Assembly (NCBI RefSeq): GCF_038050405.1
Contig: NZ_CP150901.1
Location: 2,480,001 to 2,544,000 of the forward strand
DNA: 64,000 bases
Direction: 5' to 3'
Origin: Paraburkholderia sp. IMGN_8
GTDB lineage: Bacteria > Pseudomonadota > Gammaproteobacteria > Burkholderiales > Burkholderiaceae
The notes below the pieces were generated by a model that saw nothing but the letters and a program-made list of their open reading frames with translations, was not told where the DNA came from and searched no databases. Positions 1 through 64,000 of this stretch are shown here, piece after piece; position 1 is the first letter of the stretch; the number at the start of each line of letters is the position of its first letter. A program made the translations under genes and the position numbers.

Positions 1-123
1 ATATTGACGCCAGAGCGTAGCCACACGGTGGAAGTACAGGGCGCGAGCCACTCGGTGTATGTGTCGCGTCCCAAGGAAGTTGCCGCGTTGATCGAGCAGG
101 CGGCTGAACACGCTCAGGATTGA
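1..123 (+). CDS. C-terminal end of a probable alpha/beta hydrolase (partial)
   Basis: The first 40 codons read openly from base 1 to a TGA at 121-123, so the gene starts before the window. The tail contains GASHSVYVSRPKEVAALI. This resembles the region around the catalytic histidine of alpha/beta hydrolases, where GxSH is followed by a helix that closes the domain. The His would be the last member of the Ser-Asp-His triad; the nucleophile is out of view. The family call rests on this short segment only, and no substrate can be inferred. Confidence 0.5.
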   Translation: MLTPERSHTVEVQGASHSVYVSRPKEVAALIEQAAEHAQD

Positions 124-226
124 GTCGCGCATTCGCCACTGCGCAACGCGGCGTTGACCGTAGTACGTGTGTGGCTAGACAACAGGGTTCGCACGTCGCT
201 GCGCGAACCCGGCAACGACGTGCGGA

Positions 227-553
227 CTATCGCGGCGGTGCGAACGCGTTTCCCCCGACGTTAGGCGCTCGAGGGTCGGGGTTCATATTCAGGCTCGTGC
301 CATTTGCTCTCATGTTGTTGGCCGCAGGCGCGCCCGATCCAGTGCCGACCCCGCCGCCGATCGCTGTCGTGCCGCGCGCCGGCCCCCCGCTCAGGCCGGT
401 GCCTGCCGCACCGGTTCCCAAGCCCGTTCCTGTGCCCGCTCCATTGGCGCCGCTCGGATCACCGGGGGTAGCGCTTCCTGACTGAGCGTAAGCGGTTCCC
501 GACATGCACACAACCAAAACCGCCGCCAAAATACTGTTTGTGACGATCTTCAT
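227..553 (-). CDS. Small exported glycine/alanine-rich protein of unknown function
   Basis: The product is 108 residues. It begins MKIVTNSILAAVLVVCMSG and has a signal peptide ending near AYAQ, which predicts export to the periplasm. The mature part is low complexity, with many Gly, Ala, Thr and Pro (GTGTGLGTGAAGTG and similar), and has no recognisable domain. The start was chosen because a GGAG sits six bases before this ATG and the signal peptide begins there; upstream in-frame ATGs lack both. It is divergent from the glycine-zipper gene at 836. Proteins of this look are common and uncharacterised in Burkholderiales. The reading frame is probably real but the function is unknown. Confidence 0.6.
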   Translation of the reverse strand: MKIVTNSILAAVLVVCMSGTAYAQSGSATPGDPSGANGAGTGTGLGTGAAGTGLSGGPARGTTAIGGGVGTGSGAPAANNMRANGTSLNMNPDPRAPNVGGNAFAPPR

Positions 554-835
554 AGCCGACTCCATAACGCCATCGAATTCTCTGCCCGACACACACAACG
601 TCGTATTGCTGTTGAGCACATGACGCTCACGAGTGAAGTCGGTCAATGAGTAAGACGGCGGCCCGCCCTGCTTTGTTCGCGCATAAAATACATTCGCATC
701 GCTTGTGTCATGCCGCAAGCGATGCGTGGAAACGCGCCGTCCAGTTGTACAAATGCTTACAAAGCAGCGGGCTGGCCGAGTGCACCGCCCTCAGTGTTGC
801 GGCGTTATTGCAGACACCTACCAGCGGAGTCCACA

Positions 836-1531
836 ATGAACACGAACCTCACACCCAGCAACCCGCAGCGCAGTCGCATTCATCCTCTGGTCGCAGGCGC
901 GGCGGTGGCGGTTATCCTCGCCAGCGCCACCGGCATCGCGGCGATGACCGGCATTCTGCCGACCTCGCGCGCTGTCACGGCGCCCACGCCGCCGGTCGCA
1001 GCAGTTGCGGCACCGGTTGCAAGCGCTCCGCTGGCCGCTATCCCGGCGAATACGGTACAACATACTGCACAGGAAGCCGCCCCTGCCCGGCCGCGCGTCC
1101 ATCACACGCACAGCACTGCGGCAGCGGAGGCGCCGCGCTACTCGAACAACCAGGGATACCAGGCGCCTTCGGAATCTGCGTCGACGAGATCAGTCGCTGA
1201 CCCGTACGCGGGCGAAGTCGTCGCGATCAACACAGTCCAGGCACCCGAGCCGACGACAGGCCTCGGCGCGGTGGGTGGCGCGGTCGCAGGCGGGCTGATC
1301 GGCAATCAGATAGGGGGCGGCCGCGGTAAAGTTCTCGCGACCATTGCAGGGGCAGTGGGTGGCGGCGTGGCAGGTAACGGCATCGAGCACGCCGTGCGCA
1401 AGCAGACGACTTATCAGGTACAAGTGCGCATGCAGGACGGCAGCTACCGGAACTTCAGCTATCCGACCCAACCGGCCGTACAGGTTGGCGAGCGCGTCCA
1501 CGTATCCGGCGATTCCCTGACGGCTTCGTGA
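836..1531 (+). CDS. Glycine-zipper 2TM domain envelope protein
   Basis: The product is 231 residues. One N-terminal membrane segment (about residues 17-40) is followed by an Ala/Pro-rich linker. Then comes a glycine-zipper block, GLGAVGGAVAGGLIGNQIGG, repeated as AGAVGGGVAGNGIE. The C-terminal stretch is the beta-rich tail seen in SlyB and 17-kDa surface-antigen relatives (VRMQDGSYRNFSYP). Such proteins sit in the envelope and affect membrane integrity. A GGAG lies about nine bases before the ATG at 836; earlier in-frame starts have no ribosome site and would add an unlikely leader. The 282 bases upstream form a divergent promoter region shared with the small exported protein. Confidence 0.8.
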   Translation: MNTNLTPSNPQRSRIHPLVAGAAVAVILASATGIAAMTGILPTSRAVTAPTPPVAAVAAPVASAPLAAIPANTVQHTAQEAAPARPRVHHTHSTAAAEAPRYSNNQGYQAPSESASTRSVADPYAGEVVAINTVQAPEPTTGLGAVGGAVAGGLIGNQIGGGRGKVLATIAGAVGGGVAGNGIEHAVRKQTTYQVQVRMQDGSYRNFSYPTQPAVQVGERVHVSGDSLTAS

Positions 1532-1713
1532 CCCGATTCGTGAGCCCGGGTCGGGCGGCCTGCCGCACAACTTATGCGCGGCGGGCCGTGATGTTACCAG
1601 TGGTTACACAAGTGACAATGGTGGCGTACATACCGGGCCTAAGCCGCCCTACAATCCAGCTCGTCCGTCACCGCTCGGCGCCCGCCTGAAGCGAACGGGT
1701 CAGGAGAAACACA

Positions 1714-1995
1714 ATGAAACGTCTCACTCTTTTATTCGCAGCAGGCCTCTGCGCTGCGAGCGCTTCCAGTGCCGCCATGGCGCACGTGGACGTCGGCGTG
1801 TTCCTTGGGGTGCCGGCGCCCGTGTATGTCCAGGAGCCCCCAGTCATCTATCAGCCGCCTGTGGTCTATGCACCGGCACCTGTCTACTATGGCGGTTATG
1901 GATATGGCGGTGAGTACCGCGACGAACGCCGCTGGCACGACAACGGCAGGCACCGCGGCTGGGAGCACCATCGTCATGGAGATGAAGACGACTGA
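1714..1995 (+). CDS. Small exported Pro/Tyr/His-rich protein (PXPV-repeat type)
   Basis: The product is 93 residues, with a clear signal peptide (MKRLTLLFAAGLCAASASSA, cleavage near AMA-HV). The mature protein is rich in proline and tyrosine (VYAPAPVYYGGYGYGG) and ends in a charged His/Arg/Asp tail (HRGWEHHRHGDEDD). Small periplasmic proteins of this composition are frequent in Burkholderia and have no established function; the His/Asp tail could bind metal, which is inference. AGGAG precedes the ATG with good spacing. No operon partner is evident. Confidence 0.65.
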   Translation: MKRLTLLFAAGLCAASASSAAMAHVDVGVFLGVPAPVYVQEPPVIYQPPVVYAPAPVYYGGYGYGGEYRDERRWHDNGRHRGWEHHRHGDEDD

Positions 1996-2132
1996 CCTGT
2001 GGTCCCGCACTAACGCCATGCACAGCAATCATTGATGAAATTCGCCCACGCGCGACGCAAATACACGTGCATGGCGTTCGTGCCGTTCCTGCTTCGACTT
2101 CGCTGATGCGCTGGGGAGCGGGTAAGCCGTAG

Positions 2133-2463
2133 CGCAACCATCGTGGCGAGCATTCCTTGCATGAGTCCCATGTGTAAGCCCCACAGTACGACACCGAGTA
2201 TCACCACCGGCCAGTGACTGCCGTACGCCAGTACGATATCCGACGCAGTCGGCACCACGAGTCCAATCGCCGGCAGCCTGGCGCAGCTCATCGGATCGGC
2301 CCGTTTTCCGAACGGATACGCCGACACCGAATACACGAAATTCATCGCCACCAGACGAGTGGCACCAGGGCCACCGGCACGCCGCCCGGCATCGCGCGCG
2401 GTACGAGGAATGCCTCGCTGAACCGCGCGAGCGTGAAAACCACGCCGATGAACACCACTAACC
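2133..2463 (-). pseudogene. Remnant of an MFS transporter (C-terminal half, frameshifted)
   Basis: Two minus-strand segments in different frames together look like one piece of a major facilitator transporter. The first, near 2463-2354, reads FTLARFSEAFLVPRA and then GGVPVALVPLV. The second, 2351-2133, reads NFVYSVSAYPFGKRAD, then AIGLVVPTASDIVLAYGS and GLMQGMLATMVA. The loop-plus-AYPFGK pattern and the GMxQGMLATMVA helix are typical of MFS proteins annotated in this genus. The join around 2352 needs a frameshift, the N-terminal half is missing, and the sequence after ATMVA is no longer MFS-like. It is therefore dead. Confidence 0.65.
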
Positions 2464-2570
2464 AAATGTTAGGGCAATGATCCGTTGCCTGACCCTGACA
2501 CGCGCCGATAGTGCCATCCGACCGTGCGCGTTATCATCAACCGTTACGTCAGACCGGTCCATAGCGCACG

Positions 2571-4577
2571 ATGGAACAAGCGTACGTCCAACTGTTGCAT
2601 CTGCTCGCCGGTCACCCGGCATGGACGCTTACGGTCGTTTTCCTTGCAGCGTTCCTTGAAGCCATTGCCGTGATCGGCACCTTCATCCCTGGCAGCACCG
2701 CAATGTTCCTGGCCGGCGCACTGGCCGGCACCGGATCGCTGAGCCTTGGCTGGGTGTTCGTATCGGCGATAGCCGGCGCGGTCGCGGGAGACGGCATAAG
2801 CTTCTTGCTCGGCAGCCGTTACAAGGACAGGATCGTCCAGGTGTGGCCTTTCCGCAAGCATCCGCAGGTGCTCGATGCAGGCCACCGGTTCTTCGAAAAG
2901 CATGGCGCGAAGAGTATCGTGTTCGCCCGCTTCGTCGCACCGTTGCGGGCGATCGTGCCGGTGGTTGCGGGGATGCTCGGCATGACGCCGATGCGCTTCT
3001 ACACCATGAACGTCCTTTCGGCGCTGCTCTGGGCGCCCGCCCATATCCTGCCGGGCGTGGTGTTCGGCGCATCGGTGCTGTTGGCCGGCGCGGTGTCGTT
3101 CCGACTCGTCGTCATCATCGCGCTGCTGGCGGGCATCGTATGGCTGAGCTTTCGAGCCGCGCGCTTTCTGCTGTCGCACGCCAATGCGTGGTCGAGCGCG
3201 GCGGGCCGCCATCTGGCGAACTGGGCCAGCCGGCACCCGGGCCGAGTCGGCCGTCTCGCCCGGAGCATGCTGGATCCCGATCAGCCGGACGCCGGCAGTA
3301 TTGTGGCGGCCTCGTCCGTTGTACTGGTATGCGGCGCGCTTTTCTTCGTCGTTCTCGAAGACGTCATCAGCGGCGATCCGCTGGTGCGCATCGACCTATC
3401 CGTCTATCACTTCCTGCAATCGGTCCGCACTCCCTGGAGCGATACCGTCCTCGCAGGTCTCGCCACGCTGGGCAGCGTCGTTACGCTGGCAACACTGGTC
3501 GTCACGGTTGCGCTGTGGATGCTGTGGGAACGACGTTGGCGCACCATCGGCTACTGGCTGGCTGCGGTTGCATTTTCCCAGTTGCTGATCTTCGCTTTGC
3601 AGTTCGCGATGCACCGTGCTCCGCCGGATTCGCTCGTATCCGCCGCCTATGTGTTTCCGAGCAATCACGTCGCCGCTACCGTGATCGTCTATGGCTTTCT
3701 GGCATTTCTGCTCGCGCGGCGGGTCGGCATGCTGGAGGGTTTGCTCGTCGCAACCGCGAGTGCGGTCGTCGTGGTCGTCGTCGCGCTGGCGGGACTTTAC
3801 TTCGGCAGGTTCTGGGTTTCCGATGCGATTGGCGGCGCGGCGCTGGCGTACGTCTGGGTCGCCATCGTTGCGCTGACAGCCATGTGGCGGCATCCGGAAC
3901 CACCACCGTCACGCCAGTTCATGCCAGTGGTGATTCTGCTGGTCGTGCTCGTGACCGTGGGCGTGCAGCTTGGCGTCAACCCGCCCGCCGCGCCGCCGGA
4001 TAGTACGCGCCCCCCGCCACCCGTATTGGTCACGCAATCGCAGTGGACCGTTTCCCTCTGGAGGCATCTGCCTTGCTATCGCTCCGATATGGGCGGCGAC
4101 CGCAAGGAACCCCTCACGCTGCAGTGGGTGTCGAACCGCGATGCGATAAAGGGACGACTCCGCGCTCAGGGGTGGGTCGAAGGCATGGACCTGTCGGCGC
4201 GCAGCCTGCTTTCTCTCGCCTCGCCCAACGTCGCAGCCGTGTCGCTGCCGGTGTTGCCGAAGCTGAACAACGGTGTGCCCTCGTCGCTCGTTTTCACGCG
4301 TCCCGGCGGCACGCGCGACGAACGCGACGTACTGCGCTTCTGGCCAAGTGGCTACGCAGTGGCAAACGGCGCGTCATTCACCCCACTCTGGATCGGTGCG
4401 CTGGCGCATGAACGGCTGTTCCGTCCGTCGTGGCCAATCAATATCCTGCGCGCCGACAAGCAGGCCGCGGCACTCGATGCTCACGGCAACGGGAGCGCAG
4501 ACTTCGGAGCCGCCGTAGTGGCAACGGTGAGTTGTCATGGCGTGCCGGTGTCGCTCCTGGCGTCGCCCGAGGAATAG
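2571..4577 (+). CDS. DedA/VTT - PAP2 - LssY three-part membrane protein
   Basis: The product is 668 residues. Residues 1-200 form a DedA (SNARE-associated/VTT) domain with the typical FLEAIAVIGTFIPGS and FFEKHGAKSIVFARFVAPLR motifs. Residues about 235-450 form a PAP2-type phosphatase bundle (motif pieces MHRAPP and FPSNH). Residues about 480-660 match the soluble LssY C-terminal domain. DedA proteins act in polyprenyl-phosphate or phospholipid transport, and PAP2 enzymes remove lipid phosphates. The third PAP2 motif reads LYFGRFWVSDAIGG, with Phe where the nucleophilic His normally stands, so phosphatase activity is doubtful. The gene sits between two gene remnants. The ATG at 2571 has no strong ribosome site, but the DedA domain begins directly there. 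Confidence 0.85.
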   Translation: MEQAYVQLLHLLAGHPAWTLTVVFLAAFLEAIAVIGTFIPGSTAMFLAGALAGTGSLSLGWVFVSAIAGAVAGDGISFLLGSRYKDRIVQVWPFRKHPQVLDAGHRFFEKHGAKSIVFARFVAPLRAIVPVVAGMLGMTPMRFYTMNVLSALLWAPAHILPGVVFGASVLLAGAVSFRLVVIIALLAGIVWLSFRAARFLLSHANAWSSAAGRHLANWASRHPGRVGRLARSMLDPDQPDAGSIVAASSVVLVCGALFFVVLEDVISGDPLVRIDLSVYHFLQSVRTPWSDTVLAGLATLGSVVTLATLVVTVALWMLWERRWRTIGYWLAAVAFSQLLIFALQFAMHRAPPDSLVSAAYVFPSNHVAATVIVYGFLAFLLARRVGMLEGLLVATASAVVVVVVALAGLYFGRFWVSDAIGGAALAYVWVAIVALTAMWRHPEPPPSRQFMPVVILLVVLVTVGVQLGVNPPAAPPDSTRPPPPVLVTQSQWTVSLWRHLPCYRSDMGGDRKEPLTLQWVSNRDAIKGRLRAQGWVEGMDLSARSLLSLASPNVAAVSLPVLPKLNNGVPSSLVFTRPGGTRDERDVLRFWPSGYAVANGASFTPLWIGALAHERLFRPSWPINILRADKQAAALDAHGNGSADFGAAVVATVSCHGVPVSLLASPEE

Positions 4578-4584
4578 TGGAACT

Positions 4585-4722
4585 ACGTTCGTGCAGGGAG
4601 GTCTATGGGGGATCGCTTTCGGCTACGGGCTCGATAATCAGCCGGTGAACACGTTGTTCTTTGCTGCGGGGCCAAATGGGGAGATGGACGGTGTCTATGG
4701 ACGCATCGACCTGAAGATGTGA
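4585..4722 (+). pseudogene. C-terminal fragment of a TIGR03118-type protein
   Basis: Directly after the LssY stop, an open stretch reads GGLWGIAFGYGLDNQPVN, then TLFFAAGPNGEMDGVYGRID. This closely resembles the conserved end of the TIGR03118 family of uncharacterised beta-propeller-like secreted proteins (LWxLxFGNG...NTLYFTAGPNxExDGLFG). The hundreds of residues that should come first are missing, and no start codon gives a whole protein. It is best read as the stump left by a deletion or insertion in which the upstream gene arrived. Confidence 0.6.
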
Positions 4723-4930
4723 GGGTCGGTCCTCGATCGTACCGATCTAAGCATTCCCTAAGGTTCACACACTAAGATCGGTCCGCGAGCGTTCCAAGCG
4801 CGCCGGTTGCCGGCGTTCCGGCGGCGGGCGCTCCGGCTAGCGGAGCAGCGCTCGCCGTCGCGCCTATGCTGGTTTGCGCCTCGGTGCCCAGTCCACTATT
4901 CCTGACACGTCTCTCAAAAAAACGCACTGC

Positions 4931-5533
4931 ATGAATACACTCGAAGCGTTCAATCAAGCGCTCTTTCTGATGATCAACGCCACAGCGTCGACGCCGGTTT
5001 GGCAAATTAACGCAGCACGGTTTATCGCCGATTACGTCATCTATCTCATTCCGCTGTCGCTGGTAGCGATGTGGCTATCCGGCGACGAGCGTCAGCGCGA
5101 CACGGCGGTTCGCGTGTGCGGCGTAACCTTGCTCGCCCTCGGCATCAATCAGATCATCGGTCTTGTCTGGCCGCATCCCCGGCCGTTCGTGATCGGGATC
5201 GGCCATACGTTTTTGCAACATGCGCCAGACCCGTCGTTCCCAAGCGACCACGGGACGATATTCGCGAGCGTCGCCTTGACCTTGTTGTTGGGGGGGCTGC
5301 GACGGTACGGCATGCTCATGCTGCTGTCCGGCGTCGCCGTTGCGTGGGCACGCGTGTTTGTCGGCGTCCATTTCCCGCTCGACATGGTGGGCGCCGTCGC
5401 CATCGCATGCATCGCATTCCTGCTGGTCATGCCGCTTTGGCGGCTAGGCGGAACCATGGTGATGCGCGGGTTGGTCATGTTGTACCGCACGCTGCTCGCG
5501 TGGCCGATCAATCGCGGCTGGCTGTCCTCGTGA
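4931..5533 (+). CDS. BcrC/YbjG-like undecaprenyl-diphosphatase (PAP2 family)
   Basis: The product is 200 residues with about five membrane helices and an intact PAP2 signature: HPRPF for motif 1, PSDHGT for motif 2 and ARVFVGVHFPLDMVG for motif 3. The catalytic histidines in motifs 2 and 3 are present. Length and spacing match BcrC/YbjG, which dephosphorylate undecaprenyl diphosphate on the periplasmic side to recycle the carrier lipid for peptidoglycan. Bacitracin resistance is the usual phenotype of this family. The start at 4931 (MNTLEAFNQALF) matches the family N-terminus. The complete active site contrasts with the degenerate PAP2 domain of the DedA-LssY protein just upstream. Confidence 0.85.
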   Translation: MNTLEAFNQALFLMINATASTPVWQINAARFIADYVIYLIPLSLVAMWLSGDERQRDTAVRVCGVTLLALGINQIIGLVWPHPRPFVIGIGHTFLQHAPDPSFPSDHGTIFASVALTLLLGGLRRYGMLMLLSGVAVAWARVFVGVHFPLDMVGAVAIACIAFLLVMPLWRLGGTMVMRGLVMLYRTLLAWPINRGWLSS

Positions 5534-5598
5534 GCATCGCGTCGACCGAAGGCCTCCGCACAATTTCCGCGGAAACCTTCATCGCCTCGCCGGAGTAG

Positions 5599-6399
5599 CT
5601 ACTCCGGCAACACCGCGACGGATGCTTCGCTCGTCAGCAGCAGGAAAGTCAACGTTTCCTGCAGGTACAGGCGCACCACCTGGTCCGTGTGGCTCAAATA
5701 TCCGATGCACAGGTCCTGGCCGATGTGCAGGTCGAAGTCGCCGCCACGGGTGGAGAGCACGCTGCCTCCGTCGAGGGCCGGGGCCCAGATGATCTCGCCG
5801 TTCACCAGCCGCTTGATATGTTCGAGCACCGGGTAACCCTGATCGCTCGCTTCGCTCACCGCGGTGTACGCATCGGCGCCCAGCAGGACCGAATACGGAC
5901 CGTCGACGCCGGCCAGCCGCAACTGCTCGAGCGCCTTGGCGATGACGGTGGGATAGTCGCTAACGTCAGCCGGCAAGCTCAGCGTGGGGTTCGACGACCC
6001 TTCCCGAATACCGACGATGTTCGCCGCCTTGTAGCCGTCGAAAATGGCGCGGTCTTCGGCGTAGGCCAATTGCTGTGCTGCATCCTTCGCTGGCTGCCAG
6101 TCGGAATCGCTCGCGCCGCGTTCCACGTCGTCGATCGCCTCGCGCTGCAACTCGAACGGCACACGCAGTTCGACTAGCGCCCTCACCTCGCGCTGGCGTG
6201 CACTCACGCCTTCCTGCGGCGCGGCGATGGTCGACTGGTGACCGGTGCCGACCGCGCTCAAACTGGCGCCGCCAGGACCTTTCACATCGACCACGCGACG
6301 GCCGGCCACGGAGCGCTTGAAGGTGCGTGCAACTTCTTCCTCGATCTCCGACCAGGCCGCGGTGGAGATGGGGGCCAGCTCGCGATGCAGATTATTCAT
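5599..6399 (-). CDS. Family 1 encapsulin shell protein
   Basis: The product is 266 residues, the usual encapsulin (linocin M18/CFP29) length. It begins MNNLHRELAPISTAAWSEIE, the conserved encapsulin start, continues with SVAGRRVVDVKGPGG, and ends with the HK97-fold strands (LTFLLLTSEASVAVLPE). Sixty or more copies assemble into a hollow protein nanocompartment. It overlaps the DyP peroxidase stop by eight bases: its GGAG lies inside the last codons of that gene, which implies translational coupling and matched synthesis of shell and cargo. The cargo carries the expected targeting peptide. Encapsulin-DyP pairs are known in Brevibacterium, Mycobacterium and some proteobacteria, with roles linked to oxidative stress. 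Confidence 0.93.
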   Translation of the reverse strand: MNNLHRELAPISTAAWSEIEEEVARTFKRSVAGRRVVDVKGPGGASLSAVGTGHQSTIAAPQEGVSARQREVRALVELRVPFELQREAIDDVERGASDSDWQPAKDAAQQLAYAEDRAIFDGYKAANIVGIREGSSNPTLSLPADVSDYPTVIAKALEQLRLAGVDGPYSVLLGADAYTAVSEASDQGYPVLEHIKRLVNGEIIWAPALDGGSVLSTRGGDFDLHIGQDLCIGYLSHTDQVVRLYLQETLTFLLLTSEASVAVLPE

Positions 6400-7465
6400 A
6401 CTGAGGTGCTCCTTTGAGAGAGCCGATATTCAGCGAACCATCGCCGACCGGCTCGATAACTGTTGGGAAATCAGGAGACTCGATCGCACTCGCGGCGATA
6501 GCCGGGCTGCGATCCGCGAGCGCTTCGAGCAACGGCTCGGACGGCACGAAGAACAGCCCGCCCGTCACCGCGCGGCTGAAATCGAGCAGCCGGTCGTAGT
6601 TGCCTGGCGGCCGGCCGACGAACATGTTCTCCAGCATCTGTTCAATCGGCGCCGGCGAACGGGCATAGCCGATGAAATACGTGCCGAATTCGCCTGAGCC
6701 GGGTCGCCCGAACGGCATGTTGTCGCGCAGGATCTTGACTTCCTCGCCGTTTTCCTCGAGCACGGTGAGCGAACTGTGCGATGAGCTTGGCTTCACTGCG
6801 TCGTCGAGTTCGATGTCGGAGAGTTTGGTGCGGCCGATGATGCGCTCCTGCGTTTCGACCGGCAACGCATTCCAGCCGGTCATATCGTGCAGATACTTCT
6901 GCACGAGGACATAGCTGCCTCCCGCGAATTCGGGGTCCTCCTCACCGACCACGGTAAACGTGACAGCTTCGTTACCGGTCGGGTTCTCGGTTCCGTCGAC
7001 GAAACCAACCATGCTGCGTTGATCGAAATAACGAAACCCATGCACTTCGTCGACTGCCGTCACCGCCGTGCCGAGCCTGCCCATGAGATGAGTGGCCAGT
7101 TCGAAGCACAGATCCATCTGGTCGGCACGAATGTGCAGCAAGATGTCGCCCGGTGTCGACACTGCCAGGCGCTCGCCCGAGCCGAACTCGCGGAACGGGT
7201 GCAGACCGGCCGGTCGGGGCGCACCGAACAGCGCATCCCAGGCGTCGGAACCGAAGCCGCATACACACGACAGGCCGCCGTCAGGGTTCCGTTTGCCCAC
7301 CGCCCGCACCAGTGCGGCGATATCCGCGCACCACGCACGCACGGTGTCGCGGCTCTCCGCGTCCGGATTGATAGTGGCGACGATGAAGATCGCACTCCGC
7401 TTGGCCTGTGTGGACACGGCCTGCGGTTCGGGGGTGACGGCGGCTTGGATGGGAGTGTCGGACAT
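6392..7465 (-). CDS. Encapsulated dye-decolorizing peroxidase (DyP) with cargo-loading peptide
   Basis: The product is 357 residues. The DyP haem domain shows the family GxxDG motif in SMVGFVDGTENP, whose Asp acts in peroxide cleavage. It is followed by a conserved His/Arg-bearing C-terminal half (SSSHSSL and GTYFIGYARSP). After residue about 330 comes a flexible linker ending in DGSLNIGSLKGAPQYE, the classical encapsulin-targeting sequence (consensus near GSLxIGSLKG). The enzyme uses hydrogen peroxide to oxidise dyes or phenols. It is first in a two-gene operon, followed by the encapsulin gene with an eight-base overlap. The N-terminal 20 residues are low complexity, so the exact start is less certain than the rest. 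Confidence 0.92.
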   Translation of the reverse strand: MSDTPIQAAVTPEPQAVSTQAKRSAIFIVATINPDAESRDTVRAWCADIAALVRAVGKRNPDGGLSCVCGFGSDAWDALFGAPRPAGLHPFREFGSGERLAVSTPGDILLHIRADQMDLCFELATHLMGRLGTAVTAVDEVHGFRYFDQRSMVGFVDGTENPTGNEAVTFTVVGEEDPEFAGGSYVLVQKYLHDMTGWNALPVETQERIIGRTKLSDIELDDAVKPSSSHSSLTVLEENGEEVKILRDNMPFGRPGSGEFGTYFIGYARSPAPIEQMLENMFVGRPPGNYDRLLDFSRAVTGGLFFVPSEPLLEALADRSPAIAASAIESPDFPTVIEPVGDGSLNIGSLKGAPQYE

Positions 7466-7691
7466 CGCGCAAGGGCTTCAAGGTAGCTGTTGCTGGGGAA
7501 CAGCATATATAACCCGAAGCGTGTGGCAACGCCAAGCGCATATGAGATGAAATCAGGCGATGGCCCGCCTGCGCACGACCCCGCCCGGCGACATCCCGAG
7601 CCCGACGATGGCCGACTTCTACGGCCAGCGCCCATCGGAAGGCGGCGCGACGACTCGCCGCCGCGTCCACGCCGCGACGCCAGTCAGCGTG

Positions 7692-8405
7692 TTACCGCTG
7701 CGGCCACAGCTCGCGGCCCCAAAAGGTCAGCGTACGGTCCCACGCCAACTGCGACCAGACCGGATCGAACTGGGTCCTGGGGATACGGCCCGGCCCAACC
7801 GCCGTCTCGTTGGCGAACGCATGATGCGCAAGATAGCGGTGAAACTCCACGTCGACGTTCGCCCCGGTCAACTTGGTTTCGAGCGCGTCGACCGTTTCGG
7901 CGGGAAAGAACTCGTCTTGTGTGGCCCAGTGACCGAGCACCGGAACCTTGATCTTCGATGCATCGATGTACTCGAGCGGCGGGAAGCCGTACCACACCAC
8001 GCCGGCCGATACCTCCGGAATATTGCATAGCGCGAGCAGCGTGAGCGCACCGCCCATGCAATAGCCGGTCACACCCACCCGCTCCGAATGCTGCTTCAGG
8101 TACTGCACGGCGCCGCGAATATCCTGGCTGGCGGCGTCGCCGAAGTCGAGCCCGTCCAGCAGATGGTGCGCCTCCTCCTCTTCCACCGTCGTTTTTCCGC
8201 GGAAAAGATCGGGGACCAACGCCAGATAACCGGACTGCGCGAGTCGGTCCGCCACGCCGCGAATCTGGTCGTTCAACCCCCACCACTCCTGAATCACGAC
8301 GATGGCGGGCGCGCCCTCGAGCTTCTGCGGCTTCGCCAGATAACCCTGGATGTCCTGGCCATCAGGGCGGCGAAAGGTGATCATGGATCCCGATGTGTGT
8401 TTCAT
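7692..8405 (-). CDS. Dienelactone hydrolase family protein
   Basis: The product is 237 residues with the dienelactone hydrolase alpha/beta fold. The nucleophile elbow is GYCMGG with catalytic Cys, the acid lies in TQDEFF, and the His is in AHHAFANE. The N-terminal EWWGLNDQIRGVADRLA is also typical. The family opens lactones such as 4-carboxymethylenebutenolide in chlorocatechol degradation; many members near no aromatic cluster are general carboxylesterases, and nothing nearby assigns a substrate. GAGG precedes the ATG. A 226-base gap separates its stop from the DyP start, long enough for a DyP promoter, so it is probably a separate unit. Confidence 0.88.
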   Translation of the reverse strand: MKHTSGSMITFRRPDGQDIQGYLAKPQKLEGAPAIVVIQEWWGLNDQIRGVADRLAQSGYLALVPDLFRGKTTVEEEEAHHLLDGLDFGDAASQDIRGAVQYLKQHSERVGVTGYCMGGALTLLALCNIPEVSAGVVWYGFPPLEYIDASKIKVPVLGHWATQDEFFPAETVDALETKLTGANVDVEFHRYLAHHAFANETAVGPGRIPRTQFDPVWSQLAWDRTLTFWGRELWPQR

Positions 8406-8531
8406 GAGATGGTCCTCGACTAGACGGATTAGACAGAACCGCTAGCATAGCGCCAGTCGTGAAAGTACGCCGACGGGCGCAGCATGCGACGGCTCTCACT
8501 AACCGACGCAGCAGCACAATCTGGAAACCGC

Positions 8532-9356
8532 TCAGGTTCGCTGCTCGGCACGCCGCTCGACAAAGCGCCTCACATAGTCATCCGCCGGACGCGTGAGAAT
8601 TTCGTCCGGCGATCCCTCCTGCACCAACTTGCCGTCGCGCAGGATCGCAATGCGATTGCCGATCCGCAGCGCCTCGTCGAGATCGTGCGTGATGAACACA
8701 ATGGTCTTGTTCAGCGTCGCCTGCAACTGCAATAGCTGGTCTTGCATTTCCGTGCGAATCAGCGGATCGAGCGCGGAGAATGCTTCGTCCATCAGCAGCA
8801 CGTCGGTATCCGCAGCAAGCGCACGGGCAAGGCCGACACGTTGCCGCATACCGCCGGACAACTCATCCGGGTAGTGTTCGCCGTAACCGTTCAAGCCCAC
8901 CTTGCCGAGCCAGACACGTGCCTTCTCATTGGCTTGCGCGCGGCTTTCGCCACGCACACGCAGCGCGTAAGCCGTATTGTCGAGCACGGTCTGATGCGGC
9001 AGCAGCCCGAAGTTCTGGAACACCATGCTGACCTTGAAGCGGCGCAACTCGCGCAAACCTTGCGCGTTGAGCTTGATGACGTCCGAGCCGTCGATCACGA
9101 TCTCGCCGGCGGTCGGCTCGATCAGGCGGTTGAAGTGCCGCACCAGTGTCGACTTACCCGAGCCCGACAGTCCCATGATGACGAAAATTTCGCCTGCGCC
9201 GATATTCAGGCTCACGTCGTTCAGACCGACATTGCAACCGGTCTGCGCAAGGATGTCGGCTTTACCCTTTCCGCCTCTCAACAGATCGAGCACGCGCGCA
9301 TGACCGGTCTGCGGGCCAAAAAGCTTGTACACGTGTTTGACTTCTATCGCTGCCAT
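8532..9356 (-). CDS. Betaine/proline-type ABC transporter ATP-binding protein
   Basis: The product is 274 residues. It has the Walker [11 protein letters not shown]-loop [10 protein letters not shown], signature [15 protein letters not shown] and Walker [13 protein letters not shown] of ABC ATPases. The early insert before Walker A ([23 protein letters not shown]) is characteristic of the ProV/OpuAA quaternary-amine group. The protein is shorter than ProV and lacks the CBS-domain pair that senses osmolarity there, which suggests nutrient uptake rather than osmoregulation. It is last of the transporter genes, 12 bases after the permease, with GGAGAG before its ATG. Confidence 0.9.
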
Positions 9357-9368
9357 ATCGCTCTCCGG

Positions 9369-10337
9369 TTACTTCGCCGTGCGGGTTTCGAGGGCGCCTT
9401 CGCCAGCATGCGTCTCGTTCGTCTGCGCGCTGTTCACGCGGTAAGGAATGCGCGAAGCCGCTTTTGCTTTCCTGCGTTGCGAGAAAAGGCGCCGCGTGCG
9501 GCGATCCTGGCCGTAGCCCTGGCTGATCCGATCGATCACGATTGCCAGTATCACGATGGCGATGCCCGCCTGCGTGCCCTTGCCCACATCGAGCGTCTGA
9601 ATGCCCGCGAGCACATCCTCACCGAGCCCACGCGAGCCGATCATCGATGCGATCACCACCATCGAAAGCGCCATCATCGTCGTCTGGTTGATGCCGGCCA
9701 TGATGCTGGGCCGCGCCAGCGGCAACTGCACGTTCACCAGCAATTGCCAGCGCGTCGTGCCGAATGCACGGGCAGCCTCGACGACATCGCCGTCCACGTG
9801 ACGGATGCCGAGATCGGTCAAGCGAATCAACGGCGGCAGCGCATAAATGATCGTCGCGAGGATCGCGGGTACCTTGCCGAGACCGAACAGCATCAGCACC
9901 GGAATCAGGTAGACAAAGCTCGGCAGCGTCTGCATGACGTCGAGTGTCGGCAACAACATACGCCGCAGCCACGCGCTGCGCGACGTGAAAATGCCGAGCG
10001 GCACGCCGAGTGAGACAGACAGCACGGTTGCCACCAGCATCAATGCAAGGGTCTGCATCAGCTTTTCCCACAGGCCAAAGCAGCCGATCGCGTAGAGCAG
10101 CAGCACGAAGAAGCCGGCAATGCCCAGACGCCGCGTCGCGTTCCACGTAATCGCGCCAACCGCCAGCAGAATCAGCCACGGCGGCATGGCGCGCAGCGCG
10201 CCTTCGAGCGGCACCAGGACGTAGCGCAATAGCGCGATGCTGAACTGGTGGAAGCTGTCGCCGTGGCGGGCGACGAACGACTGCACGGCATCGTTCACCC
10301 AGTCGGCAATCGAAAGATGCAGAAAAAACGAATTCAT
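9369..10337 (-). CDS. Betaine/proline-type ABC transporter permease
   Basis: The product is 322 residues with about seven membrane helices. The binding-protein-dependent permease signature lies at AARAFGTTRWQLLVNVQLPLA, the EAA loop that docks on the ATPase. The N-terminal periplasmic-side segment DWVNDAVQSFVARHG and the MQTLPSFVYLIPVLMLFGLG helix are typical of ProW/OpuAB. The start at 10337 was chosen because a purine-rich GGGGAGGGG precedes it; the upstream in-frame extension has no ribosome site. A basic C-terminal tail of about 40 residues is unusual but harmless. It lies between the binding-protein and ATPase genes in one operon. Confidence 0.88.
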   Translation of the reverse strand: MNSFFLHLSIADWVNDAVQSFVARHGDSFHQFSIALLRYVLVPLEGALRAMPPWLILLAVGAITWNATRRLGIAGFFVLLLYAIGCFGLWEKLMQTLALMLVATVLSVSLGVPLGIFTSRSAWLRRMLLPTLDVMQTLPSFVYLIPVLMLFGLGKVPAILATIIYALPPLIRLTDLGIRHVDGDVVEAARAFGTTRWQLLVNVQLPLARPSIMAGINQTTMMALSMVVIASMIGSRGLGEDVLAGIQTLDVGKGTQAGIAIVILAIVIDRISQGYGQDRRTRRLFSQRRKAKAASRIPYRVNSAQTNETHAGEGALETRTAK

Positions 10338-10441
10338 GATCAACCCCTCCCCTGCAGGTGGACAGCAGACGTGGGACATCCGCTGTCCAACACCGATCCG
10401 CAAAGCGCGATGACGTCATCAGCTCATGACGTCGCCGGCGA

Positions 10442-11479
10442 TCAGGCGCCCGCGAGGCCCGCCTGCACCTTCGACGCCACATCGGCCGGCACCCATTGTT
10501 TCCACATCTCCGGATGCTCACGCAGGAATTGCGTGGCCATGGCGCTCCCGTCGAGTTTCTTCGTGCTCATTTCGAGAATCGTGTTGTTGAGGAAGTCCAT
10601 CGGGAACTTCACCTTGCCGAGCATCGACATGAGTTGCGGGTCCGCGTCGTAGAACGGCGAGGACACACCGACCGTGACATGCGAGACCATGTAAGACGAT
10701 GCGCATTGCGACGTGCTGCTCTCGTCACGCAAGGTCTTCCAGCAGGCGTCGTTATAGGCCGGCATCTTCAACTCGACGAACTTGTACTTCGCCATCAACG
10801 CGGCCGGTCCCCAGTAATAGAAGACGATCGGCGCGCCGCGCTGATACGCGGATGCGATTGCCGCGTCGAGCGCAGCACCGGTTCCCGGATGGAAATTGGT
10901 GTAAGCCGAGTCGAGATTCAGCACTTTGAGCAGACGCGTGTTGACGCGTTCGCAATCCCACCCCGTCGGACAGTTGAGGAAGCGGCCCTTATCCGGTTCC
11001 TCGTCGTCGGCGAACACGCTCTTGTACTTCGGCAGGTCGGCAACCGAAACAAGGCCCGGCGCGACCGGCTTGATACCGCGCTTCGGATCGCCCTTCACCA
11101 CGTATTCCGGCACGAACCAGCCTTCCTTCGTGCCGCCCGGCAAGGTGTCGCCGACCAGCTTGACGCTGCCCGAGGCCACGGCTTTCGCGGTGATCTCGCT
11201 GCGCCCGGTCCATTGTTCGGCCCACACCTGCACGTCGTTGTGTGCGAGCGCGGTTTCGGTGGCCGCTGTACTGCCAGGCACGACATCCGTCTTGCAGCCG
11301 TAGCCCTTTTCCAGAATCTGCCGCAGCACTTCGGTGGCGAAGGAGCCGCTTTCCCACGTAATGCCCGCGAAATGCACGGTCTTGCCCTGCGCGCACCAAC
11401 TGTCCGCGGCATGCGCGCTCGCGCCTGTGAGGGCAAGCGCGGCGGCGCACAGGGCCGCCCGGAATTGTCTGAGTTGCAT
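10442..11479 (-). CDS. Betaine-type ABC transporter periplasmic binding protein
   Basis: The product is 345 residues, with a Sec signal peptide (cleavage after ASAHA) and an OpuAC-type binding fold: VHFAGITWESGSFATEVLRQI at the start and VQVWAEQWTGR later. Quaternary-amine binders of this fold cage the cationic head group with aromatic side chains. Several Trp and Tyr residues sit at suitable places (W in ITWESG, W in AEQWTGR, YYWG near 210), but I cannot model the site. Four cysteines in the mature part suggest disulfides. AAAGG precedes the ATG. The ligand is not known; the downstream enzymes suggest a methylated or cationic amino-acid derivative. Confidence 0.87.
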   Translation of the reverse strand: MQLRQFRAALCAAALALTGASAHAADSWCAQGKTVHFAGITWESGSFATEVLRQILEKGYGCKTDVVPGSTAATETALAHNDVQVWAEQWTGRSEITAKAVASGSVKLVGDTLPGGTKEGWFVPEYVVKGDPKRGIKPVAPGLVSVADLPKYKSVFADDEEPDKGRFLNCPTGWDCERVNTRLLKVLNLDSAYTNFHPGTGAALDAAIASAYQRGAPIVFYYWGPAALMAKYKFVELKMPAYNDACWKTLRDESSTSQCASSYMVSHVTVGVSSPFYDADPQLMSMLGKVKFPMDFLNNTILEMSTKKLDGSAMATQFLREHPEMWKQWVPADVASKVQAGLAGA

Positions 11480-11570
11480 CGTCGATTACCTTTGGAACGT
11501 TGAATTGCGTTGAGTTCGATTGCGGAAAATCCGAGTGCTGGGCGAATGCCTGGGCAGCCGCCTCGTACAC

Positions 11571-12794
11571 TCAGGCAAGCAGGCGCTTCTCGAACGGATA
11601 GTCGGACAGCAGTTCCACCTGGCCGTCGTCGCGTACGTACACCTGTTCCTCCAGCTTGACGCCTTCACCACCGTCTTCATGGCCGATATAGCTTTCGATG
11701 CAGAGCGTCATACCGGGCTCGATCACGCCGTCATAGCCCTTCGCTTCGTTGTCCTCGCGATGGACGATGTACGGGTATTCGCCGGTCATGCCCACGCCAT
11801 GCGCAAGCGCGAAATAGCGGCGCGCCTGATACGGCCCGGGAATCTTCCAGGCGCGGGCGATGAACTCCTGGAACGTCGTGCCGGCACGCACGTTTTCCAT
11901 ATTCGAATGCACCTGTTCGTACGCCAGGCGGTACAGGTTCTTCTGGGCCGCCGTAGCCGGACCGTCGCCGCACAGGAAGGTGCGCGAGAAGTCGGCGTAA
12001 TAGCCGAACCGCCCCACCACGTCGGTATCGAGTCCGACCAGCTCGCCTGCCTGAATCTTGCGCGGACTGCTCTCCTGAAACCACGGGTTGGTGCGCGGCC
12101 CCGAACTGATCAGACGCGTTTCCACGTAATCGCCGTCGGTTTCGATGATGTGCTTATGCAGATGCGACCACAGCTCGTTTTCGCTGATGCCGGGCACCAG
12201 CGCCGCTTCCAGCTTGCGCACACCCTCTTCGGCGGCACGCAGCGACGAGCGGATCATCTTGATCTCATTGGGCACTTTGATCGCACGTGCGCGTTCGAGC
12301 GGCTCCTGCGCGTCGGAGATCTGATAGCCGCGCGCCTGCAGCGCGAACGCCGCAGCCGAAGTCGCGCTCTCGATCGCGATGCGCTTGCCACCGCCGCTCT
12401 GCTTCACCAGTTCTTCGATTTCATCGGCCCAGCGTTCGGTGACGCGACCCAGCATGTCATCGCAGAAGTAATAGGAAATCGCCGTGGCCGGCCGCACTTC
12501 GTCGACGGTGTCGAGCCCGTCGGCGAGAAAATCGCAGCCCGCGTATTCGAACAGCACGACCTTTCCTTCAGCCGGCACGAACAGATAGCGCGCGGGATTG
12601 CGCATCGAATAAACCTGCATGTTGCGCGAGCCGGTCGCATAGCGCATATGCGTCGGGTCGAACAGGATCGCCGCGGTGAGGTCGCGCTTTTTCAGTTCAC
12701 GGCGCACGCGGCCAAGCCGGTCCCGTTGAATCTGCGCGATTTCTTCAGCGGTCGGTTCACAATCTTCCGGGCGGTGAGTCGGGCGAATAATCAT
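11571..12794 (-). CDS. M24-family metallo-hydrolase/lyase resembling DddP
   Basis: The product is 407 residues with a creatinase-type N-terminal domain (about 1-165) and an M24 pita-bread domain. All six M24 metal ligands are visible in order: DTD, the Asp of ADFSRT, the His of HGVG, the Glu of CIES and the Glu of KLEEQV. Two stretches, FDPTHMRYATGSRNMQVYS and ETRLISSGPRTNPWFQE, look much more like the DMSP lyase DddP than like aminopeptidase P or creatinase. However, the base I recall as catalytic in DddP, an Asp six residues after the ligand His (HGVGLCDE), is Gly here (HGVGMTGE). DMSP cleavage is therefore not supported. Its place between a betaine-type transporter and an oxygenase suggests action on an imported zwitterion. 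Confidence 0.75.
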   Translation of the reverse strand: MIIRPTHRPEDCEPTAEEIAQIQRDRLGRVRRELKKRDLTAAILFDPTHMRYATGSRNMQVYSMRNPARYLFVPAEGKVVLFEYAGCDFLADGLDTVDEVRPATAISYYFCDDMLGRVTERWADEIEELVKQSGGGKRIAIESATSAAAFALQARGYQISDAQEPLERARAIKVPNEIKMIRSSLRAAEEGVRKLEAALVPGISENELWSHLHKHIIETDGDYVETRLISSGPRTNPWFQESSPRKIQAGELVGLDTDVVGRFGYYADFSRTFLCGDGPATAAQKNLYRLAYEQVHSNMENVRAGTTFQEFIARAWKIPGPYQARRYFALAHGVGMTGEYPYIVHREDNEAKGYDGVIEPGMTLCIESYIGHEDGGEGVKLEEQVYVRDDGQVELLSDYPFEKRLLA

Positions 12795-12834
12795 CGTGTT
12801 TAGAAGGGGACGTGGTGGTTATAAGAGGAGAGCT

Positions 12835-13722
12835 TCAATCGACCAGATTGTCGGCACGCACGAGCCGCTGCTCGGCTTCCAGATGCATTTCTGACACGCG
12901 TCCATACAACTGCCGGGTGCGCTCGAGCCGGCCGATCACGCCGGACGTCTTCGAGTACGCGAAGATCGCGGTGTGACGATCGATCCCGCCCTGCACCCGC
13001 GTGACGCGGTGCAGCGAAAAACGCCCCTTGAACAATTGCAGATCGCCGGGTTGCAAAGTGATGACGTTGATCGGCGCACGTGTTTCGCCGCGCACCACCC
13101 TGCCCACGTCGCCGTAGTTCTCGCCTTCGGGCGAGCGGATATTCGGGCAATACTCGAAATCGCCGCCCGCCTCCGGCTGCTGGGTCATCATCGAGACGAT
13201 GAATTCATTGGTGTCGTAGTGCCAGGGCTGTTCGGTGCCGGGCGGCATAACGTTCTGCACCAGCCCCGCATACGGGTCCGCGTATTCCCACACGCGCGCC
13301 TCGCCGAGACAGGCGGCGACGAAACGCTTCATCGCTTGCGCCACATAGATGCGATGCACAATCGCATCGGCCGGAATCACGTCGCGCGTCACAAAGCCGC
13401 TGGTGCGGTCCATAAAGACACGGCGCGGATCGTCGGCGGGCAGCGACGGATCGTCGGCGGTGAAATAGGCGTTGACCTTACGGGTCGAAAAATAGGTTTT
13501 GGCTGCCAACGCCACGCCCTCGGCGCGCGCCCTGGCAAGCGCTTCAGGCCGCAGGAAATCGTGCAGCACCGCGCTGCCGTTGCCCGCCAGGTGGGCGCGG
13601 CAGGTCGCAATCAGCTCGCGCATGCGCGGATGGTCCGGATCGTGCAACGGATAGCGCCCGGTATCGACGATGTCGCTCAGATCGTTGCATTCGGCATCGG
13701 CAAGAGAAAGACTGACTGACAC
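12835..13722 (-). CDS. 2-oxoglutarate/Fe(II) oxygenase of the BesD/HalD/ArpA type
   Basis: The product is 295 residues. The metal-binding motif is WHYDTNEF, giving an HxD pair, and the distal His is in FKGRFSLHRVTRV with an Arg further on for 2-oxoglutarate. The surrounding EFIVSMMTQQPEAGGDFEY is typical of proteins filed as HalD/BesD-family halogenases or ArpA. True halogenases carry HxG so that chloride can bind iron; HxD here predicts a hydroxylase. A GTG at 13722 was chosen because GGAG lies seven bases before it; a TTG at 13782 would add 20 residues with no ribosome site. It is first gene of the operon, divergent from the LysR regulator. Confidence 0.78.
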   Translation of the reverse strand: MSVSLSLADAECNDLSDIVDTGRYPLHDPDHPRMRELIATCRAHLAGNGSAVLHDFLRPEALARARAEGVALAAKTYFSTRKVNAYFTADDPSLPADDPRRVFMDRTSGFVTRDVIPADAIVHRIYVAQAMKRFVAACLGEARVWEYADPYAGLVQNVMPPGTEQPWHYDTNEFIVSMMTQQPEAGGDFEYCPNIRSPEGENYGDVGRVVRGETRAPINVITLQPGDLQLFKGRFSLHRVTRVQGGIDRHTAIFAYSKTSGVIGRLERTRQLYGRVSEMHLEAEQRLVRADNLVD

Positions 13723-13843
13723 GGCAGTGCTCCAGATTAAGGGTTCGGACTGATTTGTGACGCGAATTTTTTTCGACAACAATCACCTGTCTAGTGCCCC
13801 CATCTTTTGATCGTCAAATTTCTTTGGAAAGCGAGTAATTCCG
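13723..13843. promoter_or_regulatory. Divergent promoter region between oxygenase operon and LysR gene
   Basis: This 121-base AT-richer gap separates two divergently transcribed starts, the usual arrangement for a LysR regulator and its target operon. It must hold both promoters and the regulator site. I could not assign a single convincing T-N11-A box or -35/-10 pair by eye, so only the region is marked. Confidence 0.5.
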
Positions 13844-14761
13844 ATGGCTGCCATCAGCGGACCCGATTGGTCGAAACTCAGCTCTCTGGACCCCGAACTG
13901 GTGCGCGCCTTTGTCGCCGTGGTCGATAGCGGCGGCTTTACCGCCGCGGCGAAGCAATTGCACCGTACCCAGTCGACCATCAGCCTGCGGATTCGCACGC
14001 TCGAGGACCGGTTGGATACGCATATGTTCTTGCGCAATAGCCGGCGCCTTGCCTTATCGCGGGACGGCGAGAATTTCCTGATTCACGCCCGCCGCATTAT
14101 TCAGGTGCAAAACGAAGCGATCGCGGCACTGAACCGGAGCAACAGTGACGGCGTGATCCGATTCGGCTTGCCGGAGGACTATGCCGAGCTCTGGCTGCCT
14201 GAGTTGCTCAAGAAGTTCTATGCGCTGCGGCCTGGCGCGCGGCCCCATATCCATTGCCGGATGTCGCTCGAATTGCTCGAACGGCTGCAGGCGGGGGAAC
14301 TGGATCTGGCTTTGGTGGTGCGGCATGGCTCGCAGACCAGCGGTAGGCATCTGGGGCGCGAGGAGGTGGTGTGGGCGGCGCACCGCAGCTTCGTACTGGA
14401 TCGGCAGGCGTCGGTGCCGCTCGCGTTGTTTCCGGAGACTTGTTGCTACCGGCAGCGCGGGCTGGAAGCGCTGGCCGCGCTGCAGCGGCAGTATCAAGTG
14501 GTTTATACGAGTCAGAGTCCTACCGGGATTAAGGTTGCTGTCAACCATGGCGCGGCTGTGACTATCATCGATCGCTGTACGCTGCCGGAGAACTGGCGTG
14601 TGCTTGGGGCAGAGGAAGGGTTGCCGCCTTTGCCGCCGGCCGATCTTGAATTGCATCGTTCTTCAGTGAATCGCGATCCGGCCGCGGATGATCTTGCTGC
14701 GTTGATTGAGGCGATGGTTGAGGAGCGGCGTAGTTCTGCGGTTGGTGGCATTGCTGCTTAA
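13844..14761 (+). CDS. LysR-family transcriptional regulator of the adjacent operon
   Basis: The product is 305 residues. An N-terminal winged helix-turn-helix (about 18-75) reads LVRAFVAVVDSGGFTAAAKQL and then QSTISLRIRTLE. The effector-binding domain follows (IRFGLPEDYAELWLPELLKKF onward). Divergent placement over a 121-base gap makes it the likely activator of the oxygenase-M24-transporter operon, responding to the imported compound or a metabolite. A Cys-Cys pair in the effector domain (FPETCCYRQR) is notable but unexplained. A dispersed repeat with a strong hairpin begins just after its stop and probably ends its transcript. Confidence 0.88.
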   Translation: MAAISGPDWSKLSSLDPELVRAFVAVVDSGGFTAAAKQLHRTQSTISLRIRTLEDRLDTHMFLRNSRRLALSRDGENFLIHARRIIQVQNEAIAALNRSNSDGVIRFGLPEDYAELWLPELLKKFYALRPGARPHIHCRMSLELLERLQAGELDLALVVRHGSQTSGRHLGREEVVWAAHRSFVLDRQASVPLALFPETCCYRQRGLEALAALQRQYQVVYTSQSPTGIKVAVNHGAAVTIIDRCTLPENWRVLGAEEGLPPLPPADLELHRSSVNRDPAADDLAALIEAMVEERRSSAVGGIAA

Positions 14762-14768
14762 GTGGCTG

Positions 14769-15060
14769 TTTTGCCTACGGCGTTGGCTTTTTCTTGCTCT
14801 TGCCTCTTTGGCCTTTCCTTGTTTTGTTATTGGTTTATTAGTGTTGCCCCTGTGCGGGGCGGCACCTACTTTTCTTTGCCGCCGCAAAGAAAAGTAGGCA
14901 AAAGAAAGCGGCTCAAACCGCTAACGCTTAAGCGGGTCCCCCGCGCAGTCACGGTAGTGGAGCATCTGGAATCCGTGTTCTCGCACATTCCACCTTGGTG
15001 ACAAGGCAGTCATTCTTCCGGCGGCGCTGCGCGCGCCGTAGCGGTACTTCAAAACCATCG
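14769..15060 (+). repeat. Dispersed extragenic repeat, copy 1
   Basis: This is about 290 bases between the LysR stop and the porin leader. It shares long near-identical blocks with 61790-62167: CGGCGTTGGCTTTTTCT, then CCTGTGCGGGGC, then a hairpin, AAGCGGGTCCCC, TAGTGGAGCATCTGGAAT, GGTGACAAGGCAGTCAT and CTTCCGGCGGCGCTGCGCGC. The 3' half also recurs inverted at 62496-62605. No coding sense is preserved between copies. It looks like a genus-specific intergenic repeat placed at gene ends. Confidence 0.8.
14865..14898 (+). terminator. Perfect hairpin within repeat copy 1
   Basis: CCTACTTTTCTTTGC pairs perfectly with GCAAAGAAAAGTAGG across a four-base loop. The equivalent stem in copy 2 carries a C-to-T and a matching G-to-A change that keep pairing, so the structure is conserved. 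It lies about 100 bases after the LysR stop. It has no clean U-tract, so action as an intrinsic terminator is uncertain; mRNA 3'-end protection or attenuation are alternatives. Confidence 0.5.
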
Positions 15061-15274
15061 GTTTACTTCGCGCCTCACCTAGGCGCCCTTGTTTTGCGAA
15101 CCCCTCCAGCAGCGAACAAATAATTCGGATAGCAAACGTTCCATAAGAGCGTGCCTCTTGCTGTTCTCGCTCCATCGGCGTTTCCGATTGCTGCCATCAG
15201 AATTCCTCGCTTTGCAAAAAGTATTGGCCAGAAAATCATGCGTCGGCCACTTGCCAATAAATTCTGGAGATCTT

Positions 15275-16420
15275 ATGAAAAAGAAAGTCATCGCCATGGC
15301 CGTACTCGGCGCCGTCGCCGCCCCGGTGTTCGCGCAAAGCAGCGTGACCCTGTACGGCGTGATCGACGAAGGCATCGACTACACCAACAACGTAGGGCAC
15401 GGCAGCGTCGTTGAACTCGCGAGCGGCTATGCACAAGGCAGCCGCTGGGGCCTGAAAGGCTCCGAGGATCTGGGCGGCGGAATGAAAGCCATCTTCCAGC
15501 TCGAAAACGGCTTCGATCTGAACTCGGGGCGTCTCAATCAGGGCGGGCGCATGTTCGGCCGTCAGGCTTATGTAGGCATCAGCAGCGATCGCTTCGGCAC
15601 GGTCACGCTCGGGCGGCAGTATGACTCGGTGGTCGACTACCTCGCGCAAACCACGGCCAACGGCAACTGGGCCGGTTATCTGTTCGCGCACCCGTACGAC
15701 AACGACAACACCGACAACTCGTTCCGCGTCGACAACACCATCAAATACGCAAGCCCGGAGATGGCAGGGTTCCAGTTCGGCGGCACGTATAGCTTCAGCA
15801 ACGACACGAACTTCGCCAACAACCGCCAGTACAGCTTCGGCGCTCAATATGCGAACGGCGGTCTGCTGGTCGCCGCAGCCTACCTGCAGGCGAACAATCC
15901 GGGCGTGGGTTCGAACGGTGCGATCACCGCGAACGACGCCAGCTTTATCGCCGGCCGCATGCGCGTGTTCGGCGGCGGCATCAACTACACCTTCGGTCCG
16001 GCCACCGTCGGCTTCGCCTACACCAACTCGAACTACAAGAACCCCACCGGCAATGGCTATATCGGCATCCCGCTCGCCGCGACCGGCGTCACGCTGAATA
16101 CGCTGAAATACCAGAACTTCGAAGTGAACGGAAAGTATCAGGTCACCCCGGCGTTCTTCGTCGGCGCGCAGTACGTCTACACGATGGAAACCTATGACGC
16201 TTCCACGGGCAGCGTAAAGCCGAAGATCCACTCCGTCGGTCTGATGGCGGACTACAACCTGTCCAAACGAACCGACGTCTACGTGCAGGGCGAGTATCAG
16301 AAGGTCACCGGCAGCTCGACCAACTCGATTCTGGATGATGCATTCATCCCGGGCACGCAATCGCCTTCGTCGACGGCGAATCAGGTGGTTGCGCGCATCG
16401 CGCTGCGCCACAAGTTCTAG
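15275..16420 (+). CDS. General diffusion porin (Gram-negative porin, type 4)
   Basis: The product is 381 residues. The signal peptide MKKKVIAMAVLGAVAAPVFA is followed directly by QSSVTLYGVIDEG, the hallmark first strand of Burkholderiales trimeric porins. The typical GSRWGLKGSEDLGGGMKAIF and RQAYVGISSDRFGTVTLGRQ strands follow, and the chain ends in Phe (ARIALRHKF), as needed for BAM-dependent outer-membrane insertion. GGAG precedes the ATG. It appears to be monocistronic, with a 214-base leader after the repeat and an 860-base gap downstream. It should form a 16-strand channel for small hydrophilic solutes. Confidence 0.93.
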   Translation: MKKKVIAMAVLGAVAAPVFAQSSVTLYGVIDEGIDYTNNVGHGSVVELASGYAQGSRWGLKGSEDLGGGMKAIFQLENGFDLNSGRLNQGGRMFGRQAYVGISSDRFGTVTLGRQYDSVVDYLAQTTANGNWAGYLFAHPYDNDNTDNSFRVDNTIKYASPEMAGFQFGGTYSFSNDTNFANNRQYSFGAQYANGGLLVAAAYLQANNPGVGSNGAITANDASFIAGRMRVFGGGINYTFGPATVGFAYTNSNYKNPTGNGYIGIPLAATGVTLNTLKYQNFEVNGKYQVTPAFFVGAQYVYTMETYDASTGSVKPKIHSVGLMADYNLSKRTDVYVQGEYQKVTGSSTNSILDDAFIPGTQSPSSTANQVVARIALRHKF

Positions 16421-17281
16421 AGCCGCACGCCGTCGCGCGATGTCATCTCGAAGGCGTCGGGCGTCGAACTCAGAATGCCTGACGCCGGCTTGTTGGCCGC
16501 AGAGGCCGTGTACGGTCCCCATTAACTTTCTGAGTTCGATTAACTAAAATGAATTCATGGCCGTGTCCTGATCGGGAGGCGTCGTGAGTGAATTTGCTAG
16601 CGTTGCTATGAAGCTCCTGGGATCGGCGGTCCATGCCCAGTCCTCTGTATCTGTTGATGACCTCCTCGGCATCCTCTGTGGGCTGGCTGGTCTCGCCCTT
16701 CTGGTCGTGGTTCTGCTCATGCATGACGGAGTGGAAACTGCCCGGAAATGGAAATCGGGCTGGCACACTGACCGGCATCATTTACATGTTGGCTGGCCGG
16801 GTCATCGCAAGCATTGACGCGGCATTGTCGCGCTGACAACCCGCGCAGCACGCAGCGCGCCAATCGCATGCGTCAAACACGCTGTCGATGTGTGGCGGGC
16901 TGAACGGCCGGTTAACACCTGCCGCCGCCTGCCGCGCAAAAATGCGGCCGCCAGAATCTGATCTTCCCCACGTTGGCACGGCTCCTCGCGATGCGAAGCG
17001 AGCCGTCCGTCACGTCAACCCCAGGCGCGCCAGGGTTTTCCTCGATGCGGCCGGGTCAAACGCTGCTACCCGCGATTAATTAAAGCGGCATCGCCGGCTC
17101 ACCGAACCGTGACTACGCGATCTCGCGCGTGAGCGCTGCAATCGACCGTGCTAGGCTACGCGCAGATGTCGGCCGGCACGATGCATTCCGGCGTCAGGAA
17201 AAACATCGAAAGTTCACGTTGCCTGAATATCCGCGTCCGCTCCGTCGTTTAGGCTAAACGCAGGCGATATAAGGTGGATCG
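16421..17281. other. Long intergenic stretch with at most one small gene
   Basis: These 861 bases between the porin and the RND pump operon hold no protein of recognised family. One candidate small membrane protein is listed separately. The rest has shadow frames rich in Arg and Cys without conserved look. A short GGCTC/GAGCC inverted repeat lies around 16980-17006. The last 100 bases presumably carry the pump promoter, but I could not pick convincing boxes. Confidence 0.5.
16584..16817 (+). CDS. Possible small single-pass membrane protein
   Basis: This is a GTG-started frame of 77 residues with one strong hydrophobic helix (LLGILCGLAGLALLVVVLLM) followed by a basic, His-rich tail. GGGAGG lies only four bases before the GTG, closer than ideal. 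No homologue is recognised and no neighbour supports it. The helix and ribosome site are the only positive signs, so it could be a chance frame. Confidence 0.28.
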   Translation: MSEFASVAMKLLGSAVHAQSSVSVDDLLGILCGLAGLALLVVVLLMHDGVETARKWKSGWHTDRHHLHVGWPGHRKH

Positions 17282-18793
17282 ATGATCGACGTTAACCCGC
17301 GTTTTGTCCGGCGGCCTCAGTGCGCCACGCTATGCGCAGCGCTTTGCTGCTGTGCAGCACTGGCCGGCTGCAAGGTCGGCCCGGACTATCGCACGCCCCT
17401 TGCGCCCCCTACCGACACCTACACCACCACCCCATTGCCCGAGCAGACGGCCTCCGCACCGGGCGCCGCCGGCTTGCCGCAGCGCTTTGTGCCGGGCCAG
17501 GACATTCCCGCCGCCTGGTGGGCCCTCTTTCATTGCGAGCCGCTAGATACGCTGATCCGCGACGCTTTTGCCAATAGCCCGAACGTCGCCGCTGCACAGG
17601 CCGCATTGCGGCAGGCTCGCGAGAATTTCTCGGCGCAAGCCGGCACGCTGCTGCCCAGCGTGGATGCACAACTTGGCGCCACGCGCGAAAAATTGAACGG
17701 AATCGCGTTCGGCCGGCCCGGACTCACCGAGGAGTTCAACCTCTACAACGCATCGGTCAACGTGTCGTACAAGCTCGACGTATTCGGCGGAACGCGGCGC
17801 GAACTCGAAGCGCTGCACGCGCAAGTCGACTACCAGCGCTACCAGTTGCAGGCCGCCTATCTCGCGATGTCGGCCAACATTGTGACGGCCGCGGTCAAGG
17901 AAGCCTCGCTGCGCGCCCAGATCGAAGCCACGGAACGCATCGCCGCCGAGGAGGACGAACAACTGGGCGTGCTCAGCAAGCAGTTCGAGCTGGGCGGCGT
18001 GGGCCGCACGGCGGTGCTCGCGCAGCAGACGCTACTGGCGCAAACCCGCGCGACGCTGCCGCCCCTGCAGCAACAGCTCGACCAGGTGCGCCACCTGCTC
18101 GCCGTGCTGGCCGGCAAGCTGCCCAGCGACGTCACGCTGCCCGAATTCAGGCTCGACATGTTTTCGTTGCCGCAGACGCTGCCGGTGAGCCTGCCGTCGG
18201 CGCTGGTGAGGCAGCGGCCCGACATCCTTGCCGCCGACGCCGTGCTGCATCAGGCAAGCGCGCAAATCGGCGTGGCAACGGCCGCGATGTACCCGCAGAT
18301 CACGCTGTCCGCCAGCTACGGCGCCGAGGCGCTGACACCCGCGCAAGTGTTCAAGGCCGGCAGCACGATCTGGAGCCTGGGCGCGAACCTGTTGCAACCG
18401 CTCTTCCACGGCGGTCAACTCACCGCGCAGAAGCGCGCGGCCGAGGCGGCGTACGAGCAGGCCGACGCGCAATACCGCGAAACGGTACTGCTCGCGTTCC
18501 AGAACGTCGCGGACTCGCTGCGCGCACTCGATCACGATGCCACCGGCCTGAAAGCGCAAACCGACGCATGGCGCGCCGCCAGCGACTCGCTCGACCTCAC
18601 GCGCGGACAGTATCGGATCGGCGGCGTGAGCTACCTGTCGCTCCTCGACGCCCAACGTCAGTACCAGCAAACAGTGGTGAGCCTCGCGCAGGCGCAGGCG
18701 TCGCGCTACGCCGACACCGCGGCGCTGTTTCAGGCGCTCGGCGGCGGCTGGTGGAACGCCTCTGCCGCGCCCACCACTCCCGCAACGCAATGA
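17282..18793 (+). CDS. RND efflux outer-membrane lipoprotein (NodT/OprM family)
   Basis: The product is 503 residues. The signal peptide ends in a lipobox, AALAGC, with the acylated Cys followed by KVGPDYRTP, the standard NodT/OprM mature start. Two TolC-like repeats follow; conserved pieces are AWWALFHCEPLDTLIRDAF, RQRPDILAADAVLHQASAQIGVA and ANLLQPLFHGGQL. It forms the trimeric outer-membrane exit duct. It is first in a three-gene operon with the adaptor (93-base gap) and pump. Unlike most mex-type operons, the outer-membrane gene comes first. An AAGGTGG lies just before the ATG. Confidence 0.92.
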   Translation: MIDVNPRFVRRPQCATLCAALCCCAALAGCKVGPDYRTPLAPPTDTYTTTPLPEQTASAPGAAGLPQRFVPGQDIPAAWWALFHCEPLDTLIRDAFANSPNVAAAQAALRQARENFSAQAGTLLPSVDAQLGATREKLNGIAFGRPGLTEEFNLYNASVNVSYKLDVFGGTRRELEALHAQVDYQRYQLQAAYLAMSANIVTAAVKEASLRAQIEATERIAAEEDEQLGVLSKQFELGGVGRTAVLAQQTLLAQTRATLPPLQQQLDQVRHLLAVLAGKLPSDVTLPEFRLDMFSLPQTLPVSLPSALVRQRPDILAADAVLHQASAQIGVATAAMYPQITLSASYGAEALTPAQVFKAGSTIWSLGANLLQPLFHGGQLTAQKRAAEAAYEQADAQYRETVLLAFQNVADSLRALDHDATGLKAQTDAWRAASDSLDLTRGQYRIGGVSYLSLLDAQRQYQQTVVSLAQAQASRYADTAALFQALGGGWWNASAAPTTPATQ

Positions 18794-18885
18794 CCCAACC
18801 CGAGAGGACACTCGCGGTACCGTACTTTGCAGCACGCGCTTTGAAACACGCTCTGTCAGGAACATAAGGCTCGGCGTTTCGCCCG

Positions 18886-20058
18886 ATGCCGATGAAGGAC
18901 ATGACGATGACTGAAAAACCAAGGATGACCAGGCGGATGACGATCATGCTGATATGTGTCGGCCTGCTGCTGGCGGCGCTCGTCGGCTTCAACCAGTTCA
19001 GGACGTACATGTTCGCGAAGTCCATGGCGGGCAATACGGCGCCACCCGCCACCGTCTCGGCGGTGGTTGCCAGCTATCAGTCGTGGCAACCGCAGCTTGC
19101 CGCGGTAGGCAGCCTGCGCGCCGTGCGCGGCGTCGACGTGACCACCGAAGTCGCCGGCCTCGTACGCGAAGTCGCGTTCAGCTCGGGTCAGGAAGCGAAA
19201 GCGGGACAAGTCCTCATCAGGCTCAACGACGACGCCGACGTGGCGCTGCTTCATTCGTTACAGGCAGCGGCAGAACTCGCGCAGACCGTCTACCAGCGCG
19301 ATCAGGCGCAGTACGACATCAAGGCGATTGCCAAAGCCCAGCTCGACGCGGACGCCGCGGACCTGAAGGGCAAGAAGGCGCAAGTCGCAGGACAGACAGC
19401 GCTCGTCGACAAGAAGACCATCCGCGCGCCGTTTGCGGGGCGTCTCGGCATCACCACGGTCAATCCAGGGCAGTACATCAATCCCGGCGATGCGATCGTG
19501 ACGCTGCAAGCGATCGACCCGATCTACGCCGATTTCTACCTGCCGCAACAGCAACTCGGCCTGCTCGCGATCGGTCAGACCGTGGTGGTCGACACCAGCG
19601 CGTTCAACGGGCAAACGTTCACCGGCAAGATCCAGTCGCTCAACCCGAAAATCGACAGCGCGACGCGCAACGTGCAGATCGAAGCGAGCGTGGACAATCA
19701 CGAGCGCAAGCTGCTGCCCGGCATGTACGCGAACGTGAAGATCGACGCGGGCGTCGCGCAGCGCTATCTGACGTTGCCGCAAACGGCTATCACCTACAAC
19801 CCGTATGGCGCTACGGTGTTCATCGTCAAGCCGGGCACGCAACCGAACGCGCAAGGTAAGACGTTGCCCGTCGCACAGCAGGTGTTCATCACACCCGGCC
19901 CGACGCGCGGCGATCAGGTGGCGATCCTGAAGGGCGTCTCCGAAGGCACGCAGGTTGTCACGAGCGGGCAACTCAAGCTCAAGAACGGCGTGCCGCTCGT
20001 TATCGACAACCGCGTGCAGCCGGCCGACAACCCGAACCCGACGCCTCAGGAACAATAG
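18886..20058 (+). CDS. RND efflux periplasmic adaptor subunit
   Basis: The product is up to 390 residues. A membrane anchor near residues 17-36 (TIMLICVGLLLAALVGF) is followed by a barrel-sandwich lipoyl domain (GSLRAVRGVDVTTEVAGLV and DKKTIRAPFAGRLGI), a short alpha-hairpin and a beta-barrel (QAIDPIYADFYLPQQQL). The adaptor links inner-membrane pump and outer-membrane duct. Several in-frame ATGs compete (18886, 18892, 18901, 18907); the last has AAGGA at good spacing and may be the real start, so up to seven residues may be excess. It lies 12 bases before the pump gene. Confidence 0.9.
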   Translation: MPMKDMTMTEKPRMTRRMTIMLICVGLLLAALVGFNQFRTYMFAKSMAGNTAPPATVSAVVASYQSWQPQLAAVGSLRAVRGVDVTTEVAGLVREVAFSSGQEAKAGQVLIRLNDDADVALLHSLQAAAELAQTVYQRDQAQYDIKAIAKAQLDADAADLKGKKAQVAGQTALVDKKTIRAPFAGRLGITTVNPGQYINPGDAIVTLQAIDPIYADFYLPQQQLGLLAIGQTVVVDTSAFNGQTFTGKIQSLNPKIDSATRNVQIEASVDNHERKLLPGMYANVKIDAGVAQRYLTLPQTAITYNPYGATVFIVKPGTQPNAQGKTLPVAQQVFITPGPTRGDQVAILKGVSEGTQVVTSGQLKLKNGVPLVIDNRVQPADNPNPTPQEQ

Positions 20059-20070
20059 AGAGGCCGCCCG

Positions 20071-23000
20071 ATGAAATTCACCGATCTCTTCATCCAGCGG
20101 CCCGTACTCGCTTCCGTGGTCAGCCTGCTGATTCTCGTGCTCGGGCTGCGCTCGCTCGAAGCCCTGAAAGTACGCCAGTATCCGCAGACCGAAAACGCGG
20201 TCGTGACGATCAGTACCGCCTACTATGGCGCGAACGCCGATACCGTCGCCGGCTTTATCACGCAGCCGCTCGAAGCGGCGATCGCCCAGGCACAAGGCAT
20301 CGACTACCTGTCCTCGTCGAGCAGCACCGGCGTGTCGACCATAACCGCGACGCTGCGCCTGAACTATGACGCGAATCGCGCGCTGACCGAGATCAACACG
20401 CAGATCCAGTCGGTGCGCAACCAGTTACCGCCGCAAGCGCAGCAGCCGGTGTTGAAGGTACAGATCGGGCAAACCACCGACGCGATGTACATGGGTTTTT
20501 ACAGCGACGTGCTGCCGAGCAACAACGTCACCGATTACCTGCTGCGCGTGGTCAAGCCGAAGCTCGATTCGATCGAAGGCGTGCAGACGGCGGAAATTCT
20601 CGGCGGCCGGCAGTTCGCGTTGCGCGCGTGGCTCGATTCGACGCGCCTCGCCGCGCACGGCGTAACGGCGGCCGACGTCTATACGGCGCTCGGCAACAAC
20701 AACTACCTCGCGACGCTCGGCACCACCAAGGGACAAATGGTCAGCGTCGACCTGAACGCTGGCACCGACCTGCATACGGTCAACGACTTCAAGCAACTCG
20801 TCGTCAAGCAGAAGAACGGCGCGATCGTGCGCCTCGAAGACGTTGCGAACGTCGTGCTCGGCGCCGACAGCTACGACTTCAACGTCGCCTTCAGCGGCAA
20901 GCGTTCGGTATTCATCGGCATCAAGGTCGCGCCGGACGCGAATATCCTCGACGTGGCCAGGCGCGTGCGCGCTGTCTTTCCATCGCTGCAGAAGCAGTTC
21001 CCAATCGGCATGACGGGGGAGATCGTTTATGACGCCACCGATTTCGTCAACACGGCGATCACGGAAGTCATCAAGACGCTGGTCGAGGCGTTGCTGATCG
21101 TCACCGCGGTTATCTTTCTGTTCCTCGGCAGTTTCCGCGCGGTCATCGTGCCGGTGATCGCGATGCCGTTGTCGCTGATCGGCACGTTCTTCGTGATGCA
21201 ACTGCTCGGCTATTCGATCAATCTGCTGACGCTGCTCGCGCTCGTGCTCGCGATCGGGCTGGTCGTCGACGACGCGATCATCGTCGTCGAAAACGTCGAT
21301 CGTCATATGAAGGAGGAAGGCAAGCCGCCCTTTGATGCCGCGCTGATCGCCGCACGCGAACTCGGCGGACCGATCCTCGCGATGACCGTCGTGCTGGTCG
21401 CCGTGTATGTGCCGATCGGTTTTCAGGGCGGCCTGACGGGCGCCCTCTTCACCGAGTTCGCGTTCTCGCTCGCGGGTGCGGTGACGGTGTCCGGCGTGAT
21501 CGCGCTAAGTTTGTCGCCGATGATGTGCTCGCGCTTCTTCCGCGCGGACCAGGAGTCCGGGCGCTTCGCGCGCTTCGTCGATCGCCAGTTCGAACGCGTG
21601 CATCGCGGCTACGGCAGGCTATTGCACGCGACGCTCGACACCTGGCCGGTATTCACCGTGATGGGCGCACTGCTGCTCAGCGGTGCGGTCTACCTGTTCA
21701 TGACGTCGAAATCGGAACTCGCGCCGCAGGAAGATCAGGGCATCGTACTGTCGCAGATCCAGGGGCCGCCGAACGCGACGATCCAGCAGATGCAGATGTA
21801 TGCGGATCAGGTGTTCGATATCTCCAAACGGCTTCCCGAATATGCACAGATGTTCCAGCTCACCGGCGCGCCGACCCTCAACCAGGGGATCGGCGGCGTG
21901 CTGTTCAAGACGTGGGACAAGCGCAGCAAGGGCGCGACGCAGTTGCAGCAGGAACTGCAGCAGAAATGGAACGAGATCGCCGGTGCACGCGTCGCGGCGT
22001 TCCAGTTTCCGCCGCTGCCTGGCTCGCAAGGGCTGCCGGTGCAGTTCGTCATCAGCACGACCGAGCCTTTCGAGAATCTCAACGAGGTATCGCAGGCAGT
22101 CCTGCAAATAGCGCGAGCGAGCGGGATGTTCTTCTTCGTCGACAGCGATCTCAAGCTCGACAAGCCGGAAGCCACGCTTGTGGTCGACCGCGACAAGGTG
22201 GCCTCGCTCGGGCTCTCGCAGAGCGATGTCGGGCAAGCGCTCGGTTCGGCGCTCGGAGGGGGTTACGTCAATTACTTTTCGATTGCCGGACGATCGTACA
22301 AGGTGATTCCGCAAGTGTTGCAGACCGACCGGCTGAATCCTTCGCAGGTGCTCGATTACTACCTGCGCACGCCGGACGGCAGCGTCATTCCCGCTTCGAC
22401 GATTGCTCATATCGAGCACAACGTCGTGCCGGAGTCCATCAACCACTTCCAGCAGCTCAACTCCGCGACGATCTCGGGCGTGATCGTGCCGGGCGTGTCG
22501 CAAGGCGAGGTGCTCGATTTCCTGCGCAAGGCGGCCGCACAGGTTGCTCCCGCGGGATATGCGGCGGATTACTCGGGCCTGTCGCGGCAGTTCGTGCAGG
22601 AATCCGGCGGCTTCGTCATCACGCTGATGTTCGCGACGATCATCGTGTTTCTCGCGCTGGCCGCGCAATTCGAAAGTTTCCGCGACCCTGTCGTGATTCT
22701 GATTTCGGTGCCGATGGCGCTTTTCGGTGCGCTTATCTTCATCAACATCGGCTTGACGACGCTAAACATCTATACGCAGGTCGGGCTCGTCACGCTGATG
22801 GGGCTCGTCAGCAAGCACGGCATCCTGATCGTCCAGTTTGCCAACGAGTTGCAGCGCGCGGGCAGATCGAAGCGCGAAGCCCTGGAGGAAGCAGCGGGCG
22901 TGCGGCTACGCCCGATCCTGATGACGACGGCCGCGATGGTGCTCGGCGTGGTGCCGCTCGTGATCGCCTCGGGGGCGGGCGCCGCGGGCCGCAATGCGAT

Positions 23001-23124
23001 GGGGCTCGTCATCTTCACGGGGCTGTCGATCGGCACCCTTTTTACCTTGTTTGTGGTGCCCGCCATGTATATGTTCCTCGCCGCGGATCACCATCACGAA
23101 ACCAGGGCGCAGCACGCCGGTTAG
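20071..23124 (+). CDS. RND multidrug efflux pump, inner-membrane permease
   Basis: The product is 1017 residues with two six-helix bundles and large periplasmic loops after TM1 and TM7, as in HAE1-family pumps. It starts MKFTDLFIQRPVLASVVSL. The proton-relay helix TM4 has the expected Asp pair in LVVDDAIIVVENVDRHM, and the RND repeat GLVSKHGILIVQFANELQ lies in the second half. It uses the proton gradient to export amphiphilic drugs or solvents through the partner adaptor and duct. The ArsR-type regulator downstream may control the next gene rather than this operon. Substrates cannot be told from sequence. Confidence 0.93.
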   Translation: MKFTDLFIQRPVLASVVSLLILVLGLRSLEALKVRQYPQTENAVVTISTAYYGANADTVAGFITQPLEAAIAQAQGIDYLSSSSSTGVSTITATLRLNYDANRALTEINTQIQSVRNQLPPQAQQPVLKVQIGQTTDAMYMGFYSDVLPSNNVTDYLLRVVKPKLDSIEGVQTAEILGGRQFALRAWLDSTRLAAHGVTAADVYTALGNNNYLATLGTTKGQMVSVDLNAGTDLHTVNDFKQLVVKQKNGAIVRLEDVANVVLGADSYDFNVAFSGKRSVFIGIKVAPDANILDVARRVRAVFPSLQKQFPIGMTGEIVYDATDFVNTAITEVIKTLVEALLIVTAVIFLFLGSFRAVIVPVIAMPLSLIGTFFVMQLLGYSINLLTLLALVLAIGLVVDDAIIVVENVDRHMKEEGKPPFDAALIAARELGGPILAMTVVLVAVYVPIGFQGGLTGALFTEFAFSLAGAVTVSGVIALSLSPMMCSRFFRADQESGRFARFVDRQFERVHRGYGRLLHATLDTWPVFTVMGALLLSGAVYLFMTSKSELAPQEDQGIVLSQIQGPPNATIQQMQMYADQVFDISKRLPEYAQMFQLTGAPTLNQGIGGVLFKTWDKRSKGATQLQQELQQKWNEIAGARVAAFQFPPLPGSQGLPVQFVISTTEPFENLNEVSQAVLQIARASGMFFFVDSDLKLDKPEATLVVDRDKVASLGLSQSDVGQALGSALGGGYVNYFSIAGRSYKVIPQVLQTDRLNPSQVLDYYLRTPDGSVIPASTIAHIEHNVVPESINHFQQLNSATISGVIVPGVSQGEVLDFLRKAAAQVAPAGYAADYSGLSRQFVQESGGFVITLMFATIIVFLALAAQFESFRDPVVILISVPMALFGALIFINIGLTTLNIYTQVGLVTLMGLVSKHGILIVQFANELQRAGRSKREALEEAAGVRLRPILMTTAAMVLGVVPLVIASGAGAAGRNAMGLVIFTGLSIGTLFTLFVVPAMYMFLAADHHHETRAQHAG

Positions 23125-23195
23125 TGCGTCTGGCGACAGGCGGTGCGTCCGGACAAGCCAAGCCTATCGACCCCATAGAAAGTAGTGGCTTCAAG

Positions 23196-23217
23196 TATAT
23201 CGTCAAATTCCGATATA
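23196..23217. promoter_or_regulatory. ArsR-type operator (perfect inverted repeat)
   Basis: TATATCG and CGATATA form a perfect seven-base inverted repeat with an eight-base spacer, 80 bases before the ArsR gene. Size and AT-rich arms match sites bound by ArsR/SmtB dimers. It probably serves autoregulation of the regulator and the following alkene reductase gene. Confidence 0.6.
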
Positions 23218-23297
23218 TGATTCGTCTTGTAGCGATGCAGATGCGTGAGCCGACCGGCGCCACATCTGTTTGTTGTTCATGATTTGAAACCACCCAG

Positions 23298-23600
23298 ATG
23301 ACGCTCGACATCGACGCGATCCACAAAGCGCTTGCCAACCCCGTGCGCCGGGAGATTCTCGGCTGGCTGCGGGAGCCGTACGCGCATTTCGCCGACCAGG
23401 AACTGCCGCTCGATCAAGGCGTGTGCGCCGGCAAGATAGACGCGCGCTGCGGCCTGTCGCAGTCGACCGTGTCGGCGCACCTCGCCGCTTTACAGCGCGC
23501 GGGCCTCGTCACGTCGAAGCGAGTCGGCCAATGGGTGTTTTTCAAACGCAACGAGCCCGTCATTCAGGCGTTTCTCGAGCATATGAACGCCGAGCTCTGA
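23298..23600 (+). CDS. ArsR-family transcriptional regulator
   Basis: The product is 100 residues and is a single winged helix-turn-helix domain: IHKALANPVRREILGWL, then the recognition helix in GLSQSTVSAHLAALQRAGLV and the wing VGQWVFFKRNE. Cysteines at VCAGKIDARCG, just before the recognition helix, lie where ArsR-type regulators bind metalloids or sense electrophiles, although the classical ELCVCDL motif is absent. It stands 86 bases upstream of an Old Yellow Enzyme gene, a pairing common in proteobacteria where the regulator responds to reactive electrophiles. The perfect palindrome at 23196-23217 is its likely operator. Confidence 0.85.
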   Translation: MTLDIDAIHKALANPVRREILGWLREPYAHFADQELPLDQGVCAGKIDARCGLSQSTVSAHLAALQRAGLVTSKRVGQWVFFKRNEPVIQAFLEHMNAEL

Positions 23601-23685
23601 GCAGCCCATCCGCGTCGCCGCGCTTCTTTCATCACGTTGTTTTTTAAGGCCCGGGCCATGCGCCCGCCAGGAAAGGTGAACTCAT

Positions 23686-24747
23686 ATGCCGACTCTTTTT
23701 GACCCGCTCCAGATTGGCGACATCACGTTGTCGAACCGCATCATCATGGCGCCGCTCACGCGTCAACGCGCCGGCGAAGTCCGCGTACCGAACGAATTGA
23801 TGGCGAAGTACTACGCCGAGCGCGCAACGGCCGGGCTGATCATCAGCGAAGCCACCTCGGTGACGCCGCAAGGCGTGGGCTACGCCGAAACGCCCGGCAT
23901 CTGGTCGCAGGAACAGGTCGAAGGCTGGAAAATCGTCACGAACGCCGTGCACGCCGCCGGCGGGAAGATTTTCCTGCAACTGTGGCACGTCGGCCGTATT
24001 TCGGACCCGCTGTTCCTGAACGGCGAACTGCCGGTTGCGCCGAGCGCGATCCCCGCCCAGGGCCATGTGAGCCTCGTGCGTCCGGAGCGCACCTATGTGA
24101 CGCCGCGCGCACTGGAACTCGATGAAATCGCCGGCGTGGTCGACGCGTTCCACAAGGGCGCCGAGAACGCGAAACAAGCTGGTTTCGACGGCGTCGAAAT
24201 CCACGGCGCGAACGGTTACCTGCTCGACCAGTTCCTGCAGGACAGCACCAACAAGCGCACCGACGCCTACGGCGGCCCGATCGAAAACCGCGCCCGCCTG
24301 CTACTCGAAATCACCGACGCATGCATCGAAGTGTGGGGCGCCAACCGTGTCGGCGTGCACCTCGCACCGCGCCGCGACGTGCATACGATGGGCGACTCCG
24401 ATCCGGTCGGCACCTTCGGCTATGTGGCTCGCGAACTCGGCAAGCGCAAGATCGCGTTCATCGCCGCACGCGAAGCGCTCGGCGAAGACCGCCTCGGCCC
24501 GCAACTTAAGAAGGCGTTCGGCGGCCCGTACATCGCCAACGAAAGGTTCACCAAGGAAACCGCGCAGCAAGTGCTCGACGCGGGTGAAGCAGACGCGGTG
24601 GCGTGGGGTCAACTGTTCATCGCGAATCCGGATCTGGTGCGCCGTTTCGCAACGAATGCACCGTTGAACCAGCCGAATCCGGCAACGTACTATGCGCGCG
24701 GCGAAACCGGCTACGTCGATTATCCGGCGCTGGAAACGGTGGAGTAA
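23686..24747 (+). CDS. Alkene reductase, Old Yellow Enzyme family (NemA-like)
   Basis: The product is 353 residues, an FMN-binding TIM barrel starting MPTLFDPLQIGDITLSNRII, the usual OYE start. LQLWHVGRIS and the block EIHGANGYLLDQFLQDSTN, then YGGPIENRARLLLEI, are conserved flavin and substrate segments. The enzyme reduces activated C=C bonds in enones, maleimides and nitro compounds with NADPH. The adjacent ArsR regulator suggests induction by electrophiles. AGGAAAGG precedes the ATG. A convergent terminator follows at 24821. It is close to E. coli NemA in layout, but the native substrate is unknown. Confidence 0.9.
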   Translation: MPTLFDPLQIGDITLSNRIIMAPLTRQRAGEVRVPNELMAKYYAERATAGLIISEATSVTPQGVGYAETPGIWSQEQVEGWKIVTNAVHAAGGKIFLQLWHVGRISDPLFLNGELPVAPSAIPAQGHVSLVRPERTYVTPRALELDEIAGVVDAFHKGAENAKQAGFDGVEIHGANGYLLDQFLQDSTNKRTDAYGGPIENRARLLLEITDACIEVWGANRVGVHLAPRRDVHTMGDSDPVGTFGYVARELGKRKIAFIAAREALGEDRLGPQLKKAFGGPYIANERFTKETAQQVLDAGEADAVAWGQLFIANPDLVRRFATNAPLNQPNPATYYARGETGYVDYPALETVE

Positions 24748-24820
24748 CAGCGGCGGAGTCAGCGGAGGCATAGACCGCCGCATTAAAGCGGCTGGTTAGT
24801 GGAAGTACGCTGCAAAAACG

Positions 24821-24871
24821 CGCGGCGGGTATGACCGGCATGAAATCCGTTCACACCCGCCGCGTTTTTTT
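24821..24871. terminator. Bidirectional rho-independent terminator
   Basis: CGCGGCGGGT at 24821-24830 pairs with ACCCGCCGCG at 24855-24864. It is preceded by AAAAA and followed by a run of T. It lies between the convergent alkene reductase and GNAT genes and can serve both. Confidence 0.8.
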
Positions 24872-24910
24872 ATGCGCTACCCGATGCAAACTCCGCGCGC
24901 GCCGCCAGCT

Positions 24911-25438
24911 TCATGCAAGATCGCGCCGCATGAACACACGTTTCGATTCGTCGAGTCCGCGGGCGATATGCGCGTCGCGCCGCTCGATCAACGCCGCGTC
25001 CAGTTCGGCTTCTTCGATATCGCGAAAGCCGAGCCGCCGATAGTACGGCGCGTTCCACGGCACCTCGCGAAACGTCGACAACGTGAGTTGCGTCATCTCT
25101 CTTGCGCGCGCGAGTTGCGCGACCTGCTCGATCAGCGCCGCACCGATGCGCTGGCCAGCATACGCCGTAAGCACATCGAGTTCCTGGACGTAGAGTCGCG
25201 TAGCCTGCGGCTCGAACATCACGAACCCGACGCATGTCTCGCCGGCTGCCACGGCGACGACGATCTGCTGCGCGGCGATCTTGCGGTTGACGAGGTCCAC
25301 CTCCATCGGCAGCGCATCGGCGATACCGGCCATGCCGACGCTGACGAAGCGCTGGCCCGCCTCGAATTCGATCGTACGGACAGCGTGCGCATCGTGCGGC
25401 GCGGCAAATCGGAAGGTGACGCTGGAAGCCTGTTGCAT
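24911..25438 (-). CDS. GNAT-family N-acetyltransferase
   Basis: The product is 175 residues with a GNAT fold. The acetyl-CoA-binding strand and loop read YVQELDVLTAYAGQRIGAAL, where QxxGxA is the pyrophosphate-binding motif, and the conserved late segment is VPWNAPYYRRLGFRDIE. The acceptor is unknown. Start 25438 fits the family N-terminus (SVTFRFAAPHDAHAV), though no strong ribosome site precedes it. An upstream extension is open but would run into the promoter of the divergent DedA gene. Confidence 0.8.
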   Translation of the reverse strand: MQQASSVTFRFAAPHDAHAVRTIEFEAGQRFVSVGMAGIADALPMEVDLVNRKIAAQQIVVAVAAGETCVGFVMFEPQATRLYVQELDVLTAYAGQRIGAALIEQVAQLARAREMTQLTLSTFREVPWNAPYYRRLGFRDIEEAELDAALIERRDAHIARGLDESKRVFMRRDLA

Positions 25439-25564
25439 GGGCGTTTCGTGCGACTTTCCCTGAAGGACACGCCGCGATATTGACATCATCACGGTGAAAT
25501 AAACAAGTGCCCGCGCCGCCGCGGGACTACACTCCTGAACACCTGAATTCCCGTTCGACTCAAG

Positions 25565-26233
25565 ATGGATCTGATGCATCTGCTGCAGGTCGCCCTGCAC
25601 TTCGACCAGCACCTCAGCGGCTTGATCGTGCAATACGGCGCCGCCGTCTACGCGATGCTGTTTCTCGTAGTGTTCGTCGAGATCGGCTTCCTGCCGCTAT
25701 TCTTTTTGCCGGGCGATCCGCTGATTTTCATCTGCGGCGGCCTCGCCGCGACCGGCGCGCTGAATGTCTGGATCGTGATCCCGGTGCTGTTCGCCGCGAC
25801 CGTGGCCGGCAGCATCGTCGATTATGCGTTCGGCCGCGCGATCGGCGAGAAAGTCTATACCGCCGACTATCGCTGGGTCGACAAGAACGCGCTGCGTAAA
25901 GCGCACGCATTCTACGAAGCACGCGGCGGCCTGACCTTCCTCCTGTCGCCGTTCATTGCAGTGGTGCGCACGTTCGCGCCGTTCGTCGCCGGTGTCTCGC
26001 GCATGACGTTCGCACGTTTCGTGTCGTTCGTCACGACCGGCGCGGCGCTATGGATCGTGTCGCTAGTGGCGGCAGGTTATCTGTTCGGCAACGTGCCGCT
26101 GGTGCGCGATCATATGAGTTCGATCGTGCTGCTGGGCGTGGGGCTCGGTGTCGGGTCGTTGCTGGTGAGCGCACTGTGGCGTTTCGTCAACCGGCGGCTG
26201 CGCGCTGACTCAAAATCACGGAGATATCCATGA
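25565..26233 (+). CDS. DedA-family membrane protein
   Basis: The product is 222 residues with four to five membrane segments and the VTT/SNARE-associated core. VFVEIGFLPLFFLPGDPLIF gives the membrane re-entrant motif with Glu and Asp. HAFYEARGGLTFLLSPFIAVVRTFAPFVAG carries the conserved Arg. The family helps recycle undecaprenyl phosphate and maintain proton motive force. Its stop overlaps the ATG of a truncated LysE gene in an ATGA, showing that a two-gene operon once existed. Confidence 0.88.
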   Translation: MDLMHLLQVALHFDQHLSGLIVQYGAAVYAMLFLVVFVEIGFLPLFFLPGDPLIFICGGLAATGALNVWIVIPVLFAATVAGSIVDYAFGRAIGEKVYTADYRWVDKNALRKAHAFYEARGGLTFLLSPFIAVVRTFAPFVAGVSRMTFARFVSFVTTGAALWIVSLVAAGYLFGNVPLVRDHMSSIVLLGVGLGVGSLLVSALWRFVNRRLRADSKSRRYP

Positions 26234-26337
26234 CGCTTTCCGCTTTGCTCGTCTTTGCGCTGGCGCTGATCATCGCCGCCGGCACGCCCGGTCCCAGCAT
26301 CGCCGCGCTGGTCGCGCGCGTGGCGCTGGCGGTGTAG
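26230..26337 (+). pseudogene. LysE-family exporter, N-terminal stump only
   Basis: It starts in an ATGA overlap with the DedA stop and reads MTLSALLVFALALIIAAG then TPGPSIAALVARV, the conserved first helix of LysE/RhtB exporters including the TPGP motif. After LVARV the frame turns into ALAV and stops; about 170 residues and five helices are missing. The lost part ends where the opposing SRPBCC gene now begins its unnatural tail, so one deletion removed the 3' end of LysE and the end of its convergent neighbour. Confidence 0.72.
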
Positions 26338-26821
26338 CGGTTTTCGATACCGCCGCACGCAACGACGCCAGCAGCGCCTGCCACCATTCGCCGTGCCGCA
26401 GCAGAAATACACGATCAGGGAAATGGTGGCGCGCCACGTGGTCTTGCGGCACCGTATCCCAACCGCGATGCTCGACTGTCACGCGCGTTTCGTCGCCGAT
26501 CGCTTCGAAACGCACCTCGACATGCGTGTGCTGCGCGGCGGTAAAGCTGGCCTGACGCCAGCCGAACGCCAGACGCTGGCCCGGCGCCCAAACCGTGACG
26601 CGGCCGATCTCGAACAGGCTGCCGTCCGGCTGCGTTTCGACCAGGCGCCCATGCTCGCCGGGTTCCAAAGGCAGTTCAAACGACAGCACGCCCGCGCCTT
26701 GCGGCGTGAACTGAAACAGCCCGTTCGGCCGCCACCATGCGCCGATCTCGCGCGTGAACACGTCGAACGCGCGCAGCGGCGACGCCGCAACGCGTAACGA
26801 GACCTGCACGCGCGAACTCAT
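26270..26821 (-). CDS. SRPBCC (AHSA1-like) domain protein with aberrant C-terminus
   Basis: The product is 183 residues. Residues 1-150 are an AHSA1/START-like domain (VAASPLRAFDVFTREIGAWW, then PGQRLAFGWRQ, ending HGEWWQALLASLR). Such proteins bind small hydrophobic ligands. The gene overlaps the upstream ArsR gene by ATGA, a standard ArsR-SRPBCC pair. The last 30 or so residues (KTATPPAPRARPARRCWDRA and on) are basic and unlike the family. They are encoded antisense to the LysE stump, so the natural stop was lost in a deletion. The core domain should still fold. Confidence 0.78.
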   Translation of the reverse strand: MSSRVQVSLRVAASPLRAFDVFTREIGAWWRPNGLFQFTPQGAGVLSFELPLEPGEHGRLVETQPDGSLFEIGRVTVWAPGQRLAFGWRQASFTAAQHTHVEVRFEAIGDETRVTVEHRGWDTVPQDHVARHHFPDRVFLLRHGEWWQALLASLRAAVSKTATPPAPRARPARRCWDRACRRR

Positions 26822-27156
26822 GCTTGCCGCTCCACATGCGCCTTGAACGACAGCAATTGCGCGGACCACATCGCTTCGGTCTGTTCGAGCCATGCCTTCA
26901 GTTCGCTCATCGGCGCCGAACGCAACACATAGAGGCGCACGCGCGCGTCGATGCCGTCATGCGACTCTTCGATCAACTCACTCGAACGCAGGACCCGCAA
27001 ATGCCGGCTCATTGCTTGCGGGCTCAGGCCGGTGGCTTGCGCGAGTTCACCGGCGCGCATTGACCGCTGGCTGAGCAGATCGACCACCCGACGCCGGTTC
27101 GGATCGGCTAGCGCCGCCAGGGTTCGATCGAGCGTTGCGCTAACAGGCAGTCCCAT
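26818..27156 (-). CDS. ArsR-family regulator paired with an SRPBCC protein
   Basis: The product is 112 residues: TLAALADPNRRRVVDLLSQR, recognition helix GLSPQAMSRHLRVLRSSELI, and a wing with DARVRLYVL. It belongs to the subgroup typically co-transcribed with AHSA1/SRPBCC genes. It ends in an ATGA overlap with its SRPBCC partner and starts four bases after the VOC-protein stop, so all three form one minus-strand operon. The ligand is unknown. Confidence 0.87.
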   Translation of the reverse strand: MGLPVSATLDRTLAALADPNRRRVVDLLSQRSMRAGELAQATGLSPQAMSRHLRVLRSSELIEESHDGIDARVRLYVLRSAPMSELKAWLEQTEAMWSAQLLSFKAHVERQA

Positions 27157-27160
27157 GCGC

Positions 27161-27622
27161 TCACATCCATCCTTCGATTTTTAGGCCGCTCACCTGCTCG
27201 GCTTCCTCGCGCGACACCTTGCGCACGGTTTGGCCGAAGCTCCAGACGTGCCCTTCCGGGTCGCGTGCCGCGTACACACGGTCGCCGTAGAACTGATCCG
27301 CCGGCTCGCGCGTGATGACGGCGCCCGCGGCGCGCGCCCGTGCGCAATGCTCGTCGATACCTTCGCGCAGTTGAACATGCACCGACTGCGTGTTCTTGCC
27401 GCCGATCGAGGCCGGACTCGCCGCGTCTTCCGACCACTCGCGACAGATCATCACGTAGCCGTCGCCGAAACGCATTTCCGAGTGACCCAACTGGCCGTCG
27501 CTGTCCGTGACGACCAGTTGACGCTCGAAACCGAAGGCTTTTTCGAGCCAGTCAAGCGCGGCAAACGGGTCTTTGTAGTACACCGACGAACCCAGTGAAG
27601 GACGGTGAAGCGGATCGCTCAT
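27161..27622 (-). CDS. VOC-family (glyoxalase/bleomycin-resistance-like) protein
   Basis: The product is 153 residues with paired beta-alpha-beta-beta-beta units of the vicinal-oxygen-chelate fold: VYYKDPFAALDWLEKAFGFE at the start and DRVYAARDPEGHVWSFGQTV near the end. The DPEGHxW motif carries a metal or ligand-contact residue in PhnB- and YcdA-like members. The function within the superfamily cannot be assigned. It is first gene of the VOC-ArsR-SRPBCC operon; such trios are common in proteobacteria but little studied. AAAGGAG precedes the ATG. Confidence 0.85.
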   Translation of the reverse strand: MSDPLHRPSLGSSVYYKDPFAALDWLEKAFGFERQLVVTDSDGQLGHSEMRFGDGYVMICREWSEDAASPASIGGKNTQSVHVQLREGIDEHCARARAAGAVITREPADQFYGDRVYAARDPEGHVWSFGQTVRKVSREEAEQVSGLKIEGWM

Positions 27623-27771
27623 GACAGGCTCCTTTTGTAAACCTCTCGGTTGATATTTAACATCATAGTTAAACAAATGGGAAAGGCAAGGAGGATGGCG
27701 TCGCCAATTGGTTCTACGAGAAGCCACGGCAAGCCGGCAACGCCAAGCGTTGCAGGACCACCCACGCCACA

Positions 27772-28788
27772 TCAAACGTGCACGTCCTGCTCGTTGAGCG
27801 GGGGTGCCGTCGCCCCCGCGAACTCCTCGCGCAACATGTCGCGCGCGTGATGTCGACGCACCCAGAGCGCGGTGAGGATCGGCACGAGAAGCGCCGTCAC
27901 GAGACAGGCGGTCGCGACCATTGCCGTGGCGGCCGGCACCAGCGGCTTGAAGCGCGGAATCATCTCGCCGATGATCGCCGGGTTCGCCACCGCGGCCCCC
28001 GCAGTCGACGACGCCGCCAGCCCCGCCGCCCCGTTGCCGCCCGCGATCCAGCGGTCCGCGACGATCAGCGGAATGCCCGTCACGACGATCACCCCGAGGC
28101 CGAGCACGATGCCCGGCAAGCCGCTCGTGACGATCACGTTCAGGTCGATGCCGTTGCCGAGCGCAAAGCCGAAGAACGGAATCAGCGGATGCACGCAGCG
28201 GCCAAAGAATTCGCGCAGGTCGCTGTCGAGGTTGCCCAGCGTGAAGCCGACCAGGAACGGCAGCACCGCGCCGACGAACAGGCGCGGCTCGAAGAACGCG
28301 ACACCGGTCGCGCCGAGGATGATCATGCTGACGAGCGGCCCCGACTCGATCGACATCAGCACGAACGCGCCCGCCTCTTCCCTGGTGCCGTATTGCTGCA
28401 TCACCGCCGCATAGAGGCCACCGTTGGTCATGTCCATCGAGGTCGTGATCGCGAGCACCGAGAGGCCGGCGAACAGCCCCGCCTTGACGCCGTCGATCGG
28501 AATGAAGTGCGAGGCGACGATCGTCGCGATCCACGCCACCACCATCTTTGTCACGAGCAGCGTGCCCGACTTGCGCAACACCGTTCCGGTCGCCCGCAGG
28601 TCGATCGTCGCGCCCATGCAGAAGAACCACACCGCCAGAATCGGCACGGTGCCGGTGATCAAGCCATTCGTGAACGACCCGAAGTATTTCCCCCCGCCCG
28701 GCGCAAATGTGTGGACGCAGGCGCCGAGCAGCAACGGCACCAGCATCAGGCCGCCCGGAATGCGGTCGATGGCCTTCTTGAGCTTCAT
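27772..28788 (-). CDS. kdgT: 2-keto-3-deoxygluconate permease (KdgT family)
   Basis: The product is 338 residues with ten membrane helices of the KdgT family. [20 protein letters not shown] is the typical first segment and [18 protein letters not shown] the conserved late motif. KdgT imports 2-keto-3-deoxygluconate, an intermediate of pectin, hexuronate and galactose breakdown, with protons. GGAGGAG precedes the ATG. It is divergent from an IclR-family regulator, the class that includes KdgR, which supports the substrate. No KDG kinase or aldolase lies nearby. Confidence 0.87.
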
Positions 28789-28893
28789 GTCTCCTCCATG
28801 GACTTCGCGTCCAGTTGTCGGGTGAATAACCCTGGGTGATGTCCCGTTCTTGCGTCGGGCTACTCCCTTTCGGCGCAATATAGCATTGCGATA

Positions 28894-28906
28894 GGAACGA
28901 CGTTCC
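28894..28906. promoter_or_regulatory. Candidate IclR/KdgR operator in the kdgT promoter
   Basis: GGAACGACGTTCC is a perfect 13-base palindrome between the divergent kdgT and iclR genes. On the minus strand it lies between a TTGTCA (28916-28911) and a TATCGC box about 18 bases on, so a bound protein would block kdgT transcription. A second short inverted repeat, GCAAT/ATTGC, follows at 28875-28889. Confidence 0.45.
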
Positions 28907-29150
28907 GTTTTTGACAAGACTCTAGTCCATCGTTTACCCGAGCCTCATTTAAGACCCTTGCCAGCCTTGATGCGGAAGCACAATATTTTCGGATCACCGT
29001 TCTGAATTTGAAATTCCGCGCTACATTCGAAACCAGACCGGCGCCGCAGCACCGTCACCCAACCCAGCGTGTGGCCGGCGCGCTAGCCCGGCAGCAGGTC
29101 ACGTGGAACGCTGGACGCGGTATGCTCCCGGCGCTCGGTATCGATAGGAA

Positions 29151-30047
29151 ATGACGGAAATGACAGCAATGGGCAGACAGCGCAGGGACGACGCGGCCGC
29201 ACACGCGCAGGACGCGGACAGCGCTGAAGGCAACCGCGGCACGGGCAACGACCGGGGCGAATCGGTTTCGTCGATCGGCAGGGTGTTCGCGATTCTGGGC
29301 GCGGTCGGAGACAGCGGACAGATCGGCATCAGTGAATTGTCGCAGCGGCTCGGCATGTCGAAGACCACCGTCCACCGCGTGCTCCAGACGCTGAAGGCGC
29401 TCGGCTATGTGACGCAGGAAGTCGAGACCGAGCGCTACCGGCTGACGATCCGTCTGTTCGAACTAGGCGCGAAGGCGCTGGAGAGCGTCGATCTCGTGCG
29501 CGAGGCCGACGTCGAGATGCGCCGCATTGCGCAGGCGACCCGCGAGGCGGTCCACCTCGGCGCATTCGACGAAGACGCCATCATCTACATCCACAAGATC
29601 GACGCCGACTACGGGCTGCGCATGCAGTCGCGGATCGGCCGCCGCAATCCGTTGCACAGCACTGCGATCGGCAAGGTGCTGCTCGCGTGGATGGACCCGG
29701 CCGAGGCGCGCGACGTGCTCTCGCACGTGGAATTTCGCAAGTCGACACAAAAGACGCTCGCCTCCGCCGACGCCGTGCTGAACATCCTGCCGCACGTGCG
29801 CGAACAAGGCTACGGCGAGGACAACGAGGAACAGGAAGAAGGGCTTCGGTGTCTCGCGGTGCCGGTGTTCGACCGCTTCGGCCGCGTCATTGCGGGCCTG
29901 TCGATTTCGTTTCCAACGATGCGCTGCGGCGCCGACACGAAATCGCACTATGTGGCCCTCCTCAAGCAGTCGGGTCACGCGATCTCGACGCGGCTCGGCT
30001 ATCGTCAAGCGCCGGCGCCGGAGCATGCGGCCACCGGGCAGGGTTGA
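29151..30047 (+). CDS. IclR-family regulator (KdgR-like)
   Basis: The product is 298 residues. After a polar 40-residue leader comes the IclR winged helix-turn-helix (SSIGRVFAILGAVGDSGQIG, then LSQRLGMSKTTVHRVLQTL) and the effector domain with RRNPLHSTAIGKVLLAWM. KdgR-type members repress sugar-acid genes and release DNA on binding 2-keto-3-deoxygluconate. Divergence from kdgT supports that role. The first in-frame ATGs are 29151, 29160 and 29169; the choice among them is uncertain because the leader is poorly conserved. Confidence 0.85.
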   Translation: MTEMTAMGRQRRDDAAAHAQDADSAEGNRGTGNDRGESVSSIGRVFAILGAVGDSGQIGISELSQRLGMSKTTVHRVLQTLKALGYVTQEVETERYRLTIRLFELGAKALESVDLVREADVEMRRIAQATREAVHLGAFDEDAIIYIHKIDADYGLRMQSRIGRRNPLHSTAIGKVLLAWMDPAEARDVLSHVEFRKSTQKTLASADAVLNILPHVREQGYGEDNEEQEEGLRCLAVPVFDRFGRVIAGLSISFPTMRCGADTKSHYVALLKQSGHAISTRLGYRQAPAPEHAATGQG

Positions 30048-30111
30048 GCGAAAGCGCCTCCGCCCAAAGCCGGCGCGGTTCTTCAGGCGTCCGCGGCGTG
30101 CGCCGCAAGAC

Positions 30112-30321
30112 TCAATGCGTGACGCCAAAAAACGCTTCAGCGCCTTCGACCGGTGTGAGTCCTACCTTGAAATAACCCTCGAGCCGTTCTGCCGTCGCGT
30201 CGCTCAGCGTGAACGGTGGGCGGACGAAGCCGACCGACACGGCGTGGTCGTACCATGCCAGCATCCACGTACGCAGCTCCAGTTCGTTCTGCGAAAGGCC
30301 TTGCGGAGTATCCTCAGCCAT
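30112..30321 (-). CDS. Small conserved-looking protein of unknown function
   Basis: The product is 69 residues, acidic and soluble, with a central helix pair (LELRTWMLAWYDHAVSVGFV and LSDATAERLEGYFKVGLTP). GGAG seven bases before the ATG lies inside the end of the preceding gene, with which it overlaps by eight bases, so the two are translated together. No family was recognised. Coupling and sensible amino-acid composition support a real gene. Confidence 0.5.
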   Translation of the reverse strand: MAEDTPQGLSQNELELRTWMLAWYDHAVSVGFVRPPFTLSDATAERLEGYFKVGLTPVEGAEAFFGVTH

Positions 30322-30628
30322 GCGTCGTCTCCTTCGCCGTCATCGGGTCGTCCAACGGCAAGCCGGCGACGCTCATCGAAGGACGCGCGGCGCCGGGTGG
30401 AAAAACATGCCAGGTTCCATCGTTGTGGCGGAAGAAAAACAGGGCGAGCGGGCCGCCCGGCCGTTGCACTTCGACACACACGCGGCGTGTCCGGCCAGAT
30501 TGCGAACGATGAGTCAACAGTATCCGGACTGGCTGGGCGCCCGCCGCACCGAGCAATTTTTCGACCAGTCCGCGTAACGACTTTTCTCCCACGACCGTTT
30601 GCGCTCCATGATTGCCCATAGAAGCCAT
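30314..30628 (-). CDS. Small protein of unknown function, coupled to the next gene
   Basis: The product is 104 residues. A mixed helix/strand region includes GEKSLRGLVEKLLGAAGAQP, then VCVEVQRPGGPLALFFFRHN. There is no signal peptide or membrane segment. AAGG precedes the ATG at 30628; a second ATG nine bases on is possible. It overlaps the 69-residue gene by eight bases. The pair lies just downstream of the NarL-type regulator on the same strand, but a 118-base gap separates them. Function unknown. Confidence 0.5.
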   Translation of the reverse strand: MASMGNHGAQTVVGEKSLRGLVEKLLGAAGAQPVRILLTHRSQSGRTRRVCVEVQRPGGPLALFFFRHNDGTWHVFPPGAARPSMSVAGLPLDDPMTAKETTHG

Positions 30629-30746
30629 CGTAAGGCGCCCTTGTTGGCGGCTCAGTCGGGAGCGGCGGATAGTTCCTTCAGGAAAATCTGATTCGAACGT
30701 CAGGATTTCCCTAGCGCAACGACTGCGATGATTCATCAGACAAGCA

Positions 30747-31379
30747 TCATTCGGCGGCCAGCCCGTGCCTGATCGCATAGCGGATCAGTTCCGCGTTGTT
30801 GCTGAGACCGAGCTTCTGCATCAGGCGCATCTTGTGGGTGCTGATGGTCTTGGCGCTGAGCGAGAACGTGTCCGCGATGTCGTTGATGCTTTTGCCGAGC
30901 GCCAGCATCTGCAGCACCTGGAATTCACGATCGGAGAGTATGTTATGAGGCGGCGCATCGTCCGAGTGGGTCTCGAAGATGATCGCGTCGACGAGCTTCG
31001 GATCGATAAACCGCCCGCCGGCGGCGAGCTTGCGAATAGCGGCAAGCAGCACCTCCGGGTCGCTGTCCTTCGTCACATAACCGGTGGCGCCCGCGCGCAA
31101 CGCGCGCGAGACGACCTGCGCTTCGTTGTGAATGCTTAACACCAGGACCGGCAAGGCCGGCTGTTCCGCGCGCACGCGCCGGATCAGATCGACCCCGCTG
31201 ATTCCCGGCATCGTCATATCCAGCAACAGCAGATCGACGTGACTCGCGCGCAGCTTGTCGACGACCTCCGAGCCTTGAGCGGCCTCGCCGGCGACGACGA
31301 TATCCGTCGTCGTCGCGATAATCTGTTTCAGGCCGCCACGCACAATCGCATGGTCATCCGCAATCAGGATCTTGATCAT
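30747..31379 (-). CDS. NarL/LuxR-family response regulator
   Basis: The product is 210 residues. The receiver domain has the acidic pair in ILIADDHAIVRGG, phospho-acceptor Asp in LLLLDMTMPGISG and the Lys of GYVTKDSD. The C-terminal LuxR helix-turn-helix reads LSDREFQVLQMLALGKSIND and then AKTISTHKMRLMQKLGL. It begins in an ATGA overlap with the histidine kinase gene, which is HisKA_3-type, the class that pairs with NarL regulators. It is last in a three-gene phosphorelay operon. Target genes are unknown. Confidence 0.9.
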   Translation of the reverse strand: MIKILIADDHAIVRGGLKQIIATTTDIVVAGEAAQGSEVVDKLRASHVDLLLLDMTMPGISGVDLIRRVRAEQPALPVLVLSIHNEAQVVSRALRAGATGYVTKDSDPEVLLAAIRKLAAGGRFIDPKLVDAIIFETHSDDAPPHNILSDREFQVLQMLALGKSINDIADTFSLSAKTISTHKMRLMQKLGLSNNAELIRYAIRHGLAAE

Positions 31380-33007
31380 TTCTCTGCTTTGTTGTCTAAC
31401 GGAATGTGAATCGAAACCGCCGTGCCCGCGCCGGGCGCGCTGTCGATCTGCAGCGATCCGCCAATCGCCCTCGCGCGCTCGCTCATGCCGAGCAGGCCAT
31501 AGGAATAACTCTTGCGCGCCGCCTCCTGATCAAAGCCGCGACCGTCGTCGCTGACATGCAGATCGAGGGCCGTCGCGGTGCGGGTCAGTGTCACGTCCGC
31601 TCGCGTCGCGCCGGCATGGCGCGCGACGTTGGTGAGCGACGCCTGGACGATGCGGAACACGGCAGTCGCGAACGCATCGGGAAGAACGGGCTCGCTGCCG
31701 TTGATCCGGAACTGGCAGGGAACGCCGGTATGCCGGCCGAAATCCTCGACCAGCCACTCCAGCGCCGACACGAGCCCGAAGTTCAACGCCGCAGGCCGTA
31801 AATGACTCGCCACGTTGCGCACCATCCAGATCGTCTTTTCGACCAGTTCGCGCATGCTGTCGGCTTTCTTCATCGCCTCCTGGTCGCTGCCAAGACGCAT
31901 CCTGAGCAGCGATACGTCCATTTTCAACGCTGTCAGCAACTGGCCCAGTTCGTCGTGAATTTCCAAGGCGATGCGCTTTCTTTCCTCTTCGCGGATCGCT
32001 TCCATATAGGCCGACAGTTCGCGCAGCTGTTCGCGCGACTCGAACAGCGCCTGCTCGATACGCTTGCGTTCGGTGATGTCGTTCAGACCGACATAGATAG
32101 CAGGCGCATCGTCATAGGTCGCCACCCGGGCCGTCGCGATCGCCCAGAATGTCGTGCCGTCCGGCCGCCTGAACTGGACTTCCATATCGCGGAAACTGCC
32201 CTCCTCGCGCAGATGCTGCACCAGCCTGTTGCGCTCCGCGGGATCCGCATACAGGTCCACGATGCTGGAGACCACGCGGTCGCGCGCATCGATACCAAAT
32301 AGCTCCCGCAATGGCTCATTCGTATAGAGAATCTTTCCGCCGGGCATCGACGTGATGCACAGCGGCACCGGGCTCGTCTCGACAATGGTGCGAAACCGCC
32401 CTTCGCTCGACAGCAGTTTCGCCTCGGCCCGCCTGCGCTCGTCGATCTGCGAATGGAGGCGGGCATTCGCCCGCGCCAGTTCGTCGGTGCGTTGCGCGAC
32501 GCGCTCCTCCAGGCCGTCGCGCACGCGGGACAGCGCCGCCTCGGCCTGCTCGCGCACGGCCACTTCGCTCTGCAGCTGCTTGTTGCGGGCAACGAGTTGC
32601 CTGTGCATGGCGCGCAGCGCCAGATGCGTGTCGATGCGCGCCATCATTTCGTTGACCCGCACCGGCTTCGTCACGTAATCGACACCACCCGCCGCGAATC
32701 CCTCGACCATGTCCTCGCTGCCGGTGAGCGACGTCATGAAGATCACGGCGATATCGCGCGTCGCGTCGTTCATCTTGAGCCGGCGGCAAGTTTCGAAACC
32801 GTCGATGCCCGGCATTTTCACATCGAGCAGAATCAGGTCCGGCTGCGAAAATTGCGCGCGCTCGAGCGTTTCCACGCCGTCGAGCGCGACCAGCACGCGA
32901 AATCCCCGGTCCGCCAGACTGTCGACGACCACGCCCAGATTCGACGGCGTGTCGTCGGCGATGAGGATGGTGGGTGGCCCACTCAAGTGGGCGGATGCGT
33001 CGTTCAT
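31376..33007 (-). CDS. Sensor histidine kinase with N-terminal receiver, PAS and HisKA_3 domains
   Basis: The product is 543 residues with no membrane segment. Receiver domain at about 13-130 (ILIADDTPSN, LILLDVKMPGIDG, DYVTKP); coiled coil at about 140-205; PAS at about 210-325 (RFRTIVETSPVPLCITSMPG). The HisKA_3 dimerisation helix carries the phospho-His in RIALEIHDELGQLLTALKMD, followed by an ATPase domain with DDGRGF and GLLGMSERARAIGG. It is a cytoplasmic NarX-type kinase whose own receiver can take a signal from another kinase. ATGA overlaps at both ends tie it to the hybrid kinase upstream and the NarL regulator downstream. Confidence 0.9.
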   Translation of the reverse strand: MNDASAHLSGPPTILIADDTPSNLGVVVDSLADRGFRVLVALDGVETLERAQFSQPDLILLDVKMPGIDGFETCRRLKMNDATRDIAVIFMTSLTGSEDMVEGFAAGGVDYVTKPVRVNEMMARIDTHLALRAMHRQLVARNKQLQSEVAVREQAEAALSRVRDGLEERVAQRTDELARANARLHSQIDERRRAEAKLLSSEGRFRTIVETSPVPLCITSMPGGKILYTNEPLRELFGIDARDRVVSSIVDLYADPAERNRLVQHLREEGSFRDMEVQFRRPDGTTFWAIATARVATYDDAPAIYVGLNDITERKRIEQALFESREQLRELSAYMEAIREEERKRIALEIHDELGQLLTALKMDVSLLRMRLGSDQEAMKKADSMRELVEKTIWMVRNVASHLRPAALNFGLVSALEWLVEDFGRHTGVPCQFRINGSEPVLPDAFATAVFRIVQASLTNVARHAGATRADVTLTRTATALDLHVSDDGRGFDQEAARKSYSYGLLGMSERARAIGGSLQIDSAPGAGTAVSIHIPLDNKAEK

Positions 33008-35160
33008 GGTGCCGGCCTGCGTTCCATATGCTGCTCGACCAGTTGGAGAATCGCTTTCGACTGATAGCCTTTCGCCAGTTGACGAAGCTGTGCCGTGAAC
33101 GACGCGTAGAGCGGGTTGAGCGCGGCGACACGTTCGGCCCAGAGCACGATCTCCCGCATATTGCCGTCGCGGGCGAGGCGGTGCAGTTCGCTCATTTCCG
33201 ATGCAGGCACGGCAAGCTGCGGCTCCTGCGATGCGCCGGGTGCCACGGATGGCGTCTGCGGCGCATAAGTCCACGTCAGCGCCAGCAACGCAGTCATCTG
33301 CGCGAGCAGCTTGTCGAAATCGACCGGCTTGGAGAGGAACGCATTGACGCCGGCGGCAAGGCTGTTTTTCTCATCGGCGCCGGACGAAGTCGCTGACACC
33401 GCAATGACCGGCACGTCAGCCAGGCCGGAAAGTTGCCGCAGGCGGCGGGTGGTCTCGAGGCCGTCCATTTCGGGCATGACGATGTCGGTCAGGATCAGCG
33501 AGGGTCCCTCGCTTTGCGCCTTCGCGAGCCCTTCGCGGCCGGTCGCGGCTTCGACGGTTTCGAAGCCGAGCCTCGTCAGAAACTCGACGACGACCTCGCG
33601 ATTGACCTGTACGTCGTCGATCACCAGAATCTTCCGCCGCGGGCCCAGGTAGCCCGTCTCGACCTGAGTGGCGGGTGCGGCAGGCATGGCGGCCGGTTCG
33701 GCAAGCGCAGGGGCAAGTTCGAACCAGAAGGCGCTGCCGTGCCCCACCCGGCTCTCGACGTGGATCTCGCTACCCATGGCACGAACGAATTGCCGGCTGA
33801 TCGCGAGACCGAGCCCGGTGCCTTCGACTCGCCGCTCGGCACCGCCGACCTGCTCGAAGGGCTCGAAAATCGCCTCCAGCTGGTCCGCGCTCACGCCAAT
33901 GCCGGTGTCTCGCACGTCGAATCGAACCTTCCCGGACGCGCCCTGCGCGATATGCAGGCTCACCTCGCCGTGGTCAGTGAACTTGACCGCATTCGCGAGC
34001 AGGTTGAGCAGGACCTGCCGTAACCGGCGTTCGTCGGCGCGCACACCGGACGGCACGCCAGGGGCGATCTCGCAGATGAATTCAAGCTGTTTCTGCTCCA
34101 CCTTCACACCGATGATTTCGCGAATCACGTCCATCATGGCGGCCAGCGGCACGTCGCCGATCTCGATGCGCAGTTTGCCCGCTTCGAGCTTGGTGAAATC
34201 GAGCGTGTCGTCGATCAACGTCAACAGATGTTCGCCGCTGCGCTGGATCACCGCCACCCCTTCACGTTGCCGCTCGTTCAGCGTGGGGTCGCGCCGCAGG
34301 ATCTGGGCATAGCCCAGAATGCCGTTGAGCGGCGTGCGCAGTTCGTGACTCATGCTGGCGAGGAATTCGCTCTTGGCCCGGTTCGCCGCTTCGGCCAGGC
34401 GCCGCGCTTCGCGCTCGGCGGCCGCATCGCGCTCCTCGAGGTACCAGCGGTGGAGTCGCTCGCCCATATCGTTGAATGCGGCAACCACCCGGTCGAGCTC
34501 GTCCGGCTGCCTCGGAGGGCGGCGCTGCAGGCTGAACGGCCGCGGCGTCTGATGGAAATCGTAGCCGCCGACGGTCCGCGCGATAGCGCCGAGGTGCCGC
34601 GTCACGAGCCGCGACAGGATGTAGATCGTGAACAGAGAAACCAGAAACGTATTGGCCGCCTGACTCACCAGAATCACGAGCGCGGTCTGCGTCAGCTCGT
34701 GGTAGAGATTGGTCAGCGTAGCCTCGACGTAGAGCGTGCCGATGCGCTGCTCCTTGCCCTGCACCCGGTAGAGCAGCGGAAATTCGCGTGTCACGGCCGC
34801 TTCCGCCACACGCCGACCCGCCGTGACGACCATCGGCGACGACGCCGAACCGGCCTCGCGCACCTCAGCAGCGCGAATATCGGCCAGCCGCAGAATACCG
34901 TCGAGTTCAAGTTGAAGCTGCGCCCGGTCGAGGCGCCACAGTGCCTCGCCGAGACTGTCGCGATAGCTCCTGTCGATATCGGCGAGGCGAGTCTCGACAC
35001 TTTCGATGCCGCTTGCATAATCGCGGTAGAGTTGGAATGCAGTCAAAACCAGCGTAACCACGCAACTGAACAGCAACACCGTCGCCAGAAGCCGCAGCAC
35101 TACGCTGCGGCGAAAGCGATTGATCGAACTCCAGAAGGCGCCAAACGTGTTGAGAGCCAT
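33004..35160 (-). CDS. Membrane hybrid sensor histidine kinase
   Basis: The product is 718 residues. Two membrane helices (about 19-42 and 160-185) enclose a periplasmic sensor domain. HAMP at about 186-250 is followed by HisKA (FLASMSHELRTPLNGILGYA), an ATPase domain (NLLANAVKFTD, DTGIGV, GTGLGLAIS) and a receiver at about 520-640 with ILTDIVMPEMDG. The C-terminal 80 residues are helical but carry no evident Hpt histidine motif. First of the three-gene operon, it probably relays a periplasmic signal to the receiver of the next kinase or to its own. A periplasmic binding protein is encoded divergently and may feed it. Confidence 0.9.
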   Translation of the reverse strand: MALNTFGAFWSSINRFRRSVVLRLLATVLLFSCVVTLVLTAFQLYRDYASGIESVETRLADIDRSYRDSLGEALWRLDRAQLQLELDGILRLADIRAAEVREAGSASSPMVVTAGRRVAEAAVTREFPLLYRVQGKEQRIGTLYVEATLTNLYHELTQTALVILVSQAANTFLVSLFTIYILSRLVTRHLGAIARTVGGYDFHQTPRPFSLQRRPPRQPDELDRVVAAFNDMGERLHRWYLEERDAAAEREARRLAEAANRAKSEFLASMSHELRTPLNGILGYAQILRRDPTLNERQREGVAVIQRSGEHLLTLIDDTLDFTKLEAGKLRIEIGDVPLAAMMDVIREIIGVKVEQKQLEFICEIAPGVPSGVRADERRLRQVLLNLLANAVKFTDHGEVSLHIAQGASGKVRFDVRDTGIGVSADQLEAIFEPFEQVGGAERRVEGTGLGLAISRQFVRAMGSEIHVESRVGHGSAFWFELAPALAEPAAMPAAPATQVETGYLGPRRKILVIDDVQVNREVVVEFLTRLGFETVEAATGREGLAKAQSEGPSLILTDIVMPEMDGLETTRRLRQLSGLADVPVIAVSATSSGADEKNSLAAGVNAFLSKPVDFDKLLAQMTALLALTWTYAPQTPSVAPGASQEPQLAVPASEMSELHRLARDGNMREIVLWAERVAALNPLYASFTAQLRQLAKGYQSKAILQLVEQHMERRPAP

Positions 35161-35188
35161 ATTCCCCCGCGAGTGCTCTGGATCTCTT

Positions 35189-36184
35189 TTGCCCTATTCT
35201 GCGCCCGTCGCCGATTCGCGGTCTACCGTCGGCGCCTCCCGCGGCACCCCGCCTGCCTGCACGAAATCCCGCTTCGGCGCCCTCTCTCCGCGCACCTGGG
35301 GCGTTGCGGCCATACGTGGCCTGCTCGCCGGATTGTCGATCTGGGCCGCGCTGATTCCGGCGGTATTCGCGCTGGATATCGTCAAACCGCTCAAGTCAGA
35401 AGAATTCCTTGTCCGCTACGCCTACCCGTTCGAATTGTTGACGGAAGTGCTCACCCGCACCACCGCCGCGTATGGCCCGTACGCCGAACAGCCTTACACC
35501 GACGCCATTTCGGTAGCCCGTTCGCATCAGGAGGCGCTCAAGGGTGAACGCATCAACGTCATGATCAGCGATGCGGGCCACCGGGAATTCGACGAAGACA
35601 TGATCCCGATTCCGTTTCCAATCGACAAAGGGCTGCTTGGCTACCGCGTCGCACTGATCGCCGCCGACAACCAGCCGAAGATCGACGCAGTCCGCACGCT
35701 CGACCAGTTTCGCAAGCTGTCCATCGGACAAGGCAGCAATTGGGGCGACGTGCGCGTCTATGAGTACAACCATGTGCCCATCAGGACGGCGGAAACGTAC
35801 GATTCGCTTTTTCTCATGCTTCTGCATCGGCGCTTCGACCTGTTCCCGCGCGGCGTGACCGAGGCGCCGCAGGAATTACGTGCTTACGGAGCACGCTACC
35901 CGAACCTCGCGATCGATCGCCATCTGCTGATCAGGTACCCGTTTGCCCAGTTTTTCTACGTTAGTAAATCGGAACCGCGCCTCGCCGCGCGCATTCGCGA
36001 CGGGCTCGAGCAGATGGAGCGGGACGGCAGCTTCGATGCATTCTTCAACCGGCACTTCAGCCAGCAGTTGAGCGCCCTGAAACTGAAAGAGCGGACACTT
36101 GTCGAGCTTCAGAATCCGTTCCTGCCGGCGTGGGTCCCGCTGTCGCGCAAGGAACTCTGGTTCGATCCCGCAAGCTTGCGCTAG
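35189..36184 (+). CDS. Periplasmic binding protein, type 3 family-like (orphan)
   Basis: The product is about 331 residues. A signal or anchor segment (GLLAGLSIWAALIPAVFA) is followed by a solute-binding-like domain (YAYPFELLTEVLTRTTAAYG, IDAVRTLDQFRKLSIGQGSN, ending RLAARIRDGLEQMERDGSFD). No transporter gene accompanies it. It is divergent from the hybrid kinase, so it may be a sensing partner; this is inference. Only TTG and GTG codons are available at the 5' end. TTG at 35189 was chosen because GGA lies six bases upstream and it avoids overlap with the kinase start; TTG 35120 or GTG 35147 remain possible. Confidence 0.72.
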   Translation: MPYSAPVADSRSTVGASRGTPPACTKSRFGALSPRTWGVAAIRGLLAGLSIWAALIPAVFALDIVKPLKSEEFLVRYAYPFELLTEVLTRTTAAYGPYAEQPYTDAISVARSHQEALKGERINVMISDAGHREFDEDMIPIPFPIDKGLLGYRVALIAADNQPKIDAVRTLDQFRKLSIGQGSNWGDVRVYEYNHVPIRTAETYDSLFLMLLHRRFDLFPRGVTEAPQELRAYGARYPNLAIDRHLLIRYPFAQFFYVSKSEPRLAARIRDGLEQMERDGSFDAFFNRHFSQQLSALKLKERTLVELQNPFLPAWVPLSRKELWFDPASLR

Positions 36185-36495
36185 CCGTTTGCCGTTATCC
36201 GCTCGGACACCGGCACCGTTCCGTATGCGAGTATCTCGTCCACACAGTCGGCCAGTTCGCGCAACGCGTGCGACGAGTCCCGGTCGAGTGCTTCGGCATG
36301 CGATTTTCTGAGCTCGCGCAGCGTATCGCCAAGCCGCCTGATCGCATGGGGCCCGCTATCCAGGAGCGGCCAGCAATGCAGCAGATAACCCAGCGGTGTC
36401 ACACTCCTGTTCTCGCACCATGTATCGAACAGGCGCAGGCAGATCGAGTTGATGTACTCCACCTCGTTTTCGCGTCCGGACAGATAGGGAATCAT
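36181..36495 (-). CDS. Hypothetical helical protein
   Basis: The product is 104 residues, mostly helical and charged (LRLFDTWCENRSVTPLGYLL, then LGDTLRELRKSHAEALDRD). It has no signal peptide, membrane helix or recognised domain. Its stop overlaps that of the binding-protein gene by four bases in convergent orientation. No good ribosome site precedes the ATG. The coherent, hydrophobically patterned sequence supports a gene rather than chance; function unknown. Confidence 0.5.
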   Translation of the reverse strand: MIPYLSGRENEVEYINSICLRLFDTWCENRSVTPLGYLLHCWPLLDSGPHAIRRLGDTLRELRKSHAEALDRDSSHALRELADCVDEILAYGTVPVSERITANG

Positions 36496-36672
36496 GGAGA
36501 GGCAACCGCGTGAGACGATTTCGATATTCCATCCTAAGCAGGCAAAGAGCGCTACGCAGTCAGGAAGCGCGGAAAATCGGAGCTACGCATCCTGAATCGC
36601 GCGTAAGGAAATCCTGACATCATCCGTATGGCCGCCCTTCCTCCGCTAAAAGGATTGGCGATGCTGCCCCGG

Positions 36673-37527
36673 CTACTGCCCGGGCTTCAGCGCCGCGTAA
36701 GCCCCCGGCGTGACTCCGTATGCTCGCTTGAAAAGCCGGTTGAGATGGCTCTGATCATAAAAGCCGACTGCCGCAGCGGCCGTTGCTGCGTTATGTCCCG
36801 CCGCAAGCATCCGTCTTGCTGCAAGCAGGCGCATCTGAGTCGCATACGCGTGTGGCGGCAGACCGAACTCCTTGCAAAAAGCGCGCATCAGATGATATCG
36901 ACTGAGGCCGACGAGTTCAGCCAATTGGTCTATCGATATGTCGCGCGCAAAGTTGGCGGCGACGTAGTCACGAACCTGGGCCATTTTTCGGGATTCGCGC
37001 CGTGCTTCGCCGGCATCAGGCCCGGATTGACCATACCTTCCGAACAACATGCCCATCGCCGCCCACCAGTTCGCCTGCCGTTCCATCAACGACGTCGAGC
37101 CGTGTTCGTGAAGACTGGCATGCGCCTTGACCAGCAGACCTGAAAGAAGCTCGTCCTGATAGAGGCCAGGCGGAACGAGAAGCGGTTTGTCGAGACGTGA
37201 GTCTGGGCAAAAGACGGCGCCCAGTGCGGCGAGACCTTCCACGTCAAGATAGATGGCACGGTAAATCCATTCACGGCCCTCCCACACCTCGCCGCTGTGG
37301 TATTCGCCCGGCCCAAACACCAGCACGCTGCCCGGTCCGGCGATGTCGCTACCGGCGCGCGTATGGCACTGGCCGGCACCGTTTTCCGTCATGACGATAA
37401 CGAGCTCGTCGTGCAAGTGCCGATCGAACTTGTGCTTACCATAACGGGCGCTTGCAAGGCAGGCGCCGTCAAGTGCGCTATCGCGCCAACAGACAAACCC
37501 CTGCTCGCTTTTTTCAGTCATCGCCAT
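36673..37527 (-). CDS. AraC-family transcriptional regulator
   Basis: The product is 284 residues. An N-terminal cupin sensor domain (HDELVIVMTENGAGQCHTRA, then GPGSVLVFGPGEYHSGEV) is followed by two C-terminal helix-turn-helices (DISIDQLAELVGLSRYHLMR and ATAAAAVGFYDQSHLNRLFK), with the usual YGVTPGAYAAL end. Start 37527 has GAGGGG before it; a GTG at 37548 is less likely. It lies 23 bases after the alanyl-tRNA editing gene on the same strand, an arrangement seen with LysE exporters and AlaX. The effector is unknown. Confidence 0.87.
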   Translation of the reverse strand: MAMTEKSEQGFVCWRDSALDGACLASARYGKHKFDRHLHDELVIVMTENGAGQCHTRAGSDIAGPGSVLVFGPGEYHSGEVWEGREWIYRAIYLDVEGLAALGAVFCPDSRLDKPLLVPPGLYQDELLSGLLVKAHASLHEHGSTSLMERQANWWAAMGMLFGRYGQSGPDAGEARRESRKMAQVRDYVAANFARDISIDQLAELVGLSRYHLMRAFCKEFGLPPHAYATQMRLLAARRMLAAGHNAATAAAAVGFYDQSHLNRLFKRAYGVTPGAYAALKPGQ

Positions 37528-37550
37528 GGTTCGCGCCCCTCGTTCCACCC

Positions 37551-38264
37551 TTAAACCAGTTCCAGTCTTACCCGGCGATTGTGACGGCCCTTGTTCTCTA
37601 TCTTCACGATGCGGATAGGTCTCGATTGCGCCGTGTTGGACAAATGCGTGCCGCCGCAGGCCTGCCGGTCGAGATCGCCGATTTCCACGATCCGAATAGT
37701 GCCCTCGGGTGTCGGCGGGGGTGCTACCGAAAGGCTGCGGATCAGACCGTGCGTCGCCTTTGCTTCCATTTCGCTTACATAATATGCGCGCACGTCCATG
37801 CCGCGGCGGATCACCTCGTTGATGGGCTCCTCCAGAGACCGCAACGCATCGTTATCCGCGTCGGGCAAATCGAAGTCCATGCGAGCGGTACCATCCTCGT
37901 TAATTTGTACGCCCGTGACGAGTGCGCCGGCGAACCGTTGATACACAAGCGCGTTGAGGATGTGCGTGCCCGTATGGAGCTGGGCAACTGTGGCACGCCG
38001 GGTCGCGTCGATGGCGACGTGGACGTCGCCGTTCAGTTCGAGTGGCTCGTCGAGCAGATGCCATAAGACGCTTCCTTCCGCCGAAACACCGGTAATCCGG
38101 GCGGCGCCGTGTGCGTGTGTCAGCGTTGCCGCGTCCGAGACCTGGCCACCCCCGCCCGGATGCAATGCCGAGCGGCTCAGCACGACCGCGCCGGGCCGAG
38201 CGGCAACAACGGTTGTTTCGAACTCGAGCAAATCCGGCTGCTCATGGCAAAGATAGTGCGGCAC
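37551..38264 (-). CDS. Trans-acting alanyl-tRNA editing protein (AlaX type)
   Basis: The product is 237 residues, homologous to the editing half of alanyl-tRNA synthetase without the synthetase core. Zinc ligands are visible as HTGTH (HxxxH) and CGGTH, and the glycine-rich HPGGGGQVSD lies in the N-terminal barrel, giving an AlaX-M layout. It hydrolyses Ser-tRNA(Ala) and possibly Gly-tRNA(Ala) to prevent mistranslation. It is first of a two-gene unit with the AraC regulator. No ribosome site stronger than GAGG is seen upstream, but the family start MPHYLCHEQP fits. Confidence 0.88.
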   Translation of the reverse strand: MPHYLCHEQPDLLEFETTVVAARPGAVVLSRSALHPGGGGQVSDAATLTHAHGAARITGVSAEGSVLWHLLDEPLELNGDVHVAIDATRRATVAQLHTGTHILNALVYQRFAGALVTGVQINEDGTARMDFDLPDADNDALRSLEEPINEVIRRGMDVRAYYVSEMEAKATHGLIRSLSVAPPPTPEGTIRIVEIGDLDRQACGGTHLSNTAQSRPIRIVKIENKGRHNRRVRLELV

Positions 38265-38621
38265 CTTTTTGACCTCGCATGAATTGACTGGTTAAGCCCA
38301 GCATACTGAGTCTGGGCCCAACCTGTCTTGGTCAAAAATGCTCCTGTCTCCTGTGCCGGGCAGCGCTGCAGATTCGCGTTGAATCAGCCAACCGTCCCCC
38401 GTCGCACGCTATGTGTGCCGTTCAAGTTGTCGCCATTCCGTGTCGTATATGTTTTTGACGAAGCAATACCGCAATGCGACGTCATAACGTCCAATACGAT
38501 GCTTAAACATCGGCGTCGTCTGCACAAATGCGCGAACCAGATAACGGTATGAAAATTGATTGGTTCTTTCCGGAGCCCGGCATGCCGAGAATAGGCGATC
38601 CAGAATTCCGCCGATCCTTTC
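38265..38621. other. Divergent intergenic region without genes
   Basis: These 357 bases separate the divergent AlaX and amino-acid ABC operons and hold both promoters. The middle is AT-richer than its surroundings. Short frames here (for example on the minus strand near 38384-38756) run into the ABC gene and lack family resemblance. No operator was clear by eye. Confidence 0.45.
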
Positions 38622-39479
38622 ATGTTCAACGCTCCGCACCGCATCACCCACCGCATCACGGTTAACCGCGCTCTGCGCGCCTTCACTGTTCTCGCCGCCT
38701 TCGCCGCCGGCGCCGCGCACGCGGACAGCACGCTCGACCGTATCCATCAGCGTCACAAGATCGTGATTGGCGTGATCCTGTCCGGGCCGCCGTTCGGTTC
38801 ACTCGACCCCGCCACGCAAAAGCCGGTTGGATTCAATGTCGATCTCGCCGAAGACGTCGCGAAGCGGCTTGGCGTCGAAGCGGAACTGACGCCGGTGCAG
38901 CCGTCGAATCGTGTGCAGTTCCTTCAGCAAGGCAAGGTCGACGCGCTGATCGCCAACATGGAAGTCACCAAGGAACGCGCGGAGATTTTCTCGTATCCGC
39001 CCACACCGTTCGAGGAAATCGGCGGCGCGCTCATCACGCGCAAAGACAGCGGCATCAAGACGTGGAACGATGTGCGCGGCAAACCCGTGTGCGTCTCGCA
39101 GGGCAGCAACTACACGAAGCCGCTTGCCGAGCAATACGGCGCACAGGTGAAGGCATTCCGCGGCCAGCCGGAATCGCTGCTCGCGCTGCGTGGCAATAAC
39201 TGCGTCGCCGCGGTGCATGTCGCGCCCACCTTGCGCCTGCTCGCCGCACGCAATCCGGATTGGAAGGACTACACCATCCCCGTCTCAAACGATCTGATTC
39301 CGTCGCCGGCCGTGATCTGGGTGCGCAAGGGCGAAACCGACACGCAGAACGCGCTCGATAAAATCGTGCAGGACTGGCATCGCAGCGGCTGGCTGATCGA
39401 TGTCGAGCGCAAGAACGCGATGCAGCCCTCGCAGGCCGTGCTCGATCTGCACGAGAAGTACAAGGCGCAACGCACATGA
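38622..39479 (+). CDS. Polar amino-acid ABC transporter binding protein (yxeM-like)
   Basis: The product is 285 residues. A signal peptide (cleavage near AAHA-DS) precedes a family-3 binding fold: KIVIGVILSGPPFGSLDPAT, then PVGFNVDLAEDVAKRLGVE and VDALIANMEVTKERAEIFSY. The family binds amino acids and derivatives. It is first of four genes (binding protein, two permeases, ATPase) joined by overlaps. The convergent neighbours are an NtaA-like monooxygenase and an MmgE/PrpD protein, as in the B. subtilis yxe operon, which suggests an S-succinylated or N-substituted amino acid. The ligand is inferred, not shown. Confidence 0.87.
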   Translation: MFNAPHRITHRITVNRALRAFTVLAAFAAGAAHADSTLDRIHQRHKIVIGVILSGPPFGSLDPATQKPVGFNVDLAEDVAKRLGVEAELTPVQPSNRVQFLQQGKVDALIANMEVTKERAEIFSYPPTPFEEIGGALITRKDSGIKTWNDVRGKPVCVSQGSNYTKPLAEQYGAQVKAFRGQPESLLALRGNNCVAAVHVAPTLRLLAARNPDWKDYTIPVSNDLIPSPAVIWVRKGETDTQNALDKIVQDWHRSGWLIDVERKNAMQPSQAVLDLHEKYKAQRT

Positions 39480-40237
39480 GTTCGCCGCTTGCAGGCTTCT
39501 CGCAAGCCACCGCAGCGCTCGTCGATGCCATCGGCAAGACCGGCCTGAACTACAGCTTCGTGCTCGACGCGGACGAACGCGCATCGTTCCTGCACGGCAT
39601 GCTGGTGACGCTCGAGTTGTCGCTCGTCACGGCGCTGGGCAGTCTGTTCGCCGGCGTCGTGCTGGCAGCCATGCTGACTTCGCCGCGCGCCGCGCTGGCG
39701 CGGCCGGCCCGAGTCTTCGTCGAAATCACTCGCAATACGCCGACGCTTGTGCAACTGTTCTGCGCGTTTCTGGTGATCAACATGCTGATTAGCGAGGTGC
39801 TGCGCAATCTTGGCGGCAATACGTTGACGCCGTTCATCTGGAGCGCGATCGTGATTTCGCTGCACAAGGGGGCGTTTCACGCTGAAGCGCTGCGTGCCGG
39901 AATCGAAGCCGTACCGCGCGCCACTCTGGAAGCGGCGCAGTCGCTCGGCTATAGCCGCCGCCAGCGTCTGTGGGGCATGCAATTGCCGCTCGCGGTGCGT
40001 TTCGCGCTGCCGGCGCTCGTCAACAATATGACGGATCTCGTCAAGATGACCACCGTCGCCTCGGCGATCGCCGTCGGCGACATCACCTATGCGTCGATCA
40101 TGATCTGGACGCAGCGCGACAACGTGCTCGAATTGATGATCCTGATTCTGCTGTTCTTCGGCGCGCTGACCTTCGCAATCAACCGCGCAGGGCGCTGGCT
40201 CGAAGCGCGCTTGAGGATGCCAGGCTATGGCCACTGA
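39476..40237 (+). CDS. Amino-acid ABC transporter permease 1
   Basis: The product is 253 residues with about five membrane helices of the HisM/GlnP type. The segment VFVEITRNTPTLVQLFCAFL (the RNTPxLVQ motif) and the EAA loop EAAQSLGYSRRQRLWGMQLP are typical of polar amino-acid permeases. It overlaps the binding-protein stop by ATGA and the second permease start by 11 bases, so all are co-translated. It would form a heterodimer with the next gene product. Confidence 0.87.
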   Translation: MSSPLAGFSQATAALVDAIGKTGLNYSFVLDADERASFLHGMLVTLELSLVTALGSLFAGVVLAAMLTSPRAALARPARVFVEITRNTPTLVQLFCAFLVINMLISEVLRNLGGNTLTPFIWSAIVISLHKGAFHAEALRAGIEAVPRATLEAAQSLGYSRRQRLWGMQLPLAVRFALPALVNNMTDLVKMTTVASAIAVGDITYASIMIWTQRDNVLELMILILLFFGALTFAINRAGRWLEARLRMPGYGH

Positions 40238-41030
40238 AACGCTCTCGTCACTGGCGCGGAGCGAACGGCGCCGCCCTGCCGCGCTACTCGCCGTGGTTGG
40301 CGTCGCTGCCTTGCTTGCGGTGTTCGAGCATGAGATCGCCCATGGCCGCCACTACCCGACGCTCGCCGCGCTCATCACGTGGGCGCCCGCGCTCGGCAAA
40401 TCGCTGTGGGTCAACATCGAGATCAGCCTGCTCGCGATCGCGCTCGGCACCCTGGCCGGTCTCGTGCTCGGACCGCTGCTGCTGTCGCCGATCCGGATCG
40501 TGCGCGTCGCGACGCGCGGCTATGTGCAGGTGTTCCGCAACGCGCCGCTGCTCGTGCTGATCTATTTCTCGACCTATGTCTTCCCGTTCGAGATCGCGAT
40601 CGGCCATCAGACGCTGCCGTTCCCCGACTGGTTCAAGGTCACGCTCGGCCTTGCGCTGCCCGCGAGCGCCAACTTCGCGGAGATCTTCCGCGGCGCGATC
40701 CAGTCGATCCCGCATGCGCAGTGGGACGCCGCGCGTTCGCTCGCGTTCAGCCGCACGCAGGTATTCCGCTGGATCATTCTGCCGCAGTGCGTGAAGCGGA
40801 TGCTGCCGCCATGGATGAACCTCTACGCCAGCATCACGATGGCGACGGCGCTCGCGTCGCTAGTCGGTGTGCACGATCTGCTCGACACGGCACAGGTCGC
40901 CAGCAATACCGTGGCGCGTGCTGATTTCACGGTCGTCGTCTATTTCACCGTGCTCGGACTGTTCTTCGCGTACTGCTATCCGATTGCGCGCCTCACCCGT
41001 TTCATTGAAAAACGCTATGCCTTCAGCTGA
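40227..41030 (+). CDS. Amino-acid ABC transporter permease 2
   Basis: The product is 267 residues. RGYVQVFRNAPLLVLIYFST and the EAA loop WDAARSLAFSRTQVFRWIIL identify a HisQ/M-type permease; the N-terminal 60 residues add one helix and a periplasmic stretch. It overlaps the first permease by 11 bases and the ATPase by 14. The B. subtilis yxe operon has one permease gene (yxeN), so the two-permease form here is a difference. Confidence 0.87.
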   Translation: MATETLSSLARSERRRPAALLAVVGVAALLAVFEHEIAHGRHYPTLAALITWAPALGKSLWVNIEISLLAIALGTLAGLVLGPLLLSPIRIVRVATRGYVQVFRNAPLLVLIYFSTYVFPFEIAIGHQTLPFPDWFKVTLGLALPASANFAEIFRGAIQSIPHAQWDAARSLAFSRTQVFRWIILPQCVKRMLPPWMNLYASITMATALASLVGVHDLLDTAQVASNTVARADFTVVVYFTVLGLFFAYCYPIARLTRFIEKRYAFS

Positions 41031-41883
41031 CGCCACATTCGCAGCCTCTTTCGCCGCCCCTTCCGCCTCCGCCGCGCACCCGCTGGTACGGTTGCGCGAC
41101 GTGCATCTTTCATTCGGCGCCAATCCGGTGCTCAAGGGCATCGACCTCGACGTGTTCCGCGGTCAGGCCGTGTCGATCATCGGTCCATCCGGTTCGGGCA
41201 AATCGACGATCCTGCGTTGCATCACGGGACTGCTGCATCCCCAGCACGGCACGATCGAAGTCGACGGCACGCGCGTCGATCAACTTGCGTCCGAACGCGA
41301 CGAGATTGAATTGCGCAAGCGTGTCGGCTTCGTGTTTCAGCAATACAACCTGTTTCCGCATCTGAGTGTGCTCGACAATCTGGTCGTTGCGCCGGTGCGC
41401 ATTCTCGGCCGCGACAAAGCCGCCGCGACCCGCACCGCTTACGATCTGCTGAAGAAAGTGCGCCTCGCCGATAAAGCGCATGCCTATCCGGGCGAGTTGT
41501 CCGGCGGACAGCAACAGCGCGTGGCGATCGCTCGCGCGCTCGCCATGCAGCCGGATCTGATCCTGTTCGACGAGGTGACCTCCGCACTCGATCCTGAAAC
41601 CGTGGGTGAAGTGCTGACCGTGATACGCGATCTGGTCAGGGACGGCATGACCTGCGTGCTCGTCACGCACGAGATGCGCTTTGCCGAAGAAGTCAGCGAC
41701 GCGGTTTATTTCACCGAGGCCGGGGTGATCGTCGAGCACGGTCCCGCGGAGCGTCTGTTTCGTGCGCCCACGAGTCCGCGCACGCGGGCGTTTCTGGCGC
41801 ACACGCCGGTTGCACCGGAAGCCGCACCCGCAACGCAACCGCGCGTGCCGCTGCAACTGGATCTGAGCCGCTTCGCGATCTGA
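41017..41883 (+). CDS. Amino-acid ABC transporter ATP-binding protein (yxeO-like)
   Basis: The product is 288 residues. Walker A GPSGSGKST, Q-loop VFQQYNLFPH, signature LSGGQQQRVAIARAL, Walker B LILFDEVTSALDP and the switch His in LVTHEMRFAEE are all intact. The N-terminal 24-residue Ala/Ser-rich extension is unusual; the start at 41017 lies inside the upstream permease (14-base overlap) and is the first codon before the domain. A convergent terminator follows at 41931. Confidence 0.9.
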   Translation: MPSADATFAASFAAPSASAAHPLVRLRDVHLSFGANPVLKGIDLDVFRGQAVSIIGPSGSGKSTILRCITGLLHPQHGTIEVDGTRVDQLASERDEIELRKRVGFVFQQYNLFPHLSVLDNLVVAPVRILGRDKAAATRTAYDLLKKVRLADKAHAYPGELSGGQQQRVAIARALAMQPDLILFDEVTSALDPETVGEVLTVIRDLVRDGMTCVLVTHEMRFAEEVSDAVYFTEAGVIVEHGPAERLFRAPTSPRTRAFLAHTPVAPEAAPATQPRVPLQLDLSRFAI

Positions 41884-41930
41884 GCATACCTGGCCCGAGC
41901 GGAACTGACTCAGCGACAAGTGACTCAACG

Positions 41931-41964
41931 ACACGGCGTCTGTCGCACAGGCGCCGTGTTTTTC
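41931..41964. terminator. Rho-independent terminator between convergent operons
   Basis: ACACGGCG at 41931-41938 pairs with CGCCGTGT at 41952-41959 across a 13-base loop, followed by a T-run. It closes the ABC transporter operon and lies just after the stop of the opposing monooxygenase gene. Confidence 0.72.
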
Positions 41965-41974
41965 TTTGCCCGAC

Positions 41975-43306
41975 TCAACGGGCCGCGTAACGGCTCACGG
42001 GCCGCTGCAAGCCGAGGTGATCGCGCAGCGTCGTGCCGCTGTACTCGGTACGGAACAGACCGCGCCGTTGCAGTTCGGGCACGACAAGTTCCGTAAAGTC
42101 GTCGAGGCCGCCAGGGAAATACGGCGGCATGATATTGAAGCCGTCTGCGGCCTCGCCGGTGAACCACTCCTCGAGCGCATCCGCGACCTGCACCGGCGTG
42201 CCCCACACGATGCGGTGCCCACGTGCGCCCGCCACGAGGTAATACAGTTCGCGCAAAGTCAGATTCTCGCGGCGCGCGAGATCGGTCAGCAGTTTGGCGC
42301 GGCTTTTCAACTGATCCGATTCGGGCAGCTCAGGCAGCGGACCGTCGAGCGGATACCTCGACACGTCATGGCCGAGCCGGTCGGACAACAGCGACAATGC
42401 GCCGGACGTGTCGGTCCATTGCTGCAATTGCGCGTACTTGTCCTTCGCTTCCTGTTCCGTTCGGCCGATAACCGGAAACACGCCGGGCATCACGTGCAGT
42501 TGTTCGCCCTCGCGGCCGAACTTCGGCAGACGGCTCTTGAGGTCGCGGTAGAACGTCCGCGCTTCTTCGATTGTTTGCTGCGCCGTGAACACCACTTCCG
42601 CAGTGCGCGCGGCGAGATCCTGCCCCGGTCCCGACGAGCCGGCCTGAATCACCACCGGATGTCCCTGCGGCGGACGCGACGCGTTCAGCGGCCCTTTCAC
42701 CTTGAAGAACTGCCCTTCATGGTCCAGCGCATGGACCTTGGCGGGATCGAAGTAGACGCCGCGTGCCTTGTCTTTTACGACCGCGTCGTCGTCCCAGCTG
42801 TCCCACAGTCCTTTGACGACATCGACGAATTCGCCCGCCATTTCATAGCGCAATGCGTGGTCCGGGTGATTGCCGCGCGTGAAATTCGCGGCCGTGCGGT
42901 CGTACGAAGTCGTCACGACGTTCCAGGCCGCGCGGCCGTTGCTCAGATGATCGAGCGACGCAAATGCACGCGCGACGTGATACGGCTCGCTATAAGTAGT
43001 CGACGCCGTGGCGGCGAGACCGATGTGGCGCGTGCCCATCGCCAGCGCCGACAGCAGGCACAGCGGCTCGAACCGCATCGCCATCGACGGATGCGCATCG
43101 GGTCCGCTCGTCAGGCCGTCGGCGAGAAAGACCATGTCGAACTTCGCGCGCTCGGCGGTCTGCGTGATGCGTTGCATCAGCGCCAGATTCTCGCTGCCGG
43201 CCTGCGCATCGGGATGTCGCCATCCGGCGACGTGGTGCCCCGCGCCCTGAATGAAGAGCCCGAGGCGCATCTGCCTGCGGGCGGCGTGACTGTTGGTCGT
43301 GGTCAT
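41975..43306 (-). CDS. FMN-dependent monooxygenase of the NtaA/SnaA/DszA class (YxeK-like)
   Basis: The product is 443 residues, a bacterial-luciferase-like TIM barrel. It starts with RLGLFIQGAGHHVAGWRHPD and has FDMVFLADGL, NVVTTSYDRTAANFTRG and the signature PVVIQAGSSGPGQDLAAR. This class uses FMNH2 from a separate reductase to cleave C-N or C-S bonds (nitrilotriacetate, EDTA, dibenzothiophene sulfone, N-acetyl-S-(2-succino)cysteine). It overlaps the MmgE/PrpD gene by ATGA and is convergent with an amino-acid ABC operon. That company is the yxe pattern, making a YxeK role the best guess. No flavin reductase gene is in view. Confidence 0.87.
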   Translation of the reverse strand: MTTTNSHAARRQMRLGLFIQGAGHHVAGWRHPDAQAGSENLALMQRITQTAERAKFDMVFLADGLTSGPDAHPSMAMRFEPLCLLSALAMGTRHIGLAATASTTYSEPYHVARAFASLDHLSNGRAAWNVVTTSYDRTAANFTRGNHPDHALRYEMAGEFVDVVKGLWDSWDDDAVVKDKARGVYFDPAKVHALDHEGQFFKVKGPLNASRPPQGHPVVIQAGSSGPGQDLAARTAEVVFTAQQTIEEARTFYRDLKSRLPKFGREGEQLHVMPGVFPVIGRTEQEAKDKYAQLQQWTDTSGALSLLSDRLGHDVSRYPLDGPLPELPESDQLKSRAKLLTDLARRENLTLRELYYLVAGARGHRIVWGTPVQVADALEEWFTGEAADGFNIMPPYFPGGLDDFTELVVPELQRRGLFRTEYSGTTLRDHLGLQRPVSRYAAR

Positions 43307-44676
43307 ACGCTGATCTGTGCGAAGGCTTTGAAAAGAGAAGCGAGATCGGCAGCGCTGTGCATCGTGTCGATCAGTGAAGGAACAAATTCGAGCACGCGGC
43401 TGTGGCTGGTGGCGTCCGCAAACTTCGCATGTAAATCTTCAGCGCCATGCAGACGGTCCGTCTTGTGGCTCAGCATCGTACCGTTGCGCAGTTCGATCTC
43501 GACGGTCGAGAAACGCGTGGCCGGATCGGTCGATGCACGCGCCGCAGTTTCATCATGACGGCGCGCCACGCGCGCGGCGAGCGCAATCAGGTCGTCGCGC
43601 ACGGGTACGTCGGCGAAGGTCGCCACGCCAGGTGAGCCGTCCGTCAGCGCAGCCGCCACTGCGTATTCGACGCTGAAACGCGCTTCGAGACCCGTTGCCG
43701 GGAGCTGGTTCGCGAGCGGCGTGTCACCGCCCGGCGGGAAGGTCACCGCCACGCATTCGATGTCGTGCGGCGTGAGCAGGTGTAGGTCGCGCAACGTCAG
43801 CGCGGCATGCACGGCGTAGTGCGTCGCCGTGCAGCATGCCCACGGTTTGAAATACAGTCCCGGCGTGACGATCTGCCAGGGCGCGCCCCATCCTTCGAGC
43901 ACCCGCTCCGGTCGCGCAGCGCCGCCGCTGAACACGGCGAAAAAGCCGACCGGTCCATCGAGCACGCCCGCGGATCCCTGTAGGCCAGCCGCCGCCAGTT
44001 CGGCCGCGAACACGCCCGCGCGCGCGGCGAGCCCGGCATGCAGCGGTTTCGCCTCGCTGCCGAACTGCAGGCGCAATCCAGCCGACTGCGTACCCGCCAG
44101 ACCGAGCGCATTCTCGACGGCCACCGCATCGAGCTTCAGAAGAAACGACGCGGCCGCCGCGGCGCCGAGGGTGCCCAGCGTCGCGGTGTTGTGAAACCCC
44201 TGCTCGTAATGACGGCTGCCCAATGCCAGACCGAGGCGCGCCATCGTTTCGACACCGACAACGTACGCGTCGAGCAATTCGAGCGCACTACTGCCGCGCG
44301 TCTGCGCAAGCGCGAACAGCGCAGGCAGCAGCACGGTCGCCGGATGGCCGCGCACGCTGCTGTGCACGTCGTCGTAGTCGAGCGCGTGTCCGGCGTAGCC
44401 GTTGAGCAAGGCGGCCTGTTGCGCCGACGCGCCAAACGCGCTGCCGATCACCGACGCTTCGCCGCGTGAATCCTGGCCATTCACCGTCAATAGTTTTCGA
44501 TAGCCGGCGTCGCCGGCGCCGGCGAAGGCGGCAGCGAGAAAGTCGAGAATGCCGCGCCGCGCTGCGGCGATCGCGGTCGTGTCATCGGCAGGAACGGCGT
44601 TTGCGATCGCGGCTGCCAATTGTCGCGTGATACCGGCAGCCGGTTCCGCTGGAGTAGATGCGCACAGGCGTGACAT
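43303..44676 (-). CDS. MmgE/PrpD-family protein (YxeQ-like)
   Basis: The product is 457 residues with the two-domain MmgE/PrpD architecture: FLAAAFAGAGDAGYRKLL early, LNGYAGHALDYDDVHSSVRG (the catalytic-region HALDYDD motif) and KPWACCTATHYAVHAALTL. Members include 2-methylcitrate dehydratase, cis-aconitate decarboxylase and iminodisuccinate epimerase. Here it precedes an NtaA-like monooxygenase with ATGA overlap; in B. subtilis the comparable YxeQ accompanies YxeK with no settled function. No methylcitrate genes are nearby, so a PrpD role is unlikely. The start at 44676 lacks a clear ribosome site. Confidence 0.85.
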   Translation of the reverse strand: MSRLCASTPAEPAAGITRQLAAAIANAVPADDTTAIAAARRGILDFLAAAFAGAGDAGYRKLLTVNGQDSRGEASVIGSAFGASAQQAALLNGYAGHALDYDDVHSSVRGHPATVLLPALFALAQTRGSSALELLDAYVVGVETMARLGLALGSRHYEQGFHNTATLGTLGAAAAASFLLKLDAVAVENALGLAGTQSAGLRLQFGSEAKPLHAGLAARAGVFAAELAAAGLQGSAGVLDGPVGFFAVFSGGAARPERVLEGWGAPWQIVTPGLYFKPWACCTATHYAVHAALTLRDLHLLTPHDIECVAVTFPPGGDTPLANQLPATGLEARFSVEYAVAAALTDGSPGVATFADVPVRDDLIALAARVARRHDETAARASTDPATRFSTVEIELRNGTMLSHKTDRLHGAEDLHAKFADATSHSRVLEFVPSLIDTMHSAADLASLFKAFAQISV

Positions 44677-44997
44677 GTCGAAAGAGTGAAATCGTGGAAG
44701 ATCGCGTACGGAGCGCCGCGTGCCGCCGGCTCGACATAAGTCTTGCCGCAAGCCTTGCCACCCGCACCCGGACGCGTCCGGGCGGCAACGCTCTAAACGC
44801 AGAATGCTAACGAAGCACCCGCTCGCCAACAAACAAGATTTCCCGCTTTCGATATCGCGGATTCAGCGTTGCTCCAGCAGACGGATCTGCCCGCGCCACG
44901 TCCGGCGCGCGGGCAATAGCGGACACACGCCGCGCGACGACGCTGGAGACGCTTGCGCCAGGATGCTAGAATCCGGCGCGTCTTTACGTTCGCCATC
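44677..44997. other. Divergent intergenic region without genes
   Basis: These 321 bases lie between the MmgE/PrpD start and the DUF2946 start on opposite strands. Only low-complexity or Arg-rich shadow frames are present. It should contain both promoters; nothing more specific could be identified. Confidence 0.45.
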
Positions 44998-45390
44998 ATG
45001 ACACTACGCTCCCGCAACCGCATGACCGCATGGCTTGGCCTGATCGCCATGTGGCTCATCGTGTTCGCGCCGGTCGTCAGTCAGATGCTGGTGTCGGGGC
45101 GCGCGCACGAGCCGGTCGCCGCGCTCTGCTCGGCGCTCCAGCCGCAGGATTCCGTACAGGCGAGCCATGCCGGTCAGCCGCCGGTCCACCTGAGCCACGA
45201 CGATGCATTCGGTGCGTGCGGCTACTGTCATCTGCTCGAGCATCACGTCGCGATGACAAACGTCGCGCCCGCCGAACCGTCGGTTGGGCTCGCGATCGCA
45301 AGCGCGGCGCCGCCCGCGCTCTCTACCCGCTTCACGCCGCTCGGCGCGTTCCCCTCCGGACGCCCAAGAGATCCCCCAGCCGTTTCCTGA
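44998..45390 (+). CDS. DUF2946 family protein (CxxC, His-rich)
   Basis: The product is 130 residues. A hydrophobic N-terminal segment (TAWLGLIAMWLIVFAPVVSQ) is followed by a conserved CGYC motif inside FGACGYCHLLEHH, then a Pro-rich tail. DUF2946 proteins sit beside copper- and TonB-related genes in many proteobacteria. The CxxC with adjacent histidines suggests metal binding in the periplasm. The next genes are a TonB receptor, a PepSY protein and a PCu(A)C chaperone on the same strand, pointing to one metal-handling operon. The specific role is unknown. Confidence 0.75.
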   Translation: MTLRSRNRMTAWLGLIAMWLIVFAPVVSQMLVSGRAHEPVAALCSALQPQDSVQASHAGQPPVHLSHDDAFGACGYCHLLEHHVAMTNVAPAEPSVGLAIASAAPPALSTRFTPLGAFPSGRPRDPPAVS

Positions 45391-45473
45391 TCGCTGTTGT
45401 TCCTGATCGCGCATCTCGCCGCGCCCGTCGAGGGCGCGCGCGATCGCCTGTTCAATGCATCCAGGAAACACCC

Positions 45474-47852
45474 ATGTTTAACTTCGCTTTGCGAAGGCTG
45501 CCCTCTTTCGTGCTTCAAGGCGCCCGTCTCGGCGCGCGTCGCGTCACGTTCGGCCTGCCGCCGCTGTCATTCATTCCGGCTTGCGTGCCGGCGCTTGTCC
45601 CGGCCGTCATCCCATCGCTCGCTCACGCGGACAGCGCAACAGCCGACGCCACCCTGCCCTCGGTCACGATCGGCGCCAAGGCGCCCGCTGCTCCGCGCGC
45701 CGTCGATCCGAACATGCCGGCATCAGTCGAGACCGTGACACCCGAACAGTTCGACAACTGGAACGTCGTCAACACCGAAGACGTGCTGAAGTACATCCCG
45801 AATCTCGCGGTGCGCAAGCGCTTTATCGGCGACCTGAACTCGATCATCGCCGTGCGCGGCACCAGCAATACGCAAAGCGCGCGGGGCCTCGTCTACGCCG
45901 ACGGGCTGCTGCTCAGCAATCTGCTCGGCAACAGCTATTCGTTTCCACCGCGCTGGTCGATGGTCTTTCCCGACGACATTCAACAGGTCGACGTGCTCTA
46001 CGGGCCGTTCTCCGCGCTTTATCCGGGCAATTCGCTCGGCGCCACCGTGCTCATCAGCACACGCATGCCGAAGCGCTTCGAAGCCAGCGCCGACGTCAAA
46101 GCCTTCACGCAGCATTTCAGCCTGTTCGGCGTGAATCAGAACTTCAACGGCAGCGAAGCGAGCGCGTCGATCGGTGACCGGATCGGCAAATTCTCCTGGC
46201 TGCTCGGCGTGAACCATCTGGAGAATACGAGCCAGCCACTGCAATTCGCCACACTCGCGAAGTCCAGCACGCCGGCCAAAGCCGGCGATACGCCGGTCAG
46301 CGGCACCTACATCTACAACAACCAGACCAACACGCCGACCGCCGTACTCGGGGTCAACGGCGAAGGCATCGAGCACACGGTGCAGGACCAGTTCAAGCTG
46401 AAGATGCAGTACGACTTCACGCCCACGCTGCAAGCCGGCTTTACGCTCGGCTACTGGCATCAGACCTATAACAGCCAGACCTCGACGTTTCTGCGCGACG
46501 CCAACGGCAATCCGGTCTACAGCGGCAAGGTCGCGATCGGCGGCTACGAATACGCGATTCCCGCTGCCGCGATGGCGCCGAGTCTGGGCCATAGCGAGAA
46601 CTGGCTATATGGCGTGTCTCTGAAAACGCGCAACGCCACCGGCTGGAATGGCGAAGCGCTTGCTTCGTACTACGACATCGGCAACAGCGTGGCGCGCACC
46701 GCCAGTTCGGGTGCGCCAGGCAACGGTCCCGGCACCGTCATATTCGGCGACGGCACTGGCTGGAAGACGCTCGATCTCAGAACCACCTATACGCCCGCCA
46801 CGCCCGAGGCGGGGTTGGCGAGCCACTGGTTAAGCTTCGGCTATCACTACGACAACTACTTTCTCGAGAACGAAAGCTACAACACGCTGAACTGGCGGGA
46901 CGGTCCGGCCACCACGTTTGCCAACGCGTTCACCGGCAAGACGCAGACACAGGCGCTGTACGCGCAGGACGCGTGGCGCTTCCTGCCGCGCTGGAAGTTC
47001 GTGTACGGCGTGCGCTATGAGGATTGGCAGGCCTATGACGGCTCGCAGGCGCGGGCCGGCACGAGCCTTCCTTATAGCAACGCGAGCGAGCACCACTTCT
47101 CGCCGAAGGCGTCGTTGTCGTTCGACGTCACCGACGATCTGACCTTGCGCGCGTCGATTGGCCGCGCATATCGCTTTCCCACCGTCAGCGAACTGTTCCA
47201 GGGGCAAATCAACGGCTCGTCGATCGTCAATAACAATCCGAACCTGAAGCCTGAAGACGATCTCTCGAAAGAGCTGACCGCCGAATGGGCGCACTGGAAC
47301 GGACTATTCCGTTTCTCGCTGTTCCAGGACGACGTGAAGAACACGATCTTCACTCAGACCGATACGACCGTGATCCCCAACGTGACGAACTTCCAGAACA
47401 TCGGCAAGGTGCGCTCGCGCGGCGTGGAGACCAGCTACCAGGGGCAAGATGTGTTCGTGCGCGGCCTCGATCTATTGGCGAGCGTCGCGTATACGCAGTC
47501 GAAGATCGTCGCGAATGCGCAGAACCCGGCGACGGTCGGCAAGTATTTCTACCGCATTCCGCTGTGGCGCGCCAATATCGCCGCGACGTATCACATCGAC
47601 GAACGCTCGGCCGTCACGCTCGCCGCGCGTTACTCGGGACGTCAGTACAACACGCTGACCAACACCGATACGAACCCGGATGTATTCGGCGGCACCAGTA
47701 CGTACACCGTCGCGGATGCCAAATTTACCTTCAGGCCCACGAAGCTGAGTGAACTCGGCGTCGGCATCGACAACCTGTTCGACGCGCGTTACTTCGTCTA
47801 CCACCCGTATCCGGGCCGCACGTTTTACGTCGAAGCGAAGTTACGGATGTGA
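45474..47852 (+). CDS. TonB-dependent outer-membrane receptor, probably for copper
   Basis: The product is 792 residues. After a long leader ending SLAHADS comes a plug domain (NVVNTEDVLKYIPNLAVRKR, then GPFSALYPGNSLGATVLI) and a 22-strand barrel ending in YVEAKLRM. The N-terminal TonB-box region is not obvious. The start at 45474 has AGGAAA upstream; the leader is unusually long (about 50 residues), so an internal start is possible. The substrate is inferred from the neighbours: a PCu(A)C copper chaperone and PepSY protein follow. It does not resemble siderophore receptors with dedicated biosynthesis nearby, and iron remains an alternative. Confidence 0.85.
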   Translation: MFNFALRRLPSFVLQGARLGARRVTFGLPPLSFIPACVPALVPAVIPSLAHADSATADATLPSVTIGAKAPAAPRAVDPNMPASVETVTPEQFDNWNVVNTEDVLKYIPNLAVRKRFIGDLNSIIAVRGTSNTQSARGLVYADGLLLSNLLGNSYSFPPRWSMVFPDDIQQVDVLYGPFSALYPGNSLGATVLISTRMPKRFEASADVKAFTQHFSLFGVNQNFNGSEASASIGDRIGKFSWLLGVNHLENTSQPLQFATLAKSSTPAKAGDTPVSGTYIYNNQTNTPTAVLGVNGEGIEHTVQDQFKLKMQYDFTPTLQAGFTLGYWHQTYNSQTSTFLRDANGNPVYSGKVAIGGYEYAIPAAAMAPSLGHSENWLYGVSLKTRNATGWNGEALASYYDIGNSVARTASSGAPGNGPGTVIFGDGTGWKTLDLRTTYTPATPEAGLASHWLSFGYHYDNYFLENESYNTLNWRDGPATTFANAFTGKTQTQALYAQDAWRFLPRWKFVYGVRYEDWQAYDGSQARAGTSLPYSNASEHHFSPKASLSFDVTDDLTLRASIGRAYRFPTVSELFQGQINGSSIVNNNPNLKPEDDLSKELTAEWAHWNGLFRFSLFQDDVKNTIFTQTDTTVIPNVTNFQNIGKVRSRGVETSYQGQDVFVRGLDLLASVAYTQSKIVANAQNPATVGKYFYRIPLWRANIAATYHIDERSAVTLAARYSGRQYNTLTNTDTNPDVFGGTSTYTVADAKFTFRPTKLSELGVGIDNLFDARYFVYHPYPGRTFYVEAKLRM

Positions 47853-47963
47853 GCGCGGCTGCGCGCGTATATCCGTGCTCCCGTTCGTTCACGACGCCCC
47901 GCCTGGCCACGCGCGCCGCGCAGGGTGATTCGAAAGATCAATAACTGCCTACAGGAGGATCGA

Positions 47964-49430
47964 ATGTCCACCACCACCGCTCAACGCACGGCTGCGCCGG
48001 TCAGCATGGCAAACGCCGGCTATCGCACGCTATGGCGCTGGCACTTTTACGCGGCTCTGTTCGTCATGCCATTCCTGGTGATACTCGCGATTACCGGAAC
48101 GCTGTACTGCTTCCAACCGCAAATCGAGCCGCTGCTTTATCCGCACCGGTTGATCGTCGAACCGCAGGCGACGCCCACGCTGACCCAGGATACGCTGCTG
48201 GCGAAGGCACGCGCGGCGATGCCCGCCGATGCAGCGGCGGTTACCGCGGTGATCGCGCAGGCGCCCGACCGCAGTGCTGAATTCATCTTCCGCCTCGCCG
48301 ATGGTGAAAAGCAAAGCGTCTACGTGAACCCGTATAGCGGCGAAGTATTGGGCACGCTGAGCGTCGAGCACCGCTTCATACAGGTGGACCGCATGCTTCA
48401 CCGCAAGCTGCTGCTCGGCAAGCCAGGCGAACTGCTGATGGAGTTGGCGGCGTGCTGGACGCTCGTGATGATCGGCACCGGCGTCGCGTTGTGGTGGCCG
48501 CGCGAAAAGACGACCGCGAAAGACGCTCTGGTGCCGCGTTTCGCACTTAAAGGCCGTGCTCTGTGGAAGAACCTTCACGCGGTGATGGGCATCTGGCTCG
48601 CGCTCGGCGCGCTGGCGTTCGTGCTGACCGGCCTGCCCTGGTCGGGTTCATGGGGCAAGCAATTCAAGGCGCTCGCGACCCGCGCGAATCTGGGTGCGCC
48701 CGCGGGCTCATGGGGCGGCCTGCCGCTACGCTCCACGCTGCCGGGCACGCAGGCATCGATCCAAGGCCAACCCATGCACCACATGGACAACGCACATGAC
48801 TCGAAAATGGAGTCGATGCCGGGCATGGTGATGGACGACCTGCCTCTGCCTATCACGCCATGGGCCGTCGGCAACGCCCCCGTACCGGCATCCGCCGATA
48901 CGCGCGCGCTGCAAGCGCTGCCGCTCGGACCTGTCGTCGCGCTGGTCGCGTCGCTCGGCGTGACCCGCGGCTATAACCTCGTGCTGCCAGCGTCACCTTC
49001 CGGCGTCTATACCGTCTCGTACTTTCCGGACGACCCGCAACAGGAGCGCACGCTGTACCTCGACCAATACAGCGGCGCGGTGCTGAAGGACATCCGCTAC
49101 GGCGACTACGGCGCCGTGTCGAAAGCAGTGTCGTATGGCACGTCGTTGCATATGGGGCGCTATTTCGGCGTCGCCAATCAGATTCTCTGCGCTGCGATTT
49201 CGCTCGGACTCGCCGGCATGGCTGCGACTGGCTGCGTGATGTGGTGGAAACGGCGGCCGCAGCGTTCGCTCGGCGCACCGGCACGTGAGCGTTGCGCACC
49301 GCCGATGCGCGGCTGGAAGAGCGGCCTCGTGCTGCTCGGCATCGTATTCCCGCTGATGGGCGCCACGCTGCTGGCGGTATGGCTGGCCGATCGCACAATT
49401 TTCGGCCGCGCGTCGCGGCAAGCTGCCTAA
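47964..49430 (+). CDS. PepSY-associated transmembrane protein
   Basis: The product is 488 residues with four membrane helices (for example HFYAALFVMPFLVILAITGT) and two PepSY-like periplasmic regions (VYVNPYSGEVLGTLSVEHRF and LYLDQYSGAVLKDIRYGDYG). A Met/His-rich loop (PMHHMDNAHDSKMESMPGMV) is a likely copper-binding stretch. Relatives such as PiuB/FoxB reduce metals or metal-chelates at the inner membrane using haem bound by helix histidines. GGAGG precedes the ATG. The Met/His loop and the PCu(A)C gene 36 bases downstream support copper. Confidence 0.87.
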   Translation: MSTTTAQRTAAPVSMANAGYRTLWRWHFYAALFVMPFLVILAITGTLYCFQPQIEPLLYPHRLIVEPQATPTLTQDTLLAKARAAMPADAAAVTAVIAQAPDRSAEFIFRLADGEKQSVYVNPYSGEVLGTLSVEHRFIQVDRMLHRKLLLGKPGELLMELAACWTLVMIGTGVALWWPREKTTAKDALVPRFALKGRALWKNLHAVMGIWLALGALAFVLTGLPWSGSWGKQFKALATRANLGAPAGSWGGLPLRSTLPGTQASIQGQPMHHMDNAHDSKMESMPGMVMDDLPLPITPWAVGNAPVPASADTRALQALPLGPVVALVASLGVTRGYNLVLPASPSGVYTVSYFPDDPQQERTLYLDQYSGAVLKDIRYGDYGAVSKAVSYGTSLHMGRYFGVANQILCAAISLGLAGMAATGCVMWWKRRPQRSLGAPARERCAPPMRGWKSGLVLLGIVFPLMGATLLAVWLADRTIFGRASRQAA

Positions 49431-49466
49431 CGCGCAGTTTTCCACTGTGAAATCGAGGAGAAAACC

Positions 49467-49916
49467 ATGACGAACATCCAGAAGCTTTTACTCGCCGCCG
49501 CGCTGTGCGGCACATCGATCTCCGCGTTCGCGGGCACCGCGGCAACCGCGAGCGTATCGGATTGCTGGATCCGCGCATTGCCCGGCAAACTGCCATCGGG
49601 CGGCTATTTCAAGGCTAGCAACGCCGGCGACCAACCGCTGAATCTCGTCGGCGTCAGCTCGGACGCCTTCGGCATGGCCATGCTGCATCAGACGCAAAAA
49701 CAGGGCAGTACGTCGGCGATGGTCATGGTGGATCAGGTGCCAGTGCCGGCGCACGGCTCGCTCGCATTTGCGCCGGGCAACTATCACGTGATGCTCGAGC
49801 AACCAAAAGAGCCGCTCAAAATCGGCTCGACGATCCCGCTGACCTTTACGTTCAGCGACGGCCAGAAAGTCATCGCGGCTTGCACCGTGAAAAGCGCTGG
49901 AACGATGGGGCAGTGA
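49467..49916 (+). CDS. Periplasmic copper chaperone PCu(A)C
   Basis: The product is 149 residues. A signal peptide (cleavage near SAFA-GT) precedes the cupredoxin-like PCu(A)C fold. Copper ligands follow the family pattern: Met and His in MAMLHQT, and the HxM pair in NYHVMLE, with VPVPAHGSLAFAPG between. The family loads Cu(I) into cytochrome oxidase CuA sites or buffers periplasmic copper. It is last in the TonB-PepSY set. GAGG precedes the ATG. Confidence 0.9.
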   Translation: MTNIQKLLLAAALCGTSISAFAGTAATASVSDCWIRALPGKLPSGGYFKASNAGDQPLNLVGVSSDAFGMAMLHQTQKQGSTSAMVMVDQVPVPAHGSLAFAPGNYHVMLEQPKEPLKIGSTIPLTFTFSDGQKVIAACTVKSAGTMGQ

Positions 49917-49994
49917 GACGCGTTCTGACGCTTGCCGTCCTCGCCGGCGGCTGTTTTGATATATTGATCGTTCCAACCTCGATTTCCCCTCCAG

Positions 49995-50444
49995 ATGCGC
50001 GTTGGCCGTCCTGTCAAAGCCCTTCCCCAACCGATCTGCAACTACTGCGGCGCGAAGGCCGTTCTCGTCAGAGCAGATGAGGACGCCTACCCATACCGCG
50101 AGGACCACGGGCCGCTCTGGATTTGCGCGCCATGCGAAGCGTGGATCGGCATTTTCGCGCGCAGCACACGTCATCTGCCGCTCGGGCGGCTCGCGAATGC
50201 CGAGCTACGCGAATGGAAAGCCAGACTGCACGCGGCGCTCGAACCGATGGTCGAAGCGAAGGTGCGCCGCGACGGCTGCAACACGTTCGAGGCGCGTTCC
50301 AAAGGCTACAAGTGGCTCGCGGACAAACTGGAAATCGACGAAAAAAAATGCCACATCCATCTGCTCGACGTCGACCAATGCAAGGCGGCTATCGAGATCA
50401 TCGAAAGTTTCGAGCGCGAACGGCGCTCCGGTGAACCCCGATAA
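49995..50444 (+). CDS. Zinc-finger protein (DUF3268-like)
   Basis: The product is 149 residues. The N-terminal CNYCG and later WICAPCEAWIG give a four-Cys zinc ribbon, followed by a basic helical region ending KCHIHLLDVDQCKAAIEIIE. This matches the zinc-finger-containing DUF3268 group, often met in prophages and genomic islands, but no phage genes lie near here. The start at 49995 has only a weak purine stretch upstream. A role in nucleic-acid binding is inferred from the fold. Confidence 0.75.
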   Translation: MRVGRPVKALPQPICNYCGAKAVLVRADEDAYPYREDHGPLWICAPCEAWIGIFARSTRHLPLGRLANAELREWKARLHAALEPMVEAKVRRDGCNTFEARSKGYKWLADKLEIDEKKCHIHLLDVDQCKAAIEIIESFERERRSGEPR

Positions 50445-50477
50445 GGGCAATCGCCGCCAACTTGACCATCGCCATTT

Positions 50478-50507
50478 ATGAAGGCAACCTTCACAGGTTA
50501 CCTTCAT
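50478..50507. promoter_or_regulatory. MarR-type operator (12-base inverted repeat)
   Basis: ATGAAGGCAACC and GGTTACCTTCAT form an inverted repeat with one mismatch and a six-base spacer, ending 13 bases before the MarR start. This position and form suit autorepression of the MarR-isochorismatase operon. Confidence 0.6.
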
Positions 50508-50520
50508 ATTGTGAGATGGC

Positions 50521-50973
50521 ATGATCAGCAACAACCTGCGGGCCGATTCCGAAGCTACGCACGCAATGGCGGAAGACCTTCGCGTTCTCGTCGGCAAACT
50601 GCGCCGCCGTCTGCGTGAAGAAGCGCATGTCGGCGATTTCACGCCGTCGCAGGTGCAGGTTCTTGGTCTGCTGGAGCGCGAGGGCCCGGCAACGGTCACC
50701 GCGCTCGCACGAGCCCAGGGCGTGCGCCCGCAGTCAATGGGCGAGACGCTGTCGGTTCTGAAAGCGGCCGGTCTCGTCAGCGGCGCGCCCGACCCGAATG
50801 ACGGGCGGCAAACCGTTCTCTCGCTCACCCCCGCCTTTCGCAAGAAGGTCAAGGCAAGCCGCGCGGCCCGCGAAGACTGGCTATTCCGCACAATCCAGAC
50901 CCGCTTTACGCCAGCCGAGCAGCAACAACTCGCAACCGGCGTCGAATTGCTCAAACGCCTCGCCGATTCATAA
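50521..50973 (+). CDS. MarR-family transcriptional regulator
   Basis: The product is 150 residues: dimerisation helices at both ends, and a winged helix-turn-helix in the middle (FTPSQVQVLGLLEREGPATV, then GVRPQSMGETLSVLKAAGLV) with the wing DPNDGRQTVLSLT. It lies 13 bases before the isochorismatase-family gene and 13 bases after an inverted repeat that is probably its operator. MarR proteins of this kind usually repress their operon and release on binding a phenolic ligand or on oxidation. The ligand is unknown. Confidence 0.88.
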   Translation: MISNNLRADSEATHAMAEDLRVLVGKLRRRLREEAHVGDFTPSQVQVLGLLEREGPATVTALARAQGVRPQSMGETLSVLKAAGLVSGAPDPNDGRQTVLSLTPAFRKKVKASRAAREDWLFRTIQTRFTPAEQQQLATGVELLKRLADS

Positions 50974-50986
50974 CCAGGAGTATTCC

Positions 50987-51550
50987 ATGGCACTGACAAC
51001 ACTCGACGCAACGACCGCACTGGTCGTCATCGATTTGCAGCAAGGCATCGTTGCGCTGCCCACCGCCCATCCCACCGGCGAAATCGTGAAGCGTGCCGCC
51101 GTACTGGCCGATGCCTTTCGCCGCCACAGCTTGCCGGTGGTGCTCGTCAACGTCGCGGGCGGTGCGGCGGGCCGCGCGGAACAGGCGCGCAACCGCGGCG
51201 ACTTTTCCGCCGGCTTTACGGATCTGGTGCCCGAACTGAACCAGCAGCCGTCGGATCATCTGGTGACCAAGCGGACCTGGGGCGCGTTCACGAACACGGA
51301 CCTCGAAGCCTGGCTGCGCGAGCAAGGCGTCACGCAAGTGGTGCTTGCCGGCGTATCGACCAGCATCGGCGTCGAATCGACCGCGCGTTACGCACACGAA
51401 CTCGGCTTTAACGTCACGTTCGCGGTCGACGCAATGACCGATCTGCACCTCGACGCCCACACCAACAGCATCGCGCGAATCTTCCCGCGGCTCGGCGAAA
51501 CCGGCACGACGCAGGAAATCCTCGACCTGCTCGACAGCACACGCGTATGA
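50987..51550 (+). CDS. Isochorismatase-family hydrolase
   Basis: The product is 187 residues: the family start TALVVIDLQQGIV with the catalytic Asp, Lys in VTKRTWGAF, and the segment VVLAGVSTSIGVESTARYAH. The position that is Cys in amidase members (nicotinamidase, carbamoylhydrolase) is Gly here (STSIGVES), as in EntB/PhzD-type enzymes that cleave vinyl ethers without a Cys nucleophile. The actual substrate is unknown, since no siderophore genes are near. CAGGAG precedes the ATG. It is the second gene of a MarR-controlled pair, closed by the terminator at 51617. Confidence 0.87.
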   Translation: MALTTLDATTALVVIDLQQGIVALPTAHPTGEIVKRAAVLADAFRRHSLPVVLVNVAGGAAGRAEQARNRGDFSAGFTDLVPELNQQPSDHLVTKRTWGAFTNTDLEAWLREQGVTQVVLAGVSTSIGVESTARYAHELGFNVTFAVDAMTDLHLDAHTNSIARIFPRLGETGTTQEILDLLDSTRV

Positions 51551-51616
51551 GCGCTCTTTGAACAACTGCGCGACACGGGTCGCTCGTCGTCGGCGCGCTC
51601 TACCTGATCAATCCAG

Positions 51617-51654
51617 AAAAAAAGCCGCGCCTGAATCAGGCGCGGCTTTTTTTT
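51617..51654. terminator. Strong bidirectional rho-independent terminator
   Basis: GCCGCGCCTGA (51624-51634) and TCAGGCGCGGC (51636-51646) are perfectly complementary; the innermost bases would open to form the loop. They are flanked by seven A and eight T. It lies between the convergent isochorismatase and mmsA genes and can end both transcripts. Confidence 0.9.
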
Positions 51655-51675
51655 CACTGCGGTCTCGCTACGCTG

Positions 51676-53199
51676 TTACTTCGCCACCGGCATCGTAAAT
51701 TCAGCACCCTTGGCGATGCTATCCGGCCAGCGCTGCATGATGCTCTTGTAGCGCGTATAGAAACGCACGCCTTCTTCGCCGTAAGCGTGATGATCGCCGA
51801 ACAGCGAACGCTTCCAGCCGCCGAACGAGTGCCATGCCATCGGCACCGGAATCGGCACGTTGATGCCGACCATGCCCACCTGAATCTGTCGCCCGAATGC
51901 GCGCGCCACGCCGCCATCCGACGTGAACAGCGATACGCCATTGCCGAACTCATGCGCGTTGATCAACTCGACCGCGCTCGCGAAATCGGCCACACGTACC
52001 ACCGCCAGCACCGGGCCGAAGATCTCTTCCTTGTAGATCTTCATGTCCGTGCCGACCTGGTCGAACAGCGTGCCACCGATAAAGAAGCCTTCTTCGCCCG
52101 CCACCGGATGCACGCGGCCATCGACGATCAGCTTCGCGCCTTGCGCCTCGCCCGATGCGATATAGCCGGCTACCTTGGCCTTATGTTCGGCGGTAACCAA
52201 CGGACCCATTTCGGCGTCGAGGTTCTCGCCGTTCTTGATCACCAGCGACTTCACGCGCGGCACCAGACGCTCGATCAGTTCATCGGCGACATTGCCCACC
52301 GCCACCGCCACCGAAATCGCCATGCAACGCTCGCCTGCCGAGCCATAAGCGGCGCCGATCAATGCATCGACCGCCTGGTCGAGATCGGCGTCCGGCATCA
52401 CCACCAGGTGATTCTTCGCGCCGCCCAGAGCCTGCACACGCTTGCCGCGCTTCGACGCTTCCGTATAGATGTATTCGGCGATCGGCGTGGAGCCGACAAA
52501 CGACAGCGCGGCGACGTCCGGATGCTCGATCAGCGCATCCACGGCCACCTTGTCGCCGTTCACGACGTTGAATACGCCATCGGGCAGACCCGCTTCCTTC
52601 AGCAGTTCGGCGAGCCGCAGCGACGCCGACGGATCACGCTCCGACGGCTTCAGCACGAACGTGTTGCCGCAGGCGAGCGCGACCGGGAACATCCACATCG
52701 GCACCATCACCGGGAAATTGAACGGCGTAATGCCGGCGACCACGCCGAGCGGCTGGCGCAGATTCCAGTTGTCGATGCCGCCGCCGATCTGGTCGGTGAA
52801 ATCGGTCTTCAGCAGATTCGGAATGCCGCACGCGAACTCGACCACCTCGATGCCGCGCACCACTTCGCCTTGCGCGTCCGTGAACACCTTGCCGTGTTCG
52901 CGCGTAATCAGCAGCGCAAGTTCGTCATGATGCTTGTTCAGCAGCTCCTTGAACTTGAACAGAATGCGGGCGCGCTTGATCGGCGCCGTTTCGCTCCACG
53001 CGGGAAAGGCGGCCTTCGCGGCCTTGACCGCGGCATCCACTTCTTCGACCGAAGCGAGCGCGACCGAGCCGGTCACCTTGCCGGTGGCAGGATTGAACAC
53101 GTCCTTGAAGCGGCCGCTAGTGGCCGCAGCCGGCGCGCCGCCAATGAAATGGCCCAACTGCTGCACCGACAGCCTTCCTTGTTCGTTCACTGCATTCAT
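51676..53199 (-). CDS. mmsA: Methylmalonate-semialdehyde dehydrogenase, CoA-acylating
   Basis: The product is 507 residues with the aldehyde dehydrogenase fold. The catalytic Cys lies in [13 protein letters not shown], the sequence that marks MmsA within the superfamily. Cofactor segments are [20 protein letters not shown] and [13 protein letters not shown]; the C-terminal [19 protein letters not shown] is also MmsA-like. It converts methylmalonate or malonate semialdehyde to propionyl- or acetyl-CoA in valine, beta-alanine and inositol breakdown, with NAD and CoA. GAGG precedes the ATG at 53199. The usual partner aminotransferase is not adjacent. Repeated motifs upstream (53326-53412) may control it. 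Confidence 0.92.
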
Positions 53200-53325
53200 C
53201 TGGTTACCTCGTGTTCTGGATGGGCCGGTACGAATCACCACCGGGCCGTAAGCAAAAAATCAGGCTACGTTGCGCAGCACATTGGCGGAGGTCCGCTCAT
53301 CGGCAGGCTCCATGAAGACCTCCCA

Positions 53326-53412
53326 ACTGTATCGACGGCGCCGGTCATATTCCCGATACAGCACAATAAAACCGCACCTCACTGTATTGTTTTTTGCGTC
53401 GCAACTGTATTG
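53326..53412. promoter_or_regulatory. Repeated ACTGTAT(T/C)G motifs upstream of mmsA
   Basis: Three direct copies of ACTGTAT(T/C)G begin at 53326, 53381 and 53404; the first forms a perfect eight-base inverted repeat with CGATACAG at 53354-53361. The last two are 23 bases apart, about two helical turns. They lie between the mmsA start and the stop of the next minus-strand gene, so they probably belong to the mmsA promoter. The regulator is not identified; direct repeats of this kind are used by MocR/GntR-type proteins. Confidence 0.5.
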
Positions 53413-53486
53413 GAACCCGCGGCGAGGCGCGTTTTGCGGCGTCGCCAGCGTTCAAATTAGCGAGTCGCTCAGTTCTTTGCCAACAC

Positions 53487-54626
53487 TCAACGCCACTGCG
53501 CGGTCAATTCGTTGGCCAGCGCCATCTTCTCGCGAACCAGTTCGGTGAAATTCGTTGACGATCCGCCCTGCGACGCCATGAACTTCAGCGCGGCGGAATG
53601 AACAGCCCGCATCGACCGGCCGTCGATCCCGGCCATGCGCCCCGCACTTCGCGAGGTCTCTTCGACAAGGTCGCGTGCGCCGCTGAAATCCGGCGACAAT
53701 CCGCTCTGCGCCTGGAACGCGGCGCGCATTTCGGCTGCGTATTCGCGAGAGTGCCCAAGCCGGTCGACGTCGATCACTAGATCGACGCCGTCCGACAAAC
53801 GCAACGCGCAGAGAATCCACAGCGCAATGAACGCCCGATACGCGTTGTTGCCTTCAGCCGTGCGCGCATACTGCTCGCACGCCATTGCGTAGGCCTCGTC
53901 CGAAGTGGGTTGCGCAGGTGGCAAGCTCACACCGCATGCTTCAATCGCCTGCCTGACCACCGGCTCCGATTGGTTGAGGCCCAGGACGCGAAATGGCGCG
54001 GCGACAAAGAACGGATTGCTCCATTGCTGATTGAGCAGCCACCCCGATGCAAACTGCGATGCGGCATTTCGCAGCACGGCCGCATGCATTGCTTGCGGAA
54101 ACGCGCGCCTGAACCAGGGCAAGCGGCCGGACGAGCGGCAAAACTTGAAGACCGGCACCTTGCCTTGCGCGGCCGACCGCTCACACAGACGCCGCAAATA
54201 AGCCTGCAATGCGGGGAATTCCGCGTCGGGCGCGCTTGCGAAACGATCGGTGCCAAAACGTTTCCGGTACCCAGGCACACCGCGAGCGCCCTCTTGCAAA
54301 AGTGGCCGGTACTCTTCGAAGTAAGGCGCGGTAAGCTGCGGATGCCCCGAAGTCATCGTGGGACGGCAGGCCGAAACTTCGGCGAGACTCAAATCGGCAA
54401 GCACATTGCTCAGCGGCTCATAGAATCCGGTCACGGAATCCAGCGCCCGCAGACGCGACCAGATCCACGTTCCCGCGCTGCGCCAGCCCGTATGCAAGAA
54501 AATGCCCTGTTTCAGGTCACTCTGTAGCGTGGCGGCATGCGGCTGAGGAGCCGGATCATTCGACATAGGCGTTTGGCCGTCAGCGGCGCTCGACGGGCCA
54601 ATCGGCGGACCGTGCGACACAGGCAT
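53487..54626 (-). CDS. Sulfotransferase-like protein
   Basis: The product is 379 residues. An early segment, LHTGWRSAGTWIWSRLRALD, resembles the PAPS-binding loop of sulfotransferases (GxRSxGTxW), and AVLRNAASQFASGWLLNQQ could be the 3'-phosphate motif (R...S). The rest is helical. The N-terminal 40 residues are Pro-rich and disordered-looking. TTG at 54641, ATG at 54626 and ATG at 54566 compete for the start; 54626 has a purine-rich stretch upstream. No donor-synthesis or glycan genes are close. The fold is suggested by motif only, so the call is tentative. Confidence 0.55.
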   Translation of the reverse strand: MPVSHGPPIGPSSAADGQTPMSNDPAPQPHAATLQSDLKQGIFLHTGWRSAGTWIWSRLRALDSVTGFYEPLSNVLADLSLAEVSACRPTMTSGHPQLTAPYFEEYRPLLQEGARGVPGYRKRFGTDRFASAPDAEFPALQAYLRRLCERSAAQGKVPVFKFCRSSGRLPWFRRAFPQAMHAAVLRNAASQFASGWLLNQQWSNPFFVAAPFRVLGLNQSEPVVRQAIEACGVSLPPAQPTSDEAYAMACEQYARTAEGNNAYRAFIALWILCALRLSDGVDLVIDVDRLGHSREYAAEMRAAFQAQSGLSPDFSGARDLVEETSRSAGRMAGIDGRSMRAVHSAALKFMASQGGSSTNFTELVREKMALANELTAQWR

Positions 54627-54900
54627 GGGGCTTCTCTTCAAATGAAAGCAACAACGAAGCGATGGACGGCAGGTGCTGCCTGCTCCACGCTGTTCAAGCG
54701 CACACTTTAGCGAGTTGAGCCGTAGGCCTGGTTACGGAAGATTTCACGTGGCTAGCGATGACGTTCATGCCGGCACGAAGCTGCGCGTCCTGCCGATCCA
54801 TTCATGCGTTTCCAGCGCCCAGATTCCATGCCTGCCTGGGCTGCGCGAGAAAGCAACGGCAAACGCCACCGCGCCCGCATCGGGGGAATAAACCTCTAAC

Positions 54901-55356
54901 TCACTCCGCGTCTTCCTCTTCGAGGCCGGCGAGCAGATCGTCGACCGCGCGATACACGCGCTCGACGATTTCCGGCCCGACCTTGCGCTCCAGCTCGCGA
55001 TAATGGGCTTCAAGATCCTTAGAGATCACCCGTACCAATTCGACACTCGTTTCCGTTAGCGACACCAGCACGCGGCGCTGGTCTTCCGCAAAACGCTCCT
55101 TCGTCACCAGTTCCATGCTCTCCATGCGGGCGAGCACGCCAGCCATGCTCGGGCTCGAAATCGTGCAGATATCGGAGATGTGGCGCGGCTCCATCGGGCC
55201 ATGCTCGTTGAGCGCGCGAATCACGCGCCACTGCTGTTCGGTCAAACCATGCGCGGTAATCAATGGGCGGAAACGCTCCATCATTTTTTCTCTGGCGCGC
55301 AGCAACAACATCGGCAGATTGCGGTGCAGAACTCGGGTAGCAGTGGAAGCGGACAT
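54901..55356 (-). CDS. hpaR: HpaR, MarR-type repressor of the homoprotocatechuate operon
   Basis: The product is 151 residues, a MarR winged helix protein: GLTEQQWRVIRALNEHGPME, recognition region ICTISSPSMAGVLARMESME, wing EDQRRVLVSLT. It is divergent from hpaG1, and its length and sequence fit HpaR, which represses the hpa meta-cleavage genes and is released by homoprotocatechuate or related hydroxyphenylacetates. A 14-base perfect palindrome beside the hpaG1 promoter is the likely operator. A Glu/Asp-rich C-terminus (GLEEEDAE) is typical. Confidence 0.88.
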   Translation of the reverse strand: MSASTATRVLHRNLPMLLLRAREKMMERFRPLITAHGLTEQQWRVIRALNEHGPMEPRHISDICTISSPSMAGVLARMESMELVTKERFAEDQRRVLVSLTETSVELVRVISKDLEAHYRELERKVGPEIVERVYRAVDDLLAGLEEEDAE

Positions 55357-55421
55357 GGCGGAAGATGAGTAAAGACAGCTGTCAAAGCTTAAGGGAAAAC
55401 CCGCGATCAGCCGACAGGCTA

Positions 55422-55465
55422 TTGACCGTGGATGATATCAAGCGCAATACTACTAACATGTTAGT
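55422..55465 (+). promoter_or_regulatory. hpaG1 promoter with HpaR operator
   Basis: TTGACC at 55422-55427 and AATACT at 55446-55451 make a -35/-10 pair with an 18-base spacer. Directly after lies ACTAACATGTTAGT (55452-55465), a perfect 14-base palindrome; its arms extend partly into ATACT/AGTAT. A repressor bound there would cover the transcription start. CGGGAGG follows as ribosome site of hpaG1. Confidence 0.65.
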
Positions 55466-55490
55466 ATTTTCTCCGGGAGGCAGCTGATTT

Positions 55491-56264
55491 ATGTTTGCAC
55501 TTGCCGATCATCTGCTGCATCCCGAAGGCGACGCGTTGCCTCGCGACGTGGACGCGCGCACCGTTGCCGCGCTGCTTGCACGCGGCATTGCCTGCCGCGC
55601 GCCGGTTTCGGGCGCTGTCTATGGAACCCTGCTCAACGACCGGGCCGCATTGGACGCGCTGGGCGATGCGGTGAACGCCGCGCCCTATAAAGCGCCGCCG
55701 AAAGCGCCGGTTCTTTATCTGAAGCCGCGCAACACGCTGGCCGGGCACCGTGCGCGCGTCGTCGTGCCTGACAACGCGCTGGGCGTGGAGGTCGGTGCGT
55801 CGCTGGGGATTGTGATCGGCCGCACTGCAACACGCGTGAGCGCGGACCACGCGTTCGACTACATCGCCGGCTATACGCTGGTCGCCGATCTGAGCGTGCC
55901 GCATGCAATCGTCTACCGGCCTTCGGTACGGTTCAGGGCACGCGACGGTTTTTGCGTGATCGGGCCGGCCGTGGTTTCGGCGCGTCATGTTTCAGCACCG
56001 GACGATTTGACCATCAAGGTGCTACTGAAGGGACACGAAACCTTCACGGCGAGCACCGCCTCGTCGGTACGTAACGTGGCGCAATTGATTGCGGACGTCA
56101 CCGATTTCATGACGCTTTGCGCCGGTGACGTCATCACGCTAGGCGTGCCGCATGGTTCGCCGGTCGCGCATATCGGCGACACAGCCACGCTATCGATCGG
56201 CGAATTGCCGCCGCTTGAGGTGTCGTTTGCCGGTGCACAAGAACACGATGGAGAACAGCAATGA
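55491..56264 (+). CDS. hpaG1: HpaG1, N-terminal-type subunit of the OPET decarboxylase/HHDD isomerase
   Basis: The product is 257 residues of the fumarylacetoacetate-hydrolase fold, equal to the first half of the fused E. coli HpaG (HpcE). LYLKPRNTLAGHRARVVVPD is conserved. Where the catalytic half has HYECELAVVIG with metal-binding ExE, this protein has EVGASLGIVIG and lacks those acids, so metal catalysis should rest with HpaG2. Together they decarboxylate 5-oxo-pent-3-ene-1,2,5-tricarboxylate and isomerise the product. It is first gene of the hpa operon and overlaps hpaG2 by ATGA. Confidence 0.87.
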   Translation: MFALADHLLHPEGDALPRDVDARTVAALLARGIACRAPVSGAVYGTLLNDRAALDALGDAVNAAPYKAPPKAPVLYLKPRNTLAGHRARVVVPDNALGVEVGASLGIVIGRTATRVSADHAFDYIAGYTLVADLSVPHAIVYRPSVRFRARDGFCVIGPAVVSARHVSAPDDLTIKVLLKGHETFTASTASSVRNVAQLIADVTDFMTLCAGDVITLGVPHGSPVAHIGDTATLSIGELPPLEVSFAGAQEHDGEQQ

Positions 56265-57019
56265 TGCGCGGCCGTGTTGCGTATGCAGGAGCGATTCACG
56301 AAGCCTGGCCGGACGCCAACGGCGTGCGCCTCGCCGATGGCCGCGTGCGTCGCGAAGATGAAGTCGTGTGGCTCGCGCCGATCGAGGTCGGCACGATCTT
56401 CGCGCTCGGCTTGAACTACGCCGAGCATGCCAAAGAACTGCAATTCACCAAGCAGGAAGAGCCGCTCGTTTTTCTCAAAGGCCCTGGCACGGTGATCGGC
56501 CATCGCGGCGTGACGCGCCGCCCCGCCGACGTCACCTTCATGCACTACGAGTGCGAACTGGCTGTCGTGATCGGGCAGACCGCACGGAACGTTACGCGCG
56601 AAAACGCCATGCAGCACGTGGCCGGCTACATGATCGCGAACGATTATGCGATCCGCGACTACCTGGAGAACTACTACCGCCCCAACCTGCGCGTGAAGAA
56701 TCGCGACGGCGGCACGGTGCTCGGCCCCTGGTTTGTCGACGCCGCCGATGTCGCGGACGTCATGCAACTCGAGTTGCGCACCTATGTGAACGGCACGCGG
56801 CAACAGCACGGCAATACGCGGGATCTCGTCACCGACATCCCGGCGTTGATCGAATACCTGAGCAGCTTCATGACGCTCGCGCCCGGCGATGTGATCCTGA
56901 CCGGCACGCCGGAGGGCATCGTCAACGTCAATGTGGGCGACGAAGTCGTCTGCGAAATCGACGGCCTGGGCCGTCTCGTCAATACGATTGCATCCGACGC
57001 GGACTTTGGCCGCGCCTGA
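56261..57019 (+). CDS. hpaG2: HpaG2, catalytic-type subunit of the OPET decarboxylase/HHDD isomerase
   Basis: The product is 252 residues, matching the C-terminal half of fused HpaG. FALGLNYAEHAKEL and the metal site HYECELAVVIG (ExE, with a later Asp in YMIANDYAIRDY) are intact; FMTLAPGDVILTGTPEG is the conserved substrate loop. It works with HpaG1 in the fifth step of homoprotocatechuate degradation. The separate G1 and G2 genes, as in several beta- and gamma-proteobacteria, replace the fused form. A block of palindromic repeats separates it from hpaE. Confidence 0.9.
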   Translation: MMRGRVAYAGAIHEAWPDANGVRLADGRVRREDEVVWLAPIEVGTIFALGLNYAEHAKELQFTKQEEPLVFLKGPGTVIGHRGVTRRPADVTFMHYECELAVVIGQTARNVTRENAMQHVAGYMIANDYAIRDYLENYYRPNLRVKNRDGGTVLGPWFVDAADVADVMQLELRTYVNGTRQQHGNTRDLVTDIPALIEYLSSFMTLAPGDVILTGTPEGIVNVNVGDEVVCEIDGLGRLVNTIASDADFGRA

Positions 57020-57036
57020 TCGACGATTTTACATGG

Positions 57037-57157
57037 GATCGGAGTAAGCGCTATGGGACCAGAGTAAGCGCTAAAGCGCTAACTCTGGTCGACAGCTCTG
57101 CATGGGACCAGAGTAAGCGCTAAAGCGCTAACTCTGGTCGACACGCTAACTCCGATC
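57037..57157. repeat. Nested palindromic repeat block inside the hpa operon
   Basis: Two identical 34-base imperfect palindromes occur at 57057-57090 and 57106-57139. Each reads GACCAGAGTAAGCGCTA then AAGCGCTAACTCTGGTC. They are framed by half-elements GATCGGAGTAAGCGCTA (57037-57053) and CGCTAACTCCGATC (57144-57157), which pair with each other with C/G changes kept complementary. It is a BIME-like array between hpaG2 and hpaE; RNA from it would fold into stacked hairpins. Confidence 0.85.
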
Positions 57158-57184
57158 GACAGCAAAAAGAGAAAGGACAAGGCA

Positions 57185-58642
57185 ATGCGAATCGAGCATC
57201 TGATCAACGGCAAGTCGAGCACGGCGCGCGACTACTTCGAAACCGTCAATCCCGCGACGCAAGACGTGCTCGCCGAAGTCGCGCGCGGCACCGCGGAAGA
57301 AGTCGACGCCGCCGTGCGCGCGGCGAAAGACGCGTTTCCGGCGTGGGCCGGCAAACCCGCTGCGGAACGCGCGAAACTGATTCGCAAGCTCGGCGAGCTG
57401 ATCGCCGAGAACGTGCCGGACATTTCCGAGGCCGAAACGAAAGACACCGGCCAGACGATCTCGCAGACGCGCAAGCAGCTCGTGCCGCGCGCGGCCGACA
57501 ACTTCACCTATTTCGCGGAAATGTGCACGCGTGTCGACGGCCATACGTACCCGACCGATACGCACCTGAACTACACGCTGTTTCATCCGGTGGGCGTGTG
57601 CGCGCTGATTTCGCCGTGGAATGTGCCGTTCATGACGGCGACGTGGAAAGTCGCGCCCTGCCTCGCGTTCGGCAATACCGCTGTGTTGAAGATGAGCGAA
57701 CTGTCGCCGCTGACCGCGTCGATGCTCGGCAATCTCGCGCTCGAAGCCGGCATTCCGGCCGGCGTGCTGAACGTCGTGCACGGCTTCGGCAAGGAAACCG
57801 GCGAACCGCTGGTGGCGCACCCGGACGTGCATGCGGTGTCGTTCACCGGATCGACGGCGACCGGCAACCGCATCGTGCAAACCGCGGGTCTGAAGAAATT
57901 TTCGATGGAACTCGGCGGCAAGTCGCCGTTCGTGATTTTCGACGACGCCGATTTCGAACGCGCGCTCGATGCCGCGGTATTCATGATCTTCTCGAACAAC
58001 GGCGAACGCTGCACGGCAGGCTCGCGAATTCTCGTGCAGCGCTCGATTTACGCGCGCTTTGCCGAGCGGTTCGTCGAACGCGCGAAGCGCTTGACCGTTG
58101 GCGATCCGCTTGCCGACAACACGATTGTCGGTCCGATGATCAGCCAGGGGCATCTGGCGAAAGTGCGCAGTTATATCGAACTGGGTCCGCAAGAAGGCGC
58201 AACGCTCGCATGCGGCGGACTCGATGCGCCCGATCTGCCTGACGCGATGCGCAAAGGCAATTTCGTGATGCCGACGGTGTTTGTCGATGTCGACAACCGT
58301 ATGCGGATCGCGCAGGAAGAAATCTTCGGGCCGGTCGCCTGCCTGATTCCTTTCGACGACGAAGCCGACGCGATCAAACTCGCCAACGACATTTCCTACG
58401 GCCTGTCGAGCTACATCTGGACGGAGAGCACCGGCCGCGCGTTGCGTGTCGCTGCAGCCGTCGAAGCCGGCATGTGCTTCGTCAACAGCCAGAACGTGCG
58501 CGACCTGCGTCAGCCGTTCGGCGGCACCAAGGCATCGGGCGTGGGCCGTGAAGGTGGCACGTGGAGCTACGAAGTGTTCCTCGAACCGAAAAACGTGTGT
58601 GTGTCGCTCGGCTCGCATCACATTCCGCGCTGGGGCGTTTGA
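57185..58642 (+). CDS. hpaE: HpaE, 5-carboxymethyl-2-hydroxymuconate semialdehyde dehydrogenase
   Basis: The product is 485 residues with the aldehyde dehydrogenase fold. Catalytic Cys lies in NNGERCTAGSRI and Glu in MELGGKSPF; SPWNVPFMTATWKVAPCLAF binds NAD. The length and start (MRIEHLINGKSSTARDYFET) match HpaE. It oxidises the semialdehyde made by HpaD ring cleavage to 5-carboxymethyl-2-hydroxymuconate. GAAAGGA precedes the ATG. A palindromic block upstream may modulate its mRNA relative to hpaG2. Confidence 0.93.
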   Translation: MRIEHLINGKSSTARDYFETVNPATQDVLAEVARGTAEEVDAAVRAAKDAFPAWAGKPAAERAKLIRKLGELIAENVPDISEAETKDTGQTISQTRKQLVPRAADNFTYFAEMCTRVDGHTYPTDTHLNYTLFHPVGVCALISPWNVPFMTATWKVAPCLAFGNTAVLKMSELSPLTASMLGNLALEAGIPAGVLNVVHGFGKETGEPLVAHPDVHAVSFTGSTATGNRIVQTAGLKKFSMELGGKSPFVIFDDADFERALDAAVFMIFSNNGERCTAGSRILVQRSIYARFAERFVERAKRLTVGDPLADNTIVGPMISQGHLAKVRSYIELGPQEGATLACGGLDAPDLPDAMRKGNFVMPTVFVDVDNRMRIAQEEIFGPVACLIPFDDEADAIKLANDISYGLSSYIWTESTGRALRVAAAVEAGMCFVNSQNVRDLRQPFGGTKASGVGREGGTWSYEVFLEPKNVCVSLGSHHIPRWGV

Positions 58643-58720
58643 GATGTTGGGGCGCGCTGGAGCGTTGTTCTATGCGCGCCGCTGGGTCACGCTTCACGCC
58701 ATACAGAATAGGAGATCGCG

Positions 58721-59584
58721 ATGGGCAAACTCGCGTTAGCAGCAAAAGTGACTCACGTCCCGTCGTTGTATCTATCCGAACTCGACGGTCCACATAAAGG
58801 CTGCCGTCAGGCAGCGATCGACGGCCACCATGAGATCGGCCGGCGCTGTCGCGAGCTGGGTGTCGATACGATCGTCGTGTTCGATGTGCATTGGCTGGTG
58901 AACAGCGAATACCACATCAATTGCGCGCCGCGTTTTGAAGGCATCTATACGAGCAACGAACTGCCGCACTTCATCAAGAACATGCCGTACGCGTATCCCG
59001 GCAATGTCGGGCTCGGCAATCTGATCGCGGAAGTCGCGAACGAAATGGGTGTGAAAAGCCGCGCGCATAGCGACACCACGCTCGAACTCGAATACGGCAC
59101 GCTGGTGCCGATGCGCTACATGAACAGCGACCAGCACTTCAAGACGGTGTCGGTGTCGGGCTGGTGCATGTGGCACGACCTCGAGACCAGCGCGCGTTTC
59201 GGACTCGCGGTGCGCAAGGCGATCGAGGAGCGTTACGACGGCACCGTGGCGATTCTGGCGAGCGGCTCGCTCAGCCACCACTTCGCCAACAACGGCACGG
59301 CCGAGCAATTCATGCATAAGGTATGGAGCCCGTTTCTCGAACAGATGGACCGCAGGGTCGTCGAGTTATGGGAAGCCGGCGACTGGAAAACCTTCTGCGA
59401 GATGCTGCCGCTCTACAACGAAAAATGCTGGGGCGAAGGCGGTATGCACGACACCGCAATGCTGCTCGGCGCACTCGGCTGGGATCGCTACGAGGGCAGG
59501 GTCGAAGTCATCACGCCTTATTTCGGCAGCTCTGGCACCGGCCAGATCAATGCGATCTTCCCTGTCACGCCCCTGCCCGCTTAA
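58721..59584 (+). CDS. hpaD: HpaD, 3,4-dihydroxyphenylacetate 2,3-dioxygenase
   Basis: The product is 287 residues, a class III (LigB-type) extradiol dioxygenase. It begins MGKLALAAKVTHVPSLYLSE, with the first metal His in THVPS, a second in DVHWLVNSEYHINC and an acid further on; ASGSLSHHFANNG holds the catalytic histidine region. Using Fe(II) and O2 it opens homoprotocatechuate to 5-carboxymethyl-2-hydroxymuconate semialdehyde, the first hpa step encoded here. TAGGAG precedes the ATG. It lies 78 bases after hpaE and 17 before hpaF. Confidence 0.93.
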   Translation: MGKLALAAKVTHVPSLYLSELDGPHKGCRQAAIDGHHEIGRRCRELGVDTIVVFDVHWLVNSEYHINCAPRFEGIYTSNELPHFIKNMPYAYPGNVGLGNLIAEVANEMGVKSRAHSDTTLELEYGTLVPMRYMNSDQHFKTVSVSGWCMWHDLETSARFGLAVRKAIEERYDGTVAILASGSLSHHFANNGTAEQFMHKVWSPFLEQMDRRVVELWEAGDWKTFCEMLPLYNEKCWGEGGMHDTAMLLGALGWDRYEGRVEVITPYFGSSGTGQINAIFPVTPLPA

Positions 59585-59601
59585 GCCTTGAGGAGCCCAA
59601 C

Positions 59602-60015
59602 GTGCCGCACCTGACACTTGAATACAGCGCCAACCTGGCCGGCGAAGACAGCATCGCCCAACTGTGCAAGACCCTCGCTGATTGCCTTGCTCATTGTCGC
59701 GATACGCAGCGCGAGAACGAACAACGCGTTTATCCGCTGGGCGGCATCCGCGTGCGCGCATTGCGCTGCGAGCAGTACTGCATCGCCGACGGCCAGCCCG
59801 ACGCCGCGTTTTTCCATGCGAATCTGAAGATCGGCGCTGGCCGCTCCGAGGCCGTAAAGAAGGCAACCGGCGACGCGTTGTTCGACTTGATCAAACAACA
59901 CTTCGCTGCGGAATTTGAAAAGCACGGCTTGGCGTTATCGCTCGAAATCAATGAATTCAGCGAAGCGGGCACGTGGAAGCACAACAATTTGCACGCGCGG
60001 CTGAAGGCCCGGTAA
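59602..60015 (+). CDS. hpaF: HpaF, 5-carboxymethyl-2-hydroxymuconate delta-isomerase
   Basis: The product is 137 residues of the tautomerase superfamily. The start is a GTG at 59602 with TTGAGGAG seven bases before it, giving Met-Pro-His-Leu. After Met removal the N-terminal proline is the catalytic base, so this start is required. [20 protein letters not shown] and LSLEINEF are conserved. It converts the hydroxymuconate to its keto isomer for HpaG. It sits between hpaD and hpaH in the usual hpa order. Confidence 0.9.
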
Positions 60016-60049
60016 CCAGGGCCTGGCGGCGGTTAATAGAGAATCGACC

Positions 60050-60853
60050 ATGCTAGATGAACAGACTATCCGCGACCTCGCGGCACAACTCGACAATGCC
60101 GAGAAAACGCGTACGCAACTACGCCACTTCTCGGCCGCCTATCCGCAGATGACCGTGCAGGACGGATACGCGATTCAACGCGAGTGGGTGAAGCTGAAAC
60201 TGGCCGAAGGGCATGTGATCAAGGGTCGCAAGATCGGGCTGACATCGCGCGCAATGCAGCGTTCATCGCAGATCGACGAACCTGACTATGCGCCGCTGCT
60301 CGACAGCATGTTCATTGAAAGCGGCCAGGACATCCGCGCCGACCGCTTCATCGCGCCACGCGTCGAGGTGGAGTTGGCGTTCGTGTTGAGCAAGCCGCTC
60401 AAGGGTCCAGGCGTCACCTTGTTCGACGTGCTCGACGCGACGGCCTACGTGAGCCCGGCGGTGGAGATTATCGATGCGCGCATCGAGCAATTCGACCGCG
60501 AAACGAAGGCGCCGCGCAAGGTCTACGACACCATTTCGGACTTCGCGGCGAACGCGGGGATTGTTCTGGGCGGCCGACCGGTGCGTCCGCTGGACGTCGA
60601 TCTGCGCTGGGTCGGCGCGTTGCTGTACAAGAACGGCGCGGTGGAAGAAAGCGGACTTGCTGCGGCGGTGCTGAATCACCCGGCCACGGGCGTAGCGTGG
60701 CTCGCGAACAAGATCGCGCCCTACGACGAAGTGCTAAACGCAAACGACGTGATCCTAAGCGGCTCGTTCACGAGCCCGATTCCTGCCTGCGCCGGCGATA
60801 CGTTCCATGTCGACTATGGTCCGCTGGGCGGCATTGGTTTGAACTTCATTTGA
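60050..60853 (+). CDS. hpaH: HpaH, 2-oxohept-3-ene-1,7-dioate hydratase
   Basis: The product is 267 residues in the MhpD/HpaH hydratase family. Metal ligands are in [11 protein letters not shown] (ExE) and the Glu of [32 protein letters not shown] is the conserved N-terminal segment. It hydrates 2-oxohept-3-enedioate to the 4-hydroxy compound with Mg2+. It lies 34 bases after hpaF and 10 before hpaI. Confidence 0.92.
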
Positions 60854-60863
60854 GTGTGCCGAC

Positions 60864-61667
60864 ATGTCTCTACCGCAAAACAGTTTCAAGCGCGCCTTGG
60901 CCGAAGGCAAACCGCAATTCGGCCTATGGGCCGCGCTCGCAGATGCCTACGTGACCGAATTGCTGGCGACTGCCGGCTTCGACTGGCTGCTGATCGACAA
61001 CGAGCACGCACCGAACGATGTGCGCAGCACGCTGGCGCAATTGCAGGCGGTGGCCGCATACGCGTCGCACCCTGTGGTACGCCCGGTGCGTAGCGACAGC
61101 GCGCTGATCAAGCAACTGCTCGACATTGGCGCACAGACTTTGTTGTTACCGATGATAGACACGGCCGGGCAAGCGGTTGACGCGGTGGCGGCAACACGCT
61201 ATCCGCCGCAGGGGATTCGCGGCGTGGGTAGCGCGCTGGCGCGAGCGTCGCGATGGAACCGGATACCGAACTATCTGAACATTGCGGCGGAGGAGTTATG
61301 TGTGTTGGTGCAGGTTGAGACGGTTCCGGGGATTGGAAATCTGCCGGCGATCGCGGGCGTGGAAGGTGTCGACGGCGTGTTCTTCGGACCGGCGGACTTG
61401 AGCGCTTCGATGGGGTTACTGGGCAAACCGGGCGATGCGCGGGTGCGCGAGACGATTTGCAACGGCATCAGGACCGTCCGGAACGCGGGCAAGGCGGCGG
61501 GCGTGCTGGCACCGGACGCGGGAATTGCCGCTGAGTATTTGGCGGCAGGCGCGACGTTTGTGGCGGTGGGGACGGACACCGGGTTGTTGAGCCGCGCGGC
61601 GGCGGAGCTGGCGGCGTCGTATAAGAAAACTGCGGGAGTGGCTACGGCGGTAACGGGTGGTTACTGA
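60864..61667 (+). CDS. hpaI: HpaI, 4-hydroxy-2-oxoheptanedioate aldolase
   Basis: The product is 267 residues, a class II aldolase of the HpcH/HpaI TIM-barrel family. The catalytic His is in [11 protein letters not shown], the pyruvate-binding Arg in VVRPVRSD, and metal ligands are Glu in [10 protein letters not shown] and Asp in [14 protein letters not shown]. It splits the last intermediate into pyruvate and succinate semialdehyde. It ends the operon; a dispersed repeat follows about 120 bases on and may shape the transcript end. No hpaX permease or hpaBC gene follows within the window. Confidence 0.93.
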
Positions 61668-61789
61668 TGGCGCGTAACTTGCAGCCGTTCTGCATTGGCG
61701 CGAAGATTGTGCCTCACCGCGTCGTAGTGTTGGCTACGGCGTTGGGCTGTTCTTGATCTGATTGCCCTCCCGGCGGTTTTGGTGGTACG

Positions 61790-62167
61790 CCTGCGGCGTT
61801 GGCTTTTTCTCTTCTTTTTGGTTTATTAGCGTTCCCCCTTGTGCTGTTTGCCTGCTCGGCGCTTTTTGGCTGTGTGCCTGCGGTGTTGGCCTTTCCTTGT
61901 TTTCTTAGTGGTCTATTAGCTTCGCCCCTGTGCGGGGCAGGCACTTACTTTCTTTGCCCACCAAGTGGACTTCCTTCGGGGCGCCGCCGCAAAGAAAGTA
62001 AGCAAAGAAAGCGGCTTCACCCCGCTAATTCTTAAGCGGGTCCCCTGGCTTGGAGGAGGTAGTGGAGCATCTGGAATCGGTGCTCTCGCACATTCCGCCC
62101 CGGTGACAAGGCAGTCATCCTTCCGGCGGCGCTGCGCGCGCCGCGGCGGTACTTCATAAAACCATCG
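61790..62167 (+). repeat. Dispersed extragenic repeat, copy 2
   Basis: This is a second copy of the element at 14769-15060 in the same orientation, with an extra internal stretch of about 30 bases in the hairpin loop (CACCAAGTGGACTTCCTTCG region). The stem CTTACTTTCTTTGC/GCAAAGAAAGTAAG differs from copy 1 but keeps full pairing. Like copy 1 it lies just after the end of a gene (hpaI). The 61668-61790 stretch before it also has related GGCGTTGG... pieces and no gene. Confidence 0.82.
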
Positions 62168-62495
62168 GGCGCTCTTTGTGCCTGCGGTTGCTCAGGTGTT
62201 ACGGCTTGTGTTTGCTGCGTTAGCGTAGCTCGCGGCTGCGTTTCGTTCGGCACTTTTTCGGTGCCTGCGGTGGCTCGCCGCTCGCCCTCAAGCCCCCCAT
62301 GCCTTGCCGAGGCGCTAGCGTCTCACTCGGAGTGGTAGCTCGTACTCGCACACTTGGGCGCCTCGCCGAGGCGAAGCCGATGGCCCCCACCGCGCGCAAA
62401 CGAAGTCACTGGTTTCCCTGGCAGACCGTTCCGGCGAGCACGCAGTGCGAGGCGGGAAGGATGATGCCGAAGGCACACATGCCCCATCGGTGTTG
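62168..62495. other. Spacer between inverted repeat copies, no gene seen
   Basis: These 328 bases lie between repeat copies 2 and 3. They contain short pieces of related GC-rich repeats (GTGCCTGCGG, CGCCGAGGCGAAGC) and no frame of protein-like quality. Nothing else can be supported. Confidence 0.4.
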
Positions 62496-62605
62496 GGAAG
62501 TACCGCCACGGCGCGCGCAGCGCCGCCGGAAGTATGACTGCCTTGTCACCAGCGCTGAATGTGCGAGAACACAGATTCCAGATGCTCCACTACCTCCTCC
62601 AAGCC
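62496..62605 (-). repeat. Dispersed repeat, copy 3 (inverted, truncated)
   Basis: This is the reverse complement of the 3' half of copy 2, from GGCTTGGAGGAGGTAGTGG to GGCGGTACTT, with a few substitutions. Matching stops sharply after AAGCC at 62605, where copy 2 would go on into AGGGGACCCGC. The break coincides with the start of the IS4-like element, so the insertion appears to have cut this copy. Confidence 0.75.
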
Positions 62606-64000
62606 CTCAGGATTACCCACATCTGTGCCGGGATAGCGCTTGTAAACAGCTTGAGGTGGTGTTAACTTGAGGCACCGCCACAGGAACCAGACGCAATTGC
62701 CTTCGACCGAGAATCAGGATGACCAGGACGACTGGGCCGACATCGAATTCGGTGCGGCAAATCTGGGCGATGCCCGTTTGACGAATCGGCTCGTTGCACT
62801 GGCACGCCGGCTTGCCAGCACACCGGACTGCTCGTTTCCACGCTCCATGGATGCCGCCGAACTCAAGGCGGCCTATCGCTTCTTCGATAACGACCAGGTC
62901 GATACGGACGGTGTGCTTGCACCTCACGTAGACCAGACGCTCAAGCGCATGACCCAGGTGCCAGTCGTGCTCGCGGTGCAGGACACAACCGAATTCAACC
63001 TGACGCATCTGGGCGCGACCGAAGGCCTGGGCTACGGCACGGGCAACCAGTCGCGCGGCTTCATGCTGCACAGCCTGCTGGCCGTGACACCGGAAGGCCT
63101 GCCGCTCGGCGTGCTGGGCATGAAGACGTGGGTGCGCGATGACGCAGATCTGGGCCGCAGGCGTCAACGCTCAAAGCGCGACTTCAATGACAAGGAAAGC
63201 GTTAAATGGGTTGAGGGTCTGAACCATCTGGCAGCCCTTAAGACCCGATGTCCCGATACGCGCATGGTGGGCGTGGGCGACCGCGAAAGCGACGTCTATG
63301 AAGTGTTCGTGGCCGAGCGGCCTGCTGGCGTAGACTGGCTCATTCGTGCGGCATGGGACCGTCGGACGGCGCACCCCGAGCGTTATCTCTGGGACACGGT
63401 GACGGCGAGCGCCCCATCAGGCGAGATCGAACTGGAGTTGCCGGCACACCGCAACATGGCCCGGCGCACTGCGCGTCTGACGCTGCGTTGCACGCAGGTC
63501 AGCCTGATTGCACCACCCAGACCGTCGACCAAAGGCACCGGGCGCGCCCGGCTCACCCCGGTGGATGTGTTTGCAATCCACGCACTTGAAACCGATCCGC
63601 CAGCGGGCGTCGAGCCGCTCGAGTGGATGCTGCTCAGCTCTGTGCCCACGCTCACGCTGAGCGATGCACTTGAACGACTCGAATGGTATGCACGTCGCTG
63701 GACGATCGAATCGTGGCATCGTGTGCTCAAAAGCGGCTGTCGGATCGAGGCGCGCCAGTTCGGCAATCTTGAACGGTTCGTCCGCGCGACCGCGCTATTT
63801 GCAGTGATCAGCTGGCGAATCATGTACGCCACGCTGCTGGGTCGGGCCGACCCGGATCTGTCGTGTGAAGTGCTACTTCAGCCCGACGAATGGCGCGCGC
63901 TTTACTGCCGCGCCAACCGCACCTCAAAACCACCGGTGGCAACGCCTTCGCTAGGCGAAGTCGTACTGTGGATCGCCAAACTCGGCGGTTATCTGAACCG
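62606..64000 (+). mobile_element. IS4-family insertion sequence (left part, runs off the window)
   Basis: The element begins where repeat homology ends, at about 62606 (CTCAGGATTACCCACATCTG), and contains a transposase gene from 62667. The terminal inverted repeat cannot be confirmed because the right end is outside the window. The boundary is inferred from the break in repeat copy 3. Confidence 0.65.
62667..64000 (+). CDS. IS4-family (Tn5-like) transposase, 3' end outside window
   Basis: The frame is open for 444 codons to the window edge. The N-terminal DNA-binding domain (WADIEFGAANLGDARLTNRL, then MDAAELKAAYRFFDND) is that of Tn5/IS50-type transposases. The DDE core shows Asp in VLAVQDTTEFN, Asp in VGVGDRESDVYEVF, and the IS4 signature Y-x2-R-x3-E-x6-K in YARRWTIESWHRVLK. 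An in-frame TGA at 62652 limits the start; TTG at 62667 is the first possible codon and places the domain correctly. No frameshift or stop is seen, so the element may be active. Confidence 0.88.
   Translation, partial: MRHRHRNQTQLPSTENQDDQDDWADIEFGAANLGDARLTNRLVALARRLASTPDCSFPRSMDAAELKAAYRFFDNDQVDTDGVLAPHVDQTLKRMTQVPVVLAVQDTTEFNLTHLGATEGLGYGTGNQSRGFMLHSLLAVTPEGLPLGVLGMKTWVRDDADLGRRRQRSKRDFNDKESVKWVEGLNHLAALKTRCPDTRMVGVGDRESDVYEVFVAERPAGVDWLIRAAWDRRTAHPERYLWDTVTASAPSGEIELELPAHRNMARRTARLTLRCTQVSLIAPPRPSTKGTGRARLTPVDVFAIHALETDPPAGVEPLEWMLLSSVPTLTLSDALERLEWYARRWTIESWHRVLKSGCRIEARQFGNLERFVRATALFAVISWRIMYATLLGRADPDLSCEVLLQPDEWRALYCRANRTSKPPVATPSLGEVVLWIAKLGGYLN

Follow-up and report, generated by a model that had tools for sequence, protein, structure and literature searches.

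Halogenases of the HalD/BesD type have an HXG or HXA iron site, in which chloride takes the place of the carboxylate. The 2-oxoglutarate (2OG)-dependent hydroxylation of a quaternary amine that we propose below has counterparts in the gamma-butyrobetaine hydroxylase BBOX, which belongs to the TauD-like group, and in trimethyllysine hydroxylase, although the oxygenase described here comes from a different sequence family than BBOX. In the ectoine pair EctD and DoeA, a 2OG hydroxylase and an M24 hydrolase act on one compatible solute, and the homarine hom operon serves onium carboxylate catabolism, in which it resembles the proposed role of the present locus. The DddP study drawn on here gives Asp295, Asp297, Asp307, His371, Glu406 and Glu421 as the metal ligands and Asp377 as the favoured catalytic base (PMC4108388).

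The window, a 64,000-nucleotide stretch of DNA, comes from a soil-type Paraburkholderia, and its open reading frame coordinates place all six genes where the first-pass annotation had put them; they are listed here together with the intergenic region and a porin gene beyond the regulator:

8532-9356, minus strand: ABC importer ATPase, ProV-like without CBS domains, 274 aa (Pfam, TIGR01186)
9369-10337, minus strand: ABC importer permease, ProW/ChoW-like (Pfam BPD_transp_1; homologous starts)
10442-11479, minus strand: OpuAC-type binding protein (Pfam OpuAC; closest solved relative DmpX, 7YLE, DMSP-binding)
11571-12794, minus strand: M24/DddP-related metalloenzyme (Pfam Peptidase_M24 and Creatinase_N)
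12835-13722, minus strand: 2OG-Fe(II) oxygenase of HalD/BesD fold, 295 aa, GTG start (Pfam HalD)
13723-13843: divergent intergenic region with a box conserved by eye on alignments
13844-14761, plus strand: divergent LysR-family regulator (Pfam LysR)
15089-16420, plus strand: Gram-negative porin, a possible outer-membrane partner

The oxygenase reading frame opens at 13782, and the 295-aa GTG-start form is also found in the protein database (P0001); that of the permease opens at 10403, with homologues beginning at or near MNSFFLHLS. A relative of the porin is present at 16 of the 80 loci examined. The box beside the LysR start, at about 13815-13848, was recognized by eye, without a shuffle control, after aligning at most 14 loci from each group, and reads, on the oxygenase strand, TTACTCGCTTTCC in group A, TGACTCGTTT in much of group B and CATTCATTTC in much of group C. 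We consider it somewhat probable that the locus is a LysR-controlled operon for the uptake and catabolism of a small betaine, a nitrogen compound that protects cells against salt.

The ATPase matches Pfam ABC_tran and three other P-loop/AAA entries, and scores 360.9 bits against the proV model TIGR01186 (cut-off 326.6). Pfam gave no match to CBS domains in its 274 residues, which agrees with the earlier statement that it differs in this from the osmotically tuned ProV. The binding protein scores 179 bits against OpuAC (cut-off 21.2) and has the pocket W42, T71, W90, E119, W174, D175, Y221 and W223. Compared with the DmpX pocket as set out in PMC10030565, it keeps seven of eight residues, including Tyr200 and four tryptophans, and has the aromatic cage and tyrosine of OpuAC-type QAC/DMSP binding proteins. 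However, it matches DmpX of the DMSP importer DmpXWV at 103 bits only, and where DmpX has Ala153, the window protein and 13 of the 14 other relatives that were compared carry Asp, the fourteenth (L217) having Gln. The annotation as a betaine-type transporter operon is supported. Judging from this pocket, the importer may take up a betaine, and the substrate would be a zwitterion with a carboxylate and a quaternary ammonium, or less likely sulfonium, head, for example gamma-butyrobetaine, beta-alanine betaine or a related compound.

The oxygenase scores 38.7 bits against Pfam HalD (cut-off 26), and no other Pfam family was found for it besides a sub-threshold match to WelO5. Its iron triad, H168-x-D170 ... 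H238, is of the hydroxylase type. H168 and D170 are at least 90% conserved among 70 sequences, in which H238 and R249 are invariant; the HX(D/E)...H arrangement plus a basic residue for 2OG predicts a 2OG-Fe(II) hydroxylase. HXD is present in 119 of the best 120 of 2981 homologues, the search pattern being unmatched in one, P0112. The site, being HXD and not HXG or HXA, does not support a role as halogenase. Databases often name this branch of oxygenases 'halogenase'. The fold is that of the HalD/BesD group, as the first-pass annotation had proposed, with BesD, HalD, HalB and the lysine hydroxylase 'Hydrox' as best matches; in its HXD site the window enzyme is hydroxylase-type, like 'Hydrox' by name. 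Several of these matches have lysine or ornithine bound, which would suit the further proposal that the enzyme acts on free cationic amino acids as BesD, HalD and 'Hydrox' do. We regard this as improbable, since the identity to the fold matches is just 13-18% and the genome context, with its aromatic-cage importer and betaine-type partner genes, points to betaines instead.

As had been claimed, the M24 enzyme is related to DddP, the DMSP lyase that forms dimethyl sulfide. Its nearest solved structure is DddP (4b28, 266 bits), with which it shares the M24 fold, all six metal ligands in the alignment (D256, D258, D268, H332, E367 and E382), the equivalent of Tyr366 (Tyr327) and an ETRL..SG.RTNPWFQE stretch. 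This kinship and the DmpX-like pocket would favour DMSP catabolism by an importer and a true DMSP lyase, as would MmsA, Fe-ADH, BCCT and GMC neighbours, which we take to resemble the ddd gene set. However, the enzyme reaches 326.9 bits against the DddP model NF043017, well below the cut-off of 600, whereas four likely DddPs (L114, L117, L118 and L120) score 765-855 and L157 scores 635; the M24 enzymes of L154, L156, L112, L071 and L218 score 299-476. Moreover, Gly338 lies at the place of Asp377, so that the proposed base is absent. Among 74 aligned M24 enzymes paired with the oxygenase this position is Gly in 73 and Asn in one, and in the M24 tree the exceptions are Asp in the paired L089 and Asn in the paired L056 and L057. 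Judged by the curated cut-off, the enzyme falls outside the DddP lyases. Given also that cleavage of DMSP needs no oxygenase and that most hosts belong to Paraburkholderia and Halomonas-type genera, DMSP catabolism is highly improbable. The enzyme does not match an ectoine hydrolase (DoeA/EutD) either, both models being missed by far (NF038259, 46.1 bits, cut-off 575; TIGR02993, 35.6 bits, cut-off 613), which sets the locus apart from the ectoine pair.

The arrangement of LysR, oxygenase and M24 genes is found again in Paraburkholderia, Caballeronia, Burkholderia, Halomonas and related genera, Fodinicurvata, Aquibaculum and a Nannocystineae MAG, and because of this recurrence it is not due to chance. 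The regulator is adjacent and divergent at 73 of the 80 loci. The complete six-gene set is found at 18, each of which carries the name Paraburkholderia, Burkholderia or Caballeronia. What is conserved across genera is the unit of LysR, oxygenase and M24, and not the full set. The expected co-occurrence of the two enzymes with the transporter thus holds for the enzymes, which stay paired, and not for this ABC set, which is absent from 62 of the 80 loci, where the pair mostly lies with other transporters. Conversely, relatives of the ABC set are mostly without the two enzymes: among 200 genomes from the family of the window, 20 encode the binding protein (E <= 1e-40), two of them beside the oxygenase. 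Literature searches of open-licence PMC papers found no published pathway with this gene set, nor with this enzyme pair.

Some observations count against a betaine operon. None of the transporter types tested for is present at 23 of the 80 loci; two of these, L067 and L084, have a different ABC set between LysR and oxygenase, that of L067 being branched-chain type by Pfam. Peptide- or LIV-type binding proteins were seen by eye at L162 and L163. Four loci hold an oxygenase relative of 39-44% identity in housekeeping surroundings without M24, and therefore the wider oxygenase family is not tied to betaines. Finally, M24 enzymes occur with no oxygenase nearby, at L218 and L219 (54% identical to the window enzyme) and in S. 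meliloti.

The S. meliloti case bears on a different role for the oxygenase, that of an oxidative N-demethylase, which would hydroxylate an N-methyl group; after the loss of formaldehyde, the demethylated product would be the substrate of M24. On pSymA, the M24 enzyme and binding protein are 66.5% and 52% identical to those of L071 (Halomonas-group, group C), and the 15-kb stretch holds MttB-family and FAD-dependent proteins but no oxygenase. This gene order is shared by a Shinella plasmid (M24 64.5% identical to that of L071), and L044 groups oxygenase, M24, an MttB-family protein (273 bits, cut-off 525 and so below it) and an FAD-GcvT protein. Enzymes of the MttB family demethylate quaternary amines, although the function of aerobic relatives is often unproven. 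In the order of Nocardia, however, the oxygenase lies with a methyltransferase and an O-acyltransferase (at L060, all in one operon), and the latter needs an alcohol, which demethylation does not yield. We consider demethylation unlikely.

The same acyltransferase neighbour and the OpuAC importer could fit an oxygenase that turns imported gamma-butyrobetaine into L-carnitine as a protectant, with M24 as an accessory. Of all readings this is the least probable, as the oxygenase elsewhere is partnered by M24, joined in groups B and C by aldehyde dehydrogenases, no O-acyltransferase relative was found at 78 of the 80 loci, and the importer ATPase lacks CBS domains. In addition, the aligned carnitine enzymes have Arg in a (D/E)-x-H motif, a position occupied by Gln in the L060 acyltransferase, and we take this difference to speak against a carnitine role.

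Returning to betaine catabolism, the HXD oxygenase would use Fe(II), O2 and 2OG to hydroxylate a carbon of the betaine, a substrate suggested by context where triad and fold are observed. The di-metal M24 enzyme, without DddP's presumed base, would then break the hydroxylated compound, in the order proposed here, most likely into a free amine and an aldehyde or semialdehyde, which aldehyde dehydrogenases (MmsA in group C, BADH/PuuC-like in group B) may oxidize. A compound hydroxylated at the carbon beside N+ would break up by itself, with no M24 involved, and this leaves the need for M24 unaccounted for. More tentatively, this branch of the HalD/BesD group may comprise betaine C-hydroxylases with two uses: catabolic in Proteobacteria, where a Gly377-type DddP relative lacking the base would cleave the hydroxylated betaine, and in the order of Nocardia, together with a SAM methyltransferase and an O-acyltransferase of carnitine type, making and acylating carnitine or a carnitine-like compound independently of the BBOX family.

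Plants, algae and salt-stressed cells release betaines and DMSP, which are widespread nitrogen and sulfur compounds, and we know of no bacterial breakdown route for several compounds of these types. If our reading is true, the LysR–oxygenase–M24 unit conserved in Paraburkholderia and halophiles adds an oxidative route that is new, and would suggest an origin of DddP among the M24 relatives of betaine clusters. The finding also corrects the misleading name 'halogenase' that databases give to an enzyme of hydroxylase type. With the operon in the order of Nocardia, it can be tested directly whether an enzyme unrelated to BBOX serves bacteria in making carnitine-like compounds.

The operon lies in a genome of 9.11 Mb assembled in two contigs, whose closest named relatives place it with Paraburkholderia, and its genes and the neighbouring regulator and porin genes are arranged in the window as follows.

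8532-9356, minus strand, ATPase
9369-10337, minus strand, permease
10442-11479, minus strand, OpuAC binding protein
11571-12794, minus strand, DddP-related M24 metalloenzyme
12835-13722, minus strand, HalD/BesD-fold oxygenase with an HXD triad
13844-14761, plus strand, LysR gene, divergent from the five minus-strand genes
15089-16420, plus strand, porin, beside the LysR gene

The order and strands reported in the first-pass annotation, five minus-strand genes opposite a divergent LysR gene, are borne out, as is the lack of CBS domains in the ATPase, for which Pfam gives no CBS match. Because the gaps along the five-gene run are 40, 91, 104 and 12 bases, the layout is consistent with one transcript covering the oxygenase to ATPase genes. 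No Rfam match at gathering score was found between window positions 8000 and 15500. Porin relatives of 93-94% identity hold the place beside LysR at eight loci, and relatives of 65-66% identity come after the ATPase at six (L023, L024, L027-L030). Elsewhere in the window, an encapsulin (Linocin_M18, 331 bits) adjoins a Dyp-type peroxidase (5599-7465, minus strand), the usual encapsulin cargo pair. At another place in the genome (G000:C1:4302393-4302542), a 51-residue stretch matches the C-terminal end of the window's M24 enzyme at 52% identity and is possibly a gene remnant.

A contig scan with the oxygenase as query confirmed 173 relatives, and the best 80 of these 173 loci were all examined. 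The M24 gene immediately follows the oxygenase gene in the same orientation at 78 of the 80, the exceptions being two Nocardia loci (L060 and L061), and LysR is adjoining and divergent at 73. We grouped these best 80 loci by identity to the window oxygenase into A (at least 80%, n = 25), B (60-80%, n = 22, mostly Halomonas) and C (below 60%, n = 33). Group A carries an ABC set like that of DmpX, the DMSP-binding protein of the DmpXWV importer, at 18 loci, and 7 loci have a lone OpuAC-type protein. In group B, a lone OpuAC-type protein, an aldehyde dehydrogenase, an iron alcohol dehydrogenase and an enolase-superfamily enzyme are each present at 19 of the 22 loci, with BCCT matches at 6 and GMC oxidoreductase matches at 2. 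In group C, MmsA follows the M24 gene at 20 of the 33 loci, an OsmF-type ABC importer and a nitrilase-type hydrolase each occur at 11, and a lone OpuAC protein and a GMC match each occur at 1. Loci lacking every kind of betaine-type transporter that was tested for number 0 in A, 2 in B and 21 in C. For the 74 loci with both enzymes in ORF clusters, pairwise oxygenase and M24 distances correlate at r = 0.97 (best of 1000 permutations, 0.15), as expected under long co-inheritance, with shared species history contributing.

Independent genome samples give the frequency of the pairing. Across the window's phylum, oxygenase relatives (E <= 1e-20) occupy 25 places in 23 of 398 genomes, and M24 adjoins at eight, all of them among the 12 places where oxygenase identity reaches 39% or more. 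The remaining four (L158-L161, 39-44%), from four genomes of one family, have housekeeping surroundings by eye; the oxygenase relative there carries a WHFDTN motif and probably has a different role from the paired oxygenase. Among 200 genomes of the window's family, the oxygenase is found in 4 (E <= 1e-40), all with M24 beside it by coordinates, M24 in 28, and the binding protein in 20, beside the oxygenase in two of these. The counts therefore indicate that the pair is tight, that M24 occurs more often than the oxygenase, and that the importer is independent of both. Of the predicted co-occurrence of the two enzymes with the transporter, the enzyme pair holds and the importer, mostly found apart, does not. 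Our searches of open-licence PMC papers found no description of the oxygenase-M24 pair, which may be reported in a subscription journal or a preprint.

Twelve stretches around binding-protein relatives (48-87% identical) in genomes of the window's family contain neither oxygenase nor M24 (0 of 12). With Pfam run on representatives, these stretches hold an enolase-superfamily enzyme at six (L210-L215), a close aldehyde dehydrogenase (at least 56% identical to that of L216) at five, an aldo/keto reductase (at least 87%) at four and a choline-dehydrogenase-like GMC enzyme (at least 63%, named by eye) at four. L215 and L216 are neighbouring stretches on one contig; none of the four enzyme kinds is closely matched in L206, which ends at the contig end, or L207. 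The enolase-superfamily enzymes of L210 and the group B Halomonas locus L041 are 67% identical, which links the importer group and the oxygenase group through a common metabolic theme. At L217, a 48% binding-protein relative sits among apparent glycine betaine demethylation genes, by eye. PMC10030565 gives the DmpX pocket as eight residues, seven of which are retained in the window binding protein. The difference is at Ala153: the window protein and 13 of 14 further relatives carry Asp there, and the 14th, L217, has Gln, as well as Asn in place of Thr64. Three lone OpuAC-type proteins and two alignable paralogues from the same genome as the window lack Glu113, Trp152 and Tyr200. Given the retained residues, the ligand is probably an onium carboxylate of about DMSP or betaine size.

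Against the model for DddP, the DMSP lyase of M24 fold, the window M24 enzyme scores 327 bits (cut-off 600), compared with 765-855 for four likely DddPs and 635 for L157, which adjoins a BCCT relative. PMC4108388 describes six DddP metal ligands and favours Asp377 as the base. All six ligands are retained in the window enzyme. At the Asp377 place, 73 of the 74 aligned M24s paired with an oxygenase carry Gly and one carries Asn. In a midpoint-rooted tree of 48 sequences, the Gly-type clade includes all paired M24s but three, together with five unpaired ones (L150, L151, L152, L218, L219); the Gly-type enzyme is not strictly tied to the oxygenase. Of the three paired exceptions, those of L056 and L057 have Asn at the Asp377 place and fall among Asp-type enzymes, and that of L089, on a Pseudomonas plasmid, has Asp. 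Since these three lie outside the clade, the association with an oxygenase appears to have had more than one origin, a pattern in favour of a functional link between the two enzymes.

Several Gly-type M24s stand apart from any oxygenase. L218 and L219, from genomes of the window's family, carry an M24 54% identical to that of the window alongside LysR, porin and OpuAC protein (the L218 OpuAC by Pfam, the others by eye), with an aldehyde dehydrogenase too at L218, by eye. The M24 of S. meliloti pSymA (L253) has Gly at the 377 place and is 66.5% identical to that of group C locus L071. Its neighbours are a glycine-betaine-type ABC importer and two further proteins, one of the MttB family and one FAD-dependent; the importer's binding protein shows 52% identity to its L071 counterpart. 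The same gene order recurs on a Shinella plasmid (L254), where the M24 is 64.5% identical to that of L071, and no oxygenase relative was found in the 15-kb stretches of either plasmid. The cluster, which by its genes appears to be betaine-type, comprises the MttB-family protein, a GlxA regulator, the Gly-type M24, an isochorismatase-family protein and the importer, as well as MR/MLE and Ldh-family enzymes. Either the oxygenase or the MttB/FAD proteins may lead into one and the same M24 step.

The oxygenase step may be either carbon hydroxylation or N-demethylation. Nocardia's order (Mycobacteriales in GTDB) was covered by 249 genomes, counting that of the query, and 27 of them have the oxygenase. 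A carnitine/choline O-acyltransferase relative adjoins it in 26 (L226-L251; on the opposite strand in L248), and in the 27th the oxygenase relative is just 37% identical. The 26 linked oxygenases are 48-53% identical to that of the window, a SAM methyltransferase lies between the two genes at 21 of the 27 loci, and no M24 match was found in the 26 loci of 3.8-3.9 kb each. The L060 acyltransferase matches PF00755 at 519 bits, and within the (D/E)-x-H motif it has Gln at the position that is Arg in the aligned carnitine enzymes. An O-acyltransferase requires an alcohol on the quaternary amine, which a C-hydroxylase would provide, so this partner is the strongest hint, albeit indirect, that the oxygenase would hydroxylate a betaine carbon; the substrate in Nocardia's order need not equal that in Paraburkholderia, and the Gln in the L060 motif also makes the hint less direct. 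In UniRef, some Nocardia methyltransferase clusters (P0260, P0293, P0317) are apparently labelled 'Carnitine O-acetyltransferase', a name that may have been transferred from the adjacent gene. HXD-triad proteins (P0003, P0008, P0013 and others) are named 'HalD/BesD family halogenase' by NCBI/UniRef, a probable misannotation judging from the triad.

The sequence evidence establishes the gene set and its conservation, the fold and triad of the oxygenase, the M24 metal ligands and the pocket residues of the binding protein. In the proposed route, a betaine would be the substrate, hydroxylation would precede the M24 step, and the latter would cleave a C-N bond to release an aldehyde product.
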